The notes beneath the pieces are model-generated. The model was not told the origin of the DNA, ran no database searches, and saw nothing but the letters and a program-made list of their open reading frames with translations. A DNA stretch of 64,000 nucleotides. Source: Pedobacter lusitanus (lineage in GTDB: Bacteria; Bacteroidota; Bacteroidia; Sphingobacteriales; Sphingobacteriaceae). Where the stretch lies: positions 372,001 through 436,000 of the forward strand of contig NZ_CP157278.1 of the NCBI RefSeq assembly GCF_040026395.1, written 5' to 3'. Shown piece by piece: positions 1 to 64,000 of the stretch. Both the position numbers and the translations under genes were made by a program. How positions within the stretch are numbered: the first letter of the stretch is position 1; each line of letters begins with the position of its first letter.

Positions 1-552
1 GGATCTGCCATTGTTCGCGAAAAAGTAAAACAGTATGCCAAAAGCTGGGAAGCTTCTGCAAATGTTACCTTTTCTTTTGTTGCAGATAATGCAGCAGCCG
101 ATATTAAAGTAGGCTTTGCGAGTGGTGGTTCATGGTCTTATATCGGTACCACTTCTAAACAGTATTCTCCATCTATGAATTATGGCTGGTTTACTGACAA
201 TACCAGTGATACAGAGTTCAGAAGAACTATCACTCATGAATTTGGCCATGCTTTGGGACTTAACCATGAACAATCTCATCCTGATGCAAATATTCCATGG
301 AATACTCAGGCTGTGTATGACTATTATATGGGCCCGCCAAACAACTGGACTAAAGCACAGGTTGATTTTAATGTATTGCGTGTAGAATCAAGAACAGGAT
401 TAAACTATACTGCCTATGATTCTGCATCAATTATGCACTATGCTGTTCAGGCTCGTTTTACAACAAACAATACGACTATCGCAGCTAATAACACGACTAT
501 ATCTGCTAAAGATGTTTTATATATGAAAACATATTATCCTGGCAGAAGTTAA
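1..552 (+). CDS. Astacin-like zinc metalloprotease, 5'-truncated by window edge
   Basis: The reading frame is open from base 1, so the N-terminus lies outside the window and about 183 residues are visible. The astacin (M12A) zinc site HEFGHALGLNHE is encoded near 235-270 and the Met-turn SIMHY near 427-441. Family members are secreted endopeptidases that bind zinc through three histidines and a tyrosine. The visible part is nearly identical to the next gene downstream, so the two are tandem paralogues, and the missing start is probably also a lipoprotein signal. The natural substrate cannot be read from sequence. Family assignment is confident; the precise role is not known. Confidence 0.9.
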   Translation, partial: GSAIVREKVKQYAKSWEASANVTFSFVADNAAADIKVGFASGGSWSYIGTTSKQYSPSMNYGWFTDNTSDTEFRRTITHEFGHALGLNHEQSHPDANIPWNTQAVYDYYMGPPNNWTKAQVDFNVLRVESRTGLNYTAYDSASIMHYAVQARFTTNNTTIAANNTTISAKDVLYMKTYYPGRS

Positions 553-576
553 TCTTGCCAACAGGATAACTATTTG

Positions 577-616
577 AAAAAGGGATGCTTAACAGATTAA
601 GCATCCCTTTTTTTTC
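577..616 (+). terminator. Rho-independent terminator after first astacin gene
   Basis: A 9-bp perfect stem (GGGATGCTT at 582-590 with AAGCATCCC at 599-607) has an 8-nt loop and is followed by a run of eight T. It lies 30 bases after the stop codon and separates the two astacin paralogues into distinct transcripts. Confidence 0.9.
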
Positions 617-735
617 TACATGGTGCAGAAAATTTCATTTTTTAACAAATGTTTGGTACTAATATCAAATATTGTTTTGTAATGAAAATATTATTCTTAA
701 ATTGCTTATACATCTATTCAACTAAATATATTATT

Positions 736-1530
736 ATGAAAAACAAATTTCTACTGATCAGTACTGCGGTACTGTTCTGCCTGACCAGCTGTAAGAAAAG
801 TGCCGATACCCAGGCACCTGCAGAAACCGATCAAAAACAACAGGAAACTGCTTTACACTCAGGTTTCGCCTGCCAGATGAAAGTACCTGTTCATACTGGC
901 CCGGTAACCGAAGCGAATGGCCCTGCCAATCAGCTCTGGACAAATGGAAGTACAATTAAAGTACGTTTTAGCGGCGGATCAACCTATGTTCGCAGTAAAG
1001 TAAAACAGTACGCTAAAAGCTGGGAAGCTTCTGCAAATGTGACTTTCTCTTTTGTTGCAGATAATGCAGCTGCCGACATCAAAATTGCTTTTGACCAGAA
1101 TGATGGATCTTGGTCATATGTAGGCAAAGAATCTAAAAACTATTCTCCTTCAATGAACTATGGCTGGTTTAATGACAATACCAGTGATACAGAGTTCAGA
1201 AGAACAGTTACACATGAGTTTGGTCATGCTTTAGGCCTTAACCATGAGCAGTCTCACCCTGATGCTAATATTCCATGGAATACACAGGCAGTGTATGACT
1301 ATTATATGGGCCCGCCAAACAACTGGTCTAAAGAAGATGTAGATTTTAATGTACTTGCTGTAGAGTCAAGAACAGGATTAAACTACACGGCTTATGATTC
1401 AGCTTCAATTATGCATTACCCTGTTGAAGCACGTTTCACTACCAACAATAAAACGATTGCAGCCAATAACACTACTATTTCTGCAAAAGATGTTTTATAT
1501 ATGAAAACGTATTATCCTGGCAGAAGTTAA
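736..1530 (+). CDS. Astacin-like zinc metalloprotease lipoprotein
   Basis: I choose the ATG at 736 (264 residues). It begins a clear lipoprotein signal, MKNKF followed by a hydrophobic stretch and the lipobox LTSC, with Cys19 then Lys-Lys. An upstream in-frame ATG at 649 would only add a non-conserved extension. After a low-complexity linker (residues 20-50) comes the astacin catalytic domain, with zinc motif HEFGHALGLNHE (His160, Glu161, His164, His170) and Met-turn SIMHY near residue 232. It is predicted to be an outer-membrane or surface-anchored endopeptidase. It is a tandem duplicate of the preceding gene, differing mainly in a short stretch around residues 120-135. Its substrate is unknown. 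Confidence 0.92.
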   Translation: MKNKFLLISTAVLFCLTSCKKSADTQAPAETDQKQQETALHSGFACQMKVPVHTGPVTEANGPANQLWTNGSTIKVRFSGGSTYVRSKVKQYAKSWEASANVTFSFVADNAAADIKIAFDQNDGSWSYVGKESKNYSPSMNYGWFNDNTSDTEFRRTVTHEFGHALGLNHEQSHPDANIPWNTQAVYDYYMGPPNNWSKEDVDFNVLAVESRTGLNYTAYDSASIMHYPVEARFTTNNKTIAANNTTISAKDVLYMKTYYPGRS

Positions 1531-1550
1531 TTATTGAACCATATTATTTT

Positions 1551-1579
1551 GAAAAAGGGTGCTTATGCACCCTTTTTTA
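1551..1579. terminator. Bidirectional terminator between astacin gene and susD
   Basis: The stem GGGTGC (1557-1562) / GCACCC (1567-1572) has a TTAT loop and is flanked by A5 on the left and T6 on the right, so it can end transcription on either strand. It sits between the astacin stop (1530) and the convergent susD stop (1577). Confidence 0.8.
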
Positions 1580-3196
1580 TTGCCAGCCTGGATTTTGTTC
1601 CATACGGGTGATGTTAATTTCATTTTGAGGAATTGGCATATACCACATTTTTGTATCAAATGGTCTGTTTTCAGTAACAGTAATTGTGTAATTTGCACTT
1701 GAAGAATCCCAAACTATCCCTTTGATATCACCGCCGAAATTCAGTTTCCATCTCCTGTCATCAAAAAAACGATGCTCTTCAAACGTGAGCTCAATCCTTC
1801 GCTCATGTCTGATAGCGAGTCTCATTTGTACTTTGGATAATCCGGTAGGTAAATCTGGTAGTCCGGCTCTTGTCCGGATTAAATTGATATAAGTATAAAT
1901 GAGCGGATCGGCCGCCGGGTCATTATTTGCTTCATTGCTGGCTTCTGCATAATTGAGGTAGATCTCTGCCAGCCTAAACCAAATACTCATCATTTGTCTT
2001 CCCGCTCCTGATGATATATTGATTGTCTCATCACAGAATTTTCTTAGGTAATAGCCGGTTTTAGTATTATTGTCTCCCCCATTGATTGCGTCTGTTCCTC
2101 CCGGGAATGTCTGAATAGTTTTAGATCTGACAATACTGCCATTATACCATACTGTTGCATAAAAGCGGGGTTCTCTACCAACATATGGTTTTGCTGGATT
2201 ATAACCGGAGGCAGGATCATTAATGTCTTTTCCGTTTGCCATTTGATATTCATCAACCAGATTTTGTGTTGGAGAGATATTGCCCCAGCCACTGCTACTA
2301 ATCGGGTAATAGTTTTGTTCGTAGGTTTTGCCATTACCCAGATTCATGAACCAGATAATTTCATTGTTGGCGAAAACATTAAAGATAGCTTTGTAATTAT
2401 TCGCTTTATCAGCTATGTTATTATATAGAGAGAATTGATTCAAATCCAGGAGATCTTTAGCCGCTTTAGCTGCTTCCTGCCATTTTGAAGGGGAATCTGC
2501 TGAATTTAATGGACTGGCCGCATAAAGCAGAAGTCTTGACTTCAGGGCCATGCACATCGCTTTATTAGCCCGTCCCAAGAGGTTGGGTGGGTAACTTGCA
2601 GGAAGAATAGCTATTGCCTCGTCAAGATCTTTGAGGATAAAAGCTACACATTCTTCATATTTGTTTCTCGGAATCTGATAAGTATCGTTGAGGTCTAGTC
2701 TTTTATCCAGAATAGGGAATCTTCCATAAATTTTTAAAACATCAAAATACAAGAAGGATCTTAAGAACAATGCTTCGCCCTTAAGTCTTTTCTTTGTAGC
2801 GGCTTCATCTTCATTGTTGGCAGGAACCGTTGGTAGTTTTTCCAGTAAAATATTTGTTTTCCTTATTCCGGCAAAAGAATCCCCCCAGATATCTCCTATA
2901 AAATCCTGGATATTTGCAGGGCCGTATCCACCGCCGTTAAAAATTTTCCCTCTCTGGAAATAAGTGGGAGAGCCTTCGTCACTCAAACAATCAAGCGTTG
3001 TAAAGCCATCACCTGTCCTTGTCTGGGCAACAGGTAATTTTGAATAAATATTATTAACGAAATTTTCTGTTTGGATCATTGTGCTGAAAGCCTGCTCTTC
3101 ATTGATGTTTTCATTAGGAGCAAGGTTCAGAAAGTCCTTTTTGCAGGAAGAAAAGATAACGGCTATAATTAGGGTTATAATGGCAATGTTTCTCAT
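1577..3196 (-). CDS. SusD/RagB family nutrient-binding outer-membrane lipoprotein
   Basis: The protein has 539 residues, typical for the family. It starts with a lipoprotein signal ending in the lipobox FSSC (Cys18) followed by Lys-Lys. The N-terminal TPR-like part (residues 20-220) and the conserved C-terminal segments around LAEIYLNYAEA, INLIRTRAGLPDL and IRHERRIELTFEEHRFFD are hallmarks of the SusD-like C-terminal domain, and the protein ends with a conserved N-P-G-W segment. SusD proteins sit on the cell surface as a lid over the SusC transporter and bind oligosaccharides or other ligands. It lies 26 bases downstream of the susC-like gene and is co-transcribed with it. The ligand is not predictable from sequence. 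Confidence 0.95.
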   Translation of the reverse strand: MRNIAIITLIIAVIFSSCKKDFLNLAPNENINEEQAFSTMIQTENFVNNIYSKLPVAQTRTGDGFTTLDCLSDEGSPTYFQRGKIFNGGGYGPANIQDFIGDIWGDSFAGIRKTNILLEKLPTVPANNEDEAATKKRLKGEALFLRSFLYFDVLKIYGRFPILDKRLDLNDTYQIPRNKYEECVAFILKDLDEAIAILPASYPPNLLGRANKAMCMALKSRLLLYAASPLNSADSPSKWQEAAKAAKDLLDLNQFSLYNNIADKANNYKAIFNVFANNEIIWFMNLGNGKTYEQNYYPISSSGWGNISPTQNLVDEYQMANGKDINDPASGYNPAKPYVGREPRFYATVWYNGSIVRSKTIQTFPGGTDAINGGDNNTKTGYYLRKFCDETINISSGAGRQMMSIWFRLAEIYLNYAEASNEANNDPAADPLIYTYINLIRTRAGLPDLPTGLSKVQMRLAIRHERRIELTFEEHRFFDDRRWKLNFGGDIKGIVWDSSSANYTITVTENRPFDTKMWYMPIPQNEINITRMEQNPGWQ

Positions 3197-3222
3197 GATC
3201 TGATTATTTATTGAGATTAATG

Positions 3223-6200
3223 TTAAAATGTTAATGTTGCACCAAAATTGCAGACCTTTTGCTGCGGATAAGTCCGGCCAATACTTCCATCGGTATACTC
3301 GGGATCAGTCAGCTTAATTTTCGACCAGGTCACAAGATTTTGTGCATTTGCAAAAATCCTTACCGTTTTCAATCCAACTCTTTTTATTATACGCTGAGAG
3401 AATGAGTAACCTAATTCTACATTTTTAATTCTAAGATAGTTGCCATTCTGAAGTGTAAATGTAGAAATACGGGTGTTGTTGGCATTTGGTCCGATATCTA
3501 TTCTGGGATAAGTAGCTGTTGAAGCTGTTTCTGGAGTCCAGCTGCCCAGGTGGGCCTTTAATGCTGTACCCTGTGAATAAAAAGGTACATAACCGAACTG
3601 ATCATAGTAAGCACTTGAATGAGCAGAGCCCTGGAAAAGTATACTGAAATCGAAATTTTTGAAACTACCATCAAAAGTAATTCCGTACTGAATTTCTGGA
3701 ACTGCAGAATATCCAATAGCGACCCTGTCAAAATCATTGATAACCCCGTCGCCATTGACATCTTCATATTTTAAATCTCCTGGTATAACTCTGCTTGTAT
3801 AAGTTTGGGTTGGACTGTTTTTGATTTCGTCTATACTGTTGAAGAATCCCCGGCTAAGCAAACCAAAGTATTGTCCCACTCGTTTCCCAATTCCTGATTG
3901 ATAATCATAAAGCTGAGGAGCTTCATTATTTTCTATAACTTTATTTCTGTTAAAACCAATATTTCCTCTTAAGTTGAGAGATAATTTGCTAATGTTTTTA
4001 TGGATACCAATTTCAAGTTCAAATCCTTGATTTTCAACCTCACCTTTATTGACCGGACTGGCATTGGGAAAACCTGCAAGTCCCGGGACGAGGGAGTTGA
4101 CCAGGATTTTTTTTCTGTTTTCTTTAAACAAATCAAGATTAAGACTAATCAGGTTATCAAATAACTTGGATTCAAATGCAATATTCTTTTTATAGCCTCT
4201 TTCCCAGGTAACGTCTTTATTTCCAAGGAAGGTTTCAGTAAGTCCTGGTACATTTGCAGGTGGATTCCCAAATGAAATTCCATCTGCATCAGCGTAATAA
4301 CTGTTAAATAAAAACCGGCTGCTACCAATCTGATCATTACCAACCACTCCATACGAAGCTCTTAATTTAAGAAAGGTGATGAATTTAATTTTTTCTTTAA
4401 AGAAAGCTTCTTCCGATGCAATCCAACCTATCGCACCAGCAGGAAAAAAACCGAATCTTTTACCCGGAGCAAAATTTTCTGAACCATTATAAGCATATGT
4501 TGCTTCTGCAAAATATTTACTCTTATAATTATAAGTTGTTCTGCCGGCCAGTCCCTGAAGTGCAGAAGGTATACTAATGTCGCTATATGATTTTTGTTGG
4601 GTAAAAATAGCTGCACTGCTTAGAGTATGGTTACCAAAAGTTCTGTCATACGTTAGTCTGCCCTGGTAGGTTGAAAATCTGCTTAAACCGTATGTCCCGG
4701 TAACAGCTGCCAGCTTTGATCCCGTCGTAGCCCGGGTGTAAGTCCCGTCCGGATTATATACAAAAGAATCATAGTTTTTATTTCTGGTCTGAGTCTGTGT
4801 ATAATTGGCGTCATAGGATAAAGAAATGCTGGCAGCTAATCCTTTGATAAACATATCAAGTTTTTGTGTTATCGAAAATGTTCCCTGAGAGCGGCCGGTA
4901 TAGGATACCCTGTAACCTTTATCGGCAAGTTCAGCTACAGGGTTAGCCGGAAGAGATGAAATAGATCCCCAGGTACCATCAGGGTTTTTTATCGGGTATA
5001 GATTTGGTGCAAAGCGAACAATAGAAAAGAAGGGCTCATTGGCATAATTCGGTCTGTTTACTGAACCAAAACTACCTGATAAATCCAGTTTTAATAAGGT
5101 TGTTTTGGTGACATCTACATCCACATTCCCCCGGAAATTATACCTCTTGAATACCTGATCTGCAGGGTAGGGAGTTTCAAAATGATTATAGATACCTTGT
5201 TGAGACAGATAACCAGCAGAAACAAAAAAACGAGCAAAATCAGAACCTCCAACAACCTGAAGATTTTGTTTACTCATCAATGAGTTATTTCTGAGTAGAA
5301 TATCTTCAAAGTTATTATCTGGGTATAAATAGGGATCAGTATGGTTTTTATAACCGTCAAGTTGTGCCTGGCTATAAGTTAAAGGCATTCCATTATTTTT
5401 GTTGGCCTGATTATAGAGTGTTGCATACTCAAAGGAATTAACCACTTCTGGTACTTTGGTAGGGGTTTGAATACCATATTGTGAGGTGAAAGAAATTGAA
5501 GGCACTTTTGAAGCTGACCCTCTGCGGCTGGTAATTAAGATCACCCCATTAGCACCTCTTATCCCATAAACTGCTGTGGCAGTGGCGTCTTTTAAAATAC
5601 TGACACTTTCTATATCACTGGGCTCTATATCATTTATAGTACGGCCTTCAACACCATCAACTACTACCAGTGGACTGGCTCCGTTTAATGTGGCAACACC
5701 GCGGATATAAAGTTTACTGGCATCAGCTCCCGGCGCTCCGCTGTTTTGTACAGCAATCAATCCTGGTAAGCGCCCTGCTAAAGCATTACTTATATTAGCT
5801 ACAGGGCTCTGTCTGAGCTCTTTTGTTGAAATGGAGGATATAGACCCGATTACACTTGCTTTCTTTTGAGTGCCCATGCCAACCACCACGACTTCGTTTA
5901 ATCCCTGATTATCTTCTTTTAGTATAATTATAAGTTCATTTGGAGTATTAACAATTATTCTCTGTGTAATGTAGCCAACCATTGAAACAACCAGGATATC
6001 TCCTGGGCGTACATTTTTGATAGCGAATTTTCCGTTAGAATCTGTACTGACTCCATTGTTGGAGCTTTCAATTTTCAGATTTATCCCGGGCAGTGGGTTA
6101 TTTTTTTCATCCATGACCTGACCGGCGAGTGTGAAATTCGTAATTATGAACTTCTCTCCTGATGAAAATAGAGAAGTTGCCGGATATCCTTTTGTTACTG

Positions 6201-6306
6201 ATAAACAAATGGTAGTTGTCAGAATGAAGACAAGAATCCTAAATCTGTAAAATTTCAGGTAATACGGTTTCTCTTCATGTTGGTTAACATAAAATGGGTG
6301 TTTCAT
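3223..6306 (-). CDS. SusC/RagA family TonB-linked outer-membrane transporter
   Basis: This 1027-residue protein has an N-terminal hydrophobic signal segment (about residues 25-45), a CarboxypepD_reg-like domain (about 58-135, beginning LAGQVMDEKNNPLPG), then the SusC-specific segment NEVVVVGMGTQKK and a TonB plug (140-260) with LYIRGVATLNG and PLVVVDGVEG. The rest is a 22-strand-type beta barrel ending in a terminal phenylalanine (GATLTF). SusC proteins import oligosaccharides or peptides across the outer membrane using TonB energy. The first ORF of the minus-strand pair, it is followed by susD. It is adjacent to an AraC-type regulator and a divergent catabolic operon, so it probably imports that operon's substrate. 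Confidence 0.95.
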   Translation of the reverse strand: MKHPFYVNQHEEKPYYLKFYRFRILVFILTTTICLSVTKGYPATSLFSSGEKFIITNFTLAGQVMDEKNNPLPGINLKIESSNNGVSTDSNGKFAIKNVRPGDILVVSMVGYITQRIIVNTPNELIIILKEDNQGLNEVVVVGMGTQKKASVIGSISSISTKELRQSPVANISNALAGRLPGLIAVQNSGAPGADASKLYIRGVATLNGASPLVVVDGVEGRTINDIEPSDIESVSILKDATATAVYGIRGANGVILITSRRGSASKVPSISFTSQYGIQTPTKVPEVVNSFEYATLYNQANKNNGMPLTYSQAQLDGYKNHTDPYLYPDNNFEDILLRNNSLMSKQNLQVVGGSDFARFFVSAGYLSQQGIYNHFETPYPADQVFKRYNFRGNVDVDVTKTTLLKLDLSGSFGSVNRPNYANEPFFSIVRFAPNLYPIKNPDGTWGSISSLPANPVAELADKGYRVSYTGRSQGTFSITQKLDMFIKGLAASISLSYDANYTQTQTRNKNYDSFVYNPDGTYTRATTGSKLAAVTGTYGLSRFSTYQGRLTYDRTFGNHTLSSAAIFTQQKSYSDISIPSALQGLAGRTTYNYKSKYFAEATYAYNGSENFAPGKRFGFFPAGAIGWIASEEAFFKEKIKFITFLKLRASYGVVGNDQIGSSRFLFNSYYADADGISFGNPPANVPGLTETFLGNKDVTWERGYKKNIAFESKLFDNLISLNLDLFKENRKKILVNSLVPGLAGFPNASPVNKGEVENQGFELEIGIHKNISKLSLNLRGNIGFNRNKVIENNEAPQLYDYQSGIGKRVGQYFGLLSRGFFNSIDEIKNSPTQTYTSRVIPGDLKYEDVNGDGVINDFDRVAIGYSAVPEIQYGITFDGSFKNFDFSILFQGSAHSSAYYDQFGYVPFYSQGTALKAHLGSWTPETASTATYPRIDIGPNANNTRISTFTLQNGNYLRIKNVELGYSFSQRIIKRVGLKTVRIFANAQNLVTWSKIKLTDPEYTDGSIGRTYPQQKVCNFGATLTF

Positions 6307-6740
6307 AGCTTGGTTTAGTTTGATGGTAGTAACTTGTTTGAATTAAGTTTAATGACAATAGTTGATACTCATTCTGGTTATTCCTGGATAGATCACAATT
6401 GTCATCAGATAATTTTTGTTAATTTTTTCTCATAGCTGATGGATTTAAGAGGTGAACACTTAATTGGTTGATTGAAAATAATTTTTCGGGAATCCTTAAA
6501 TCCGATCGGTTGATTTTTGGATTATCTTGTTTGAAATCAAATTGTTATAATTTGACAAGATGTGGTGAGAGTATTAATTGATTCATATTGGCCAGGTTTA
6601 ATTTTAACTAATTTCAGTTCTTGGATGAAATTATAACTTGCCTAAATAATCCTATTACTAACTTTTTTTAACAGAAGTGCTGTTCCGAATATCAATATCC
6701 GGATATTTTGGAGCTAGATGAATTGCTTTGATCTATTGGA
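6307..6740. other. Intergenic region upstream of susC, no gene found
   Basis: These 434 bases lie between the susC start and the 3' end of the AraC regulator. I found no supported ORF and no well-formed terminator. The region must hold the susC promoter, but I cannot point to a clean TTG/TAnnTTTG pair on the minus strand. It contains an imperfect direct repeat (GGTTGATT near 6466 and 6507), a CCGATCGG palindrome near 6500 and an ATATCCGGATAT palindrome near 6690. Any of these could bind a regulator, but nothing in the sequence proves it. Confidence 0.5.
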
Positions 6741-7622
6741 TTACAGATTTCTCTGGATTTTTGTTATACGCTGGCGGTATTCTCCAGGTGTCTTATTCAT
6801 GATAAGCTTAAAGAATTTAAAGAAATTAACCTGGCTGTTATATCCGCAGCTGTAGCAAATACTGTCTATTGTATTATTTTCATCCTGTAATAGTTTACAC
6901 GCATGACCTATTCGCAATTCATTCATGAATCGTGAAAATGTTTTCTGAGTTTTAGATTTGAAATAACGGCAGAATGCATTAGGGGTCAGGTTACATAGGT
7001 CAGCAATTTCTGTAAGCATGATATCGCGATGAAAATTGTTTATTGCGAACTGATAAACCTGTGTGAAACGGTTCAAATCAAATTCTGTAGCAGGATTTTC
7101 ATAACGAATACCTGAAAGGTATTCGTATTCATTACTATAACTTAACAGATCGAGGATTAATAAAAAATGAGAAAGTTGCTGAAAACCCTTACTGCCTTCT
7201 ATTTTCTTTATCTCATTGATAACTAAATCTCTTGTATTTCCCAGGATGCGCAATCCTCTTTTTGCCTTTCTAAGCAGCTCATGAGTAATTGTAACTAGCT
7301 CCGGATTATCAGTAAGATTGATTATAAAAGCTGATGAAAAATAGATTGTTGTTGCTTTGGTAAATAAGTCCGGGTTCGTATACATAGCTTTATCACACTG
7401 CCATAGATGTGGTAGTCCCGCACCATGAAGAATCAGTTCTCCATGGGAAAAATTACCGATATGATCGCCGATAATAAATTTTCCAAACCCTTTATCTACC
7501 CAGACCAGTTCACATACCTGGTGGAAGTGAAAAGGATGGTCAAAATAAGGTTTATTAATTTTTTTTACCCAGATATCCCTGCTTTCTACAATGGGGGCAT
7601 CTACAATCAATTCCGCTTTCAT
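6741..7622 (-). CDS. AraC family transcriptional regulator
   Basis: The protein has 293 residues. The N-terminal part (20-110) looks like a cupin-type sensing domain, with HPFHFHQVCELVWVDKG and a GELILHGAGLPHLW segment. The C-terminal part (195-290) has the two helix-turn-helix motifs of the AraC/XylS family, including LTEIADLCNLTPNAFCRYFKS and the signature ending SQVNFFKFFKLIMNKTPGEYRQR. Family members sense a small ligand and activate nearby catabolic genes. It lies between the susC/susD pair and the divergent nine-gene operon, 208 bases from the latter's start, and is the natural candidate regulator for both. The ligand is unknown. Confidence 0.93.
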   Translation of the reverse strand: MKAELIVDAPIVESRDIWVKKINKPYFDHPFHFHQVCELVWVDKGFGKFIIGDHIGNFSHGELILHGAGLPHLWQCDKAMYTNPDLFTKATTIYFSSAFIINLTDNPELVTITHELLRKAKRGLRILGNTRDLVINEIKKIEGSKGFQQLSHFLLILDLLSYSNEYEYLSGIRYENPATEFDLNRFTQVYQFAINNFHRDIMLTEIADLCNLTPNAFCRYFKSKTQKTFSRFMNELRIGHACKLLQDENNTIDSICYSCGYNSQVNFFKFFKLIMNKTPGEYRQRITKIQRNL

Positions 7623-7767
7623 ACTACAGTCTGCTTAGCTTTTAATTAATCTACAATTAAGCTTTTTTGAATGGATAAAGTATGAAGATGGTAAAAAAAG
7701 TTTATAAATGGATAGTTAAATGAAGTAAACTTTTAAGTTGAACGCGGAGATTTGATTAGTGCTAATC

Positions 7768-7809
7768 TACCTTTGATCAGAAAAGGGGGCTGAATAGTCC
7801 CTTTTTTTA
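7768..7809 (+). promoter_or_regulatory. Candidate promoter and weak early hairpin of the nine-gene operon
   Basis: TACCTTTG at 7768-7775 matches the Bacteroidota -7 consensus TAnnTTTG exactly. No ideally spaced -33 TTG is present: the nearest are 13 and 27 bases upstream. Right after it, AAAAGGG (near 7781-7787) can pair with CCCTTTT (near 7799-7805), followed by more T. This is a weak terminator-like hairpin inside the expected 5' leader, before the ATG at 7831. Confidence 0.45.
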
Positions 7810-7830
7810 TTTAAAAATTTTGAGAGATCT

Positions 7831-8280
7831 ATGTTTACAAAAAAATATTATGAAGAATATGTTATTGATAGTACAAGGGGGACTATCGGACGTACTATCA
7901 CAGAAACAGATATTGTGATACATGCAGGTCAGACAGGTGATTTTTTTCCACATCATATGGATGCCGAATGGTGTAAAACACAAACATTTAATGAAAGGAT
8001 TGCTCACGGTACACTTATTTTTAGTGTCGCAATAGGTAGTACAGCTACTTCGGTTAATGAAGTATCGATAAGCTATGGTTACGACAGAATCCGTTTTATC
8101 AGACCTGTTTTTATTGGAGATACAATTCATGTAAAAGTCAGCATTTCCGGAAAAAAAAAGTATAAAAAACCAAGTCATGGTCTGGTCACTGAATTAGTTG
8201 AAGTTTTTAATCAGAAAGATGAAATAGTGATGTTATGCGAGCATATTTTACTGGTAGAAAAGAAAAGTACAGGTGAATAG
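7831..8280 (+). CDS. MaoC-like hot-dog fold dehydratase/hydratase
   Basis: The 149-residue protein is a single MaoC-like hot-dog domain. The active-site region reads [13 protein letters not shown], with Asp37 and His42 at the positions of the catalytic Asp/His of R-specific enoyl-CoA hydratases, and is followed by [12 protein letters not shown], another family hallmark. Such enzymes add or remove water on enoyl-CoA or related CoA thioesters in the cytosol. First gene of a tight plus-strand operon, its last 8 bases overlap the next start. Two CoA-transferase genes nearby support a CoA-thioester substrate, perhaps a short hydroxyacyl or dicarboxylic acid, but the exact substrate is inferred only. 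Confidence 0.88.
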
Positions 8281-9418
8281 GATAATTTTAAACGGAATAA
8301 CCTGGGAACATAGCAGAGGATATACTCCGCTTGTTGCTTCGTCCCAGCGATTTAGTGAATTGCACCCTGAGGTCGAGATCAGATGGCAGAAACGATCCTT
8401 GCAGGAGTTTGCTGATTTTCCTCTCGAGCAACTGGCATCTCATTATGATCTGCTCATTATCGATCATCCCTGGGTTGGTCGTGCTGCTGTAACTCAGTCT
8501 GTTTTGCCTTTGGATGAATACCTGTCTGTTTCTTACCTGGAAGATCAGTTGAAGAATTCAGTAGGACAATCCCATCTGAGTTATCATTATGACGATCATC
8601 AGTGGGCGTTAGCTATTGATGCTGCGACTCCGGTAGCCAGTTATCGTAACGATTTGCTCCAAAAAAATAATATTGGTATTCCTGAAACCTGGAAAGAATT
8701 AATCGCAATGGCTGAAAAGAAGAGGGTTGCAGTCCCAGGAGTATCTATAGATCTGCTAATGAATTTCTATATGTTCTGTCTTGCTCATGGCAACGTTCCT
8801 TTTCAAAATCAGGAACAGGTTATTGATCATTACACCGGACAATTAGCACTCGAAACAATGAGAGAGCTCTGGAGTCTTACCGACAAAAAAATGTTTGAAT
8901 ACAATCCTATTGATGTTGCGGAGCTTATGACGACTACTGATAACTATTATTATTGTCCTTTCGCTTATGGTTATTCAAATTATTCAAGAAAATATTATGC
9001 GGAAAACATGCTTTCCTACTCTGATCTAATAGAATTCAATCATTACGGAAAATTGAAGAGTACAATAGGAGGAACCGGAATTGCAGTTTCATCGTCATCA
9101 GCAAGTATAGATTGGGCTGTGCATTTTACAGAATGGATAGTTTCCCCAAATATTCAGTCCGGTATTTATGCAGGTAATGGCGGTCAGCCGGGGCATCGTG
9201 CAGCATGGCTTAACCAGGAAGTAAATAGCTATAGCCATAATTATTTTGCTGATACATTACCGGCTCTGGAAAGAGGGTATATGAGGCCCCGATATAATGG
9301 TTATCTGGAATTTCAGGACAAAGCTGGAGATTATATCAGAGAATATCTTAAAAAGGGCGGGACAGCACAGATCGTTTTGAATTCTATAGATCATTTATAT
9401 AAAAAGAGCAGGTTGTAA
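8273..9418 (+). CDS. Family 1 extracellular solute-binding-like protein lacking a signal peptide
   Basis: The 381-residue protein resembles ABC-type sugar-binding proteins (SBP family 1): alternating lobes, [12 protein letters not shown] near the N-terminus, [11 protein letters not shown], a [27 protein letters not shown] segment typical of the family, and a C-terminal [10 protein letters not shown]. It begins with a GTG at 8273 overlapping the maoC stop; no ATG lies nearby and the N-terminus is not hydrophobic. It therefore has no visible signal peptide or lipobox, and no ABC permease or ATPase gene is near. It may be a cytoplasmic binding protein or an enzyme repurposed from the SBP fold. 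Fold assignment is reasonable; function is unknown. Confidence 0.75.
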
Positions 9419-9421
9419 ATT

Positions 9422-10588
9422 ATGAGTAATCAGATTATGCATAAACCATTAAAAAATGTAACAGTTCTTGAATTCAGTCAGTACCTGTCTGGTCCATTAG
9501 CCGGACTCAGGCTCTCAGATTTTGGTGCAAGGGTGATAAAGATTGAGAACCCGGATAAAGGAGATGCGGGAAGACAGTTGGCTATTAAAAATCTGTGGAC
9601 AAATGACAGTTCTCTGCTTTTTCATACGATAAACAGAAATAAAGAAAGTTTCACTGCAAATCTGAAGAAGAAAGATGAATTGGAAATGGTGCAGGAACTC
9701 ATTAAGATGGCAGATGTCGTTACCCATAATTTCAGACCTGATGTGATGGAGAAATTAGGTTTAAGTTATGAAAACGTAATTGCGGTTAACCCACGTATTA
9801 TTTATCTCGAAATTAGTGGTTATGGAAATAAAGGGCCATGGAAATATAAACCAGGTCAGGATTTGTTGGTTCAGGCAATTTCTGGCCTGACTTATACTAC
9901 TGGAAATAAATCTGATAGTCCCCGGCCTTTCGGTTTATCCATTGCTGATTATCTGTGTGGAAACCAAGCGGTACAAGCTATTTTGGCCGCATTGATCCGC
10001 AGACAAAAAACTGGTGAAGGAGCTTTGCTTCAATTAAGCCTGCTTGAATCTATGATAGATTTTCAGTTTGAATTTTTCACAACCTATTTCCAGAGTAATT
10101 TGCACCATGAACGCTCAGAAATAAACAATGGTCATGCGCTTTTAAGTGCACCATATGGGGTTTACGAAACCGCTGATGGTTATATAGCTGTAGCAATGAT
10201 GCCTTTACAGAAATTAGCAGAAGTTATTGAATGCCATCCATTGAAATTTTATACTGATGCTTTTGAAAAACGGGATGAAATAAAACTTATTCTTGTCAAA
10301 CATTTTTTAACGCATCCATGCGCATACTGGTTAGATAAAATGCAGGCAGAAAATCTATGGGTAATGCCTGTGCTAAACTGGCAGCAACTTCAGCGGGCAG
10401 ATACTTATCAGCAACTGAACATAGAGCAGGAAATAGAAATTAATGATCAGCATAAAATCCGCACTACCCGTTGTCCAATAAAGATTAATGGAGAAATGAT
10501 GCTTTCTAATAGGCCAGCACCTGCTCTTGGACAACATACAGCTAGAATTATGGAAGAACTAAAAAAAAGAGATGAACCTTTTAGATGA
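9422..10588 (+). CDS. CaiB/BaiF family (class III) CoA-transferase, copy 1
   Basis: The 388-residue protein shows the class III CoA-transferase pattern: LEFSQYLSGPLAGLRLSDFGARVIKIE near the N-terminus, HNFRPDVMEKLGL, EISGYG, GQDLLVQAISGL and the segment SIADYLCG with the expected catalytic aspartate (Asp176). These enzymes move CoA between carboxylic acids in the cytosol. It starts 3 bases after the solute-binding-like gene, and its end overlaps the next, paralogous CoA-transferase by 17 bases. Two such subunits encoded together occur in heteromeric enzymes such as succinyl-CoA:malate CoA-transferase. The actual acids used here cannot be read from sequence. Confidence 0.93.
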   Translation: MSNQIMHKPLKNVTVLEFSQYLSGPLAGLRLSDFGARVIKIENPDKGDAGRQLAIKNLWTNDSSLLFHTINRNKESFTANLKKKDELEMVQELIKMADVVTHNFRPDVMEKLGLSYENVIAVNPRIIYLEISGYGNKGPWKYKPGQDLLVQAISGLTYTTGNKSDSPRPFGLSIADYLCGNQAVQAILAALIRRQKTGEGALLQLSLLESMIDFQFEFFTTYFQSNLHHERSEINNGHALLSAPYGVYETADGYIAVAMMPLQKLAEVIECHPLKFYTDAFEKRDEIKLILVKHFLTHPCAYWLDKMQAENLWVMPVLNWQQLQRADTYQQLNIEQEIEINDQHKIRTTRCPIKINGEMMLSNRPAPALGQHTARIMEELKKRDEPFR

Positions 10589-11711
10589 TTTATTAGTACT
10601 TGATTTCAGTCAGTTTTTATCTGGTCCGTCAGCTAGTCTGAGATTGGCAGATCTGGGAGCCAGGGTTATAAAAATTGAAAAACCTGTGATAGGTGATATA
10701 TGCCGTACTTTATACGTTTCTGATGTGGAGGTTGCCGGAGAATCAACAATTTTCCATGCCATCAACAGAAATAAGGAAAGTCTTATAATTGACCTTAAAG
10801 ATAAACAAGGCCTGGAAAAGATTATTGGCCTGGTACGTAAAGCAGATGTGTTGATACATAATTTCAGACCTGGTGTGATGGAGCGAATCGGACTTTCCTA
10901 TGCTTTTGTAAAAAGCATTAATGCCGGAATTATTTATGCCGAAATCAGTGGCTATGGAGAGAATGGAGAATGGAAAGACAAGCCTGGACAAGACCTTTTA
11001 TTGCAAGCTGTTTCTGGTCTGACCTATTTGAGTGGCAATAAACATGATAATCCGACCCCGATGGGGGTCGCTGTAGCAGATATTCTGGCTGGTACACATC
11101 TGGTACAGGGAATACTTGCTGCATTGTACAAAAAAGGATGGAGTGGAGAAGGCAGTCAGGTAAAGGTGAGTATGCTCGAAAGCCTGATTGATTTCCAGTT
11201 TGAAGTACTGACTAGTTTTTACAATGATGGAGAGCAGCTGCAGGAAAGAGGAGAGGTTAATAATGCAAATTCTTATATGTCAGCTCCTTATGGTGTGTAC
11301 CGGACAAAGGATAGTGCAATTGCATTATCCATAAATCGTGTAGATTATCTCGGTGAGTTACTGAACTGCAGTGCGTTAAAGAAATATAATGAGGCTGACA
11401 ACTGGTTTGTTTGCCGGGATGAAATTAAGACAATTCTTCAGAATCTCTTACTTGAAAATACAGTAGCTTACTGGCTTTCAATACTTGAGCCTGCAGGGGT
11501 GTGGTGCTCAGCAGTATTTAATTATGTTGAACTGATGGAGCAGGAAGGGTATAAAATTCTGGAAATGGAACAGATTGTGGAATTGAACAGCGGTCAGCTG
11601 AAAACCACCAGGTGCCCAATAAGAGTAGATGGCAGAATATTATATTCATCGGTTGGAGCTCCTTCTTTAGGACAACATACAAAAGCAATTGAAGAAGAAT
11701 TTAATTTGTAG
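10572..11711 (+). CDS. CaiB/BaiF family (class III) CoA-transferase, copy 2
   Basis: This 379-residue paralogue of the preceding protein has the same landmarks: DFSQFLSGPSASLRLADLGARVIKIE, HNFRPGVMERIGL, EISGYG, GQDLLLQAVSGL and AVADILAG with catalytic Asp170 retained. Both copies keep the catalytic residue, so neither is an obvious dead subunit. The start ATG lies inside the end of copy 1 (17-base overlap), which favours translational coupling and equal production, as for two subunits of one enzyme. Alternatively they are two enzymes acting on different acids in one pathway. Confidence 0.93.
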   Translation: MNLLDDLLVLDFSQFLSGPSASLRLADLGARVIKIEKPVIGDICRTLYVSDVEVAGESTIFHAINRNKESLIIDLKDKQGLEKIIGLVRKADVLIHNFRPGVMERIGLSYAFVKSINAGIIYAEISGYGENGEWKDKPGQDLLLQAVSGLTYLSGNKHDNPTPMGVAVADILAGTHLVQGILAALYKKGWSGEGSQVKVSMLESLIDFQFEVLTSFYNDGEQLQERGEVNNANSYMSAPYGVYRTKDSAIALSINRVDYLGELLNCSALKKYNEADNWFVCRDEIKTILQNLLLENTVAYWLSILEPAGVWCSAVFNYVELMEQEGYKILEMEQIVELNSGQLKTTRCPIRVDGRILYSSVGAPSLGQHTKAIEEEFNL

Positions 11712-11716
11712 AAAAA

Positions 11717-12625
11717 ATGGTAAAAAAGATCATTGACACACATATACACATCTGGGATTTGCAGCAGGCCAGATACAGCTGGCTGGAAAATGATCAAAGT
11801 TTACTTAACCGTAATTATTGTTTGGATGAACTCACTGAGATAAAAGGCACGGTACATATAACTCATGGATTGCTTGTACAGGCAGCGAATAATTTTGAAG
11901 ATACTGACTGGATGCTGTTGAATGTTGAAAAATATGATTGGATTACAGGCGTTGTAGGTTGGGTTCCGCTTACTGATCCCGTTGCCACCACCATTGCGTT
12001 ACAAGAAAAATATCTTAGGAATCCCTATTTTGTTGGCGTACGCCATCTGATTCATACAGAACCTGACCCGTATTGGTTACTACAGGAAACAGTGATCAGA
12101 AGTTTAAAGATATTGGCAGCACATCAGCTCACATATGATGTCGTTGGCATTAAAGCAGCTCATTTAATGGCTGCAATTATTGTTTCGGTCAAGGTTCCGG
12201 AATTGAAGATAGTATTGGATCATCTGAATCAACCTCCCATTGCTACAAAAGAGCGGTTTGGAATATGGGGTGAACTGATGAAAGAAGCTGCTAAAAACCC
12301 TAATTTGTACGTTAAAATTTCTGGTTTGAGCAGTACTTATGGCAGCTCTGTTTGTTGGACTGAACAGGATCTTAAACCATATATTATATATATACTGGAA
12401 TTGTTTGGTCCTGATCGCTGTTTTTGTGGCGGGGATTGGCCGGTTTGCTTACTGAATACTACCTATGAAAAAAACTGGCAGATATATCAGCAGATTCTGA
12501 CTGACATATTAACGCCAGAAGAACTGGAGAAGGTGTTTTGGCAAAATGCAGAGAAGTTTTATTTAAGCAGATCATCTCAAACTCAGCATATCGATCCTCA
12601 TCTTTTAATTAACCCTGAAATATGA
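11717..12625 (+). CDS. Amidohydrolase 2 family lactonase-like hydrolase
   Basis: The 302-residue protein begins IIDTHIHIWD, the metal-binding His-x-His (His9, His11) of the amidohydrolase superfamily. It continues with VGVRHLIHTEPDPYWL, KIVLDHLNQPPI, LYVKISGLSS and FCGGDWPVC, the pattern of the group containing L-fuconolactone and L-rhamnono-lactone hydrolases and 2-pyrone-4,6-dicarboxylate lactonase. It probably opens a sugar-acid lactone in the cytosol. Its last 4 bases overlap the RhaT-like symporter gene, and a dehydrogenase gene follows, which fits a sugar to lactone to sugar-acid route. The exact lactone is not known. Confidence 0.88.
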   Translation: MVKKIIDTHIHIWDLQQARYSWLENDQSLLNRNYCLDELTEIKGTVHITHGLLVQAANNFEDTDWMLLNVEKYDWITGVVGWVPLTDPVATTIALQEKYLRNPYFVGVRHLIHTEPDPYWLLQETVIRSLKILAAHQLTYDVVGIKAAHLMAAIIVSVKVPELKIVLDHLNQPPIATKERFGIWGELMKEAAKNPNLYVKISGLSSTYGSSVCWTEQDLKPYIIYILELFGPDRCFCGGDWPVCLLNTTYEKNWQIYQQILTDILTPEELEKVFWQNAEKFYLSRSSQTQHIDPHLLINPEI

Positions 12626-13659
12626 GTCTGGCCATTGGAATTTCTTTTCATGCTATCGGGGCTCTTTGTGCCGCATTGTGTTATACTCCGCAAAAAAAAA
12701 CAAAGGAGTGGTCATGGCAAACTTTTTGGCTTATTCAGGCTGGCTGCTGCTGGTTAATATTTCCCATTATTGGTGCGTGGATTACTATACCTCATCTGCT
12801 AGTGGTATTACATAAGGCTCCGGCAGTCCTTATTTGGAAGATATTTGCTCTGGGCGCGGTATATGGTATTGGAGGTACAGCGTTCGGAATGGCTATCCGT
12901 TATATTGGTTTTTCATTGACTTATGCTATTGCTATTGGAATTTCCTGCGTATTTGGTACTTTATTACCACCAATTATTCACGGAACTTTAGTGGGACTAT
13001 GGAGCCATAAAGGGTCGGAATGGATTATTTGTGGTATTGTTCTGGGGGTTGCCGGAATTGCATTATGCGGATTGGCCGGGCGTTTTAAGGAATTGAACTT
13101 ACCAGAAAAAAAAATAAATGATTTTTCGCTGGCTACGGGTTTACCGCTTTGTTTGCTGGCAGGAATACTCTCATCTGTTTATGGCATTGCTATTGATGTT
13201 GGGCAGCCTATTGCGGATATTGCGGCCAGTTATGGCGCGAAAGGTTTTCAAACCAATGTCATCTATCTATTTACCAATAGCGGCGCCTTTCTGACTACTT
13301 TTATTTATTGCATGTTTCTCCATAAACAAAACAGAACACATGTCGAATTTAGTCGCTTAAAACTTGATCAGAGACCCGCAAAACTATTTCAAAATTACCT
13401 GATGGCAATACTTACAGGACTATTGTGGTATGCTCAATTCTTTTTTTATGGTTTGGCGCATGTAAGAATGGGTAATTATAAATTTACTAGTTGGGCTATT
13501 CATATGATTATGCTTGTACTGTTTAGTTGTATTACTGGTTTGCTCCTGAGAGAGTGGCGAAATTGTGGAATCATTAGTCTCAGATTTTTAGTATTAGCAT
13601 TATTCTCGCTGATCGTAGCGGTTATCAGTTTAACTTATGGGAATTATCTGGCAACATAA
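12622..13659 (+). CDS. RhaT-type L-rhamnose:proton symporter homologue
   Basis: The 345-residue inner-membrane protein has about ten hydrophobic segments. Its N-terminus (ISFHAIGALCAALCYTPQKKTKEWSWQTFW) and the segment GGTAFGMAIRYIGFSLTYAIAIGIS match the RhaT family, part of the drug/metabolite transporter superfamily. RhaT imports L-rhamnose, and some homologues carry related 6-deoxy sugars or L-lyxose. The ATG overlaps the upstream amidohydrolase stop (ATGA-type), so the two are translationally coupled. There is no rhamnose isomerase, kinase or aldolase in the window, so the sugar probably enters an oxidative route rather than the RhaBAD route. The substrate identity is inferred. Confidence 0.88.
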   Translation: MSLAIGISFHAIGALCAALCYTPQKKTKEWSWQTFWLIQAGCCWLIFPIIGAWITIPHLLVVLHKAPAVLIWKIFALGAVYGIGGTAFGMAIRYIGFSLTYAIAIGISCVFGTLLPPIIHGTLVGLWSHKGSEWIICGIVLGVAGIALCGLAGRFKELNLPEKKINDFSLATGLPLCLLAGILSSVYGIAIDVGQPIADIAASYGAKGFQTNVIYLFTNSGAFLTTFIYCMFLHKQNRTHVEFSRLKLDQRPAKLFQNYLMAILTGLLWYAQFFFYGLAHVRMGNYKFTSWAIHMIMLVLFSCITGLLLREWRNCGIISLRFLVLALFSLIVAVISLTYGNYLAT

Positions 13660-13668
13660 TTAACGAAT

Positions 13669-14715
13669 ATGAAAGCAAAAGAAAAAATCATTATAATCGG
13701 GGCCGGTAACGTAGTTAAAACTGGTCATCTTCCTGCTTATCGTCTGGCTGGTTTTACTGTTTCTGGTATTTATGATATTGATAAAACCAAGGCCATTGAA
13801 CTTGCCGCGGAATTTGGTATTCCGAAGATATACTCTTCCATCAGTGGATTACTCAAAGATATTAAAAGGAGAACAGTGATAGATATGGCAATTCCTGCTT
13901 CAGCTATTGTCGGAATTTTAGAGCAGTTACCGGAGGGTACTTCGGTACTGATGCAAAAACCTATGGGTGAAAACATGGAACAGGCAAAGGAAATATTAAA
14001 CTTATGCAGGTCGAAAAAGCTTAACGCCGGTGTAAATTTTCAATTGCGCTACGCACCTTTTATAACTGAAGCCAGAAGGATGATTGATGAAGGTCTGCTT
14101 GGAGAGATATATGATATCGAGGTTAATGTTAACGTTTGTACTCCATGGCATATGTGGGGCTTTCTAAGATCGTCACCGAGATTGGAAATCTTATATCATA
14201 GTATTCATTATATAGACCTTATTCGCTCTGTATGGGGTAATCCTTCAGGCGTTTATGCAAAAACGGTTAAACATCCCGCGACGATGGAACTGGGCTCAGT
14301 TCGCAGCAATATCATTATGGACTATGGTGACCGGATCCGTGCAAATATTCTGACCAATCACAGCCATAACTTTGGTCTGCAGAATCAGCAGTCTTATATC
14401 AAATTTGAAGGTACCAGGGGAGCAATCAAAATAAAAATGGGTTTGTTAATGGATTATCCTGTTGGTGTCCCTGATGAATTCGAATATATTACCTTTCAGC
14501 AGGACAGTACAGCGGAATGGAAACGTCAGGAGCTGAATGGTTCCTGGTTTCCTGATGCCTTTACAGGTTCAATGGAAGAAATTCTAAAGTCTATGATCAG
14601 TCCCGGTCTGAGCCCGGATAATTCAGTTGAAGATGCAATTTACACTATGGCTTGTGTAGAGGCCGCATATCTTTCCAGTGAGACAGGTGCGCAAAGTATT
14701 GATTTCGGATTCTAA
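13669..14715 (+). CDS. Gfo/Idh/MocA family NAD(P)-dependent oxidoreductase
   Basis: The 348-residue protein has an N-terminal Rossmann fold (IIIIGAGNVVKTGHLPAYRLAG, binding NAD(P)) and the family motif near residues 96-101, here MQKPMGEN. The usual Glu-Lys-Pro has become Gln-Lys-Pro, but the catalytic-type lysine is kept. The C-terminal alpha/beta domain includes GVNFQLRYAPF and YHSIHYIDLIRSVWG. Such enzymes oxidise or reduce sugars, cyclitols and sugar acids. It sits 9 bases after the RhaT-like gene and 12 bases before the DUF5703 gene. A sugar dehydrogenase role upstream of the lactonase is plausible. Confidence 0.9.
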   Translation: MKAKEKIIIIGAGNVVKTGHLPAYRLAGFTVSGIYDIDKTKAIELAAEFGIPKIYSSISGLLKDIKRRTVIDMAIPASAIVGILEQLPEGTSVLMQKPMGENMEQAKEILNLCRSKKLNAGVNFQLRYAPFITEARRMIDEGLLGEIYDIEVNVNVCTPWHMWGFLRSSPRLEILYHSIHYIDLIRSVWGNPSGVYAKTVKHPATMELGSVRSNIIMDYGDRIRANILTNHSHNFGLQNQQSYIKFEGTRGAIKIKMGLLMDYPVGVPDEFEYITFQQDSTAEWKRQELNGSWFPDAFTGSMEEILKSMISPGLSPDNSVEDAIYTMACVEAAYLSSETGAQSIDFGF

Positions 14716-14727
14716 TATTTAATACTT

Positions 14728-16995
14728 ATGAAAATAAAAAATAGAATATATGTACTACTCATTTTACTGATCTTCTGCTGGCAGTTTGGTATAGCGCAGG
14801 ATAAGATAGAAGATTACAATGTTTTATGGACTACCGCTTCAGATAATGAAGCGGGTAATATGCCTTTGGGTAATGGGAGTCTGGGAAGTAATATCTGGAC
14901 AGAAAAAAATGGCGATTTGCTCCTTTATTTATCACGCAATGATGCTCATTCTGAGCTCCAGCGGTTATTGAAATTGGGTCGGATAAGGATTTCGCTGGGT
15001 ACTGAAGGGTTTAAGAAAAAACCTTTCCGGCAGGAATTAGATCTTAAGACAGGAAGTATCCTTATAACGGGAGGCAAACAGGGCGAACAGATTGCTATCA
15101 GAATTTTTATGGATCCTGATGCACCGGTAATGCATATTAATGGAACCTCTCAGAAACTGATAAAGATTAAAGTAACTCTCGAAAACTGGAGAAAAGAAAA
15201 ACATCAGCTTAATCAGGAGGAACTAGCTTCTACCTGGGTATATCGGGAGGGGGCTCCCAAAGATGTGGCCACCTGGGAGTCTGCTGATCACGTGTTGAAA
15301 AAACAAAATGCGATTGTATGGTATCATCAGAATGCCTATAGCTGTGTACCGGTTCATCTTAAATATCAGGGACTCGAATCTTATAAGGATTCAGTAAACG
15401 ATCCACTGAAAGATAACACTTTTGGTGGTTATATCTGGGGCGATGATATGATCTCAAAGGCTGATACAGTATTGCAATCAGCAAATAATACAAAAAAGAT
15501 TAATATCAGACTGGTTGGTTTTACTGAGCAGACACCATCGTCCGGGCAATGGGAAAATTCAATTACGACAATTGTTAAAAGAGCAGCCTCACCCGTTAAA
15601 GCATTTCAGCACTCTCAGAAATGGTGGGATGAATTTTGGAAACGCAGCTGGATTTATATTGACCAGAAAGATTCTGCATCTGTTTTAACACAAACTTATA
15701 TTTTATCGAAATATCAGCTCGCCTGTCAGATGCGTAATGATTTTCCGGCAAGATTTCAGGGAGGTATTTTTAATGTAGACCCTAGATATGCTTTTTATGC
15801 TACAGATGTAAGGGAAAAGGGGTATTCTGCTGATTATCGCTTTTATGGTGCAAATTACTGGTGGCAAAATCTTCGTTTTCTTTATCAGCCTCAGCTTGCA
15901 CAGGGCAATGCGGACATGACTAAGGCTTTCTTCAACTTCTTTATAGAACGAATTCCCGTGTTTGAAGCAAGGGCGAAAAAATACTATAATGCTTCAGGAG
16001 TTTATATACAGGAGTGTTTTACAACCTTTGGATTGCCTGGTATGGGGGATTTTGGCTTTGGTGAAAAGGAGTATTCAGAAGAAAATACCAGAAATATCTG
16101 GCAGCAGAATCTGGAATTGACAGTAATGATGCTGGATTATTACCATTATACGCAGGACAAAAAATTCCTTCAGGAAAAAGCATTGTTGTGGGCCCGTAAG
16201 TCATTGGAATTTTACCAGACAAGGTTTAAGCCTGGTACAGACGGAAAACTTCGTATAGAACCAACACATGCACTGGAAACTTACTGGAGTAATGTACTTA
16301 ATGATATGCCTTCGGTAGCGGGACTGCACTATGTAATTAATGAACTACTGACTTTACCACCAGAACTGACTACAATAGCAGATCGTGATAACTGGAAGAA
16401 ATTGCTTTTACAATTGCCTCCGGTTCCGAGAAAAAAAGATGCTGATCATCAATGGATAGTTGACAATGCAGAGTCGTATAAAAACAAGAGAACAAATTAT
16501 GAGGCTCCTGATCTGTATTGTCTTTATCCATTCAGAATCTATGGATTTAATAAAGCAAATAAAGGTGAGGTTGAAAGAGCTTTTTATAAAATGCCTAACC
16601 CAGGCCGGGTGTGCTGGTACCAGACCGGCATATTTGCCGCACGATTGGGACTTGCTGAAGAAGCCGCAAAAGATATTACTGCCAGAAGTGCTGCCCAATT
16701 AAAAGGATTTCGTTTTAAAGGTTATATGGATAGTCCTCATGATTGGAAACCAGATTATGATGGTGTGGGAAATATGATGAATACTATGCAGGAAATGCTG
16801 ATGTATTGCGAAGGAGATTCGATTTATCTTTTCCCGGCGTGGCCAGAAAAATGGGATGTTACTTTTAAGCTGCATGCTTTCAAAAATACAATCATAGAAG
16901 GGACTTATAAAGATGGAGTATTAAAAGATTTCCATGTCTTTCCAGAAAGACGCAGAAAAGATATTATCAATATGTTGGATATGCAAAAAGAATGA
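14728..16995 (+). CDS. Secreted DUF5703 glycoside-hydrolase-like protein
   Basis: The 755-residue protein has a signal peptide (residues 1-23, ending FGIAQ). The N-terminal domain starts NVLWTTASDNEAGNMPLGNGSLGSNIWTEKNGDLLLYLSRNDA, which I recognise as the DUF5703 pattern related to the N-terminal domain of GH95-like enzymes. The central and C-terminal part (about 290-755) looks like an (alpha/alpha)6 barrel with aromatic-rich segments such as YSADYRFYGANYWWQNLRF and RVCWYQTGIFAARLGLA. It probably acts on a glycan in the periplasm or outside the cell. Gene order after transporter and dehydrogenase suggests it releases the sugar they use. The activity itself is not established. Confidence 0.82.
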   Translation: MKIKNRIYVLLILLIFCWQFGIAQDKIEDYNVLWTTASDNEAGNMPLGNGSLGSNIWTEKNGDLLLYLSRNDAHSELQRLLKLGRIRISLGTEGFKKKPFRQELDLKTGSILITGGKQGEQIAIRIFMDPDAPVMHINGTSQKLIKIKVTLENWRKEKHQLNQEELASTWVYREGAPKDVATWESADHVLKKQNAIVWYHQNAYSCVPVHLKYQGLESYKDSVNDPLKDNTFGGYIWGDDMISKADTVLQSANNTKKINIRLVGFTEQTPSSGQWENSITTIVKRAASPVKAFQHSQKWWDEFWKRSWIYIDQKDSASVLTQTYILSKYQLACQMRNDFPARFQGGIFNVDPRYAFYATDVREKGYSADYRFYGANYWWQNLRFLYQPQLAQGNADMTKAFFNFFIERIPVFEARAKKYYNASGVYIQECFTTFGLPGMGDFGFGEKEYSEENTRNIWQQNLELTVMMLDYYHYTQDKKFLQEKALLWARKSLEFYQTRFKPGTDGKLRIEPTHALETYWSNVLNDMPSVAGLHYVINELLTLPPELTTIADRDNWKKLLLQLPPVPRKKDADHQWIVDNAESYKNKRTNYEAPDLYCLYPFRIYGFNKANKGEVERAFYKMPNPGRVCWYQTGIFAARLGLAEEAAKDITARSAAQLKGFRFKGYMDSPHDWKPDYDGVGNMMNTMQEMLMYCEGDSIYLFPAWPEKWDVTFKLHAFKNTIIEGTYKDGVLKDFHVFPERRRKDIINMLDMQKE

Positions 16996-17032
16996 AAAAC
17001 AAATCATCTACATAACTAAAAGAAAAACCAAT

Positions 17033-18613
17033 ATGAAAAAAAAACTATTAAGTATAATTTTACTGATAGGGTCACTTATCGTAATTATAAGCTGCAAAAG
17101 AGTTGTTCAGGAACCTGGAGATGGTCATTCCGGACAAACACATACCAATGGAACTGCAGTTAAAGGATTGTATAGCGGAATATACAATTTGAATGTTGTA
17201 TATTTTGTACCTACTGATCTGGACACAGTGCCTGGTTATAAGGAAAGAATTAATGGTGTAATGGCGTATACTCAGAATTTTTATAAAAAATGGTTAACTA
17301 AGTGGGGCTATCCAAATCAATCTATGGGACTTCCGGTTGATGCTTCCGGGAAATTAAAAATGTTACTACTCAGAGGAACTGCTCCTAAAGCACAGTATCC
17401 ATATGAGGGGGGCGCGGGAAAAATGATGGATGAAATTAATGCTTACTATGCGGCGCATCCCGGAGAGAAGAGTAGTGATCATATTCTGGTAATTACTCCA
17501 ACCTATACTTATGGTGCCGATGGTGATCCAAGCGGAGGGCCTTTTTATGGAATTGGCCGCTGGTGTTTCGCGTTGGATTATACCGGATTAGATACACTGA
17601 ATCTCGGAAAGCCGGAAGATAAATTCTCTACCAAATGGATAGGCGGATTTGTCCATGAACTTGGACATGGAATTAATCTTCCACATGATGGAGGGAAAAA
17701 GTCAGAAAACACGCAATACGGCACTACTTTGATGGGCTTTGGAAATTCGACATTTGGCAAAGCACCAACTTATCTGGCTCCTGCAGATATTGCAATTCTT
17801 GCAAACTGTCAGGTTTTTAGTAACACAACGAGATCAGACTGGTATACATCTCCTGGTCTAAAGATCAATAAATTTTCTGCTAATTATAAAAATGGTAATA
17901 TCATTGTTGCAGGTAAATTTAGTTCAACCAGCCCAGTGAAAAATATTGGTTTTTATCATAGAAACATTGCTACTGATGACGGTGGTTATTCATCCGTTAC
18001 ATTTGCAACCAAACCGATTGGTTTAGACAGTTTTTATATCAGTATGCCTGTAAGTGAGTTCTATGACAAGGGGAATACTAAATATGAACTTTATATTCGT
18101 TATAGTCACGAGAATGGAAGCACAACTGATCAGGTTCTTAATTATGCATTTGAAAACGATACTCCTGTTATTTCTTATAACAATAAACCTGTATATAATA
18201 AATCTAACTGGACTATTTCTTCCTACAGTTCTCAGGAGACAACGAGCGAAAATGGTGCAGCAGCAAATATTATTGATGGGGATCTTCTTTCGTCATGGCA
18301 TTCAAACTATTCAGCAAGTTCTCCGGGTTATCCGCATTATCTGGTTATTAATATGGGAAGTATACTTGATGTTAACAGATTCACCTTTTGGCAAAGAAAT
18401 TCCAGAAAGGTAAAAGCAATTGAAATATTGACCAGTAATGATGCTTTGACCTGGACTAGTCTGGGTAATTTTACCCTGACAGATTCAAATAATCCTCAGG
18501 ACATTAAATTGCCGTCCGTTAAGAAATTCAAGTATTTCAAATTAAATATGAAATCATCTTATGACGGAGAGCAATTTGCGTCACTTTTAGAGGTGGGTAC
18601 CTATAAAGACTAA
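17033..18613 (+). CDS. Metzincin-type zinc metalloprotease lipoprotein with F5/8 type C domain
   Basis: I choose the ATG at 17033 (526 residues) because it begins a lipoprotein signal ending VIISC; the longer frame from 16934 runs back into the upstream gene. The catalytic domain (40-280) carries HELGHGINLPHD (His208, Glu209, His212, His218), a metzincin site with Asn at the usual Gly position, and a possible Met-turn TTLMGFG. An Ig-like stretch follows (about 290-380). The last 140 residues are an F5/8 type C (CBM32-like) domain, beginning NWTISSYSSQETT and containing IIDGDLLSSWHSNYS. It is probably a surface protease that binds glycans, perhaps acting on glycoprotein. Last gene of the operon, just before its terminator. 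Confidence 0.82.
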   Translation: MKKKLLSIILLIGSLIVIISCKRVVQEPGDGHSGQTHTNGTAVKGLYSGIYNLNVVYFVPTDLDTVPGYKERINGVMAYTQNFYKKWLTKWGYPNQSMGLPVDASGKLKMLLLRGTAPKAQYPYEGGAGKMMDEINAYYAAHPGEKSSDHILVITPTYTYGADGDPSGGPFYGIGRWCFALDYTGLDTLNLGKPEDKFSTKWIGGFVHELGHGINLPHDGGKKSENTQYGTTLMGFGNSTFGKAPTYLAPADIAILANCQVFSNTTRSDWYTSPGLKINKFSANYKNGNIIVAGKFSSTSPVKNIGFYHRNIATDDGGYSSVTFATKPIGLDSFYISMPVSEFYDKGNTKYELYIRYSHENGSTTDQVLNYAFENDTPVISYNNKPVYNKSNWTISSYSSQETTSENGAAANIIDGDLLSSWHSNYSASSPGYPHYLVINMGSILDVNRFTFWQRNSRKVKAIEILTSNDALTWTSLGNFTLTDSNNPQDIKLPSVKKFKYFKLNMKSSYDGEQFASLLEVGTYKD

Positions 18614-18628
18614 TCAATCTGATAAAAG

Positions 18629-18667
18629 AACCTGCAGCTTTGTGATTTGTGATGCAGGTTTTTTTTT
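18629..18667 (+). terminator. Terminator ending the nine-gene operon
   Basis: AACCTGCA (18629-18636) pairs perfectly with TGCAGGTT (18653-18660) and is followed by a T run to 18667. It lies 15 bases after the metzincin stop. I found no comparably strong hairpin between 7831 and 18613, supporting one long transcript. Confidence 0.88.
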
Positions 18668-18673
18668 ATACCG

Positions 18674-18681
18674 TATATTTG
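18674..18681 (+). promoter_or_regulatory. -7 promoter box of phytase-like gene
   Basis: TATATTTG fits TAnnTTTG and is followed by CGC. A TTTG 24 bases upstream (18646-18649) could serve as the -33 element but is slightly too far. The box lies between the operon terminator and the lipoprotein start at 18738, supporting a separate transcription unit. Confidence 0.5.
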
Positions 18682-18737
18682 CGCTGTTTTTTATTAGGGC
18701 TGCTAATTTATTATCCCCTTGTTCAGTTCAGAATCAT

Positions 18738-19907
18738 ATGCTAAATCGTACTGTTGATTTCCAGATAGTTTTTACTTTTTTTATTGCGCTTACTCTTGGC
18801 GGTTGTGCTGTACACAGAAATTCAATTGTCAAACAACAGACCCTGACTACGGTAAGTAAGCTTAAATACATCAATACTTATGTTTTTCCTCATGATCAGC
18901 AGTTTAGGGGAACTACCATAGGCGGCTTATCCGGAATAGACTATGACCCGGCCAGCCAGCTGTATTATCTGATTTGTGATGACAGGTCTACGATAAATCC
19001 TGCCAGATTTTATACGGCAAAAATAGCATTGTCTGCATCAGGAATCAGTGATGTGACTTTTAAAGATGTAAAAACATTAAAGCAGCAGGATGGCTCATCT
19101 TATCCTAAATTAAAGGTTCATGCTACCCATACTACAGATCCTGAAGCTATGCGTTATAATGGGCTGACCCAACAGTTATACTGGACCAGTGAAGGAGAGC
19201 GGCTGATTAAAAATGGAGATACCACGCTGATTGATCCTACCATTACTATAGTTTCGGTCAATGGAAAATATACAGATTCGATTCCATTACCAGATAATCT
19301 GAGGATGCACGGTACAGAAAGCGGCCCCAGAAGAAACGGAGTTTTAGAGGGACTGACTTTTGCTGATGATTTTAAAACCCTGTATGTTAATCTGGAAGAA
19401 CCTTTATACCAGGATGGGCCACGCGCAGCGTTAATCAGGAATAAAGCTTTTATAAGGATCTATCAGTTTGACCTGAAGACTAAAAAGAACACAGCTCAGT
19501 ATGCTTATGAGCTGGAACCTGTAGCCCTGCCGCCTCTTAAAACGGGGGATGAGTCTATGAATGGTAGTCCGGATATCCTGTGGTTAGGCAATAACCGGAT
19601 GCTTGTTACCGAGCGTTCTTATTCGGCAGGACAAAATGGAACAAATATTAAGGTTTTTATAGCTGATTTGCAGGATGCAACCAATATTATCGCAAACCCA
19701 TCTCTGAAGGATAATCCGGCCAGTCAAGCTGTCCAAAAGAAATTCCTGCTCAATATGGATGATCTGGGCGTGTATATTGATAATATTGAAGGCGCAACAT
19801 TAGGACCCGTTTTACCCAATGGGCACCAGAGTATCCTGTTTGTAGCAGATAATAATTTCTATAAAAAAGAACAGAATCAGTTTATGCTTTTTGAGGTTAT
19901 TCCTTAA
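18738..19907 (+). CDS. Esterase-like activity of phytase family lipoprotein
   Basis: I choose the ATG at 18738 (389 residues). The longer frame from 18642 would begin inside the terminator hairpin and contain the promoter box, whereas 18738 starts a lipoprotein signal with lipobox LGGC. The mature protein has the phytase-like esterase pattern: GGLSGIDYDPASQLYYLICDDRS, DPEAMRYN, GVLEGLTFADDFKTLYVNLEEPLYQDG, LVTERSYS and a final NIEGATLGP plus ILFVADNNF. The family is predicted to form a beta-propeller, and its hydrolytic activity is poorly characterised. The protein is probably exposed at the periplasm or outer membrane. It is not part of the upstream operon. Confidence 0.85.
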   Translation: MLNRTVDFQIVFTFFIALTLGGCAVHRNSIVKQQTLTTVSKLKYINTYVFPHDQQFRGTTIGGLSGIDYDPASQLYYLICDDRSTINPARFYTAKIALSASGISDVTFKDVKTLKQQDGSSYPKLKVHATHTTDPEAMRYNGLTQQLYWTSEGERLIKNGDTTLIDPTITIVSVNGKYTDSIPLPDNLRMHGTESGPRRNGVLEGLTFADDFKTLYVNLEEPLYQDGPRAALIRNKAFIRIYQFDLKTKKNTAQYAYELEPVALPPLKTGDESMNGSPDILWLGNNRMLVTERSYSAGQNGTNIKVFIADLQDATNIIANPSLKDNPASQAVQKKFLLNMDDLGVYIDNIEGATLGPVLPNGHQSILFVADNNFYKKEQNQFMLFEVIP

Positions 19908-19910
19908 TTT

Positions 19911-20486
19911 TCAGGGTTTTATTTCAATGTCGTATTGAGCTAATAGTCCGGCTATTCCGGCCAGGGAGAATTTTGCTTTTCTGATTCTGTTTAACTCCGG
20001 ATTGATTGTGTAATTATAAGCAGTTGTCAGGTCTGCTTTTTCCAGCAAGGTATTTTCAAATGTTGCTCTGTTCAGGTCGCAGTTATCAAAAACAGAAGAA
20101 CTTAAATCAGCTTCTGTGAAATCAGCCTGATGAATTCTGGAATCTTTAAATGAGGTCTTTTTGAGTTTAATCTGGTAAAAAGAACAATGATCCAGCTGGC
20201 AGTTATTAAAAGAGAAGCCCAGTCCAAACTCATTACAGTTTTCAAAAGACAGACCCAGCATTTTGCTGTCCTTAAATTTAACATCCCTTAATGCCGTTTT
20301 AGTGAGTTTAGCCAGACTTAAATTGCAGCCCGAAAATTCACATTCCAGAAATACGAAACCAGAAAGATCAGCATTGGAGAAATCACAGTTTTTGAAAGTG
20401 CAGTATTCGTATTCACCTTTTTCGAGCGGTTGTCTGGTGAAATCTATCTTGTCAAATATTTTTTCTTCTATAAATACCTGTGCCAT
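19911..20486 (-). CDS. Pentapeptide repeat protein
   Basis: The 191-residue protein is built largely of A(D/N)LxX-type five-residue repeats, for example CDFSNADLSGFVFLECEFSG and the series around RIHQADFTEADLSSSVFDNCDL. These repeats fold as a right-handed quadrilateral beta-helix. Some family members (Qnr, MfpA) mimic DNA and protect gyrase, but many have no known role and nothing here proves gyrase protection. There is no signal peptide, so it is probably cytosolic. It starts 18 bases after the DNA polymerase IV stop and shares its strand, so the two are probably co-transcribed. It ends 3 bases from the convergent phytase-like stop. Confidence 0.9.
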   Translation of the reverse strand: MAQVFIEEKIFDKIDFTRQPLEKGEYEYCTFKNCDFSNADLSGFVFLECEFSGCNLSLAKLTKTALRDVKFKDSKMLGLSFENCNEFGLGFSFNNCQLDHCSFYQIKLKKTSFKDSRIHQADFTEADLSSSVFDNCDLNRATFENTLLEKADLTTAYNYTINPELNRIRKAKFSLAGIAGLLAQYDIEIKP

Positions 20487-20503
20487 AATATCAATTTGTG
20501 AGC

Positions 20504-21607
20504 TTAAAATAATTCCATCTGATCCGGGTCAACAAACCTGCCAGTATTGAGCTGAGTGCCAAAATTACTTAATGTAATACCGAGCAGACGAATTTTCCGG
20601 TCTTCGGTTTCAACTTTGAGCAATAATTCTCTGGCGGCTGTAATAATTGACGCGTAATCTGCCACCGGGCTGGGAAATGACAGGTTCCGGGTAAGCTGTT
20701 TAAAATCATCATACCTGATCTTTAGCGTAAGTGTTTTTCCCTTTAATCTGTTTTTCTCCAGTCTTTCTGCTACCTTCTCTGCAATTTGTTCGAGCTCCGT
20801 CACCAGTTCATCCATAGTCACCAGGTCTTTTCCAAATGTATCCTCTACACTGAGTGATTTGGTTAAACGGTGAGGCTGTACCGGCCGGTCATCAATCCCC
20901 CTGACTATTTTATAATAGAACTTACCGGTTTTACCAAATTTGCGAACCAGTTCCTGTTCCGATAATTTTTTGAGATCTGCACCGGTATACAGACCCATTT
21001 TCTTCATTTTATCTGCTGTTACTTTGCCTACACCGAAGAATTTTTCTACCGGCAGTTTCTCCATAAAGGCATTGATTTTAGAAGGCCCGATAAAGGTTAG
21101 TCCATCAGGTTTATTCATATCTGAGGCAATTTTAGCTACAAATTTATTGCTGGATACACCTGCAGAGGCAGAGAGATTGAGCTCATTTCGTATGGCATCT
21201 TTAATCTGTTTCGCTATTTCAAGAGCTGAACCAATGTTCAGTTTATCCGTAGTTACATCTAAAAATGCTTCATCCAGTGAAAGTGGTTCTATCAGGTCGG
21301 TATAACGACGGAATATTTCTCTGATACTGGATGATACAGCCTTATAAGCATCAAATCTTGGCCAGACAAATATGGCATGCGGACATAATTGTATCGCTTT
21401 GCGGGAAGACATGGCAGAATGGATACCAAATTCACGGGCTTCATAACTGGCAGTTGCTACCACTCCACGGCCATCAGGAGAGCCCCCGACTACTATAGGT
21501 TTGCCTCTGTATTCAGGAAAATCACGCTGTTCTACGGTAGCATAAAATGCATCCATATCAATATGTATAATTTTACGCTGAATAGTTTTTTCTGCTGTGT
21601 CTGACAT
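20504..21607 (-). CDS. dinB: DNA polymerase IV (Y-family translesion polymerase)
   Basis: The frame can extend to a TTG at 21658, but I choose the ATG at 21607 (367 residues), which leaves about eleven residues before RKIIHIDMDAFYATVEQRD, as usual for DinB. The catalytic palm has the metal-binding DMDAF aspartate and the SLDEAFLDVT pair. GRGVVATASYEAREFGIHSAMS is the typical fingers segment, followed by the helix-hairpin-helix part (FGVGKVTADKMKKMG) and the little-finger domain (240-350). The enzyme performs error-prone translesion synthesis. It is followed by a pentapeptide protein gene. No LexA-type operator was recognised. Confidence 0.95.
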   Translation of the reverse strand: MSDTAEKTIQRKIIHIDMDAFYATVEQRDFPEYRGKPIVVGGSPDGRGVVATASYEAREFGIHSAMSSRKAIQLCPHAIFVWPRFDAYKAVSSSIREIFRRYTDLIEPLSLDEAFLDVTTDKLNIGSALEIAKQIKDAIRNELNLSASAGVSSNKFVAKIASDMNKPDGLTFIGPSKINAFMEKLPVEKFFGVGKVTADKMKKMGLYTGADLKKLSEQELVRKFGKTGKFYYKIVRGIDDRPVQPHRLTKSLSVEDTFGKDLVTMDELVTELEQIAEKVAERLEKNRLKGKTLTLKIRYDDFKQLTRNLSFPSPVADYASIITAARELLLKVETEDRKIRLLGITLSNFGTQLNTGRFVDPDQMELF

Positions 21608-21777
21608 GCTGATATCCGGTTCTGCAAATCTCCCGATTATCTCCGGTTTATTTGTCAAATTCTCCTTATATTTGCGCCTTATCAGGACCTTTTTAATTAT
21701 CGCTTTTTCAATGTTTCCTCTGGATTAGGAGAAACAGGCCGTAGTTTAATCTTGAATAATTATTATTTATTCCGCAA

Positions 21778-24700
21778 ATGCCCGAAAAACAGATTTTTCA
21801 AACCTCTAAGAAAAGCAGATGGATAACTTTTCAGTGGGTAATCAGGATGCTCTTTATTGTGTTTATTATTGCTTCCGCCTGTGTTGCCTATACACTGCTT
21901 TCCAACCATTATCCCAATTTACCGATCATCAATAGTACAGCTACTTTAAGCAAGAAACAGATTGAGGAGATCAAGAAATCAAAAACCTATTCAGACTTTA
22001 GAATTTCCAAAAAGAAACTGCTTCAGATACAGGAGCATCAAAAACTGAACAGACTTAAACATCCGAATAACAAGGCCAGGATCAATGCCGGTTTTTATGT
22101 AAACTGGGATCCGCAGTCGCTAACCGATTTAAGAGACAATATCAAACATCTTGATATGGTGGTTACTGAATCTTTCTTTATTAAGAACGGAGCCGACACA
22201 CTGATCGACCAGGTCAATGTAGATGCAATGAAGGTAATCGGTAAACATAAAAAGGTCGCTATTGCAATGGTTTCCAATTTTAGTGTGGATCGTTTTGACG
22301 GTAACGCTATTCATAAATTATTGCAGAATAAACCTTTGCAGAACAGGTTTATTGATAATCTGATTAAATCCCTGAAAAAATACGGATTTCACGGTGTGAA
22401 CATAGATTTTGAAGAAATCAAAGAGAAAAGTGATGAACCTCTAGCTGCATTTCAGAAAAATCTGTACGAAAAATTACATGCACAAAATTTGATTGTTACC
22501 CAGGATATATCTCCTGAAAATGACGATTATAACCTTCCTGTACTGGAAAAATATAATGACTATGTATTCATTATGGCTTATGATCAGCATAGTGAAAGCA
22601 GTAATGCCGGCGATGTTTCCCATCAGCAATGGGTAGAAGAGCAGCTGGATAAAATCTGTGCAAAAATATCCTCTGAAAAGGTTATTCTGGCGCTGGCCTG
22701 TTATGGTTATGACTGGCCGGATAAGGATGTAGGAAAAAATGTAACTTATCAGCAGGCTATTGCTAATGCAAACAGATATGGCGGCAAGATTAAGTATAAT
22801 CCTGTTTCAGCAAACCTGAATTATAACTATACAGATGAATCAGGCCTGCATCACCAGGTGTTTTTTACGGATGCGGCAACCAACTTTAATCTGATCAGAA
22901 AGGCAGATGACTGGGACGTGGCCGGTATCGCCATCTGGCGGATGGGGGCAGAAGACCCCAGATTATGGACCTTCATCTCTAAAGATCTGAGTATAGATTC
23001 GGTAAGAAAAAGTGGTGTGGATTTGAAGAGACTGACCCATATTGGTTTAAATGACAGGATTGATTATTCTGGTGAAGGTGAAGTACTGGATCTGGTTTCA
23101 GTTCCAAAACAGGGTAAAATTGATGTTGTTCTGGATACGCAGAATTTTGTCATTGCCAATCAGACCTATGTAGATTTGCCGACCAAATACAGTATCCGCA
23201 GATATGGACATGCGGAGAAAAAAATGGTACTGACTTTTGATGATGGACCTGATCCGATTTATACGCCTCAGATCATAGATATTCTGCAAAAAGAAAAAGT
23301 GCCGGGTAGTTTCTTTGTCGTTGGTATCATGGCAGAGCAGAATATGGAACTGCTGTTAAAAGAATTCAAGCTGGGTTATGAAATTGGTAACCATACCTTT
23401 TTTCATCCGGATATGTCAAAGGTTGGGCCCGAGAGAGTAAATTTTGAACTGAATGCAACCAGAAAACTAATTGAATCAGTTACCGGACATAGTACGATAT
23501 TATTCAGACCTCCGTTTAATGCTGATGCTGAACCTTCTACTTCTGCAGAGATTTTACCTGTGGCACAGAGCAGGGAGCAGAACTATATCAATATAGGAGA
23601 GTCCATTGACCCTCAGGACTGGCAGCCGGGTATCACTGCAGACCAGATTTTTGATGCAGTAGTTAAACAGCAGGATAACGGAAACGTACTGCTTTTACAT
23701 GATGCAGGCGGTAATCGTGCGGCAACAGTTGAGGCTTTACCCAGAATTATTAAATATTTCAAAGCTAAGGGCTATGAATTCGTAACCATAGGTAATCTGA
23801 TTGGTAAGAAAAAAGAAGAACTGATGCCTCCGGTAAGTGCTGGCGGAAACAGCTTTATCACCTCAGGTAATGCATTATTCCTGAATGTATTTTCTTATGG
23901 AACTTTAATTCTGAATTTCGTTTTTATCCTGGCGATTATTCTGGCTATGCTAAGAAGTATTTTTATAGCTATCCTGGCTGTTAAACAGAAAAGAGCCAGT
24001 AAAAAAGATGCCTTGCTGTTACTGAAAGATCCGGAAATGAAGGTAAGTATTATTATTCCTGCCTATAATGAGGAAGTAACAGTGGTACAAACTTTAAACA
24101 GCTTACTGAAAACTACTTACAGGAATACAGAATTTATTTTTGTAGATGATGGTTCTGCTGACCGTACGGTAGAACTGGTCAATGAACATTTCAGTCATCT
24201 GCCCAATATCAAAATATACACTAAACCCAACGGCGGTAAAGCATCTGCTTTAAATTTTGGTATTGCCCGTTCTGAGGCTGATTTTGTGATCTGTATCGAT
24301 GCAGATACCCAATTGAAAACTGACGCAATTTATGAACTGATGCGCTATTTCTACGATGATGAAATAGCTGCAGTGGCCGGTACTGTAAAAGTTGGAAATA
24401 AGATTAACCTGATTACCAACTGGCAGTCTATTGAATATATCACTGCTCAGAATATGGACAGAAGAGCATTTGATATACTCAATACCATTACCGTTGTACC
24501 TGGAGCAATCGGTGCGTTCAGAAAACAGGTGATTCAGGAAGTAGGTGGTTTTACTACTGATACACTGGCTGAAGATTGTGATCTGACCATGCGTATCCTG
24601 AGAGCTGGTTATACTGTAAGAAACTGTGACACAGCAATCGCTTATACAGAGGCTCCGGAAACGGTAAACATGCTGCTGAAACAACGTTTGAGATGGAGTT

Positions 24701-25176
24701 TCGGTGTGATGCAGAGTTTCTGGAAAAACAGAAAGACGCTCTTAAATAAAAAGTATGGTTATTTTGGAATGGTAGGGATGCCGAATATTCTGATTTATCA
24801 GATTATACTGCCTTTATTTTCGCCCCTTGCCGATTTCTTTATGGTTCTTTCCATCATTACGGGACTGTTTTCTTTATCTTCCGTGAATTCGCTTACGCTG
24901 GAAGGCATGGGAAGTCTTTTAAGCCTGGATAATGGATTCGGGCAGGTATTCTTTTTCTACTGCCTGTTTATCCTGGTGGATCTGTTCTTTGCCGGTATAG
25001 CATTCAGAATGGAAAAAGAGCCGTATAAAAAACTGATTTATATTATCCCGCAGCGTTTTTACTGGAGACAGCTAATGTACCTGGTTTTATTCAGATCAGT
25101 ACGAAAAGCATTAAAAGGTGAACTGGAAGGATGGGGCGTTTTAAAACGTACCGGAAACGTAAAAGAACAAGCTTAA
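21778..25176 (+). CDS. Three-domain GH18 / polysaccharide deacetylase / GT2 processive glycosyltransferase fusion
   Basis: The 1132-residue protein joins three enzymes. After an N-terminal membrane anchor (20-42) comes a GH18-like domain (100-410) with the active-site segment GFHGVNIDFEEI around residues 203-214. Next is a NodB deacetylase domain (about 470-680) with LTFDDGPD, GNHTFFHPD, RPPFN and LLLHDAGG. After a further membrane segment (about 700-740) comes a family 2 glycosyltransferase (755-1000) with VDDGS, IDADTQ, AEDCDLT and the processive QRLRW motif near residue 968, then C-terminal membrane helices. It probably polymerises an N-acetylhexosamine polymer on the inner side and deacetylates or cleaves it outside. 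The architecture recalls poly-N-acetylglucosamine or chitin-type synthesis; the polymer is not known. Confidence 0.93.
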   Translation: MPEKQIFQTSKKSRWITFQWVIRMLFIVFIIASACVAYTLLSNHYPNLPIINSTATLSKKQIEEIKKSKTYSDFRISKKKLLQIQEHQKLNRLKHPNNKARINAGFYVNWDPQSLTDLRDNIKHLDMVVTESFFIKNGADTLIDQVNVDAMKVIGKHKKVAIAMVSNFSVDRFDGNAIHKLLQNKPLQNRFIDNLIKSLKKYGFHGVNIDFEEIKEKSDEPLAAFQKNLYEKLHAQNLIVTQDISPENDDYNLPVLEKYNDYVFIMAYDQHSESSNAGDVSHQQWVEEQLDKICAKISSEKVILALACYGYDWPDKDVGKNVTYQQAIANANRYGGKIKYNPVSANLNYNYTDESGLHHQVFFTDAATNFNLIRKADDWDVAGIAIWRMGAEDPRLWTFISKDLSIDSVRKSGVDLKRLTHIGLNDRIDYSGEGEVLDLVSVPKQGKIDVVLDTQNFVIANQTYVDLPTKYSIRRYGHAEKKMVLTFDDGPDPIYTPQIIDILQKEKVPGSFFVVGIMAEQNMELLLKEFKLGYEIGNHTFFHPDMSKVGPERVNFELNATRKLIESVTGHSTILFRPPFNADAEPSTSAEILPVAQSREQNYINIGESIDPQDWQPGITADQIFDAVVKQQDNGNVLLLHDAGGNRAATVEALPRIIKYFKAKGYEFVTIGNLIGKKKEELMPPVSAGGNSFITSGNALFLNVFSYGTLILNFVFILAIILAMLRSIFIAILAVKQKRASKKDALLLLKDPEMKVSIIIPAYNEEVTVVQTLNSLLKTTYRNTEFIFVDDGSADRTVELVNEHFSHLPNIKIYTKPNGGKASALNFGIARSEADFVICIDADTQLKTDAIYELMRYFYDDEIAAVAGTVKVGNKINLITNWQSIEYITAQNMDRRAFDILNTITVVPGAIGAFRKQVIQEVGGFTTDTLAEDCDLTMRILRAGYTVRNCDTAIAYTEAPETVNMLLKQRLRWSFGVMQSFWKNRKTLLNKKYGYFGMVGMPNILIYQIILPLFSPLADFFMVLSIITGLFSLSSVNSLTLEGMGSLLSLDNGFGQVFFFYCLFILVDLFFAGIAFRMEKEPYKKLIYIIPQRFYWRQLMYLVLFRSVRKALKGELEGWGVLKRTGNVKEQA

Positions 25177-25235
25177 ACCCCGCAGGTTTATAAAAAAACA
25201 CACACATTAATAACATTATAAGAAAGAATAATAAG

Positions 25236-25580
25236 ATGACTAACGATAACGCAAAACAGATATTTAAAGATTTTAGTGAGTTCTATTCAAAAGCGGTTGA
25301 GCCTTTGAAAGCTGCCAATCCTATTTTTGTAAGACTGGATGGTAAGATTAAAGGAGATACCCGTGTAATTTTCGCTTATTTCCTTTATCAGGATAAAAAG
25401 TGGAAAGTTAATGCAGATACTCATATTGACAGATTGAAAATTGCTTTTGATCTGGCAGCTAAAGGAGAAGATCCTTTTGTAATCAAAACCTTAAGAGATA
25501 ATAAAGGTGAATACCTGGCTATCAAAGGACAGCCGGTTAGAAACAGCAAAATCTATATTTACGCTACCGAAATTAAATAA
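25236..25580 (+). CDS. Conserved-looking small hypothetical protein
   Basis: I do not recognise this 114-residue protein. It has no signal peptide or membrane segment and appears to be a small soluble alpha/beta protein. It has a basic C-terminal half and segments such as IFVRLDGKIKGDTRVIFAYFLYQDKKWKVNADTHIDR with alternating strand-like patterning. It starts 60 bases after the glycosyltransferase fusion on the same strand and is followed by a strong terminator, so it may be the last gene of that transcript. Ordinary codon use and the terminator support a real gene. Confidence 0.75.
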   Translation: MTNDNAKQIFKDFSEFYSKAVEPLKAANPIFVRLDGKIKGDTRVIFAYFLYQDKKWKVNADTHIDRLKIAFDLAAKGEDPFVIKTLRDNKGEYLAIKGQPVRNSKIYIYATEIK

Positions 25581-25613
25581 CATTCAAACCCGCAAAAGCG
25601 GCTGTGTAAACTG

Positions 25614-25658
25614 AAATGCCCCCTTAAAGTGTTTGACTGACAGGGGGCATTTTTTTTG
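25614..25658 (+). terminator. Terminator after hypothetical gene
   Basis: ATGCCCCCT (25616-25624) pairs with AGGGGGCAT (25642-25650) and is followed by T7. It ends the unit that includes the 25236 gene. Confidence 0.9.
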
Positions 25659-26009
25659 ATTTAATCTTTCATCAGCAGCTCAGGCCGATGTTATGGAGCC
25701 CGGGTTTTCCCCTTAACTGTTAGATACTTTTCATCAGGACTTCAAGCTGAAGCGGTGGTGAAGGTTGGGGTTGTGCAACACAGGAAGTTAGTGCGTTAGT
25801 GATTTTTGCTTGCAAATCTGCAGGGATACTTGCGGGGAAATTTCCTCCATATGGTGCTAGTATAGCACATCATGCTAAGCTTTCAGGGGTTTCGGTTTTC
25901 CCTTCGAAACTAATTTTCATTGGTAACTAGTTTAAAGCTAGGTGTTTGTGCGCCGGACTGGCAGGGTCATATATCACTAAAATAGTTGAACAGAAAGATT
26001 TTTATCTGC
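25659..26009. other. Intergenic region holding one interrupted ORF, otherwise nothing recognised
   Basis: These 351 bases lie between a terminator and the convergent metallophosphoesterase gene. The base composition is somewhat more GC-rich than typical intergenic DNA here. The only coding-like stretch is an interrupted minus-strand frame at 25720-25920, listed separately. No RNA gene or promoter could be supported. Confidence 0.5.
25720..25920 (-). pseudogene. Possible remnant of a small gene, interrupted by an in-frame TGA
   Basis: Read on the minus strand from the ATG at 25920, the frame gives MKISFEGKTETPESLA, then TGA at 25872-25870, then continues open for 49 more codons (for example YGGNFPASIPADLQAKITNAL) to a TAA at 25722-25720. 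The composition looks protein-like, but a 66-residue frame can arise by chance. I recognise no family. A decayed gene is the simplest reading; selenocysteine recoding is not supported by anything else seen here. Confidence 0.3.
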
Positions 26010-27206
26010 TTAGGAATGCGCTTTGTTTTTTCTGAGTTCTATGACTGTGATTTCAGGCCAGATACCAATTCTGCCTGAAAAACCGATGAAACCAAAACCT
26101 CTGTTAATATTTAGGACTCTTCCGTTTTCAGATTTTATACCTGCCCAGTGTGCATAACGGTATTTGACCGGGCTCCATTTGATACCAAGTGCTTCCAGAC
26201 CAAACTGCATACCATGGGTATGGCCGGCAAGCGTAAGATGTACTTTGTTACGGAAAACTTTTACCTGTTCTTCCCAGTGACTTGGATCATGTGATAAGAG
26301 AATCTTAAAGTCATTGTCAGCAGTACCATTTAAAGATTTCTTCAGGTCACCTCTTTCCCCAAAACCCAGTCCCCAGTTTTCAACACCGGCCAAAATGATC
26401 TTCTGATCATCCTTTTTAATTTCCACATGGGTATCGAGTAATAAATGGAAACCCAGTTCCTGGTGGTAAGTTTTCAGCTGTTCAAGATTGGCTGTTTTCT
26501 CCGCATCATTTTTCCATTTAATATAATCGCCATAATCATGGTTACCTAAAACAGAGAACTGTCCGTAAGGAGCTTTGATTTTTGAAAAATAACTGATCCA
26601 GGGTTTTATCTCTTCAGCCTTATTATTTACCAGATCACCTGTGAACACAAATAAATCTGCCTTTTGCTGATTGATCAGGCTGATACCTCTTTGCACTGCA
26701 GTCGGATTATTAAAACTACCGGCATGGACGTCAGAAATCTGAGCCAGTTTAAAACCTTCAAATTTTTCTGGCAGATCATCAAAATATAAAACGTGATGAA
26801 TAACTCTGTAATTGTATTTTCCGAAGATCATTCCATAAACAAACAGGAATACGGTAAGCAGGAACATCAGAAATGACACTTCTACCCAATAGATGTTTCT
26901 TGGGTGTCCGGTAAATATTCTGGGTACATCACCTATAAACAGGAAAACTGATAATACGACCTCAGCGGCAAACAGTGTAAGGAGTAAATGACTTGAAATT
27001 TTGAAAAACCAGTCCATACCGTGTGCATCCATTCTTCTGATGGCTAAAAACAGAGAACCAATGGCAGCTATAATAAATAAGCAGAATACCGGAGTAACAA
27101 AGCCGGAAGAACTCAGACTTTGCAACCCTGAAAGTACATACCAGTTCAATAAAAAAATAAAAGCAGCAAAAAGTACAAAGGGCAGCAGGTTGATTTTTCT
27201 TTTCAT
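26010..27206 (-). CDS. Membrane-anchored calcineurin-like metallophosphoesterase
   Basis: I choose the ATG at 27206 (398 residues, MKRKINLLPF); the longer frame to 27239 covers an AT-rich stretch resembling a promoter (TATATTTA). The first 150 residues contain about four membrane helices. The C-terminal domain has the full metallophosphoesterase set: ISDVHAG, FTGDLVNN, LGNHDYGDY and LAGHTHGMQFG, which hold two metal ions. The arrangement matches YkuE/YaeI-like enzymes, some of which cleave UDP-diacylglucosamine or other phosphoesters at the membrane. The substrate is not known. It is transcribed alone. Confidence 0.92.
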   Translation of the reverse strand: MKRKINLLPFVLFAAFIFLLNWYVLSGLQSLSSSGFVTPVFCLFIIAAIGSLFLAIRRMDAHGMDWFFKISSHLLLTLFAAEVVLSVFLFIGDVPRIFTGHPRNIYWVEVSFLMFLLTVFLFVYGMIFGKYNYRVIHHVLYFDDLPEKFEGFKLAQISDVHAGSFNNPTAVQRGISLINQQKADLFVFTGDLVNNKAEEIKPWISYFSKIKAPYGQFSVLGNHDYGDYIKWKNDAEKTANLEQLKTYHQELGFHLLLDTHVEIKKDDQKIILAGVENWGLGFGERGDLKKSLNGTADNDFKILLSHDPSHWEEQVKVFRNKVHLTLAGHTHGMQFGLEALGIKWSPVKYRYAHWAGIKSENGRVLNINRGFGFIGFSGRIGIWPEITVIELRKNKAHS

Positions 27207-27320
27207 AATCTGCGCTAAATATATATAATTTCTAATCAACCAGATGCCAGTATTGTTGCAGACTATTTGTTTATGTCATTTCTATAACAGACAGGCCATA
27301 AGAAGATAAATCAGAGTAGT

Positions 27321-27395
27321 GTCAGTGATCTATGTTGGTATAGGGTTGGTATACCCCTGGGGTATACCAACCCTATACCAACATAGATCACTGAC
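27321..27395. repeat. 75-bp perfect palindrome (37-bp arms, single-base centre)
   Basis: Every base from 27321 to 27357 pairs with its partner from 27395 down to 27359, leaving only T at 27358. Each arm contains two copies of TTGGTATA separated by GGG. It lies between the tyrS stop (27422) and the start of the metallophosphoesterase gene (27206). There is no T run at either end, so it is not a standard terminator. Confidence 0.95.
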
Positions 27396-27421
27396 TTAAC
27401 TTAAACATCTCTTCGAATTAC

Positions 27422-28624
27422 TCAGAAGGGGGTAACCTCGAAGTATCCTCTTTTTCCCATACGGATTCTGACAGGGCCGGATATTTTCAGCAAACCATAA
27501 GAATCGGTCATTTTATGATCGTTAACAGCTACACCACCACTATCAATTAATCTTTTCAAAGCAGAACGGCTTTCATCCTTACGGAGAAAGGCACATAAAT
27601 CCAGTAAATTGAGCTGATCATGGTCTCTGATCAGCTCAGCTATACTGACCACCGTGAAATTTTTCTCCTGAAATGATCTGCTCTGGAATTGTTGCGCAAA
27701 GTATTGTGCTGCATTTATGGCATCCTGTTCTGTATGGTATTGTCTGATGACATTGCCGGCAATGATCTTTTTCAGGATCATAGGATTTTCTCCGTTATTC
27801 AGTTTCTCCATCCAGTGCTGTCTGGTGGTCTGATCAAAATCTGTCACCAGCTCCAGGTATTCCGGTATAACCTCATCAGGAACAGACATCATTTTACCAA
27901 ATATCTCATTAGGCTCATCAGTCAGCCCGATAATGTTATTTAATGATTTACTCATCTTTTCTTTTCCATCAAGACCTTTGAGCAAAGGCATACACATCAC
28001 CACCTGAGGAGGGAATCCTTCAGCTTCCTGTAGTTGTCTGCCCATCGTACAATTAAATAACTGATCGGTTCCGCCCATTTCAATATCTGCCTGAATTTTT
28101 ACAGAATCAAGCCCCTGCAGAACAGGGTAGATCAGTTCATGCATCGCTATTGGTAAATTCTGCTGAAAGCGTTTGCTAAAGTCTGTTCTGTGCATAATCT
28201 GAGCAACGGTGATTTTTGACAGCAGCAGAATCGTATCAGATAAATTTAGTTTTTCAAGCCATTCAGCGTTGTAGGTTATTTCACATCTGTTGATATCCAG
28301 GATTTTGGAAAGCTGGTTCACATAGGTCTGCGCATTCAACATGATAGCCTCCCTGCTTAGCGGAGGTCTTGATTTGTTCTTTCCTGTAGGATCTCCGATT
28401 CTTGCTGTAAAGTTTCCAATGACAATGACAATACGGTGGCCCAGGTCCTGAAAAGTCTTTAGTTTTTTCAGTACTACGGCATGTCCAAGATGCAGATCAG
28501 GAGCTGTAGGGTCAAAACCGAGCTTAATGATCAGTTTGCGGTTCTCCTGTCCGGCAAGTTTAAATTTTTGTTCCAGACCATTTTCGGGCAGGATAATTTC
28601 AACATTTTCTTTAATCGTTTTCAT
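27422..28624 (-). CDS. tyrS: Tyrosyl-tRNA synthetase
   Basis: I choose the ATG at 28624 (400 residues, MKTIKENVEIILPENG). The longer frame to 28717 would run through a terminator hairpin. The class I catalytic core shows the HIGH-like motif HLGH within PTAPDLHLGHAVV, the tyrosine-site segment GGTDQLFNCTMGRQLQ and the KMSKS loop KEKMSKSLNN. An S4 RNA-binding domain forms the C-terminus (about 335-400). The enzyme charges tRNA-Tyr. The gene is preceded by a Tyr-rich leader ORF (28701-28793) and a terminator-like hairpin (28646-28678) only 22 bases before the start codon, a strong sign of attenuation. Confidence 0.96.
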   Translation of the reverse strand: MKTIKENVEIILPENGLEQKFKLAGQENRKLIIKLGFDPTAPDLHLGHAVVLKKLKTFQDLGHRIVIVIGNFTARIGDPTGKNKSRPPLSREAIMLNAQTYVNQLSKILDINRCEITYNAEWLEKLNLSDTILLLSKITVAQIMHRTDFSKRFQQNLPIAMHELIYPVLQGLDSVKIQADIEMGGTDQLFNCTMGRQLQEAEGFPPQVVMCMPLLKGLDGKEKMSKSLNNIIGLTDEPNEIFGKMMSVPDEVIPEYLELVTDFDQTTRQHWMEKLNNGENPMILKKIIAGNVIRQYHTEQDAINAAQYFAQQFQSRSFQEKNFTVVSIAELIRDHDQLNLLDLCAFLRKDESRSALKRLIDSGGVAVNDHKMTDSYGLLKISGPVRIRMGKRGYFEVTPF

Positions 28625-28645
28625 TTGATGACTGGGGTTAAAACA

Positions 28646-28678
28646 AAAAAGCCCGAATGTAATACATTCGGGCTTTTT
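28646..28678 (-). promoter_or_regulatory. Terminator hairpin of the tyrS attenuator
   Basis: On the minus strand AAAAAGCCCGAATGT (28678-28664) pairs perfectly with ACATTCGGGCTTTTT (28660-28646) around a three-base loop, and T continues to 28645. It lies after the Tyr-rich leader ORF and directly before tyrS. Part of its 5' arm (28672-28667) can instead pair with TTCGGG at 28729-28724 inside the leader ORF. The hairpin could alternatively be a plain terminator for the receptor gene ending at 28816. Confidence 0.85.
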
Positions 28679-28700
28679 CAATATTTGAGGTGTTTTTATT

Positions 28701-28793
28701 TTAAGAAACAAGCGCATATCGATCCCGAACCATTATGTAGTAATAATAGCTGTAGAAAGAATAGGATAATATGCTGATCAGTGAATTCATCAT
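28701..28793 (-). CDS. Candidate Tyr-rich leader peptide of tyrS
   Basis: This 30-codon ORF (ATG at 28793 or 28790, TAA at 28703-28701) contains seven tyrosines, six of them in the nine codons 11-19 (YSFYSYYYY). It ends 22 bases before a terminator-type hairpin and is followed by tyrosyl-tRNA synthetase. A Tyr-codon run in a short ORF ahead of a terminator is the classical layout of ribosome-mediated attenuation. Scarcity of charged tRNA-Tyr would stall the ribosome here and allow read-through into tyrS. The peptide itself probably has no other role. A promoter-like pair lies just upstream, giving a very short 5' leader. Confidence 0.75.
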   Translation of the reverse strand: MMNSLISILSYSFYSYYYYIMVRDRYALVS

Positions 28794-28806
28794 GGATGAT
28801 ATAGCG

Positions 28807-28838
28807 TAAAGGTAATTAAAATTTATAACTGTATCCAA
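28807..28838 (-). promoter_or_regulatory. Promoter of the tyrS leader
   Basis: On the minus strand TTG (28838-28836) is followed after 21 bases by TACCTTTA (28814-28807), close to the Bacteroidota consensus TTG-N17-23-TAnnTTTG with one mismatch. It overlaps the last codons of the upstream receptor gene. Predicted transcription start near 28800 is just before the leader ATG. Confidence 0.6.
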
Positions 28839-31236
28839 CTCTGAAAACCTGAGTTTCATAATAATCTGTGCTCCGCATCCGGAAGCCATTTCCGGTTATA
28901 TCCCTTTGTATATTCAGGGTATTAAACAAATCTGTTGCGTTGAAAAACAGCTCTCCTGAGCCTTTCTGTATCGTTTTTTTAATTCCCAGGTCTACGGAAT
29001 ATCTGGCTGAGATCCTGCCTTGCGGGATAAGATCAGGAGCCAGATAAAGACCTGTCAGCTGTGCCTCGATCTTGCGGGGAAGATGAAATAAGCCATTGAT
29101 TTTCAGATTTCCTGAAATCAGCTTTTGCTGCTCAGCAGTATAAATCACCGGGACGGGATACTTGTTCTCCACCTGGAAAGCATTAATGGTATTCTGATAG
29201 ATATTGGCATTGGCATTAACCGATACCCATTTGGCAAGATCCTGTTTCACAATTAATTCAATTCCTGAATTATAACTTCTTCCGGCATTCTGAAATACAT
29301 TATAAATCAATGTGCTGCCAGGTGCCTGTGTGGCTATTCTGGTTATAGTTCCATCAGTAATCCGGTGATAGAATGCTGAATACAGGTAACCTTTATTCCA
29401 GTTGTTTTTGTATCCCAGTTCTAAACTGCTGGTGAACTGCGGGCGTAAAGCAGGGTTCCCGACTTTGATGACTTCAGGTTCATCATATTTTGGAAATATC
29501 CTGATGTCTACCTCATTTGGACGGTCAACCCGTCTGTTATAAAATAAAGAGATTTTGTTTTTATCATCCAGTTTATAGGCCAGTCTTAAATTAGGAAAGG
29601 GTCTTGCATAATCATAACCTTCACTTTTATAGGTATTATGATCCGGGTTTACTTTATAATCCACTTTCACATATTCAACTCTTAATCCGGCTTCGAGTTC
29701 AAATTTATTGCTTTCATAGACGTAATTCCCGTATAAGGCCGGAATCGTTTCACTATAATCTGCCCAGCCGCCTGCGTTGACATCTATAGGAGAGTTTAAC
29801 CCCGGAAAGAACTGCATATTGACAGGAATTGTTCTTCTGCGGAATTTTAATCCGCCCTCAATTCTGCCATGTTTCAATGGACGTACATAGTCGATATTTA
29901 AATCTGCCACCTGTTCGTCTGAGAGTAATTTAAAGGAATCTTCACCGGTATAGGCGGGCATTATATTGGTGAAAAAGTATTTTTCATCTTCCCGGTGAAA
30001 GGTATAATTAAAACTCGCATTCAGCACATGTCCGGGTTGTTTAAAATTATGCTGATAAATGGCAGATGCTGCAGCTGTATATTTTACTTCATCTTCTAAA
30101 AACCGCCATAACCGGCTGCGTACAGATAAATCCTGATTAAAATAGGGAATATCTCCACGATCAGTGATCTTTTCCCTATTAAAAAGCCCGGTAACAGTTA
30201 AGGTATTCTGATCGTCGATGTTCCAGTCCAGGCCGGTTTTGGCTGTGGCAAAAGTGGTTATGCGGTTACGTTTTACCTGCTGCCTGATCGTTTCTCCAGT
30301 ATCATAAATTCTTTCGGCAAATTCGTTTCTGTTAAGTGTCTGCGTATATAACCAGTCACCCTGAAAGAAGGCATTGACTTTATTTTTGCGGTAGTTCAGC
30401 GATAACGAAGGATTGATCTTTGGTGTATTTTGGTACTGAGGACGAATACCGGGCAGGTTTTCTTTCTTTTGCCACAATGCACCCAATCCGGTACTGAGAC
30501 CAATTTTTCCGTTAAAACCTTCCTGTTTGTTTTTTTTATAGATAATATTGATAATCCCGGCATGACCATTGGCATCAAATTTTGCAGATGGATTATTAAT
30601 GATTTCAATTCTTTCGATAGCCGATGCAGGAATATTATCTAAGCCGGTCTGAGCTCCAAATCCGGTGATGGCCGTTTGTTTTCCATCAATCAGGACGGAT
30701 ACTTTATCACTGCCTCTGAGTTCCAGTTTACCATCCTGTGTGGTTGATACCCCGGGCAGGTTCTTCATGACCTGCAGGACAGATCCGCCACCCTGACTGA
30801 TATTATCTGCTACAGTAAAGGTCTTCTTGTCCATTTGATTGCTGATCCCGGCAGTCTGCTGACCTGAAATTTTAATTTCATTCAGCGTGTTGGGAGCTTC
30901 CTCGAGTTCTATGTGGCCAAGATCCAGAAAAGGGCTCAGGCTGCCGGCCAGCACAGGCAGGTAGCTGGTCTTAAAACCTATATAGGAAACACTAAGCAGA
31001 TAGGTTCCTGCATTTACTTCGGCGAGTTTGAACCGGCCTTCTGCATCACTGACTGTTCCTGCTACAAAGACGCTGTCTTTGCTTGTTTTCAGGAGTATAT
31101 TTCCAAAAGGGATAGTGGTTTTGGTTTTTGAATCCCTGATTACCCCAGAGAGGGTTACTTTGCTGTCTTGTTGTGCCGATCCCCAAAAGGGTAAAAACAG
31201 GAATAGGGCAAATAGGTATCTGGTGTGCTTCATCAT
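28816..31236 (-). CDS. TonB-dependent outer-membrane receptor with carboxypeptidase-regulatory-like domain
   Basis: I choose the ATG at 31236 (806 residues), which gives a signal peptide MMKHTRYLFALFLFLPFWGSAQ. A CarboxypepD_reg-like domain (25-110, VTLSGVIRDSKTKTTIPFGNILL) precedes a plug domain (120-230) with QVMKNLPGVSTTQDGKLELRGSDKVSVLIDGKQT and IERIEIINNPSAKFDANGHAGIINIIYKK. This pattern belongs to the outer-membrane-beta-barrel receptors common in Bacteroidota. The rest is a beta barrel ending in Phe (FRVGYSYKF). The ligand is unknown. It lies 60 bases downstream of a histidine kinase on the same strand, so its expression may depend on that two-component system. Confidence 0.9.
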   Translation of the reverse strand: MMKHTRYLFALFLFLPFWGSAQQDSKVTLSGVIRDSKTKTTIPFGNILLKTSKDSVFVAGTVSDAEGRFKLAEVNAGTYLLSVSYIGFKTSYLPVLAGSLSPFLDLGHIELEEAPNTLNEIKISGQQTAGISNQMDKKTFTVADNISQGGGSVLQVMKNLPGVSTTQDGKLELRGSDKVSVLIDGKQTAITGFGAQTGLDNIPASAIERIEIINNPSAKFDANGHAGIINIIYKKNKQEGFNGKIGLSTGLGALWQKKENLPGIRPQYQNTPKINPSLSLNYRKNKVNAFFQGDWLYTQTLNRNEFAERIYDTGETIRQQVKRNRITTFATAKTGLDWNIDDQNTLTVTGLFNREKITDRGDIPYFNQDLSVRSRLWRFLEDEVKYTAAASAIYQHNFKQPGHVLNASFNYTFHREDEKYFFTNIMPAYTGEDSFKLLSDEQVADLNIDYVRPLKHGRIEGGLKFRRRTIPVNMQFFPGLNSPIDVNAGGWADYSETIPALYGNYVYESNKFELEAGLRVEYVKVDYKVNPDHNTYKSEGYDYARPFPNLRLAYKLDDKNKISLFYNRRVDRPNEVDIRIFPKYDEPEVIKVGNPALRPQFTSSLELGYKNNWNKGYLYSAFYHRITDGTITRIATQAPGSTLIYNVFQNAGRSYNSGIELIVKQDLAKWVSVNANANIYQNTINAFQVENKYPVPVIYTAEQQKLISGNLKINGLFHLPRKIEAQLTGLYLAPDLIPQGRISARYSVDLGIKKTIQKGSGELFFNATDLFNTLNIQRDITGNGFRMRSTDYYETQVFRVGYSYKF

Positions 31237-31296
31237 TTTAACTTTGTTGATTATTATGAACAAAGTTTCAATATGAATTAGGATAAATATTGGATT

Positions 31297-32577
31297 TTAG
31301 AACGTGACGGTAAAAATATGCTGATTGTTACTGAAATTATAAGTTATCTGCCACTGATATAGTTCGCAGATCTGTTTAATAATAGCGAGTCCGAGGCCAC
31401 TGCCTGGCGTTAACACAGAAGTTGTACTAAAGCGTCTGAATAGTTTCTCCTGCTCAAGCGCATGGGAGCCGCTATTGATTATGGTCAGTTGTTTCTGATT
31501 AAGTGCTGCAGTAATTTCTCCTCCGGTGCTATTATGTCTGATGGCATTAATCAATAGATTATTGATCAAAACCTCAACCAGTACCGGATTGGCTTCAATC
31601 ATGAGCGTACCCGTTATATTTTCATGCAGCGTTAATTGTCTGGAACCGAGGTGCTCGGTTAATATTCCAAGCATATCTTTCAGTAGCACAGCAAGGTTTA
31701 TTTGCTCATAATCTGCAAACTGATGATTCTCAATTCTGGCCAGCAATAAGAGATTTTTGTTAATACGGTTAACTCTGGTCAGGGCAGTATTAGCACTTTC
31801 TACAATTCCGAACTGTTCTTCAGTCAGCGCCGGATGCTGAAATAACAGATCCAGTTTTGACTGTACAATAGCCAGTGGCGTTTGTAATTCGTGGGATACA
31901 TTTTCAGTAAATTCTTTCTGCTGTTTATAGACATTCACATTCCTGATCAGCAATTTGCTCAGACTATCATTTAGTTCATTGAATTCCTGAATATTGCTGG
32001 GCTTAAAAGATATTTCCTGATCAGCATTTAACCGGAATGATTTTAATACGTCCAGTGTGAGATAAAAAGGATGCCAGATTCTTGAAGATATTTTTTTGAT
32101 CAGAAAGATGAACCCGCCAAGCAGCAGCAGGAAAAAGAAGATAGCAGCAAATGAAATAGCCATCACGGTTTCATCAGCTTCTTCCATATTGGTCTCTATA
32201 AGCAGCCGGTAGTGTTTATTGTTGATTCTTACACTGGTGGATAAACTGCGAAACTGTTCGCGATCCTGCAGGAAATCATCAAAACGTATGGTCGTATAAA
32301 CACTGTCTTTGATCAGCGAATCAGTAGGGTGGGATGTCAGGATAAAACCCGGCTCTATCTTATTCCAGATATTGATGGTTTGCTCTACTGTACTGTCAGG
32401 CAGATTGAGCCTGGCTAATCTCGACTCAATTTTATCCCGCAGTACATATTGGTGTTTATCAAGCTCGTTTACCCAGATCCGGTCTACAATAAAGTAATAG
32501 GCAGGGATACTCAGCAATAAGACAATCAGTGCATAGATGGCCAGAGGTTTCAGACTCTGATTAAGTAATCTGTTCAT
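31297..32577 (-). CDS. Two-component sensor histidine kinase
   Basis: I choose the ATG at 32577 (426 residues), which overlaps the response-regulator stop as ATGA, though an ATG at 32586 is possible. Two membrane helices (about 10-32 and 140-162) frame a periplasmic sensor region of about 105 residues. The phosphoacceptor site is FTENVSHELQTPLAIVQ with His229, followed by an HATPase_c domain with NLLINAIRHN (N box) and GSGLGLAII (G box). The kinase should phosphorylate the response regulator encoded directly upstream. The signal is unknown. Confidence 0.94.
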   Translation of the reverse strand: MNRLLNQSLKPLAIYALIVLLLSIPAYYFIVDRIWVNELDKHQYVLRDKIESRLARLNLPDSTVEQTINIWNKIEPGFILTSHPTDSLIKDSVYTTIRFDDFLQDREQFRSLSTSVRINNKHYRLLIETNMEEADETVMAISFAAIFFFLLLLGGFIFLIKKISSRIWHPFYLTLDVLKSFRLNADQEISFKPSNIQEFNELNDSLSKLLIRNVNVYKQQKEFTENVSHELQTPLAIVQSKLDLLFQHPALTEEQFGIVESANTALTRVNRINKNLLLLARIENHQFADYEQINLAVLLKDMLGILTEHLGSRQLTLHENITGTLMIEANPVLVEVLINNLLINAIRHNSTGGEITAALNQKQLTIINSGSHALEQEKLFRRFSTTSVLTPGSGLGLAIIKQICELYQWQITYNFSNNQHIFTVTF

Positions 32578-33251
32578 ATTTCCCATTTATATCCTGTTCC
32601 ATAAACTGATTTTAAGTAATGACCTGCACCTGCATCATTGAGTTTCTTTTTGAGGTTTTTGATATGGGAATAGACAAAGTCATGACTGTCAAGCATATCG
32701 GCGATATCTCCGGAAAGATGTTCTGCCAGCGCATTTTTAGAAATAACGCGGTTCTGATTTCCGATGAAGTAAAGGAGCAGGGCATATTCTTTTTTGGTCA
32801 GGTTAATCAAGGTGTCATTGACCTGAACTGTTTTGGCTAAAATATTGATCTTTAGTTTATTCTGCTCAATAATATTAGCATTGGTAAATTGTTTTCTGCG
32901 AATAACTGAAAATACCCTGGCTGATAATTCGGGCAGGTGAAACGGTTTGGCCAGATAGTCGTCTGCACCAATCTGCAGACCTTTAATCTTATCGTCCAGT
33001 GAGTTTCTGGCCGAGATGATGATCACTCCGTCCTGTTTTTGCTGGCTTTTTAATTCTTCCAGGATCTGCATGCCATCGCCCCCTGGCAACATCAGGTCCA
33101 GCAGAATACAATCATAATGATACAGATTGATTTTGTTGATGGCCTGGTCAAAGTTCCGGGCAATTTCACAGACATAGTTTTCTCCTGAAAGATAGGTTAA
33201 TATACTTTCGGCCAGTTCGGTTTCATCTTCTATGATCAGCAGCTTCATCAA
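32574..33251 (-). CDS. OmpR/PhoB-type response regulator
   Basis: The 225-residue protein has an N-terminal receiver domain (1-120) with acidic pocket IIEDE, phosphoacceptor Asp52 in CILLDLMLPGGDG, the Ser/Thr position in IIISARNS and the lysine in DDYLAKPF. The C-terminal winged-helix domain (130-225) contains LTKKEYALLLYFIGNQNRVISKNALAEHL and ends with VYGTGYKWEI. It is a DNA-binding transcription factor controlled by the overlapping histidine kinase gene. Its target may include the TonB receptor downstream, but no operator can be assigned from sequence. Confidence 0.95.
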   Translation of the reverse strand: MMKLLIIEDETELAESILTYLSGENYVCEIARNFDQAINKINLYHYDCILLDLMLPGGDGMQILEELKSQQKQDGVIIISARNSLDDKIKGLQIGADDYLAKPFHLPELSARVFSVIRRKQFTNANIIEQNKLKINILAKTVQVNDTLINLTKKEYALLLYFIGNQNRVISKNALAEHLSGDIADMLDSHDFVYSHIKNLKKKLNDAGAGHYLKSVYGTGYKWEI

Positions 33252-33328
33252 ACGAAGATAGACTACAATTCTGTATTCTTTTTGGAGAAAATAAATTTTT
33301 GGCTAATCAGAGAAATTGGAAACTGAGC

Positions 33329-33931
33329 TTATGCGTTCTCTTCCTGCTGATTCATCAGAACCTGTGTTTTCAGATAGTTGATGCCAATATTTATAAATAA
33401 TGGAAGTGCCAGTAAGGAGGCGATGGCGGTAAAGAAATAACCGATAACTCCAAATACAATACTTACTTTATATAGGGATTCACCTGCCTTTTCAACTGAA
33501 TGGAGATAGGCAATCCAGAGAAAAAGAATTACAAAGATGCAGCAGGGCAGTAAGATGATTTTAACCCATGACTGATCATGTGTGAGGGCAAAAGCCAGCT
33601 CAATGAAAACATACAGGATTACCAGGCCGATACCCAGTGCCCAGTCGGGTTCAGAATAAAAACCATGCTGATGAATCAGGTTCAGCAAATTATTTTTCTC
33701 CTGTTCATCCAGGTATTTCAAACGCACATATCCTTTGTTTTTAACCTGTCTGAAAAACCACTTACCATTAATTTCCAGGGTTAGGGTATCTGCATCTGCT
33801 GTACTTTCTTCCAGTGTTTTTGTCCCTTTTTTCCATTCGGCATTTAACGGAAGCCCAGCCTGGATTAAATCGTCTGTAAAACGCTGTAATTGTGCTGAAG
33901 AAAAGTTATCATGTTTGAATTGGCCGTTCAT
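33329..33931 (-). CDS. Hypothetical membrane protein
   Basis: I do not recognise this 200-residue protein. The N-terminal 95 residues are soluble and charged, with GKWFFRQVKNKGYVRLKYLDEQEKNNLLNLI. They are followed by three predicted membrane helices (about 98-118, 124-145, 155-185), beginning WALGIGLVILYVFIELAFAL. It lies 78 bases upstream of the response-regulator start on the same strand, so it could be transcribed with that system, but this is uncertain. No signal peptide and no catalytic motif is visible. Confidence 0.75.
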   Translation of the reverse strand: MNGQFKHDNFSSAQLQRFTDDLIQAGLPLNAEWKKGTKTLEESTADADTLTLEINGKWFFRQVKNKGYVRLKYLDEQEKNNLLNLIHQHGFYSEPDWALGIGLVILYVFIELAFALTHDQSWVKIILLPCCIFVILFLWIAYLHSVEKAGESLYKVSIVFGVIGYFFTAIASLLALPLFINIGINYLKTQVLMNQQEENA

Positions 33932-34012
33932 TTGTATGAATCTTAATTATGGTCTTTAACCGGATTTGCGATGAAGATAAGGATCTCTGTGTTATAGTTT
34001 CAGGATTTAAAT

Positions 34013-34687
34013 CTAATAAAAATGGCCGGTATTGAGCATCAGCCTCAAAATTTCCTGCGCATTTACGTATACCATAAAGTGTCCGCCTCCATTAATGATG
34101 AGGTCTGGCTTTGTGGTATATTGAAGCGGCAGGATATAGTCAGTTGTGCCATGAATATGAGTCAGGTTTACCGGCCTTTCCGTATTTCTCCATTCCAGGA
34201 TACAGGTTAATGCCCATTTGATAAAATATGGATCACTATCGGTAACCAGTTGCCGGAGTAAGCTGGTTTCTTTGGGTCCTTTAGCGCCGAGTAATTTCAG
34301 GCCCACAGTATTGAACTTTTTTATGTACTTAACCGGCAGTAATTTTTGTAATCTCAGGCTGCCTGCCATCCGGTAATACCAGGGTAATCCTTTAAATGTT
34401 GTAGTGCTGGAAATAAGAAAGGTATGAACAGGGGTTAATTTCTTTGCAATTTCGGTAGCCAGCATACCGCCAAAAGACAAGCCTATTAAATAAAACGGGG
34501 CAGAGGTATCAATAGCTGAAGCTAGTCTGGCAGCATAATTTTCCAGTGATTCATCAGGGAGTGCAGGTATCCAGTCCAGATGCACCAATTCAAATTCCGC
34601 AGGAAATATGAATCTTTTGAAAGCTCGTCTGTCAGCACCCAAACCACTGATAAAGTATATTTTTCTGCCTGGCATTGTAAGGGGCAA
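34013..34687 (-). CDS. Alpha/beta-hydrolase fold protein
   Basis: The 224-residue protein has the alpha/beta hydrolase layout: an early IYFISGLGADRRAFKRF segment typical of the oxyanion region, the nucleophile elbow GLSFGG with Ser71, an acid region around HIHGTTDYILP and the likely catalytic histidine in INGGGHFMVY. It has no signal peptide and is probably a cytosolic esterase or thioesterase. It begins one base after the stop of the DUF1772-like gene, so the two are co-transcribed. The ATG at 34675 is an alternative start. Confidence 0.88.
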   Translation of the reverse strand: MPLTMPGRKIYFISGLGADRRAFKRFIFPAEFELVHLDWIPALPDESLENYAARLASAIDTSAPFYLIGLSFGGMLATEIAKKLTPVHTFLISSTTTFKGLPWYYRMAGSLRLQKLLPVKYIKKFNTVGLKLLGAKGPKETSLLRQLVTDSDPYFIKWALTCILEWRNTERPVNLTHIHGTTDYILPLQYTTKPDLIINGGGHFMVYVNAQEILRLMLNTGHFY

Positions 34688-34688
34688 T

Positions 34689-35183
34689 TTAAGAATTTTT
34701 CAATAAGGAAAGGATAGCCGCAAGAAAAGCCAGTATAGCAGCATAGGTTCGGATATGATGCAGTGCATTCCAGCTGGCTTCAAAATGGTGTCTCATAGAC
34801 ATAAGTTCGGCTGGTGATGCTTTTTCGATATCAAACTGACTTAAAGTATTGTTTAGCGGAACATTGCCAAAGATAGTCACTCCGAAAACCGCTATTGCAT
34901 AAATCAGAGTCGCTGCAAGCAGGAAATAAAAAGTATTTGATAAACCTCCTGAATGATAGTTTAGCCAGGTGGCCAGTGGAAGTAACAACAAGGTTCCCAT
35001 GAAACTGATAAAGAAATAAGGGTTAAGTATTTCTTTATTGATGGACTGAAAAGCAGTGAGGAAATTTTTGTTTTGCAGGGCTCCGAGGCCTCTGATTACT
35101 GAGCAGTCATAACCATAAAGTAATCCTGCTATCAATCCTGTAAGCAGGATGGCTGTAATTTGGGTTAAATTGTTAAGCGACAT
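34689..35183 (-). CDS. DUF1772 family (anthrone-oxygenase-like) membrane protein
   Basis: The 164-residue protein has four predicted membrane helices (8-28, 52-72, 82-108, 142-162) and the DUF1772 landmarks GNVPLNNTL, then MSMRHHFEASWNALHHIRTYAA. Some fungal relatives act as anthrone oxygenases, while most bacterial members have no known activity. The start ATG at 35183 fits the first helix. It is followed immediately by the alpha/beta hydrolase gene on the same strand, suggesting a two-gene operon of unknown function. Confidence 0.88.
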   Translation of the reverse strand: MSLNNLTQITAILLTGLIAGLLYGYDCSVIRGLGALQNKNFLTAFQSINKEILNPYFFISFMGTLLLLPLATWLNYHSGGLSNTFYFLLAATLIYAIAVFGVTIFGNVPLNNTLSQFDIEKASPAELMSMRHHFEASWNALHHIRTYAAILAFLAAILSLLKNS

Positions 35184-35276
35184 AATTCAGGGTTTTATTT
35201 TGATATAGGTAAAGCTAAGACAAACCTGACCTGGAAAATTGATCAAAACCGACAAAATTGAATTGATGATGTTTAT

Positions 35277-35630
35277 TTAAATATGGTATGGAAGACGAAT
35301 CCTTAGAAACCTTTGTCTGGCTCTTCTGAAGTTCTTTAATTCCTTACCCTTAAAAATTGCTGATTTTCTGTCCAGTGTATCGATTTTATGAGCTAACTGA
35401 TCATAGGAGTTTAATATTCCGGTTAAGGCCTGACGGTTTTCAATCTTCCAGCCGGATATTGCATTTTCCAAACTGTCAATAGATTTTTCGCATCGTGCTA
35501 TGGTTTCAGTATCTGCTGTTGCCGGCGTTGAAAAATCGCACGCACCTGTGAAAATCAGCAAAAGGCTGAAAAATAAAAATTTTGATTTATATATCCCGGG
35601 CTGCTGGTTTAATGTATTTTCGCGCATCAT
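35277..35630 (-). CDS. Small hypothetical lipoprotein
   Basis: I do not recognise this 117-residue protein. A hydrophobic stretch KFLFFSLLLIF leads to the lipobox TGAC with Cys31, so the first ATG or a nearby one starts a lipoprotein signal. The mature part contains a helical, probably coiled-coil region (CEKSIDSLENAISGWKIENRQALTGILNSYDQLAHKIDTL) and a very basic tail. A TAATTTTG -7 box on the minus strand (35649-35642) lies just upstream of the first ATG, which would give almost no 5' leader. Confidence 0.7.
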   Translation of the reverse strand: MMRENTLNQQPGIYKSKFLFFSLLLIFTGACDFSTPATADTETIARCEKSIDSLENAISGWKIENRQALTGILNSYDQLAHKIDTLDRKSAIFKGKELKNFRRARQRFLRIRLPYHI

Positions 35631-35714
35631 ATCGTTTGGGACAAAATTAATAGATAAAACGATAATCCGTAAGCGAAATCCAAGGTTATGACTTTTACCT
35701 ATACCTGGTTCCGG

Positions 35715-35762
35715 TAAAAGAAAAAGGTGTAAATCATAGGCTTAAGTCTATGATTTACACCT
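35715..35762 (-). terminator. Terminator of the coiled-coil protein gene
   Basis: A 15-bp perfect inverted repeat (35725-35739 with 35748-35762) has an 8-nt centre. On the minus strand the stem is followed by TTTTTCTTTT. It starts 6 bases past the stop of the gene at 35769. A further inverted repeat, CTTTTACC / GGTAAAAG (35692-35699 and 35713-35720), lies next to it. Confidence 0.85.
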
Positions 35763-35768
35763 GAAAAT

Positions 35769-36149
35769 TTACATCCATTTTGATGCAAAGCGATAAAATT
35801 CATGTCTCAGCTCATTGAAAAGTCTTTCTTCAGTAAGATAGTCTTCATGTAAGTTGTGATTGTCAGATATCGTAATTTTCTCTATTGAACCATCAAATTC
35901 ACTAATCTGATCTTTGATATTACTGTTATTCTCATGAATACTGCTCTTCAGTTCATCAATTGCATTTTTGTGAATAATAAATTCATTCTGAAAATGTTCA
36001 ACCTGCCCGGCTACCTCTTTATTGGTATTGTCTGCAAGGATCTCTTCAAGACGCTCCTGTAAAATTACAAGCTCCTGAGCATAAAAGTCCAGGCCCCTTA
36101 AGGAATCGCTATGTAAATTTGTGATATGTTTAATACTTAGCTGTTTCAT
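35769..36149 (-). CDS. Hypothetical helical protein
   Basis: I do not recognise this 126-residue protein. It has no signal peptide or membrane segment. Nearly the whole sequence is predicted helical with heptad-like spacing, for example LDFYAQELVILQERLEEILADN and FQNEFIIHKNAIDELKSSIHEN, suggesting a coiled coil or helical bundle. It is followed by a strong terminator and preceded by about 100 bases without a gene, so it may be a single-gene unit. Confidence 0.75.
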   Translation of the reverse strand: MKQLSIKHITNLHSDSLRGLDFYAQELVILQERLEEILADNTNKEVAGQVEHFQNEFIIHKNAIDELKSSIHENNSNIKDQISEFDGSIEKITISDNHNLHEDYLTEERLFNELRHEFYRFASKWM

Positions 36150-36246
36150 ACCTCTAATATATCCATGATTCAGTTAGGGTTTGTTGACTCAAAATAATCT
36201 TTCATCTACTGATTAATGTCTGACATTCAAGGTTTAAAGCTTAGCA

Positions 36247-37572
36247 TTACGGGCTTTCTTCAGTGATCAGCTTTTTCTTTAATCTGGATAATAAAAGGAT
36301 GGATGATATACTTAAACCGATCAGAAAACCAACCCAGATCCCTGTAGGGCCCATATTCATGGGTATAGCGAGGTAATAGCCAACCGGAAGGCCGATTATC
36401 CAATAGGCTACAGCAATCAGACCGGTAGGGATAATCACATCTTTAATTCCTCTTAATAAACCTGCTGTAATCGTTTGTATGGCATCCGGGATCTGAAATA
36501 ATGCGGCATATAAAATCAAGGTGCCTGCCAGAACCAGTACCTGGTTGTTTTCAGTGAACAATAATGGGATGAACGGTCTGATCAGGAATAGCACAGCAGC
36601 ACAGAAGGCACCAAATGTCAGAGCTGTCAGTAAAGTTCCTTTACCAATAGCATAACCCTTTTTCCAGTTCAGGCCGCCATAAGCATTACTGATCCGGATT
36701 GATCCTGCTTCTGCCAGACCGGTAAAAAATATAAACGTAAAGGAAACACAGCTTATGGCTATCTGATGAGCAGCCAGTTGCATTGCACCCATTGTTCCTA
36801 TTACAATAGCAGAAACGGCAAATGCCCCGAATTCCATTCCTATCTGTAATCCGCAGGGGATACCCAAAGTCAGGAGTTCTTTAATGGTTGCCCATTTAAT
36901 TACCCATTGTCTTTTTCTGACTGCAATATAGCGTCTGTAAAAAGGAGTAAAACAGATGACTAAAGCCATCGCGGTAAAAACAATGATGCGGGTTATAAAG
37001 GTACCCCATGCTGCACCCATTAATTCCAGTCTGGGGAAACCCAGATTTCCTAAAATGAGCAGCCAGTTGAAAAAGATATTTACCGGCAGGGCCATCAAAG
37101 AGATAATCATGGCAGTACGTGTTTTTTCCAGTCCATCAGTAAATTGCTGAAGACCTATAAAAAGCAGCATTGGAATAGTGGAATAACACATGACACGCAT
37201 AAATGGAACGGCTAAAGCGACGACTTCTTTATCCTGACCTAAATGCAGCAGGATACCACTGCTTAATTCTAATCCTGTACAGATCACGATACTTGTTAAA
37301 AGACATAGTATAAAACCATTGAACAGATAATGGGATATTTTCTGACCATCATGACTTCCATTCGCATTAGATACAGTCTGTGCAATAGCCATAGCTATTC
37401 CTATCCCTATGATAAAAGGAATATTAATTACGTTCATCACTAAAGATGCGGCTGCGAGATGCTTATAACTAAGCTCCCCAACCATGGCCATATCTATAAT
37501 GTGTAATACTATTTGTGAAAGTTCACCGATAATAAGTGGTATGGCCAGTTTTATTGTTTTCTGGGTTTCCAT
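36247..37572 (-). CDS. MATE family multidrug/cation efflux transporter
   Basis: The 441-residue inner-membrane protein has twelve hydrophobic segments. The N-terminal half opens with KLAIPLIIGELSQIVLHIIDMAMVGELSYKHLAAAS, the classic NorM/MATE pattern, and the second half repeats it with LLTLGIPCGLQIGMEFGAFAVSAIVIGTMGAMQLAAHQIA. MATE proteins export cationic compounds in exchange for sodium ions or protons. A terminator-like hairpin (37671-37702) lies about 100 bases upstream of the start codon on the same strand, either in its leader or after a small RNA. Substrate specificity cannot be read from sequence. Confidence 0.94.
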   Translation of the reverse strand: METQKTIKLAIPLIIGELSQIVLHIIDMAMVGELSYKHLAAASLVMNVINIPFIIGIGIAMAIAQTVSNANGSHDGQKISHYLFNGFILCLLTSIVICTGLELSSGILLHLGQDKEVVALAVPFMRVMCYSTIPMLLFIGLQQFTDGLEKTRTAMIISLMALPVNIFFNWLLILGNLGFPRLELMGAAWGTFITRIIVFTAMALVICFTPFYRRYIAVRKRQWVIKWATIKELLTLGIPCGLQIGMEFGAFAVSAIVIGTMGAMQLAAHQIAISCVSFTFIFFTGLAEAGSIRISNAYGGLNWKKGYAIGKGTLLTALTFGAFCAAVLFLIRPFIPLLFTENNQVLVLAGTLILYAALFQIPDAIQTITAGLLRGIKDVIIPTGLIAVAYWIIGLPVGYYLAIPMNMGPTGIWVGFLIGLSISSILLLSRLKKKLITEESP

Positions 37573-37670
37573 TGGGATTTATTTCCCGGCAAAGGTCTGT
37601 AATTATCCGGCCCTGGGCTCTGGTATCTGACTGAACCGGTGAAAATCAGTCCTGAACAGACAGGAAAACG

Positions 37671-37702
37671 AAAAGCCCGGCGATATTCTGCCGGGCCTTT
37701 AC
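37671..37702 (-). terminator. Terminator-type hairpin upstream of the MATE gene
   Basis: GCCCGGC (37675-37681) pairs with GCCGGGC (37690-37696) around an 8-nt loop, and the minus strand continues with TTTTCGTTTT. No annotated gene ends here on either strand, so it ends a small RNA or attenuates transcription into the MATE gene. Confidence 0.75.
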
Positions 37703-37954
37703 TATTGGGTGTGTTGTTGCATTGTGATTTAATGGTGAAGAGTGTCTGGCACTCAATTCTACATCTATGACTGTAACGAAATAAGAAGGTTTAATCACCT
37801 GCCAAAATAAATTGCAGTTTAATTCAATGATTTGTTCTTCTTACAAGACATCATGTCGGGATATATTGTTTATTTCTGTGGTATGCAATGGTTTAAATAG
37901 GTGGTTGTTTATATTTGTTAACTATAAGATGAACAAAAGTAAGGCAAATTTAAT

Positions 37955-37985
37955 TTGTTTTCCTAAATTTAGTTGATTAAATTTG
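37955..37985 (+). promoter_or_regulatory. Promoter upstream of small hypothetical gene
   Basis: TTG at 37955-37957 is followed after 20 bases by TAAATTTG at 37978-37985, a full match to the Bacteroidota TTG/TAnnTTTG promoter. The predicted transcription start is at or next to the ATG at 37989, implying a leaderless or nearly leaderless message. Confidence 0.65.
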
Positions 37986-37988
37986 ATT

Positions 37989-38222
37989 ATGGATATATTT
38001 AACAGAGAAAAATACGATCTGGTATTTAGTAGCGGATTAATAGCCAACAATACGGTAAAAGACAGAGAGTCACGTACAGTGATTAACAAGTACATTGCAT
38101 TTTGTGAAAAACTGATCACTGAAAATCCGGAAACTAAAGTGGATGATCTTTGTGATTCTGCAGGAACCGGTTTTCGTTACCTCAAAAAATATGGTGAAAT
38201 TCCTGTAGTAAATACATTATAA
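37989..38222 (+). CDS. Small hypothetical protein
   Basis: I do not recognise this 77-residue protein. I start it at the ATG at 37989 (MDIFNREKYDLVF); a TTG six bases earlier lies inside the -7 box. It is soluble and lacks a signal peptide. Segments such as VKDRESRTVINKYIAFCEKLITENPETKVDDLC look helical. A near-consensus promoter directly upstream supports expression. The next gene (GmhB-like) is on the same strand 70 bases on. Confidence 0.65.
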   Translation: MDIFNREKYDLVFSSGLIANNTVKDRESRTVINKYIAFCEKLITENPETKVDDLCDSAGTGFRYLKKYGEIPVVNTL

Positions 38223-38292
38223 TTTGAAAATAGGCTAAAATGTTCATTGGTTTTTCGTTTATATTTTGATCTTTGACAGCAAATCAAAAATA

Positions 38293-38796
38293 ATGAATAA
38301 AGCAATTTTTTTAGACCGTGATGGGGTCCTTAATCATGAGATCAATGATTACATCTGCAGAGTAGAAGATTTCGAAGTGCTGGAATATCAGATTCCCCCG
38401 TTAAAAAAACTATTTGACGAAGGATATCTGCTGGTGGTGATCACCAATCAGGGAGGAATTGGTTTACAGCGTTATACTGAAGATACACTGGCCGATATGC
38501 ATGAGATCCTGTTCAATAAATTTGAAGAACAAGGTGCAGAAATTATCCATGCCTATTACTGCCCGCATCACCCAAGTGTAAATGGTGAATGTGAATGCCG
38601 TAAGCCTAAATCAGGCATGTTGCTGGAAGCTATTGCTGAATATAATATCGACCCGTCATTGTCGGTAATGATAGGGGATAAACCCAGAGATGTAGAGGCT
38701 GCTAATGGTGCAGGAGTTAAGGGTATCTTAATCACTCCTGATGAGCAAATAGACTATCATAAGATCAAAGCTGTTCTGGAAGGAACATCTGCATAA
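38293..38796 (+). CDS. gmhB: HAD-IIIA phosphatase, GmhB-like (heptose 1,7-bisphosphate 7-phosphatase)
   Basis: I choose the ATG at 38293 (167 residues), which begins MNKAIFLDRDGVLN, the HAD motif I with nucleophile Asp8 and Asp10. Motif II is VITNQGGI, motif III includes CRKPKSGM, and motif IV is MIGDKPRDVEAA. The Cys/His cluster CPHHPSVNGECEC is the zinc-binding loop typical of GmhB and HisB-N phosphatases. GmhB dephosphorylates D-glycero-D-manno-heptose 1,7-bisphosphate in ADP-heptose synthesis for lipopolysaccharide. No other heptose genes are in the window, so the symbol rests on family resemblance. Confidence 0.85.
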   Translation: MNKAIFLDRDGVLNHEINDYICRVEDFEVLEYQIPPLKKLFDEGYLLVVITNQGGIGLQRYTEDTLADMHEILFNKFEEQGAEIIHAYYCPHHPSVNGECECRKPKSGMLLEAIAEYNIDPSLSVMIGDKPRDVEAANGAGVKGILITPDEQIDYHKIKAVLEGTSA

Positions 38797-38852
38797 ATAA
38801 GCTGTAAAATCAGTGTACAGATCTTGCTGCACACTGATTTTTATGCAAAATC

Positions 38853-39941
38853 TTAATAAATAGCCGGATAATCAATATAACCGCAATCACCACCTGTATA
38901 ATAAGTGTGCTCATTTCCTTCAGTTAAAGCTGTGTTATGCCGGAATCTTTCTACTAAATCAGGGTTGGCAATAAAAGGTCTGCCAAAGGCGATAAGATCG
39001 GCCAGGCCGGTCTGTAACATGGTTTCTGCAGATTCTGCTGTAAATCCACCGGCTAATATCAGCAGATTACGGAAGCGTTTACGGATGTCCTGAATATATG
39101 CTATTGGTATAGGTGGATTTCCGCCTGCTGACTGATCGGAAAGATGGATATAAAGTATGTCCAGTTGCTGTAATGCATCGGTTATGTACTGGTGTGTAGC
39201 AGTTTCTTCCGCATAAGCAGGCAGATCATTGAGTGTAGCAAAAGGGGAGAGCCTGATGCCTGTACGCTCCTTACCAATGGCTGCAACCACGCCTTCCATG
39301 ATTTCCAGCAGGAAACGGCTGCGCCCTGCAATACTACCTCCATACCGGTCTGTTCTGTGATTAGTATGTGGGTGAAGAAACTGCTCAGGCAAAAAACCAT
39401 GAGCTCCGTGTATTTCTACACCATCAAAACCAATAGCTATAGCGCTGACCGCTGCCTGTACATGAGATTCTACCAGAGCTTGTACTTCTGTTGTACTTAG
39501 AGCCAGTGGTTCTGGTATTGGTGCATGCGGATCTGAAAGGGTTCTGATAGTTTCATTTGCCCTGATAGCTGAGGGGGCAACGAGCATTGCTTCTCCTTCG
39601 TGATTGAGCGGGTGCCCGATACGGCCGGAATGTACCAGCTGAATAAAAATCTTTCCGCCCTTTTTGTGAACTTCGTCAGCTACTTTTTTCCAGGCCTCTT
39701 TTTGCTTGCTGTTGTAAATACCCGGTGCATTCAGATAACCGATACCATTGGATGCTACAGCGCTGTTTTCGGCAATGATTAAACCCGCGCCGGCTCTCTG
39801 ACTGTAATAAAGGGGTGCAGATGGACCTGGAACCCCATTTACTGATCGTCTTCTGCTCATTGGAGCCATGACAACGCGGTTGCGAAAGGTAATGGATGGT
39901 GTAACCAGCGGTGCCAGTAATTTTTCATTTAAAGTCATCAT
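38853..39941 (-). CDS. Old Yellow Enzyme family alkene reductase
   Basis: The 362-residue FMN-dependent TIM-barrel enzyme has the OYE/NemA landmarks VTPSITFRNRVVMAPMSRRR, IFIQLVHSGRIGHP, DGVEIHGAHGFLPEQFLHPHTNHRTDRYGGS and near the end LADLIAFGRPFIANPDLVERF. The H-A-H in the active-site segment is usual for the family. It reduces activated C=C bonds of enones or nitro compounds using NAD(P)H in the cytosol. The start at 39941 or 39938 cannot be resolved (MMTLN). It is divergent from an AraC-type regulator 87 bases away, a likely local regulator. Confidence 0.93.
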   Translation of the reverse strand: MMTLNEKLLAPLVTPSITFRNRVVMAPMSRRRSVNGVPGPSAPLYYSQRAGAGLIIAENSAVASNGIGYLNAPGIYNSKQKEAWKKVADEVHKKGGKIFIQLVHSGRIGHPLNHEGEAMLVAPSAIRANETIRTLSDPHAPIPEPLALSTTEVQALVESHVQAAVSAIAIGFDGVEIHGAHGFLPEQFLHPHTNHRTDRYGGSIAGRSRFLLEIMEGVVAAIGKERTGIRLSPFATLNDLPAYAEETATHQYITDALQQLDILYIHLSDQSAGGNPPIPIAYIQDIRKRFRNLLILAGGFTAESAETMLQTGLADLIAFGRPFIANPDLVERFRHNTALTEGNEHTYYTGGDCGYIDYPAIY

Positions 39942-40028
39942 AAAATTGTTTTCCTGCTGTCAAAATTACTTAGCATAACAGGGGCATAACAGGGATAAAG
40001 CGGGGTTTCTTTTGTAATTTTAAAGGTC

Positions 40029-40907
40029 ATGAATCAAAAACAGTTATATCAGCCCTTTGAGTTATATGTTTCAGATATGGAATGCTGGAATGAGCGTCCG
40101 CTGGTTTATCATTTCTTTGAGATTGTGCAGATTTTAGAAGGAAGTGGGGTGCGTACTACAAATAGTAATGATTTTAGTTATAAAAAAGGGAGTATATTTC
40201 TTTTTACACCATTGGATTGCAGGGGATTTGATATCAGAACGACTACGCGTTTCTGTTCTATCCGTTTCTCAGAGGTCTTTCTCGGGCAGTTTAAACATGC
40301 CCAGGACCGGGAAAGGATCTCACGCTGGCTCAGGCAACTGGAACATATTTTTTCTCATCATAACCGTTTTCAGGAAGTATTGATTAAACGACCGGGAGAT
40401 TGTCATTTGATTAGCTCGCTGATAAACAATATGGTAGAAGAGTATACGCATAAACAACCTTATCATGAAGAAAATCTGCAGCACCTGGTGACACTTATCC
40501 TGAATATTATAGCGCGTAATGTATCGGACAGTACTGCTATTACAGCAACAGAATCAGAACCGCTGATTAACAGGATTCTGCTTCATATTGCACAGCATAT
40601 CAGTGCGCCTGAAAAACTAAGGGTCGGATTTCTTGCCGCTCATTTTAATCTTTCTGCAAATTATGTCAGTGAGTATTTCAGGAAGTTTACGGGCGAAAGT
40701 CTGCGCAATTATATTACAAATTATAAAATACGTCTGATACAGCAACGTCTTACTTTTAGCGGATTCACAATCAGTCAGATTGCTGATGAATTAGGCTTTG
40801 CAGATGAAAGTCATTTGAGCAGACAATTTAAAAAGTATCATGGGATGAGCCCGTTTGAGTATAGAAAACATACCAAAACAGGACTTAATTGCAAGATCTT
40901 TAAATAA
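40029..40907 (+). CDS. AraC family transcriptional regulator
   Basis: The 292-residue protein has an N-terminal cupin-like sensor domain (1-120) with YHFFEIVQILEGSGVRTTNSNDFSYKKGSIFLFTP. The C-terminal AraC DNA-binding domain (190-285) has LRVGFLAAHFNLSANYVSEYFRKFTGESL and ISQIADELGFADESHLSRQFKKYHGMSPFEYRK. It is transcribed away from the Old Yellow Enzyme gene and probably activates it, perhaps in response to an electrophile. Its stop codon touches the start of a bidirectional terminator. Confidence 0.94.
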   Translation: MNQKQLYQPFELYVSDMECWNERPLVYHFFEIVQILEGSGVRTTNSNDFSYKKGSIFLFTPLDCRGFDIRTTTRFCSIRFSEVFLGQFKHAQDRERISRWLRQLEHIFSHHNRFQEVLIKRPGDCHLISSLINNMVEEYTHKQPYHEENLQHLVTLILNIIARNVSDSTAITATESEPLINRILLHIAQHISAPEKLRVGFLAAHFNLSANYVSEYFRKFTGESLRNYITNYKIRLIQQRLTFSGFTISQIADELGFADESHLSRQFKKYHGMSPFEYRKHTKTGLNCKIFK

Positions 40908-40939
40908 AGAAGGGCGTTTCTACAGAAACGCCCTTCTTT
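40907..40939. terminator. Bidirectional terminator between araC-like gene and transaldolase
   Basis: A 15-bp inverted repeat (40907-40921 with 40925-40939, core GGGCGTTTC) has A-rich and T-rich flanks on both sides, so it can serve both convergent genes. Confidence 0.9.
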
Positions 40940-40959
40940 ATATTTATGATAAGCGAAAC

Positions 40960-41625
40960 TTAAGCCTGAGCTTCAGCAGCTTTTTTATGATCAGCAAGGA
41001 ATGTAGCCAGTCCGTTATCTGTTAATGGGTGTTTTAATAAACCTAAAATAGCAGATAATGGGCCAGTCATCACATCAGCACCTAATTTAGCGCAGTTGAT
41101 GATGTGTAATGGTCCGCGGATAGATGCTGCCAGAATTTCTGTTGCATAACCGTAATTGTCAAATATTAAACGAATGTCTTCGATTAACTGCAAACCGTCA
41201 GTGCCTATATCATCTAAGCGGCCAAGGAAAGGAGATACATAAGTAGCACCTGCTTTAGCAGCTAATAAAGCCTGTCCGGAAGAGAAGATCAGTGTACAGT
41301 TGGTTCTGATGCCTTTTGAAGAGAAATATTTGATGGCTTTAACACCGTCTTTTATCATTGGAACTTTAACTACGATCTTCGGATCAAGTTTAGCTAATGC
41401 TTCACCTTCTTTGATAATATTCTCAAAATCTGTAGAGATAACTTCAGCACTTACATCTCCGTCAACGATAGCACAAATTGCTTTGTAATGATCGATAACC
41501 TTCTGATCGCCTGAAATACCTTCTTTAGCCATAAGGCTGGGATTGGTCGTTACACCATCTAATACACCAAGATCCTGTGCTTCTTTGATTTGCTCAAGAT
41601 TAGCCGTGTCAATGAAAAATTTCAT
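40960..41625 (-). CDS. Transaldolase, short (TalC/fructose-6-phosphate aldolase-like) type
   Basis: The 221-residue single-domain TIM-barrel protein starts [36 protein letters not shown], the signature of the short transaldolase family. The Schiff-base lysine is Lys87 in IVVKVPM, and [32 protein letters not shown] is conserved. It moves a dihydroxyacetone unit between sugar phosphates in the pentose phosphate pathway; some close relatives act as fructose-6-phosphate aldolases. It is transcribed alone, from a region also carrying the SRP RNA gene on the same strand, and ends at a bidirectional terminator. Confidence 0.94.
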
Positions 41626-41727
41626 GATTATATGATTTAAGGAATGATAAACTATGGATAGATTCAGCGTATGCTCTGGACGGAAGATTGTGCAATGAAA
41701 GCATAGTCAATCTGGAAAAAATAAAAA

Positions 41728-41826
41728 TGGGCAAGCAACCTTTATCGCACCGCTACAACCTTCTACCCTTGCTTCGTTCCCGCCCTGGGGGAGTTCAAAG
41801 GGAGCTGATCGTAAAGGACTTGCCCA
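41728..41826 (-). ncRNA. ffs: Signal recognition particle RNA, bacterial small type
   Basis: On the minus strand TGGGCAAG (41826-41819) pairs with CTTGCCCA (41735-41728) to close a rod of about 99 bases. The apical part reads CAGGGCGGGAACGAAGCAAG, matching the conserved SRP core (CAGG, GNAR-type loop, AAGCA) that binds Ffh. T-rich sequence (ATTTTTATTTTTT) follows the 3' end. A consensus promoter lies directly upstream. The RNA with Ffh targets membrane proteins to the translocon. Exact ends are estimated from the closing stem. Confidence 0.88.
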
Positions 41827-42263
41827 CTGCAAATGTAGCAAAAGAGTTTAGTCTGCAAAAACGAAATCAAGAAATATTTGATGTTTTTTATTGAAAATTT
41901 GATAATAGATTGAGATTTAGCGGATTGTAATTGAATAAAAATTCATTTTAGTTCTGTTTTTAGTTAAATAACCCTCAAAATTGGGCTGAGAAGCCAATTT
42001 TTAGCTCTTTTTTAAGCGGGAAAACGGAATAAAACCGAAGGATTTTGTGGTAATCTTCTTATTTAGGCAGGTATTTTAGTCGCTAATGAAAAATTATTCT
42101 AAATAACATGATTATTATATTTGCAATAATTAATGTTGTTTTTTGTCGATTTGATAATTTAATGTCTACCTAATTATGCTGCTATTTATTTTTCGCAAAA
42201 AAAATAGCAAAATGGCAATTATTCAGCTAATTTATTATCTTAGTGTCTCGAATACATTAAGAT
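41827..42263. other. Intergenic region between SRP RNA and gltB
   Basis: These 437 bases hold the SRP RNA promoter at the left end and the gltB leader at the right. A TATATTTG box (42116-42123) could start a gltB message with a leader of about 130 bases, but there is no TTG at the right distance. I saw no gene or conserved RNA structure in the rest. Confidence 0.5.
41830..41858 (-). promoter_or_regulatory. Promoter of the SRP RNA gene
   Basis: On the minus strand TTG (41858-41856) is followed after 18 bases by TACATTTG (41837-41830), a full match to the Bacteroidota housekeeping promoter. The predicted start falls at the first base of the SRP RNA closing stem. Confidence 0.8.
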
Positions 42264-45200
42264 ATGGAACAAATTGAAGAAAATCAGGGCTTGTACGATT
42301 CAAGCTTTGAGCACGATGCTTGCGGTATTGGTTTTGTTGCCCACGTAAAAGGACGAAAGTCACAGCAAATAATATCTGATGCCATTACTATTCTGGAGAA
42401 TCTTGACCATCGGGGGGCTTGCGGCGCCGAGATTAACACTGGTGATGGTGCCGGGATTATGATACAGGTTCCACATGAATTCTTATATGATGAGTGTCTG
42501 AAAATCGGATTCAGCCTGAATCAGCCTGGTGACTATGGCGTAGGGATGTTATTTCTGCCTAAAGACGTTCGGGCAAGGGAAGAATGCCGCGAAGTAATTT
42601 ATCGTGCTGCTGAAAAACTAAACCTGGAAATCCTGGGATTTAGAAGAGTTAATACCAATACAGAAGGTATTGGAGACATGGCGCTATCTGTAGAGCCTGA
42701 AATGGAGCAAGTATTTGTAGCGAGACCTGACCAGATCGCTGCCGGTGCTGACTTTGAACGTAAACTATATGTATTCAAAAATTACCTGACTAAAACTATT
42801 CTGAATACAGTTAAAGGAATTAAGACTGATTTTTATATCGCTTCTTTTTCTTCTCGTACTATAGTTTACAAGGGTCAGCTGACCTCCATGCAGGTTCGTA
42901 CTTATTTCACAGAGCTAAGTGATAAAAGAGTTGTCTCTGCTTTCGGGTTAATCCACTCGAGGTTTGCCACCAATACATTTCCTTCATGGAGATTAGCGCA
43001 GCCTTTCCGTTATATCGCCCATAATGGCGAAATTAACACCTTACAAGGCAATTTAAACTGGTTCCGGGCAAGTGTAAAATCTTTTGCCTCGAGCTATTTC
43101 ACTGCCGAAGAATTAAATATCCTGCTGCCAGTAATTGATGAGACACAATCTGATTCTGGTTGTCTGGATAATATTATTGAATTGTTGCTGCATGCCGGCC
43201 GTTCTCTGCCACATGTACTGATGATGCTGATTCCCGAGGCCTGGGATGGTAATGAAGACATGAGTGAGCTTAAACAGGCTTTCTATAAGTTCCATGCTAC
43301 TTTAATGGAGCCATGGGACGGACCTGCTGCTATTGCTTTTACAGATGGTAACCTGATTGGTGCAACGCTGGATAGAAATGGTTTAAGACCATCAAGATAT
43401 GCGATCACTAAAGATGACCATGTAATTATGGCTTCTGAATCAGGTGCACTGGCTCTGGATCAGAGTCAGGTGATTGAAAAAGGAAGACTGACACCAGGAA
43501 AAATGTTTGTGGTGGATATGGAGCAGGGTAGAATTATCAGCGATGATGAAATCAAAACTACCGTTTGCAGTCAGCGTCCTTATGCTGACTGGTTAAATCA
43601 GTACCAGATCCGTCTGGAAGAATTATCTGATCCAAGAGTTGTATTTACCGGACTTTCTCAGGAGTCTATGTTTAAATATCAGCAGGTATTCGGGTATAGC
43701 AGAGAAGATATTGATCTGATCTTAAAACCGATGGCTATTGAAGCTAAAGAGCCTATAGGCTCTATGGGAACTGATATTCCTCTGGCTGTTTTATCTCAGA
43801 AACCTCAGCATCTTTCTTCGTATTTCAAACAGTTGTTTGCGCAGGTAACCAATCCGCCAATTGATCCGATCAGAGAGAAAGTGGTTATGAGTCTGGCTGG
43901 TTTTATGGGTAACAATGGTAATCTGCTGGAGGAACATGCGATGCAGTGTCATTGTGTGGGCATTAAACATCCGATCTTAACCAATCTTGAACTGGAAAAA
44001 GTAAGAAGTATAGATACAGGAGTATTTCAGTCTAAAACACTGCAAACTTATTTCAGGGCAGATGGCAAACCCGGCTCACTGGCCAAAGGTTTGGAGCGTC
44101 TGTGCCGTTATGCGGTTGATGCGGTTGAAGATGGTTTCCAGGTTATTGTGTTGTCTGACCGTGCACTGGACTCTGAACATGCTGCTATTCCATCATTAAT
44201 GGCTGTTTCGGCTGTGCATCACCATTTAATCCGTAAAGGTCACCGTGGAGCTGTAGGAATTGTAGTGGAAGCAGGTGATGTGTGGGAAGTTCATCATTTT
44301 GCCTGTTTAATTGGTTTTGGAGCTACGGCTGTAAATCCTTATCTGGCATTGGAAACTATTTCTGGTTTTGAAGCAGAAAGCGGTCTTAAAGCAGAAAAGC
44401 TGATTCAAAATTATATATATGCAGTAAATAGTGGTTTGTTGAAAATATTCTCTAAAATGGGTATTTCCACACTGCAATCTTATCATGGTGCACAGATATT
44501 TGAAATACTGGGTATCCATAAAAGTGTGGTAGACAGTTATTTCAGTGGTGCTGTCTCAAGAATCGGCGGACTGGGTTTGGACGAAATTGCCAGAGAGGCG
44601 TTAATTAAGCATAGCCGTGTGTTTGGTAAATCAACACGTCCTGATATGCTGCTGCCTACTGGTGGGAATTATAAATGGAGAAGAAAAGGGGAACAGCATT
44701 TATTTAACCCGCAAACGATCCATCTATTACAGAACGCGACACGCAAAAATGACTATGGCGTTTACAAACAATATAGTAAACTGGTTAATGAACAAACCAA
44801 ACAGGCTTATACGATTCGTGGTTTGTTTGAATTTAATTATAACCGTGAGCCTGTTCCATTGACTGAAGTTGAACCTGTTGAAGCTATATTAAAACGTTTT
44901 GCTACCGGAGCGATGTCTTTCGGGTCTATTTCACATGAAGCACACTCTACTTTAGCCATCGCGATGAACCGTATTGGTGGAAAAAGTAATACCGGTGAAG
45001 GTGGTGAAGATGAGCTGCGCTATGAATTGCTGCCTAATGGAGATTCTATGCGCTCGTCAATCAAACAGATTGCTTCTGCGCGCTTTGGGGTAACGAGTAA
45101 CTATCTGACTAATGCAGATGAATTACAGATCAAAATGGCTCAGGGTGCTAAACCTGGAGAAGGTGGTCAGTTGCCGGGGCATAAAGTAGACGACTGGATT

Positions 45201-46775
45201 GCAAAAGTAAGACATGCTACGCCAGGTGTTGGTCTGATTTCTCCGCCTCCGCATCATGATATTTATTCTATTGAAGATCTGGCACAGCTGATCTTTGATC
45301 TGAAGAATGCAAACAGGGCGGCAAGGATTAATGTAAAACTGGTTTCCAAAGCTGGTGTTGGTACCATCGCTGCTGGTGTGGCCAAAGCACATGCTGACGT
45401 GATCCTGGTATCTGGTTTTGATGGTGGAACCGGTGCTTCGCCGCTAACCTCTATTCAGCATGCAGGTTTGCCATGGGAATTAGGTCTGGCAGAAGCACAT
45501 CAGACACTGGTTAAAAATCGTTTACGCAGCAGGGTCGTTGTACAAACTGATGGCCAGCTGAAAACAGGAAGAGATATTGCTATCGCAACTTTACTGGGTG
45601 CTGAAGAATGGGGTGTGGCTACGGCTGCATTAGTTACTTCGGGTTGTATTATGATGAGAAAGTGCCATCTGAATACTTGTCCGGTTGGTGTGGCCACGCA
45701 AGATCCGGAATTAAGAAAACTGTTTACCGGTGATGCAGATCATGTAGTGAATCTTTTCCGCTTTCTGGCAGAAGAACTGCGTGAAACCATGGCCGAGTTA
45801 GGTTTCAGAACTGTTGAAGAAATGGTTGGACAGGCAGATGCATTGAGCCTGCGTACAATAGATGATGCAGACTGGAAACTGAAAAACCTTGATCTTTCTG
45901 CCATTTTGTACAAAGCACCTGATAATGGTCTTAGCTTGTATAATACGGAGAAACAGGATCATGGTATCAGTAACGTACTGGATCATCAGCTGATTGAGGC
46001 TTCTCAGCCTGCTTTATTGAACAAAGAACCGGTTTTCAAAGAGTTTAAGGTTAAAAATACTGACCGTGCAATTGGTACAATGTTATCTAACGAAGTATCT
46101 AAAATCTATAAAGGAACAGGTTTGCCTCCTGATACGATCAACTTCAAATTCAATGGTTCAGCAGGACAGAGCTTTGGTGCATTTGCAACCAGAGGTATTT
46201 CACTGGAACTGGAAGGTGAAGGAAATGATTATGTTGGAAAAGGGCTTTCCGGAGCGCGTTTATCAGTGTATCCTTTCCGTGAGGTAACTTATGTACCGGA
46301 ACAGAACATCATTATTGGTAATGTAGCTTTATATGGGGCTACTTCGGGCGAATTATTTGCCAGAGGCCTGGCAGGCGAGCGTTTTGCAGTCAGAAATTCC
46401 GGAGCTACTGCTGTAATTGAAGGTCTGGGGGATCATGGTTGTGAATACATGACAGGTGGTGAAGTGCTTGTGCTGGGAAATACAGGTAGTAATTTTGCTG
46501 CTGGTATGAGTGGTGGAGTAGCCTGGATATATGATGTTAATGGTGATTTTCCTAATAAGTGTAACAAGGAAATGGTAGATCTGGATCCTTTGAATGAGGA
46601 AGATGAAATGCGGATTAACAGCTTGCTTAAAAAACATATCCAGCTGACTGGTAGTAAACTGGCAGAGTTTATATTAAGTGACTGGGCAACACAATCGGCT
46701 CATTTTATTAAGGTATTCCCTAAAGAATACAAAGCGGTTTTATTAAAAAGAAGTAATAAAGTTAAGACATCATAA
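42264..46775 (+). CDS. gltB: Glutamate synthase large subunit
   Basis: At 1503 residues this is full length for the family. The N-terminal amidotransferase domain begins after a 19-residue propeptide at Cys20 in DACGIGFVAHVKG, the N-terminal nucleophile that releases ammonia from glutamine. A central domain follows (about 470-760). The FMN/iron-sulfur synthase domain (about 800-1200) contains the GGKSNTGEGGED segment, DGGTGASPL and the cluster cysteines in SGCIMMRKCHLNTCPVGVATQ. The C-terminal beta-helix domain (GXXGXXXG repeats, 1240-1480) ends the protein. With GltD it makes two glutamates from glutamine and 2-oxoglutarate. gltD follows after 2 bases. Confidence 0.98.
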   Translation: MEQIEENQGLYDSSFEHDACGIGFVAHVKGRKSQQIISDAITILENLDHRGACGAEINTGDGAGIMIQVPHEFLYDECLKIGFSLNQPGDYGVGMLFLPKDVRAREECREVIYRAAEKLNLEILGFRRVNTNTEGIGDMALSVEPEMEQVFVARPDQIAAGADFERKLYVFKNYLTKTILNTVKGIKTDFYIASFSSRTIVYKGQLTSMQVRTYFTELSDKRVVSAFGLIHSRFATNTFPSWRLAQPFRYIAHNGEINTLQGNLNWFRASVKSFASSYFTAEELNILLPVIDETQSDSGCLDNIIELLLHAGRSLPHVLMMLIPEAWDGNEDMSELKQAFYKFHATLMEPWDGPAAIAFTDGNLIGATLDRNGLRPSRYAITKDDHVIMASESGALALDQSQVIEKGRLTPGKMFVVDMEQGRIISDDEIKTTVCSQRPYADWLNQYQIRLEELSDPRVVFTGLSQESMFKYQQVFGYSREDIDLILKPMAIEAKEPIGSMGTDIPLAVLSQKPQHLSSYFKQLFAQVTNPPIDPIREKVVMSLAGFMGNNGNLLEEHAMQCHCVGIKHPILTNLELEKVRSIDTGVFQSKTLQTYFRADGKPGSLAKGLERLCRYAVDAVEDGFQVIVLSDRALDSEHAAIPSLMAVSAVHHHLIRKGHRGAVGIVVEAGDVWEVHHFACLIGFGATAVNPYLALETISGFEAESGLKAEKLIQNYIYAVNSGLLKIFSKMGISTLQSYHGAQIFEILGIHKSVVDSYFSGAVSRIGGLGLDEIAREALIKHSRVFGKSTRPDMLLPTGGNYKWRRKGEQHLFNPQTIHLLQNATRKNDYGVYKQYSKLVNEQTKQAYTIRGLFEFNYNREPVPLTEVEPVEAILKRFATGAMSFGSISHEAHSTLAIAMNRIGGKSNTGEGGEDELRYELLPNGDSMRSSIKQIASARFGVTSNYLTNADELQIKMAQGAKPGEGGQLPGHKVDDWIAKVRHATPGVGLISPPPHHDIYSIEDLAQLIFDLKNANRAARINVKLVSKAGVGTIAAGVAKAHADVILVSGFDGGTGASPLTSIQHAGLPWELGLAEAHQTLVKNRLRSRVVVQTDGQLKTGRDIAIATLLGAEEWGVATAALVTSGCIMMRKCHLNTCPVGVATQDPELRKLFTGDADHVVNLFRFLAEELRETMAELGFRTVEEMVGQADALSLRTIDDADWKLKNLDLSAILYKAPDNGLSLYNTEKQDHGISNVLDHQLIEASQPALLNKEPVFKEFKVKNTDRAIGTMLSNEVSKIYKGTGLPPDTINFKFNGSAGQSFGAFATRGISLELEGEGNDYVGKGLSGARLSVYPFREVTYVPEQNIIIGNVALYGATSGELFARGLAGERFAVRNSGATAVIEGLGDHGCEYMTGGEVLVLGNTGSNFAAGMSGGVAWIYDVNGDFPNKCNKEMVDLDPLNEEDEMRINSLLKKHIQLTGSKLAEFILSDWATQSAHFIKVFPKEYKAVLLKRSNKVKTS

Positions 46776-46777
46776 TT

Positions 46778-48244
46778 ATGGGAAAAGTAACCGGATTTTT
46801 AGAGTATGAAAGAACTGCTCCTGTAAAACAAGATGCAAAAGAGCGTTTAGAACATTATAATGAATTTGTTGTCTCCTTTGAACAGGATCAGGTAAAACAG
46901 GAGGCTGCACGTTGTATGGACTGTGGTGTTCCATTTTGTCAGTCGGGTTGCCCGCTGGGAAATGTAATCCCTGAATTTAACGAGGCTGTATATAAAGCAG
47001 AGTGGGAGATAGCTGCTAATATTTTATTGAGCACCAATAACTTCCCTGAATTTACAGGAAGGATATGTCCTGCTCCATGTGAATCGGCCTGTGTACTGGG
47101 CATTAACAAATCTCCTGTTTCAATTGAGGATATAGAAAAGCATATTATTGAAATTGCTTTCTCTAAAGGTTATATTAAAGCAGAACCACCTTTGATCCGC
47201 AGTGGTAAAAAGGTAGCTGTAATCGGTTCTGGTCCGGCTGGATTAGCCGCTGCAGCTCAGCTTAATAAGGCAGGTCATGAGGTAGTGGTTTATGAGCGGG
47301 ATGATACTCCCGGTGGTTTGCTGAATTATGGTATTCCTGATTTTAAACTGCAGAAAGACGTGGTGAGCAGAAGGATCAGCCTGATGGAAAAAGAAGGAAT
47401 AGAATTTAAATGTAATTCGAATGTAGGGGTGAACGTTGAGCTGAATACTTTACTGAGAGAATATCAGTCTATTGTTCTGGCTGGTGGTTCTACCATCCCG
47501 CGTGACCTAAATGTTACGGGCAGATCAGCCAGGGGAATTCATTATGCAATGGATTTCTTAAAACAACAGAATAAGAGAGTACGTAATTTCAGTATTGATC
47601 AGGAGCCAATTCTGGCTAATGGAAAAGATGTAATTGTAATTGGTGGTGGTGATACAGGTTCGGATTGTATCGGTACTTCAAATCGCCAGGGAGCCAGGTC
47701 TGTTACGCAGTTTGAAATTATGCCGATGCCTGCCCAGCAGCGTACGGCGAATATGCCATGGCCAACTTACCCGATGTTACTGAAAGTTACGAGTTCGCAT
47801 GAGGAAGGTTGCAGCAGAGCCTGGGGCGTAAACACTAAAGAGTTTATCGCTGATGAGAATGGTGCGCTTAAAGCTTTAAAAGTTGTGGATGTGGAATGGG
47901 AAATTGATGGAGCAGGACGTCCTGTAAATTTTAAAGAAATTGAAGGTACTACCCGTGAACTTCCATGTCAGTTGGTTTTACTGGCAATGGGCTTCCTGTA
48001 TCCGCAAAAAGAAGGTTTGCTGGAGAAATTAGGTGTTGAACTGGATGGCAGAGGAAATGTAAAAGCCGAGGAAGGTAAATATCAAACCAATATTGCCAAA
48101 GTTTTTGTAGCTGGTGATATGAGAAGAGGGCAGTCATTAGTCGTATGGGCGATATCTGAAGGTAGGGAAGCAGCAAGAAAAGTTGATGAATACCTGATGG
48201 GGTCAAGTAAACTGGCTACTAAGGATGGTATTCCGTATGCATAA
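46778..48244 (+). CDS. gltD: Glutamate synthase small subunit
   Basis: The 488-residue flavoprotein has an N-terminal iron-sulfur domain with CMDCGVPFCQSGCPLGN and CPAPCESACVLGI. An FAD-binding Rossmann fold follows (VAVIGSGPAGLAAAAQL, about residue 150) and then an NADPH-binding fold (VIVIGGGDTGSDCIGT, about residue 290). It passes electrons from NADPH to the large subunit. A final VFVAGDMRRGQSLVVWAISEGREAA segment is typical. It starts 2 bases after the gltB stop, and the pair is closed by a terminator at 48297. Confidence 0.98.
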   Translation: MGKVTGFLEYERTAPVKQDAKERLEHYNEFVVSFEQDQVKQEAARCMDCGVPFCQSGCPLGNVIPEFNEAVYKAEWEIAANILLSTNNFPEFTGRICPAPCESACVLGINKSPVSIEDIEKHIIEIAFSKGYIKAEPPLIRSGKKVAVIGSGPAGLAAAAQLNKAGHEVVVYERDDTPGGLLNYGIPDFKLQKDVVSRRISLMEKEGIEFKCNSNVGVNVELNTLLREYQSIVLAGGSTIPRDLNVTGRSARGIHYAMDFLKQQNKRVRNFSIDQEPILANGKDVIVIGGGDTGSDCIGTSNRQGARSVTQFEIMPMPAQQRTANMPWPTYPMLLKVTSSHEEGCSRAWGVNTKEFIADENGALKALKVVDVEWEIDGAGRPVNFKEIEGTTRELPCQLVLLAMGFLYPQKEGLLEKLGVELDGRGNVKAEEGKYQTNIAKVFVAGDMRRGQSLVVWAISEGREAARKVDEYLMGSSKLATKDGIPYA

Positions 48245-48296
48245 TCTGTAAGTCTGATTAAAAAAACTAAACAATAATAAGTACTAACCAAAGATT

Positions 48297-48327
48297 CCGC
48301 TCATCGTTACGATGAGCGGTTTTTTTA
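48297..48327 (+). terminator. Terminator of gltBD
   Basis: CCGCTCATCG (48297-48306) pairs perfectly with CGATGAGCGG (48310-48319) around TTA and is followed by T8. Confidence 0.93.
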
Positions 48328-48384
48328 TGTTTTTTATATTTATGATGTTCTTCCTGCTAATTGAAATCCTCCGGATTATTTATA

Positions 48385-48915
48385 TTACAATCTTAGCTTA
48401 GCATAGAAATCCCATAAAACGATTCCGGCAGAAATCACTATGTTAAAAGAGTGTTTCGTACCAAACTGAGGTATTTCTATACATTTATCAATTTCGGCCA
48501 TCACTTCCTCACTCACGCCATTTACTTCATTTCCGAAGATTAACGCATATTTTTTATCCTGCTCCGGTTTAAAAGTATTCAGCATAATGCTGTCAACCGC
48601 CTGTTCAATGGCAATAATTTCATAACCATCTTTTCTCAGTTCTTTAATAGCATCCAGCGTTTCATCATAATGAACCCAGGCAACAGACTGTGTTGCACCA
48701 ATAGCTGTTTTTTCAATTTCACGGTGTGGGGGCTGAGCTGTTATCCCGCAAAGGATAATTTTCTCTATAGCAAAACCATCCGCCGTCCGGAAAGCAGACC
48801 CAACATTGTTCATGCTGCGTACATTATCCAGTATTACAACTACCGGTAGTTTATCCTGTTCTTTAAATTCCTCTATACCTACACGGTTTAATTCAGTTGT
48901 CTTTAATTTCTGCAT
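48385..48915 (-). CDS. SpoU/TrmH family RNA 2'-O-methyltransferase
   Basis: The 176-residue protein shows the SPOUT-fold motifs: VVILDNVRSMNNVGSAFRTADGF (motif 1), ALIFGNEVNGVSEEV (motif 2) and IPQFGTKHSFNIVISAGIVLWDF (motif 3). These form the trefoil knot binding S-adenosylmethionine. Family members methylate the ribose of tRNA or rRNA, TrmH at guanosine 18 of tRNA. There is no extra RNA-binding domain, so the target is uncertain. It lies 15 bases downstream of the galactokinase stop-to-start junction on the same strand and may share its transcript. Confidence 0.92.
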   Translation of the reverse strand: MQKLKTTELNRVGIEEFKEQDKLPVVVILDNVRSMNNVGSAFRTADGFAIEKIILCGITAQPPHREIEKTAIGATQSVAWVHYDETLDAIKELRKDGYEIIAIEQAVDSIMLNTFKPEQDKKYALIFGNEVNGVSEEVMAEIDKCIEIPQFGTKHSFNIVISAGIVLWDFYAKLRL

Positions 48916-48930
48916 GGCGCAAAAATAGAA

Positions 48931-50082
48931 TTAAATTGTGGTAGCTCCATTGCCAATTTTACTGATATATACATCTGGTGCATAACCAATCTGTTCTGTA
49001 TAATATGCGGTAAGTTTTTCTCTGAAATCAGCTTCTGCATCTTTCTTCAGTAAAGCTATTGCACAGCCGCCAAAACCAGCACCAGTCATTCTTGCTCCGG
49101 TTACATCAGGATAGGTTGCACAGAATTCCACTACAGTATCAAGTTCTTTGCCGGTTACTTCATATAAATCTTTTAAAGATTGATGTGAAGCGTACATTAA
49201 ACGGCCAAATTCTTCCAGATCACCATTGTTCAATGCCTTTGCTGCCAGATTAACTCTGTCATTTTCTTTGATCACATGGGTTGCGCGTTTCAGTATAGTC
49301 TCATCCTTTATCAGGTGACTGTGCAGGGCAAATTTATCTGCACTGAGCTCACATAAATTGTTTAGCGTGATTTCCTCATTCAGGGCTTTAAGAGCAGTCT
49401 GGCATTCGGCAACTCTTTCATTGTATTTGGATTCAGCGAGTTCTCTTGGTTTATTGGTGTTAATAATGGTTAAAACGTGCTCACCCAGATCACAGTCTAC
49501 AATTTTATATTTCAGTGTATCACAATTCAGTACGATTGCTTTGTCTTTTTCTCCGAAAGCAACAGCAAACTGATCCATAATGCCACTATTTACACCTATA
49601 AATTCGTTTTCTACTTTTTGCGCCAGTTTTACCAGGGCCAGACGATCATAATCGAGCTCCAGGTAAGCAGTAAGTGCATAAGCTGTAATGACTTCAATAG
49701 ATGCAGAAGACGATAAGCCTGAGCCAACCGGAATATTCCCGGCATAAAGCAAATCAAAGCCTACAGGAATCTGGAAGTTTTTAAGAATTTCATTGAAAAC
49801 TCCAAGCGGGTAATTATACCATGCCGTGTTTTCTTTTTTATAACTGGTTTGCAGCGGGATAATTGCTTCTTCAGGAAAATTCAGACTTTTAAAGCGGATG
49901 ACCTGATCGTTATTGGGGGCAAGGCAAAGCCAGGTACCCAGGGTAATTGCACATGGCAAAACTAAACCTCCATTATAATCGATATGTTCACCGATCAGAT
50001 TTACACGACCGGGAGTAAAATAGGTGGCAGCTGGTTGCTGGCCGTAGGTGTCAAAGAATTTACCGGATAGTTCAGATTTCAT
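48931..50082 (-). CDS. galK: Galactokinase
   Basis: The 383-residue GHMP-kinase protein has the galactokinase signature TPGRVNLIGEHIDYNGG near residue 22, the ATP loop PVGSGLSSSASIEV near 120, and the C-terminal motif TGARMTGAGFGGCAIALL. It phosphorylates alpha-D-galactose to galactose 1-phosphate, the first committed step of the Leloir pathway. Divergent galM starts 150 bases away and supplies the alpha anomer. No galT or galE was seen in the window. Confidence 0.97.
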   Translation of the reverse strand: MKSELSGKFFDTYGQQPAATYFTPGRVNLIGEHIDYNGGLVLPCAITLGTWLCLAPNNDQVIRFKSLNFPEEAIIPLQTSYKKENTAWYNYPLGVFNEILKNFQIPVGFDLLYAGNIPVGSGLSSSASIEVITAYALTAYLELDYDRLALVKLAQKVENEFIGVNSGIMDQFAVAFGEKDKAIVLNCDTLKYKIVDCDLGEHVLTIINTNKPRELAESKYNERVAECQTALKALNEEITLNNLCELSADKFALHSHLIKDETILKRATHVIKENDRVNLAAKALNNGDLEEFGRLMYASHQSLKDLYEVTGKELDTVVEFCATYPDVTGARMTGAGFGGCAIALLKKDAEADFREKLTAYYTEQIGYAPDVYISKIGNGATTI

Positions 50083-50232
50083 TTTTTTTGTAATGTTTTG
50101 GTTTGGCTGGTCAACAGATTAACAAATACTAGTAAAAAAACACTTTTAAACGGATTAAATATTGTTTTCAGTTTAAATTTTGCGGGTATTATTTGTAGTA
50201 TTGTTAAGTAAATATCGACTAATATACGTTTT

Positions 50233-51252
50233 ATGAAAGAAAATCAAATTAGCACCGGGCGTTTTATTGATGGAAAAGAAATCTTCGCAGTAGAGCTCGT
50301 TAACAGTCTTGGCAGCAAGGTGAAAATATATAATTATGGTGCTATTGTAAGTGAGTTTATTGTAACCAATGCAAAGGGCGAAAAGCAGGATATTATGCTT
50401 GGTTTTGACAATATTGATGGTTATCTGAATGAGGATTATCTGGCTGATTATCCTTATCTGGGAGTTGTGGTTGGACGGTACTCTAACAGGATCAGGGATG
50501 GCAGATACAGTATAGATGGTGTAGCTTATCAGATGGCTAAAGGTCTGCATGGTGGTGAAGCCGGTTTTGATAAAAAAGTATGGGATATCCTGCCAACGGT
50601 TGATCCGAGTCTGACGCTGCAGTATGTTAGTCCTGACGGTGAAGAAAGTTTTCCGGGTAATCTGACTGTGCAGCTGACTTTTAAATTATCTGATACAGAT
50701 GAACTGATTCTTGATTATAAGGCATTTACTGATGCTCCTACAGTTATCAATCTGACTCATCATAGTTATTTTAACCTGAATAAAAACGGTGGAAGTATAG
50801 CTGATCATCAGCTTAGAATGCCTGCCAGTAATTATCTGGAACAGGATGCTGATTATGTCGTAACCGGCAGATTAACTCCGGTAGCGGGTACTGCCCATGA
50901 TTTCCTGGCAAGTAAAGCTATAGGACAGGATTGGGATCCGGGAGAGGGGTATGATCAGAGTTTTGTACTGGATAAACCTTATGGTCAGTTAGGACTGGCT
51001 TCTGAAACTACGGAGGCAACATCAGGATTAAAACTGGAGGTTTATACTACAGAGCCGGTAGCTCACTTTTATACGGCCAAATATCTGAATACGGCCGAAA
51101 GTAAAGATGGCAGGGGATATGGGCCATTTGAAGCTTTCTGTATAGAAACCCAGCATTACCCCAACAGCGTAAATATTCCTGAATTTCCAACTACGATTTT
51201 AAGACCTGGAGAAACTTATTTACAGACTACAATTTTTAAAGTAAGTCATTAA
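50233..51252 (+). CDS. galM: Aldose 1-epimerase (galactose mutarotase)
   Basis: The 339-residue cytosolic-type protein, without a signal peptide, has the mutarotase landmarks VKIYNYGAIVSEFIV, YPYLGVVVGRYSNRI, KGLHGGEAGFDKKVWD, VINLTHHSYFNLN (catalytic-type histidine) and FCIETQHYPNSVNIP with the general-base glutamate. It interconverts beta- and alpha-galactose for galactokinase. It is transcribed divergently from galK, so a shared regulator acting in the 150-base gap is plausible, although no clear operator was found. Confidence 0.96.
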   Translation: MKENQISTGRFIDGKEIFAVELVNSLGSKVKIYNYGAIVSEFIVTNAKGEKQDIMLGFDNIDGYLNEDYLADYPYLGVVVGRYSNRIRDGRYSIDGVAYQMAKGLHGGEAGFDKKVWDILPTVDPSLTLQYVSPDGEESFPGNLTVQLTFKLSDTDELILDYKAFTDAPTVINLTHHSYFNLNKNGGSIADHQLRMPASNYLEQDADYVVTGRLTPVAGTAHDFLASKAIGQDWDPGEGYDQSFVLDKPYGQLGLASETTEATSGLKLEVYTTEPVAHFYTAKYLNTAESKDGRGYGPFEAFCIETQHYPNSVNIPEFPTTILRPGETYLQTTIFKVSH

Positions 51253-51281
51253 CATTTGGCTGGATATACAGATAGGCAATC

Positions 51282-51851
51282 ATGGATAAGTTGAAAATTA
51301 TAAGTGCTACAGTGAGACCAGGAAGGAAAGGTCCGCTTGTAGCTGACTGGATTGCTGAATTAGCAAAGAAGTCAAATGCTTTTGAAGTCGAATTGATAGA
51401 TCTGGGTGTGTTAAATCTGCCTTTAATGGATGAAATCAATCATCCTGCATTGCAGAAATATGAACATGAACATACCATAAAGTGGAGTGCAAAGATCAAT
51501 GAAGCCGATGCCTTTATTTTTGTAACTGGTGAATATGACTGGGGTTACCCTTCACCTTTGAGGAATGCACTGGAATATTTATCTAAGGAATGGAATTATA
51601 AAGCGGCAGGAATTGTAAGTTATGGAGGTATTTCTGCTGGTACAAGAGCTGCAAATTCGTTAAAAAATGATCTGAGCTCCTTTAAAATGGTACCTTTGTG
51701 TGAAGCAGTGAATTTCCCTTTCTTTACTGAATTAATCAATGAGAACGATGTTTTTGTTCCTCATGAACGTTCTGAGAAAGCGGCGAAGGTCATGCTCAGA
51801 GAATTAGTGCGTTGGACTAAAGGATTAAAATTAATCAAGGCTGACGTTTAG
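51282..51851 (+). CDS. NADPH-dependent FMN reductase family protein
   Basis: The 189-residue flavodoxin-like protein starts LKIISATVRPGRKGPLVADWI, a phosphate-binding loop for FMN, and has FVTGEYDWGYPSPLRNALEYLSKEW and GIVSYGGISAGTRAA, typical of the NAD(P)H:FMN reductase family. It probably reduces FMN or quinone-like acceptors in the cytosol. It lies 29 bases after galM and 31 bases before the DsbA-like gene, all on the plus strand, which may be a run of co-transcribed genes. The physiological acceptor is unknown. Confidence 0.92.
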   Translation: MDKLKIISATVRPGRKGPLVADWIAELAKKSNAFEVELIDLGVLNLPLMDEINHPALQKYEHEHTIKWSAKINEADAFIFVTGEYDWGYPSPLRNALEYLSKEWNYKAAGIVSYGGISAGTRAANSLKNDLSSFKMVPLCEAVNFPFFTELINENDVFVPHERSEKAAKVMLRELVRWTKGLKLIKADV

Positions 51852-51882
51852 CATAACGCAGTTTTTTATAAGGATAGAGCTC

Positions 51883-52542
51883 ATGAAAGTGGATATTTGG
51901 TCGGACGTTAACTGTCCGTTTTGTTACATCGGTAAAAGGAAGTTTGAACTGGCTCTGGAACAGTTTGAACATAAAGATCAGGTAGAGGTAGAGTGGCACA
52001 GTTTTGAGCTTGACCCGAATGCAGAAACCCGGCCGGAGCTGAATGCGTACGATTATCTGGCAGAGAAAAAAGGGCAGAGCCGCGAATGGTCTGTTCAAAT
52101 GCATCAGCAAGTCATCGCTGCTGCTGCTGAGGTTGGTTTAAAGTTTGATTTTGATCAGGTTGTGATTGCTAACTCTTTTAATGCACACAGATTGATTCAG
52201 CTGGCAAAGTCTAAAGGTCTTGATAATGAGATTGAAGAGCAGCTATTTATTGCTCATTTTACGGAGGGCAAAAACATTGATGATGATGCAGTTCTGATCG
52301 CAACTGGTAAAGCTGCCGGTTTAGATCAGCATGAAATTGAGACCTTGCTGGCAGGTGATGCTTTTACCAGTGAAGTACGTACAGATGAACAAATAGCACA
52401 GCAGATTGGGATCAGCGGGGTTCCGTTTTTTATTCTTGATCAGAAACTGGCAGTTTCAGGTGCTCAGCCTCCTTCAACATTTCTTGGCGCGCTTGAACAG
52501 GCCTGGTCAAAAAATGAGTCGGCGACAAAAGATGCTGAATAA
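51883..52542 (+). CDS. DsbA/FrnE family thioredoxin-fold oxidoreductase
   Basis: The 219-residue protein without a signal peptide has the FrnE-like N-terminus MKVDIWSDVNCPFCYIGKRKF, a CPFC redox motif (Cys11, Cys14). The cis-proline loop GISGVPFFILDQKLAVSGAQP follows near residue 175. A helical insert lies between them. FrnE-like proteins are cytosolic thiol-disulfide oxidoreductases or isomerase-like enzymes. Its stop overlaps the next start by one base (TAATG), coupling it to the PAP2 gene. The partner protein is unknown. Confidence 0.93.
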   Translation: MKVDIWSDVNCPFCYIGKRKFELALEQFEHKDQVEVEWHSFELDPNAETRPELNAYDYLAEKKGQSREWSVQMHQQVIAAAAEVGLKFDFDQVVIANSFNAHRLIQLAKSKGLDNEIEEQLFIAHFTEGKNIDDDAVLIATGKAAGLDQHEIETLLAGDAFTSEVRTDEQIAQQIGISGVPFFILDQKLAVSGAQPPSTFLGALEQAWSKNESATKDAE

Positions 52543-53168
52543 TGAACAAATTGTTTAATAGATATGTAATGGCGTTGCAGCTGTGTTTTTTAGCTGCAAT
52601 GCCATTTAATGCTAATGCGCAGGGCGGTTTGTCCCCCGATAACCCGATACAGAAAATTGATAACCGTATCCTGATTGATCTTTCTGAACACAGAAGCGAA
52701 CCGAAAACAAATGTTTTTATGTTTCTGTCTAAATACAATAATCTGGTTAACATAGCTGTTCCTGCAGGTATATTTGCTGCCGGTGTCATTGATAATGATA
52801 AAGGAACCCGTCAGAATGCCTGTTATATTGCCACCAGCTCAGCTGTTAATTTATTGCTGACCATGGTAATTAAAAAAATAGTGAAGCGTCCCAGACCATT
52901 TTTAGGTCAGATTAAAATCAATGCAGTTTATCACCCCGGGCAAACATCATTTCCTTCAGGCCATACTTCTTCTTCTTTTACCACGGCTACTGCTTTAAGT
53001 CAGGTTTATCATAAATGGTATGTAATTGCTCCGGCTTATCTGTGGGCATCTTCGGTAGGATATTCAAGAATGTATCTGGGGGTTCATTATCCGTCTGATG
53101 TGGCTACTGGTGCATTAATTGGTACCGGCTCGGCTCTTTCTATGGGATTCTTAAGATCAGGTCATTAA
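52542..53168 (+). CDS. PAP2 family membrane phosphatase
   Basis: The 208-residue protein has a signal-peptide-like N-terminus ending NANAQ. The three PAP2 phosphatase motifs are all present: KKIVKRPRP, SFPSGHTSS and SRMYLGVHYPSDVATG, with the catalytic histidines in the second and third. The membrane segments flank these motifs. Members remove phosphate from lipid phosphates such as undecaprenyl diphosphate, phosphatidate or lipid A at the periplasmic face. The start overlaps the previous stop by one base. The lipid substrate cannot be told from sequence. Confidence 0.93.
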   Translation: MNKLFNRYVMALQLCFLAAMPFNANAQGGLSPDNPIQKIDNRILIDLSEHRSEPKTNVFMFLSKYNNLVNIAVPAGIFAAGVIDNDKGTRQNACYIATSSAVNLLLTMVIKKIVKRPRPFLGQIKINAVYHPGQTSFPSGHTSSSFTTATALSQVYHKWYVIAPAYLWASSVGYSRMYLGVHYPSDVATGALIGTGSALSMGFLRSGH

Positions 53169-53289
53169 GCATACAATCAGTTAATCATATCTACGGAATA
53201 ATTAAAATAAATCTTCTGCTTAGTTAAATAGAAAGATTCTAAAGTATCTGTTCAGGTATTTCCTATATTCGCAGCAATTTTAATCGGAT

Positions 53290-55161
53290 ATGAAGAAAAT
53301 GATACCTGTACTGGTGGCATTATGTTTATCTGCGGGTTATGCAGAAGCTCAGAATGACACTACAAAAAATCTGAACGAAGTTATGGTGAGAGAGAATCGC
53401 CTGAAACTTCCGTTCTCTAAACAAAACCGTAACATCTGGATTATAGACAATCAGCAGATCAAAAACCTGCCTTCAAGGTCGGTTAGTGAATTGCTGAGTT
53501 ATGTGACTGGTGTTGATGTACGTCAGCGCGGACCTGGTGGGGTACAGGCTGATATCAGTATAGATGGAGGAACTTTTGATCAGACACTGGTACTGATTAA
53601 TGGAATTAAGGTTTCTGACCCCCAAACAGGTCATAATATGATGAACCTGCCCATATCAGTAGATGATATTGATCATATTGAAGTATTGAGAGGGTCGGCA
53701 TCCCGCATATATGGAACGAATGCCTTAACAGGTGCAATTAATATCGTGACCAAAGCTGTAGTCAGAACTGGAGTTTCGGCAAATGTTTTTACCGGAAGCA
53801 GTTTTAAAAAAGACGAAGTAAGCGGCCATACTTATGCTAATTATGGTATCCGTGCTACCGGTACTCTGGCACTTAAAGAATCAAGCCATCTTTTTTCTGC
53901 GGGCCAGGAGGCAGGAAACGGTTACCGGTATAATACAGCTTTTAACAACCAGAAGCTTTTTTATCAGGGTAAGGTTAATGTAGGGAAAACTGATCAGCTG
54001 GATATTACAGGTGGTTATATTCATAATAATTTTGGCGCCAATGGATATTATTCTGCTCCGGGTGATAAGGAGGCTGAAGAAACTGTAAAAACTGCACTGG
54101 CAGCAATTGCATATAAAACACAGCTGACTTCTTTCTGGACGCTGATGCCCAGACTGAGTTACAGAAATAATACAGATGATTATCTATATATCAAACAGAC
54201 TCCTGATAAATTTCATAATCATCATGTTACGCAGGTGCTGAGTGCTGAACTCAATAATACATTTGAGACTGGAATTGGTGAATTCGGCTTAGGACTTGAA
54301 GCGAGAAAAGAGAAAATTAACAGTACAAATCTGGGTAAAAGAAACAGAGATAATGCTGGTATTTACGGAGAGTATAAATTTGATCTCGTTAAAAATCTGC
54401 TGGTAAATGTTGGAAGTTATGTAAACTATAATTCTGATTATGGCTGGCAGGCTTTTCCTGGTATTGATGCAGGATACACTTTTTACGGAAACTGGAAAGT
54501 TTTTGTAAATGTTGGAACCGGACAGCGTTTACCTACGTTTACCGATCTTTATTATAAGGGCCCGACAAATATAGGTAATGACCAGTTACAGCCAGAGAAA
54601 TCCCGCTATGCTGAAGGAGGGATTAAATACAACTCTACGCATTTCGTGTTCAATGCCAGTTTGTTTAAACGCAGGATTACTAATTTCATAGATTGGGTGA
54701 AAGATAAAACTACTGACCCATGGCAGCCCAAAAACTTCAGTGAACTAAATACTATGGGTTATACATTGAGTGCTGATTACAACACTGGTGTACTTGAAAA
54801 TACGGCTGTTTTTAATAGTCTGAGATTTGGACTGGCCTATACTTATCTGGATCCGAAAGTTAAAACAACTTTACCTGAAGCCAATATTTCCCGTTATGCG
54901 GTAGAATCTTTGAAGAATCAGCTGACAGCAACTGTGAATGCTGAATTTTTAAAAGTAATGGCCTTAACTGTGACGGCCAGATATTGTGAGCGGATTAGTT
55001 ATAAGGATTATACCGTGATGGATGCCAGGTTATCTTATAAGTTGAAACACAGCAGTATCTATGCAGATGCGTCCAATATATTTGATGTTAACTTTATACA
55101 GGCTGGCGCAGTTCCTATGCCCGGTGTCTGGGCAACTTTGGGTTATAAGATAGCTTTATAA
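53290..55161 (+). CDS. TonB-dependent outer-membrane receptor
   Basis: The 623-residue protein has a signal peptide (MKKMIPVLVALCLSAGYAEAQ) and a plug domain (25-150) with LNEVMVRENRL, VSELLSYVTGVDVRQRGPGGVQADISIDGGTFDQTLVLINGI and IEVLRGSASRIYGTNALTGAINIVTK. A beta barrel of about 470 residues follows. It lacks the CarboxypepD-like extension of SusC, so it resembles BtuB or siderophore-type receptors. The ligand is unknown; I saw no cobalamin riboswitch or iron-box sequence in the 120 bases upstream. A TATATTCG box near 53262 may be the -7 element. Confidence 0.92.
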   Translation: MKKMIPVLVALCLSAGYAEAQNDTTKNLNEVMVRENRLKLPFSKQNRNIWIIDNQQIKNLPSRSVSELLSYVTGVDVRQRGPGGVQADISIDGGTFDQTLVLINGIKVSDPQTGHNMMNLPISVDDIDHIEVLRGSASRIYGTNALTGAINIVTKAVVRTGVSANVFTGSSFKKDEVSGHTYANYGIRATGTLALKESSHLFSAGQEAGNGYRYNTAFNNQKLFYQGKVNVGKTDQLDITGGYIHNNFGANGYYSAPGDKEAEETVKTALAAIAYKTQLTSFWTLMPRLSYRNNTDDYLYIKQTPDKFHNHHVTQVLSAELNNTFETGIGEFGLGLEARKEKINSTNLGKRNRDNAGIYGEYKFDLVKNLLVNVGSYVNYNSDYGWQAFPGIDAGYTFYGNWKVFVNVGTGQRLPTFTDLYYKGPTNIGNDQLQPEKSRYAEGGIKYNSTHFVFNASLFKRRITNFIDWVKDKTTDPWQPKNFSELNTMGYTLSADYNTGVLENTAVFNSLRFGLAYTYLDPKVKTTLPEANISRYAVESLKNQLTATVNAEFLKVMALTVTARYCERISYKDYTVMDARLSYKLKHSSIYADASNIFDVNFIQAGAVPMPGVWATLGYKIAL

Positions 55162-55213
55162 CGTTTTTATACATTTCTTATTCTATGGTAAGATCCGGTA
55201 ATTTAATAGCTAT

Positions 55214-55221
55214 TAAATTTG
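55214..55221 (+). promoter_or_regulatory. -7 promoter box of the pirin gene
   Basis: TAAATTTG matches TAnnTTTG and lies 25 bases before the pirin ATG. No correctly spaced TTG was found, so only the -7 box is supported. Confidence 0.45.
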
Positions 55222-55246
55222 TATAACAAACGAAAGGAACAAGCAT

Positions 55247-55963
55247 ATGGCACAAACAGTTTTGCATACTGCAGCCTCAAGAGGCGGAGCAGATCATGGA
55301 TGGTTAAAAAGTTATCATACATTTAGCTTTGCAAGTTACTATAATCCTGAAAGAGTTAATTTTGGTGCATTAAGAGTACTGAATGATGACTCGGTAGAAG
55401 GTGGGAGAGGTTTCGGAGAACATCCGCATGATAATATGGAAATTATCTCTATCCCTTTATCAGGAGCACTGGAACACAAAGACAGTATGGATAATGTTGG
55501 TACCATTGAGCCCGGAGAAATTCAGGTCATGAGTGCAGGAACGGGAATATATCATACAGAATATAATAAAAACAAAGACGAAACTGTTAAGTTTTTACAG
55601 ATCTGGGTTTTTCCAAATAAAAGAAATGTAGAGCCAAGATATGATCAGGTAAAAATCAGTGCGCCGGAAAAACCGAATACACTGGTACAGATTTTATCAC
55701 CAAACCCGGATGATGCTGGTGTCTGGATTCATCAGGATGCCTGGTTCAACCTGGGTAAACTTGAAAAAGGAAGCCAGGTAGACTATAATTTTCAGCGAAA
55801 AGGAAATGGTGCTTATATCTTTGTTTTAGAAGGAGAAATTGAAGTAAACGGACAGCTTTTATCTAAACGTGATGGTTTTGGAATCTGGGATACTGATAGC
55901 TTTTCTGTTAAAGCTTCTTCGGCAGCTGAGTTCTTAATTATGGATGTTCCAATGGAATTCTGA
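55247..55963 (+). CDS. Pirin family cupin protein (YhaK/quercetinase-like)
   Basis: The 238-residue bicupin-type protein has the pirin pattern HGWLKSYHTFSFASYYNPERVNFGALRVLNDDSVEGGRGFGEHPHDNMEI. The metal ligands are histidines of the HPHDNMEI motif, and MSAGTGIYHTEYN carries further ligand residues. Bacterial relatives (YhaK, YhhW) include quercetin 2,3-dioxygenases and redox sensors; the role here is not known. The short receiver-like gene starts 2 bases downstream, so the two are expressed together. Confidence 0.94.
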   Translation: MAQTVLHTAASRGGADHGWLKSYHTFSFASYYNPERVNFGALRVLNDDSVEGGRGFGEHPHDNMEIISIPLSGALEHKDSMDNVGTIEPGEIQVMSAGTGIYHTEYNKNKDETVKFLQIWVFPNKRNVEPRYDQVKISAPEKPNTLVQILSPNPDDAGVWIHQDAWFNLGKLEKGSQVDYNFQRKGNGAYIFVLEGEIEVNGQLLSKRDGFGIWDTDSFSVKASSAAEFLIMDVPMEF

Positions 55964-55965
55964 TC

Positions 55966-56292
55966 ATGGAAAACCTGACTGAGATTTTAGTAGTTAGTAA
56001 ACATGCTGCTATCCTGGAGACTATACTCAGATTGCTGAATGCACAGCATTCATGGCATGCGGAGGGTGTTTCTGAAGGTGAACAGGCAATTGAGAGGTGC
56101 AAATCACGTGCTTATCAGATATTGTTAATGGGAGCGGGACTGACAGATCAGGAAGAAGCCAGGCTTAAAGAGGAAATTAGTCTGATAAATCCTGGAATTC
56201 ATATTATTCCTCATTATGGTGGCGGGAGCGGGTTATTATATGCCGAAATCTATCAGGCTTTAAATATAGATGATAAAAAAAGCAGGCTGTAA
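55966..56292 (+). CDS. Degenerate receiver-domain-like protein
   Basis: The 108-residue protein starts like a response-regulator receiver (TEILVVSKHAAILETILRLLNAQHSWHAEGVSEGEQAIERCK). The site where the phosphoacceptor aspartate should lie reads ILLMGAGLTDQEE, with no aspartate at the expected position, and the N-terminal acidic pocket is also missing. It is probably a pseudo-receiver that cannot be phosphorylated, perhaps a protein-binding partner. No output domain is attached. It follows the pirin gene after 2 bases and ends in a terminator overlapping its stop codon. Assignment rests on overall pattern and is only moderately certain. Confidence 0.65.
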   Translation: MENLTEILVVSKHAAILETILRLLNAQHSWHAEGVSEGEQAIERCKSRAYQILLMGAGLTDQEEARLKEEISLINPGIHIIPHYGGGSGLLYAEIYQALNIDDKKSRL

Positions 56293-56309
56293 TTTACAGC
56301 CTGCTTTTA
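56278..56309 (+). terminator. Terminator after pirin/receiver pair
   Basis: AGCAGGCTGTAA (56281-56292) pairs with TTACAGCCTGCT (56294-56305), followed by TTT. The first arm includes the stop codon of the receiver-like gene. Confidence 0.85.
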
Positions 56310-56338
56310 TATTTGTTATCCTAACCTGTTAAGCTGAA

Positions 56339-56752
56339 TTAAGCTTTCTCAATCTCATCCTTTACATCACGGGCTTTCTCCTTAATGTCATCTTTTGCAT
56401 CACTGAATTTAGATTTTACAGTTTCTACTGCTCTGTCTTTTAAATCAGCCAGTTCATCAGCTCCGGTCTGGAGTTTTTCACCATAGGTCTGATATTTATT
56501 TTTAGCAGTATCAGCTAATTGATCTGCACCGTTTTTCAATTTCTCTTTGTAAGTCTGCAGTTTGTCTTTCGCACTATCTGCAAGATCTTTAGTCTTATCT
56601 GACAATAAATTCCTGGTCTCTGATCCGCTTCCTGGAGCAAATAATACACCTAAAGCCGCTCCAACTGCTAATCCAGCTAATAAAGCTACAACAACAGGAG
56701 TTTTATCAGTTTGCTTGCCAAGGTGGTCATTAATTAATTTTTTGTAATCCAT
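56339..56752 (-). CDS. YtxH domain-containing protein
   Basis: The 137-residue protein has a single membrane-spanning, glycine-rich N-terminal helix (VVVALLAGLAVGAALGVLFAPGSGSETR), the YtxH signature. The long charged helical tail (45-137) contains repeated segments of about 22 residues such as DKLQTYKEKLKNGADQLADTA and YQTYGEKLQTGADELADLKD, similar to LEA-type stress proteins. YtxH proteins are often stress induced, but the molecular role is not known. It is a single-gene unit. Confidence 0.88.
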   Translation of the reverse strand: MDYKKLINDHLGKQTDKTPVVVALLAGLAVGAALGVLFAPGSGSETRNLLSDKTKDLADSAKDKLQTYKEKLKNGADQLADTAKNKYQTYGEKLQTGADELADLKDRAVETVKSKFSDAKDDIKEKARDVKDEIEKA

Positions 56753-56879
56753 GGTAATTAGTTTTTATGATTAACTATTTTAAATTCAAGTCGGTAAGCA
56801 CATATGTTGTAATTATGCCAACAGCTATTACTGTTCAAAAACCAGTCCAGTTTAAGTATTTGATGAAAAATACTGATAT

Positions 56880-56914
56880 AAAAAGAAACGGCCCCCTGTT
56901 TAGCAGAAGGCCGT
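56880..56914 (-). terminator. Terminator of the DoxX-family gene
   Basis: On the minus strand ACGGCC (56914-56909) pairs with GGCCGT (56893-56888), with a further CTG/CAG pairing inside, followed by TTCTTTTTA. It lies 20 bases past the DoxX stop at 56935. Confidence 0.75.
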
Positions 56915-56934
56915 CTATGTTGATTTTAGATTTA

Positions 56935-57387
56935 TTAATTCTGTGAGACCGTGGTCTTTTTAACGTTCTCTATGGATAAAACGCCATCTCCTTCAATCAG
57001 AAAACAGATTAAACCAGCCAGTACCAGGCACGAAAGCCAGAATTCTGAATAAGGTCTGAATATCTGCTGCTGCGGAAGGTTAACATAGAAAACTGCTACA
57101 ACTAATATAGGGATAATTAACAGGCAGAACAGGCGGGTATGTGTCCCTAAGGCGATCAGCAGGCCGCCTATAATATGCAAGGCTATAATCAAATGTGCCA
57201 GTAAACTAATACTTACCGCTGTTCCTAAGCCTGAGTTTTCCATCAGAACTGTGAAAGCATGCAGATTGAGTGCAAATGCTACTCCTTTCCAGACAAGTGT
57301 TATGCCTAAAGCTATTCTCAGATAGTCCAGCCATTTCGGATGGTGGTGATCACCCCAATCCTGAATTTTCGATATTAGGTTCATCAT
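56935..57387 (-). CDS. DoxX family membrane protein
   Basis: The 150-residue protein has four predicted membrane helices. The DoxX-like segments are DYLRIALGITLVWKGVAFALN, LLAHLIIALHIIGGLLIALGTHTRLFCLLIIPILVVAVFYVN and FWLSCLVLAGLICFLIEGDGVLSIE. DoxX family proteins occur in thiosulfate:quinone oxidoreductases and in redox stress complexes, but many are uncharacterised. It is divergent from the gene at 57538, with a 12-bp inverted repeat in the shared 150-base gap. Confidence 0.9.
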   Translation of the reverse strand: MMNLISKIQDWGDHHHPKWLDYLRIALGITLVWKGVAFALNLHAFTVLMENSGLGTAVSISLLAHLIIALHIIGGLLIALGTHTRLFCLLIIPILVVAVFYVNLPQQQIFRPYSEFWLSCLVLAGLICFLIEGDGVLSIENVKKTTVSQN

Positions 57388-57470
57388 GATGTTATATTTT
57401 GGTTATATGAATATAAGAAATAATCTATTGTGGATCAAGGGTAAAGAAGATAATTGTTCTGATTTACCGA

Positions 57471-57514
57471 TAATCTGTTATCCCGGCTGATAACAGATTA
57501 AATTGATAAATTTG
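57471..57514 (+). promoter_or_regulatory. Operator-like inverted repeat and -7 box upstream of 57538 gene
   Basis: TAATCTGTTATC (57471-57482) and GATAACAGATTA (57489-57500) form a perfect 12-bp inverted repeat with a 6-base spacer. A consensus -7 box TAAATTTG follows at 57507-57514. The repeat occupies the expected -33 region, where a repressor or activator dimer could act. There is no T run, so it is not a terminator. Confidence 0.6.
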
Positions 57515-57537
57515 CAGCTTATAAATTTTGAAATTTC

Positions 57538-57885
57538 ATGATAGAGCCAACATTATATTACGAAACCATTAACAGGAATGCAATCCTGATCAAAGCGAAG
57601 AAGCCATTTTATGATTGGATCAATTATATTGACCCTGAATATCCGGTGATTGATAATGATGAGGGAACTGTATATCTGATTAAAGAGCAAAAGACAAAAG
57701 CTAAAATTGAAAGCTGGTTAAAAAAGAATTATGATCAGTTATTTAAAAATGAACTGAATGATTTTCATACTGATGAAAATGACTGGCCGCAGAAACGTAC
57801 GTATAAGGTTTTTCAGGAATGGTTCACCGTCGAAATATCGTCTATGATAGTTGATCTACAGGATAATGACATTGTAAAAAGTTAA
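57538..57885 (+). CDS. Hypothetical protein
   Basis: I do not recognise a named family in this 115-residue soluble protein. It starts MIEPTLYYETINRNAILIKAKKPFYDWINYIDPEYPV and contains TVYLIKEQKTKAKIESWLKKNYDQLFKNEL, a compact alpha/beta-looking sequence rich in aromatic and charged residues. A strong -7 box and an operator-like repeat lie upstream, suggesting regulated expression. The GH63-type gene starts 53 bases downstream on the same strand. Confidence 0.78.
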   Translation: MIEPTLYYETINRNAILIKAKKPFYDWINYIDPEYPVIDNDEGTVYLIKEQKTKAKIESWLKKNYDQLFKNELNDFHTDENDWPQKRTYKVFQEWFTVEISSMIVDLQDNDIVKS

Positions 57886-57937
57886 GCTATTCGATGATCC
57901 TTTCTTTAATTCGTTTAACAATCCTTATTATTGAAAT

Positions 57938-60562
57938 ATGAACTCCAAAGATCAGCTTAATCCGGAACAGCAGCGCCTCACCAGTCATTATGATAAAGAA
58001 ACCAACTGGCTTAAATGGGGGCCATATGTCTCTGATCGGCAGTGGGGAACAGTAAGGGAGGATTATAGCTATAATGGAGAGGTCTGGGACTACACTACCC
58101 ATGATATGGCCAGAAGCAAGGCTTTTCGCTGGGGAGAAGAAGGACTGGGCGGTTTTAGTGATGACGCACAGAATTTATGCGTTGGTCTGGCATTATGGAA
58201 TGGTAAAGATGCAATTCTTAAGGAACGGCTTTTTGGTTTAACCAATAACCAGGGCAATCACGGAGAGGATGTAAAAGAGCTTTATTATCATCTGGATAGC
58301 AGCCCGACACACAGCTATATGAAAATGCTGTATAAATACCCTTTTCAGGCATTTCCTTATGAGGCACTGATCAGTGAAAATGCAAAACGTGATAGAACAC
58401 AACCGGAATTTGAATTGTTTGATACCGGGTTATTCGATCATGATGAGTATGCTGATGTTTTTATTGAATATGCGAAAAACAAAGAAGAGGATCTGCTGAT
58501 CAGATATACGGTATTCAACAGGAGCTCAGCTGCAGTAACATTAGATGTAATCCCTCAGCTTTGGTATCGCAATACCTGGCTTGACGGAGAACATGGGACC
58601 AAACCTGAGATCTTAAACCAGGGTAATCAGACCTTGCTGCTGAGATCTGATTCTATAGGTGATTATCATTGTTATGCAGATGGTGCTCCTCAGCTTTTAT
58701 TTACTGATAATGAAAGTAATAATCAGCGTCTTTACCAGGCTGAGAATATCAGCAGGTATGTTAAAGATGGAATAAATGAGTATATCGTTAACGGTAATCA
58801 GGATGCTGTTAACCCCGATAATATAGGTACAAAAGCCGGGATAAGGTATAATTTAACTATTCCGGCAGGTGGAAACAGTGTCATCAAAGTCAGGCTGTGT
58901 AAAGATAAGGTGTCCAGACCGTTTGGTGATTTCGACGATGTATTTGCATTGAGAATTCAGGAGACTGATACTTTTTATGCACAAAAACAGGTTGATACGA
59001 TTTCTGCTGATGAAAAAGCGATGCAACGGCAGGCCTGGGCCGGAATGTTCTGGAATAAACAGTTTTACAGTTATGATGTCAATAAATGGCTGAACGGAGA
59101 TAACGGACAGCCTGTTCCTCCGAAACAAAGAAAGACCGGCAGAAATTCTCATTGGAAACATTTTGTTGCCAATGATATTCTGTCTATGCCTGATAAATGG
59201 GAGTATCCGTGGTTTGCAGCATGGGATCTGGCTTTTCATTGTATCAGTTTTGCACCACTGGATCCTGATTTTGCCAAAGATCAGCTTCGTTTAATGGTTA
59301 GTGCGAACTATATGCACCCAAGCGGGCAATTGCCTGCTTATGAATGGGATTTTGGTGATGTAAATCCACCTGTTCATGCCATGGCAACCTGGCATGTATA
59401 TCTTGCTGATAAAGCCGTAAAAGGAAAAGGAGATATCAATTTCCTGGTCGAAATTTTCAATAAACTGCTGCTTAATTTCACCTGGTGGGTCAATCAGAAA
59501 GATAGTGAAGGGAACAATATTTTTGAAGGGGGGTTTTTAGGTCTTGATAATATTGGGGTATTTAACCGGAGTCAGCCGGTACCTGGCGGTGGTTTTCTGG
59601 AACAGGCTGATGGTACAAGCTGGATGGCCATGTATGCCCTGGATATGATGCAGATCAGCATGGAGCTTTCCTTGAATTTTGAAGTGTTTGAAAGTATGGC
59701 AATCAAGTTCTCTGAGCACTTTTTATATATTGCAGGTTCAATTTCCAGTATGGGGGATGGTTCAGCAGGTCTATGGGATGAAGAGGATGGTTTTTATTAT
59801 GACATGCTGAGAAGACCAGACGGATCAGCCGACCGTCTTCGCTTAAGAAGTCTTGTTGGACTGATACCTATGTTTGCCCAGGTTGTATTTGATGAGCGTA
59901 AATGGGGAAAACTGCCAAAATTAAAAGAGCGTCTGGAATGGTTTATGCAACAAAGACCAGACCTGGTTCAGCTGGTCAGTCACTGGACAGATACTAAAGG
60001 AAGTGATCAGCATTTACTTTCCCTGTTACGCGGACACCGGATGAAACTGTTATTGAAGCGGATGCTTGATCCGAATGAGTTCCTTTCGGATTTCGGGGTT
60101 CGTTCTGTCTCCAGGGCTTATTGTACCTATCCTTTTAATTATCAGCTGGATGGTATAGATTATACAGTGAAGTATATTCCGGCAGAGAGTGATTCGGGAA
60201 TGTTTGGTGGAAACAGTAACTGGCGCGGCCCGATGTGGATGCCTGTCAACTATCTGATTATTGAATCACTCAAAAATTTCCAGGAATATTATACGGATGA
60301 TTTCAAAGTAGAATGTCCTACTGGTTCAGGTCAGTTCTTAAGCCTTAAAGAAATCGCAGCCTTACTGAGTCAGCGGCTCAAAAGTATATTCATCAGAAAT
60401 GAAGCAGGAGAACGACCCGTATCGGGTGGGAACCCTAAATTTAACCACGATCCGCATTTTAAAGATTATATATTATTCCATGAGTACTTTAATGGAGATA
60501 ATGGTAAAGGACTTGGGGCCAGTCATCAAACTGGCTGGACTGGTCTGATTGCATTGCTTTAA
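57938..60562 (+). CDS. Glycoside hydrolase family 63-like protein, cytosolic
   Basis: The 874-residue protein has no signal peptide, so it is probably cytosolic. The N-terminal part opens with NWLKWGPYVSDRQWGTVREDYSYNGEVWDYTTHDMARSKAFRWGEEGLGGF, typical of bacterial GH63-like/MGH-type glucosidases. The C-terminal half is an (alpha/alpha)6 barrel with WEYPWFAAWDLAFHC (candidate catalytic Asp), EWDFGDVNPPVHAMATW, FEGGFLGLDNIGVFNRS and FGGNSNWRGPMWMPVNYL. Relatives hydrolyse alpha-glucosides, including mannosyl-oligosaccharide, mannosylglycerate or glucosylglycerate types. The substrate is unknown. It is followed by proB after 67 bases. Confidence 0.87.
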   Translation: MNSKDQLNPEQQRLTSHYDKETNWLKWGPYVSDRQWGTVREDYSYNGEVWDYTTHDMARSKAFRWGEEGLGGFSDDAQNLCVGLALWNGKDAILKERLFGLTNNQGNHGEDVKELYYHLDSSPTHSYMKMLYKYPFQAFPYEALISENAKRDRTQPEFELFDTGLFDHDEYADVFIEYAKNKEEDLLIRYTVFNRSSAAVTLDVIPQLWYRNTWLDGEHGTKPEILNQGNQTLLLRSDSIGDYHCYADGAPQLLFTDNESNNQRLYQAENISRYVKDGINEYIVNGNQDAVNPDNIGTKAGIRYNLTIPAGGNSVIKVRLCKDKVSRPFGDFDDVFALRIQETDTFYAQKQVDTISADEKAMQRQAWAGMFWNKQFYSYDVNKWLNGDNGQPVPPKQRKTGRNSHWKHFVANDILSMPDKWEYPWFAAWDLAFHCISFAPLDPDFAKDQLRLMVSANYMHPSGQLPAYEWDFGDVNPPVHAMATWHVYLADKAVKGKGDINFLVEIFNKLLLNFTWWVNQKDSEGNNIFEGGFLGLDNIGVFNRSQPVPGGGFLEQADGTSWMAMYALDMMQISMELSLNFEVFESMAIKFSEHFLYIAGSISSMGDGSAGLWDEEDGFYYDMLRRPDGSADRLRLRSLVGLIPMFAQVVFDERKWGKLPKLKERLEWFMQQRPDLVQLVSHWTDTKGSDQHLLSLLRGHRMKLLLKRMLDPNEFLSDFGVRSVSRAYCTYPFNYQLDGIDYTVKYIPAESDSGMFGGNSNWRGPMWMPVNYLIIESLKNFQEYYTDDFKVECPTGSGQFLSLKEIAALLSQRLKSIFIRNEAGERPVSGGNPKFNHDPHFKDYILFHEYFNGDNGKGLGASHQTGWTGLIALL

Positions 60563-60629
60563 GCCGGTCGGGTGGTGATCATCCAAACGTATTTTTAATC
60601 TTCATTTTCTAAACTTTATCTGGAATAAA

Positions 60630-61712
60630 ATGGCCTTTGCCTATAAAAGAATCGTTGTTAAAATCGGTTCAAATGTTCTTACTCAAGCTGATGGACTACC
60701 TGATCATGCCCGTATTGAACATCTTGTTACACAAATCGCAGCCCTTAAAAATGCAGGGATGACTGTAGTGCTCGTTTCTTCCGGGGCAGTAGCTGCAGGG
60801 AGAAGTATGATCAGTCTGTCTGAAAAAGAAAAACAGGATGCTGTTGCCGCGAGACAACTTCTGGCTTCTATCGGACAGATAAAGCTGATCAATACCTATC
60901 TTTCTTTATTTGAACAACAGCAAATGCTTTGTTCACAGGTTCTGGTAACTAAAGAGGACTTTCGTGACCGGAAACACTATTTAAATATCAAAAACTGCCT
61001 GTCTATCTTATTGAGACATAAAGTAATCCCCATTATCAATGAAAATGATGTAGTGTCTGTTACCGAGCTGATGTTTACTGATAATGATGAGCTGGCTGGC
61101 CTGGTAGCTTCTATGCTGGAAGCTGATGCACTGATTATTCTTTCTAATGTAGACGGAATTTACAACGGGGACCCTAAATCTCCGGATTCCAGTATTATAC
61201 AGAAAATCAGTAAGGATGATCATATCGGTTCTTTTATCAATACTGCCAAATCTGGTTTGGGCAGAGGAGGGATGGTCACTAAATTAAGTATGGCACAGAA
61301 AGTGGCCAGACTCGGAATTCCTGTTCACATAGCGAATGGTACACGTCAGTATATCCTGACTGATTTAATAGCCCAAAAACTGGAGCATACTTATTTTATA
61401 CCTGAGAAAAATACTTCCGGGAAAAAGAAATGGATAGCACACTCAGAACATTCTGCTACCGGAAGTGTTCAGCTGAATAAAGGAGCTGCTGCTGCTTTGG
61501 TTTCTGGTCAGGCACGCAGTTTATTGCCGGTAGGAATAACTGGAGTATTATCTCCGTTTCAAAAGGGGGATATTATCCGGTTGCTGGACGAAAATGAAAA
61601 ACTCATTGGTCTGGGTATAGCCGACTATGGTTCAGATAAGGCAAAAGAAAGAATCGGACAAAAGGGACATAAATCTCTGGTCCATTATAATTATTTTTAT
61701 GCTGTTAGTTAA
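60630..61712 (+). CDS. proB: Glutamate 5-kinase
   Basis: The 360-residue protein has an amino-acid kinase domain (1-255) with IVVKIGSNVLTQ, VVLVSSGAVAAGRSMI, PIINENDVVSV, LIILSNVDGIYNGDP and GRGGMVTKLSMAQKVA, and a C-terminal PUA domain (275-360) containing LLPVGITGVLSPFQKGDIIRL. It phosphorylates glutamate in the first step of proline synthesis and is usually feedback-inhibited by proline. proA follows after 48 bases, so the two form the classical proBA pair. Confidence 0.97.
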   Translation: MAFAYKRIVVKIGSNVLTQADGLPDHARIEHLVTQIAALKNAGMTVVLVSSGAVAAGRSMISLSEKEKQDAVAARQLLASIGQIKLINTYLSLFEQQQMLCSQVLVTKEDFRDRKHYLNIKNCLSILLRHKVIPIINENDVVSVTELMFTDNDELAGLVASMLEADALIILSNVDGIYNGDPKSPDSSIIQKISKDDHIGSFINTAKSGLGRGGMVTKLSMAQKVARLGIPVHIANGTRQYILTDLIAQKLEHTYFIPEKNTSGKKKWIAHSEHSATGSVQLNKGAAAALVSGQARSLLPVGITGVLSPFQKGDIIRLLDENEKLIGLGIADYGSDKAKERIGQKGHKSLVHYNYFYAVS

Positions 61713-61760
61713 CAGGCTGAATATCTGCTGTTCTTTAGGCAGGTTTTAAATGAAAAAGAA

Positions 61761-63005
61761 ATGGGATACCAGTTATATTTTGAAAATGCATTAAAAGCGA
61801 GCCGTACTTTGTGCCGCCTTGATCAGTTGGTCGTGAATGAAATTCTGAGAGATCTTGCCGCAAATGTAAAAGCATCTGCGGATGATATATTGTTTGCCAA
61901 TGATCTGGATTTAAAACGGATGTCTGCGGATGACCCGAAGTATGACCGGTTAAAGCTGACCAGAGAAAGACTGGCGGATATTGCTCAGGAAATATTGAAC
62001 GTAACCAGACTGGAAAGTCCGCTTGCTGAAGTCATGGAGGCGAATACATTACCGAATGGTTTACAATTATCAAAGGTCAGAGTTCCTTTGGGGGTAATTG
62101 GTGTAATTTATGAAGCAAGACCTAATGTAACCCTTGATGTTTTTTCTTTGTGTTTTAAAACTGGAAATGTTGCAGTACTGAAAGGTGGGAGTGATGCTGA
62201 GTTTTCTAACCAGGCTTTAATTAAAATCATTCATCAGGTATTGCAGAAACACAAAGTAGATATAAATGTTGCGGTGTTATTACCTGCTGAAAGAGAAGCT
62301 ACTGCTGCATTATTAAGTGCAACGGGTTATGTGGACGTATTAATTCCCAGAGGTAGTCAGGCCCTGATCAATTATGTTCGTCAGCATAGCAATGTTCCGG
62401 TAATTGAAACGGGAGCGGGTATAGTTCATACCTATTTTGATCTGTCGGGCGATATGGAAAAAGGAAAGGCTATAATTTTTAATGCGAAAACCAGGAGAGT
62501 GAGTGTTTGTAATGCGCTGGACTGCCTTTTGATTCATGCTGAAAGATTAAATGATCTTTATGTACTTATTGAACAGCTTGCCACTAAATCTGTTCATGTT
62601 TATGCCGATAAGGATGCTTTTGCTGCGGTGAAAGGCATGTATCCTGATCATTTACTTCATCATTCCAGCCCTGAAGATTTTGGGACTGAATTCCTGGACT
62701 ATAAAATAGCGGTTAAGACCGTTGAAAATCTGGAAGATGCACTGGACCATATTGCTGCTTATAGTTCTAAACATAGTGAGGCTATTATTGCAGAAGATGA
62801 AAATCAGTTACTTACATTTCTGAATGTAGTGGATGCAGCAGCAGTTTATGCAAATGCTTCAACTGCTTTTACCGATGGGGGACAATTTGGTCTTGGTGCA
62901 GAAATTGGTATCAGTACACAAAAACTTCATGCGAGGGGGCCGATGGGGCTGAAAGAATTAACAAGTTACAAATGGGTCGTAAAAGGTAACGGTCAAATTC
63001 GCTGA
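61761..63005 (+). CDS. proA: Gamma-glutamyl phosphate reductase (glutamate-5-semialdehyde dehydrogenase)
   Basis: The 414-residue aldehyde-dehydrogenase-fold enzyme has [54 protein letters not shown] and the catalytic cysteine in [13 protein letters not shown]. The C-terminal segment has [40 protein letters not shown]. It reduces gamma-glutamyl phosphate with NADPH to glutamate semialdehyde, which cyclises on the way to proline. It is the second gene of the proBA pair. No proC was found in the window. Confidence 0.97.
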
Positions 63006-63156
63006 TTGATTTAATTTATTTTTCAGAAAGGCCTGATTTTGACAATTCTGTGTGAAATCTGCAAAGGTTTATGGATGCATTTTGGCGTTTATCAGCTATT
63101 GGTAAAAATATTGCTTATTAAATTGAAATTTAGGACTCATTTTCCGGTCATTATAT

Positions 63157-63164
63157 TAATTTTG
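63157..63164 (+). promoter_or_regulatory. -7 promoter box of mqo
   Basis: TAATTTTG is a full match to TAnnTTTG and lies 36 bases before the mqo ATG. I did not find a TTG at the usual distance, so the -33 element is unresolved. Confidence 0.5.
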
Positions 63165-63200
63165 TGGCCGATATAAAGAGAATAAATTATCTATCCTTTC

Positions 63201-64000
63201 ATGACCAGTAAAAGTCCTAATTCAGATAAAGCAGTTGATGTTGTGTTAATTGGCGCAGGTATTATGAGCGCAACGCTTGGTGTACTACTTAAAGAACTCT
63301 CCCCGGATTTAACGATACAAATTTTTGAACGGCTTGATGTAGCAGCAGCCGAAAGTTCAGATGCGTGGAATAATGCAGGAACCGGGCATTCGGCCTTTTG
63401 TGAATTGAATTATACACCGCAATTAGAAGATGGTACAGTAGAAACTGCAAAAGCGGTTTCCATTGCCGAATCTTTTGAAGTTTCAAAGCAGTTCTGGGCT
63501 TTCCTTGTGCAGAATAAACTGGTAAGTTCTCCCGAAACATTCATTAAGAGTATTCCGCATATGAGTTTTGTATGGGGTGCAGATAATGTTGATTTTTTGA
63601 AAAAACGGTTTAATAACTTGCAGCAATGTGAGTTGTTTAAGGAAATGACATATTCTGAAGATCCTAAGCAACTGGCAGAATGGATGCCTTTGGTAATGGA
63701 GGGAAGAAGTCCGGATGAAAAGGTGGCTGCAACCAGAATGATGCTGGGTACTGATGTGAATTTTGGTGCATTAACCAGAATGATGCTGAGTACGCTGCAA
63801 AGTAAACCAAATGTTTCTATGGACTTCAATCAGGAAGTACGTAAACTAAAACAAAAAGATGGTTTATGGGAAGTGAAGGTAAAAGATGAAGAAACCGGAA
63901 AAAGAAAGACCGTAAAAGCAAAATTCGTTTTTATTGGTGCTGGTGGTGGTTCTCTTCCTTTACTGGAGAAATCAGATATTCCTGAAGGTAAAGGTTTTGG
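63201..64000 (+). CDS. mqo: Malate:quinone oxidoreductase, 3'-truncated by window edge
   Basis: The frame opens at the ATG at 63201 and is still open at the window end, so about 266 residues of roughly 500 are visible. The FAD-binding start is DVVLIGAGIMSATLGVLLKEL, followed by WNNAGTGHSAFCELNYTPQ and the segments FIKSIPHMSFVWG and EWMPLVMEGR, which identify the Mqo family. It oxidises malate to oxaloacetate at the membrane and passes electrons to quinone in the TCA cycle. A consensus -7 box lies upstream. Confidence 0.95.
   Translation, partial: MTSKSPNSDKAVDVVLIGAGIMSATLGVLLKELSPDLTIQIFERLDVAAAESSDAWNNAGTGHSAFCELNYTPQLEDGTVETAKAVSIAESFEVSKQFWAFLVQNKLVSSPETFIKSIPHMSFVWGADNVDFLKKRFNNLQQCELFKEMTYSEDPKQLAEWMPLVMEGRSPDEKVAATRMMLGTDVNFGALTRMMLSTLQSKPNVSMDFNQEVRKLKQKDGLWEVKVKDEETGKRKTVKAKFVFIGAGGGSLPLLEKSDIPEGKGF

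Follow-up and report, generated by a model that had tools for sequence, protein, structure and literature searches.

The window analysed here, a stretch of 64,000 nucleotides from Pedobacter lusitanus, carries on its minus strand a gene for a tyrosyl-tRNA synthetase (TyrRS), which is preceded by a leader open reading frame (ORF) rich in Tyr codons and by a terminator hairpin, in the order that a first-pass annotation of the sequence had described. The gene is designated tyrZ here, as explained below. The features of the locus are as follows.

28836..28838, minus strand: TTG at -33 of a putative promoter, 21 nt upstream of the -7 box in the window (from the sequence).
28807..28814, minus strand: putative -7 box TACCTTTA (consensus TAnnTTTG), with a predicted transcription start near 28802 (from the sequence and its relatives).
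28701..28793, minus strand: leader ORF of 30 codons with 7 Tyr, MMNSLISILSYSFYSYYYYIMVRDRYALVS; homologous leaders lie at 91 of 94 tyrZ loci.
28737..28763, minus strand: cluster of Tyr codons (codons 11, 14 and 16-19), of which codons 17-18 correspond in the alignment to the family's conserved Tyr pair.
28764..28774, minus strand: strand 1, GCATATTATCC, the anti-antiterminator, with strand 2 as its partner (from the fold and from strand 1/2 co-evolution in 33 leaders).
28714..28730, minus strand: strand 2, GTTCGGGATCGATATGC, with strand 1 or strand 3 as its partner (from folds and helix comparison).
28678..28684, minus strand: ATATTGA, which lengthens strand 3 on its upstream side and has TCGATAT of strand 2 as its partner (from the window fold and a covarying helix of the family).
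28665..28678, minus strand: strand 3, the 5' arm of the terminator, AAAAAGCCCGAATG, whose CCCGAAT is the partner of strand 2 in the antiterminator.
28645..28659, minus strand: strand 4, which forms the 3' side of the terminator stem, followed by the T run (from the sequence, the fold and a covarying stem).
27422..28624, minus strand: tyrZ, encoding an auxiliary TyrRS of 400 aa (TIGR00234, 320 bits; HLGH and KMSKS intact in the alignment).

An 815-aa ORF on the same strand, judged by eye to encode a TonB-dependent-receptor-like protein, ends at 28816, just upstream of the leader. Directly past the tyrZ stop codon, a long near-perfect inverted repeat occupies 27319-27400; it recurs at 26 genomic places, with 52 matches counted over the two strands, and thus belongs to a dispersed palindromic repeat family. 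Elsewhere in the window, a Bacteroidales small SRP RNA (RF04183, 107 bits) lies at 41725-41832 on the minus strand.

The leader ORF has Tyr at codons 11, 14, 16-19 and 26, in agreement with the first-pass count of seven Tyr in 30 codons, six of them within codons 11-19. The binomial chance of 7 Tyr in 30 codons is 3e-4 when a background of 4.5% is assumed, and the conservation of the leader makes a chance origin of these codons untenable. The same annotation had placed strand 1 at 28774-28764, its partners GGAT and ATATGC at 28725-28722 and 28719-28714, TTCGGG of strand 2 at 28729-28724 and CCCGAA of the terminator at 28672-28667, and all of these positions are exact. Thermodynamic folding of 28792-28646 recovers both the 1:2 hairpin and the terminator as drawn there, at -38.7 kcal/mol (z = -5.4, equalled by 0 of 200 shuffles). 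The pairing of TAAT (28735-28732) with ATTA (28663-28660), which had been proposed to lengthen the antiterminator, was likewise correctly located, but the conserved extension lies on the other side of the core, where TCGATAT pairs with ATATTGA (28684-28678) in the window and AGGxTATGT with ACATAACCT in the family. The terminator stem has at least 14 bp (28678-28665 with 28659-28646) and is followed by the T run, from which only 20 nt remain to the ATG of tyrZ, leaving little space for a separate promoter.

The nearest solved structures to the window TyrZ by sequence are 6bqy and 1h3e. The gene had been called tyrS on first reading and is rather of an auxiliary, TyrZ type, since the window genome has another TyrRS, 28% identical to TyrZ and taken here as the housekeeping TyrS, and since exactly two TyrRS score over the family cut-off in 40 of 40 carrier genomes checked, the window's included. 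Among 60 genomes of the genus, the TyrZ-type gene was found in the window genome only, and the TyrRS matches of the 59 others are of the distant type only. Within the window's family, it is present in 24 of 399 genomes and 2 of 25 genera. A scan of one genome per species yielded at least 68 Bacteroidota tyrZ loci (L084-L151) and at least 12 others; the matches listed include loci from Chryseobacterium, Arenibacter, Gelidibacter, Flavobacterium, Empedobacter, Weeksella, Rufibacter, Runella, Chitinophaga, Niastella, Sphingobacterium, Tenacibaculum and others. In plasmids, TyrZ-like genes were found in 13 records, all below 60% identity and none from a Bacteroidota genus. In the genome of locus L106, an uncultured Fluviicola, the tyrZ match over the family cut-off (G854:C45:64189-65343) contains one in-frame TAA.

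The region upstream of the gene was compared at 94 loci of the tyrZ clade (L001, L032-L056 and L084-L151, among the matches listed; some lie on the same contig). A leader ORF with Tyr codons is present at 91 of them, two more are cut by contig ends (L050 and L144) and one, L054, is without it. The tyrZ-like gene at L054 (genome G439) is matched over residues 2-353 only, and a different hairpin lies upstream of it. The leader ORFs span 24-36 codons, three of the 91 with a GTG start, and the consensus of the peptide in relatives is MKxLNxILRLPFFSxYY. Tyr-Tyr is found at the aligned place in all 90 leaders identified by script, which represent 77 distinct sequences (L044 and L146, for example, are the same contig), and in 74 of 74 distinct leaders of a filtered set. 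The 91st leader, Rufibacter L119, was read by eye; it has Tyr-Cys at the position of the pair and scores 37.7 bits with the covariance model.

This covariance model (R1), run with default filters, had no match directly before the gene at 39 other tyrZ loci (27 from other classes, L057-L083, and 12 others, L152-L163; 27 checked by eye) or at 30 distant tyrS loci (L002-L031, 26-31% identity, taken as housekeeping). The best match at these outside loci scored 31.7 bits, and several matches were at gene ends. When 395 genomes of the class were searched, 320 had some match at E <=1, the best of which scored 53.3 bits besides the 100.2 bits of the window's own leader; 13 of these loci were viewed, and eight looked like plain terminators while three were other leader peptides. 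The window's own genome gave 33 matches at E <=5, with the tyrZ leader as the only strong one, and no trustworthy leader ORF was seen at the nine other matches viewed.

The RNA helices were compared in an alignment (A2) of 33 leaders, dereplicated from a hand-chosen start list and without L131, whose end had been wrongly cut. The terminator is paired in 95.7% of cells, has seven pairs changed on both sides, and reaches a covariation of 0.374 against 0.185 in shuffles, which ignore the relatedness of the sequences (0/500), and at most 0.106 in slid versions of the helix, which retain it. Measured against the same controls, the antiterminator core (strand 2:3) is 94.3% paired with a covariation of 0.331 (shuffled 0.188, 0/500; slid <=0.113), and its extension is 64.8% paired with 0.254 (shuffled 0.146, 0/500; slid <=0.098). 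The antiterminator and the terminator, which had been described as mutually exclusive on the letters of one genome, thus both covary, the former in two parts. The first-pass annotation had named the lack of the Tyr codon run or of the TTCGGG/CCCGAA pairing in related genomes as evidence against an attenuator, and had suggested aligning leaders for covarying stems and conserved Tyr codons; the relatives retain both, with compensatory changes, as the stems of the 33 leaders and the Tyr pair at 90 of 90 testify.

The helix between strands 1 and 2 was compared in the same leaders. Strand 1 pairs with its own strand 2 at a mean of -12.9 kcal/mol, against -10.74 +- 0.38 kcal/mol when the partners are permuted among the 33 leaders (0/10,000). 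In fixed columns, the 1:2 sub-helix has a modest covariation of 0.208 against 0.166 (10/500), and its pair types are not above shuffles (462/500). The pairing is weak in L034, L086, L087 and L098 (-4 to -7 kcal/mol), and in most Sphingobacterium leaders a strand 1 directly past the Tyr pair may be used instead (CCCGA with TCGGG). The spacing is nearly fixed: in 82 of 90 leaders, the first base of strand 2 falls between ATG+61 and +68, and in the remaining eight, all in or near Chryseobacterium, the helix chosen by the program starts at ATG+53 or +54.

Folding of the 33 leaders in different states gave results on both sides. When a ribosome is modelled at the Tyr pair (first Tyr codon in the A site, front edge assumed to lie 16 nt from the P site), all 33 folds have strand 3 paired with upstream sequence. 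At full length, the terminator forms in 32 of 33 and the 1:2 helix in 29 of 33. In ribosome-free RNA that ends before strand 4, 20 of the 33 leaders already pair strand 3 with upstream sequence in their lowest-energy fold, which counts against an off state set by thermodynamics alone; the off state must therefore rest on kinetics or on a ribosome over strand 2.

The promoter sequences suggest that the leader ORF begins very close to the 5' end of the transcript. Of 86 distinct upstream regions, 61 have the motif TAnnTTTG 5-9 nt ahead of the leader's start codon, and six occurrences lie at 11-60 nt; the wider TAnnTTTR has 78 occurrences at 4-10 nt and 10 at 11-60 nt, including the window's, whose box TACCTTTA is one base off TAnnTTTG. 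TTG is found 19-20 nt further upstream of the box in 55 cases (all loci, duplicates counted). In Flavobacterium psychrophilum, the -7 box is reported to span -12 to -5 relative to the start site (PMC9723704, in excerpts); a box so placed predicts a 5' untranslated region (UTR) of 1-5 nt in the relatives and of 9 nt in the window, and the tyrZ leader mRNA is probably near-leaderless. 5' UTRs this short are uncommon in Bacteroidota: the figures reported are 5.5% leaderless mRNAs in F. psychrophilum and about 3.7% with a 5' UTR below 10 nt in B. thetaiotaomicron. Several Chryseobacterium tyrZ promoters (for example at L055, L090, L108 and L114) have a palindrome like CAGGAAATTCCTG adjoining the -7 box on its upstream side, which is perhaps an operator.

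The comparison of the relatives' leaders supports the ribosome-mediated attenuator of the first-pass annotation, with stalling and termination as its predicted steps. The tyrZ leader would sense charged tRNA-Tyr and thereby control the transcription of the auxiliary TyrRS gene, a reading to which we give a probability of about 0.88. It draws on the leader ORF, its Tyr codons, the three co-varying helices, the near-fixed spacing, a descent that fits one origin and the status of tyrZ as a second copy, all of which emerge from the sequences and their comparison. Transcription is predicted to start a few nt ahead of the leader ORF, with a ribosome directly behind the RNA polymerase. When Tyr-tRNA is ample, the ribosome would pass the Tyr codons and cover strand 2, because the leader ORF reaches or crosses that strand; the strand 3:4 hairpin would then form and transcription would stop before tyrZ. 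If the leader is not translated, strand 1 would capture strand 2, and the terminator would again form and stop transcription. When Tyr-tRNA is scarce, the ribosome would be halted at the Tyr codons, where it would fill the ~30 nt between strands 1 and 2; strand 2 would be free to pair with strand 3, the terminator would be blocked and the spare TyrRS would be made. A ribosome stalled at the aligned Tyr pair of the window would sit immediately past strand 1, and the blocking of that strand would therefore depend on steric reach or on Tyr codons 11 and 14 further up.

That the codon sensed is the one for the amino acid of the enzyme encoded by the target gene counts for this model. The features by which leader-peptide attenuators are recognized, a cognate-codon ORF, a terminator, an antiterminator that excludes it and a 1:2 helix, are all found in the tyrZ leader, the last of them on the strength of the co-evolution seen under permutation and with its disruption by a stalled ribosome as a prediction of the model. 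The strong amino acid conservation of the leader peptide is unexplained by a plain attenuator.

Most leaders share the peptide ILRLPFFSxYY, in which the amino acids are conserved and not the codons. For LRLPFF, pN/pS is 0.085 in 74 sequences (88 loci, 74 distinct, excluding L001 and L104 for a low motif score as well as L119, L050, L144 and L054). In 32 diverse sequences (34 dereplicated leaders minus L001 and L104), pN/pS is 0.32 for codons 2-6, 0.11 for IL, 0.15 for RLP, 0.16 for FFS, 1.30 for codon 15, 0 for YY, 0.78 for codons 18-20 and 1.30 for codons 21-24. The FFS codons lie mostly outside the proposed helices, so RNA pairing offers no ready explanation of their conservation. The motif was not found in the leaders of the window and of Rufibacter, the two earliest branches, which retain the RNA switch. 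It is altered in L032, L034, L041, L127, L138 and L151. Counted up to where the run ends, Tyr codons number two or three in 76 of the 82 leaders with L-R-[LV]-P-[FY], six in the window, five in Rufibacter L104 and three in Rufibacter L119.

These patterns raise the possibility of a peptide-dependent arrest, in which the nascent ILRLPFFSxYY in the ribosomal tunnel sets or tunes the stall at the Tyr pair, perhaps together with a small molecule, and acts through the same RNA switch downstream. Purifying selection on the amino acids of the block before the Tyr pair (pN/pS of 0.085 to 0.16) speaks for it, as does the end of that block at the pair, a position from which it would fill the upper tunnel at the stall. 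The short Tyr run of the motif-bearing leaders, in comparison with the six codons of the window and the five of L104, is of the same tendency, but L119 has only three Tyr despite having no motif, which makes the link between motif and short run thin. Furthermore, the window and Rufibacter have the RNA switch without the motif, six leaders have altered versions of it, and strand 1 takes in codons of RLP, so that RNA pairing may account for some of the conservation. Seen as an arrest peptide, the leader shows conservation beyond the sensed codons, while the motif is missing from some members. On balance an arrest that depends on the peptide is possible and a good deal less likely than stalling by Tyr-tRNA shortage. 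The pattern hints at a role that the nascent peptide may have acquired in the derived clade. A bolder combination, to which we give nearly the same probability, is that the leader is a hybrid of starvation attenuator and arrest peptide. In the derived clade, ILRLPFFS in the upper exit tunnel would sharpen or condition the stall at the Tyr pair, and a once longer Tyr cluster could thereby have been reduced to two or three codons; the tyrZ gene and its leader together would be a mobile emergency cassette among Bacteroidota.

Readings in which the leader ribosome has no part fare worse than the attenuator. Attenuation through an RNA-binding protein or through Rho gives no role to a Tyr pair at a near-fixed distance ahead of strand 2; it is judged improbable. 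T-boxes commonly control tyrS and tyrZ in Firmicutes. A T-box is also reported for tyrZ of B. subtilis (PMC9437257, in excerpts), and such an element, or another known leader RNA family, might sense tRNA-Tyr directly. Consistent with the first-pass remark that no T-box was seen, the Rfam search, at the gathering threshold for the whole window and at E <=5 for 28600-28900, gave the leader sub-threshold matches only, none of them a T-box. The best of these was Thr_leader (28.5 of 55 bits); Leu_leader reached 23.6 of 50 and Trp_leader 14.8 of 41, and the aligned ones, Thr_leader included, rest on the terminator stem. With no T-box match at E <=5 in 28600-28900 and no family at its gathering score in the leader, direct tRNA sensing by a known RNA is very improbable. 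Equally hard to sustain is the idea that the hairpin merely terminates the TonB-dependent-receptor-like gene that ends just upstream and that the Tyr-rich ORF is accidental, which is contradicted by the conservation of the leader module: it accompanies tyrZ in carriers across the phylum and has a promoter box of its own and co-varying helices.

The descent of the gene was followed in a tree of 61 TyrZ proteins, in which the 42 leader-bearing entries form one group (99/96), with Rufibacter as the first and the window as the second branch; some outside rows have long branches, and it should be read with caution. The tree fits a single origin, the window being an early offshoot. L032, found in a genome of genus g55, groups with rows of the Flavobacteriia type (98/88), and its leader likewise resembles theirs, which fits a joint transfer of gene and leader. 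The spare gene tyrZ and its own leader have probably been passed round the phylum as a unit.

Three other candidate leaders were seen in other genomes. At L166 (G1004:C26:4840-4972, minus strand), a leader ORF MQKTNNTFYYYYPSTQPGRIMYCSF with a Tyr run is followed by a GCCCGG hairpin and a T run; the gene behind it, searched with its first 120 residues, matches PF00351 and encodes a biopterin-dependent aromatic amino acid hydroxylase, and this is probably another Tyr attenuator. At L173 (G647:C39:255731-255881, minus strand), a leader ORF MLSTAASYFTFFYFYFRSENRIGAVYRLAKN with a Phe/Tyr run and a terminator precede a DAHP synthase gene (PF00793). At L165 (G083:C42:20877-21037), a nitrite/sulfite reductase gene (PF03460) is preceded by a terminator and by a leader ORF MTKFKNTVLSHMFMMCCCNSTSGTAVFLFFNMKR that contains three Cys codons, and this may be a Cys attenuator.

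Leader-peptide attenuation requires a ribosome close behind the RNA polymerase, and a co-varying element kept with one gene clade in several families is indirect evidence of such coupling in Bacteroidota. The coupling would operate in bacteria without Shine-Dalgarno sequences in their mRNAs, and here on a transcript that is probably near-leaderless. The element also points to a spare TyrRS under emergency control, which raises the question of the natural inhibitor or stress to which this enzyme responds. Because the leader peptide is conserved, it can be tested directly whether the nascent chain, beyond the Tyr codons, sets the stall.

Several known systems resemble the tyrZ leader in part. 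In Streptomyces coelicolor, the gene for an auxiliary, indolmycin-resistant TrpRS is reportedly, from work attributed to Vecchione and Sello in 2010, under ribosome-mediated transcriptional attenuation. Both that system and tyrZ have a second aminoacyl-tRNA synthetase (aaRS) gene, a leader ORF with cognate codons and a terminator/antiterminator switch; they differ in that the present one concerns Tyr and TyrZ, belongs to another phylum, probably has a near-leaderless mRNA and has a peptide conserved in most members. The attenuators of the enterobacterial trp, his and phe operons follow a logic of strands 1-4, with regulatory codons ahead of strand 2. The tyrZ leader shares this logic and the position of the codons before strand 2, whereas its target is an auxiliary aaRS, its ORF reaches or crosses strand 2 and no Rfam leader family scores at its gathering cut-off there. 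The His-leader peptides of hisS/hisZ in bacilli, found by terminator screening (Naville and Gautheret 2010, PMC2965389, in excerpts), are also leader peptide attenuators before a duplicated aaRS gene, although in Firmicutes and for His. In B. subtilis, tyrZ is likewise a second TyrRS gene under special control, with a T box and a MarR regulator (Williams-Wagner 2015, in excerpts of PMC9437257); its RNA is a T-box, in contrast to the leader peptide of the window tyrZ.

Closer in phylogeny are the putative attenuators of Flavobacterium psychrophilum, of the same phylum, for which "strong clues" of leader peptide attenuation before amino acid biosynthesis operons and structured 5' UTRs ahead of aaRS genes are described; the genes named in the excerpts are pheA, hisG, ftsY, acsA, alaS and rimP, not tyrS or tyrZ (PMC9723704). 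The titles and abstracts listed from the open-licence literature include no description of a tyrS or tyrZ leader peptide in Bacteroidota, and the literature consulted on leader-peptide attenuation in the phylum, excerpts of PMC9723704 among it, offered hints and no worked case. The authors of the 2010 survey (PMC2965389) were aware of no demonstrated case of such attenuation beyond Proteobacteria and Actinobacteria that preceded their Firmicutes one. By analogy with these systems, the tyrZ leader would be closest in purpose to that of the Streptomyces auxiliary TrpRS gene and would work like the classical attenuators. What is new lies in its target, in being, so far as the literature was searched, a worked case for Bacteroidota, in a probable near-leaderless mRNA and in a conserved leader peptide.
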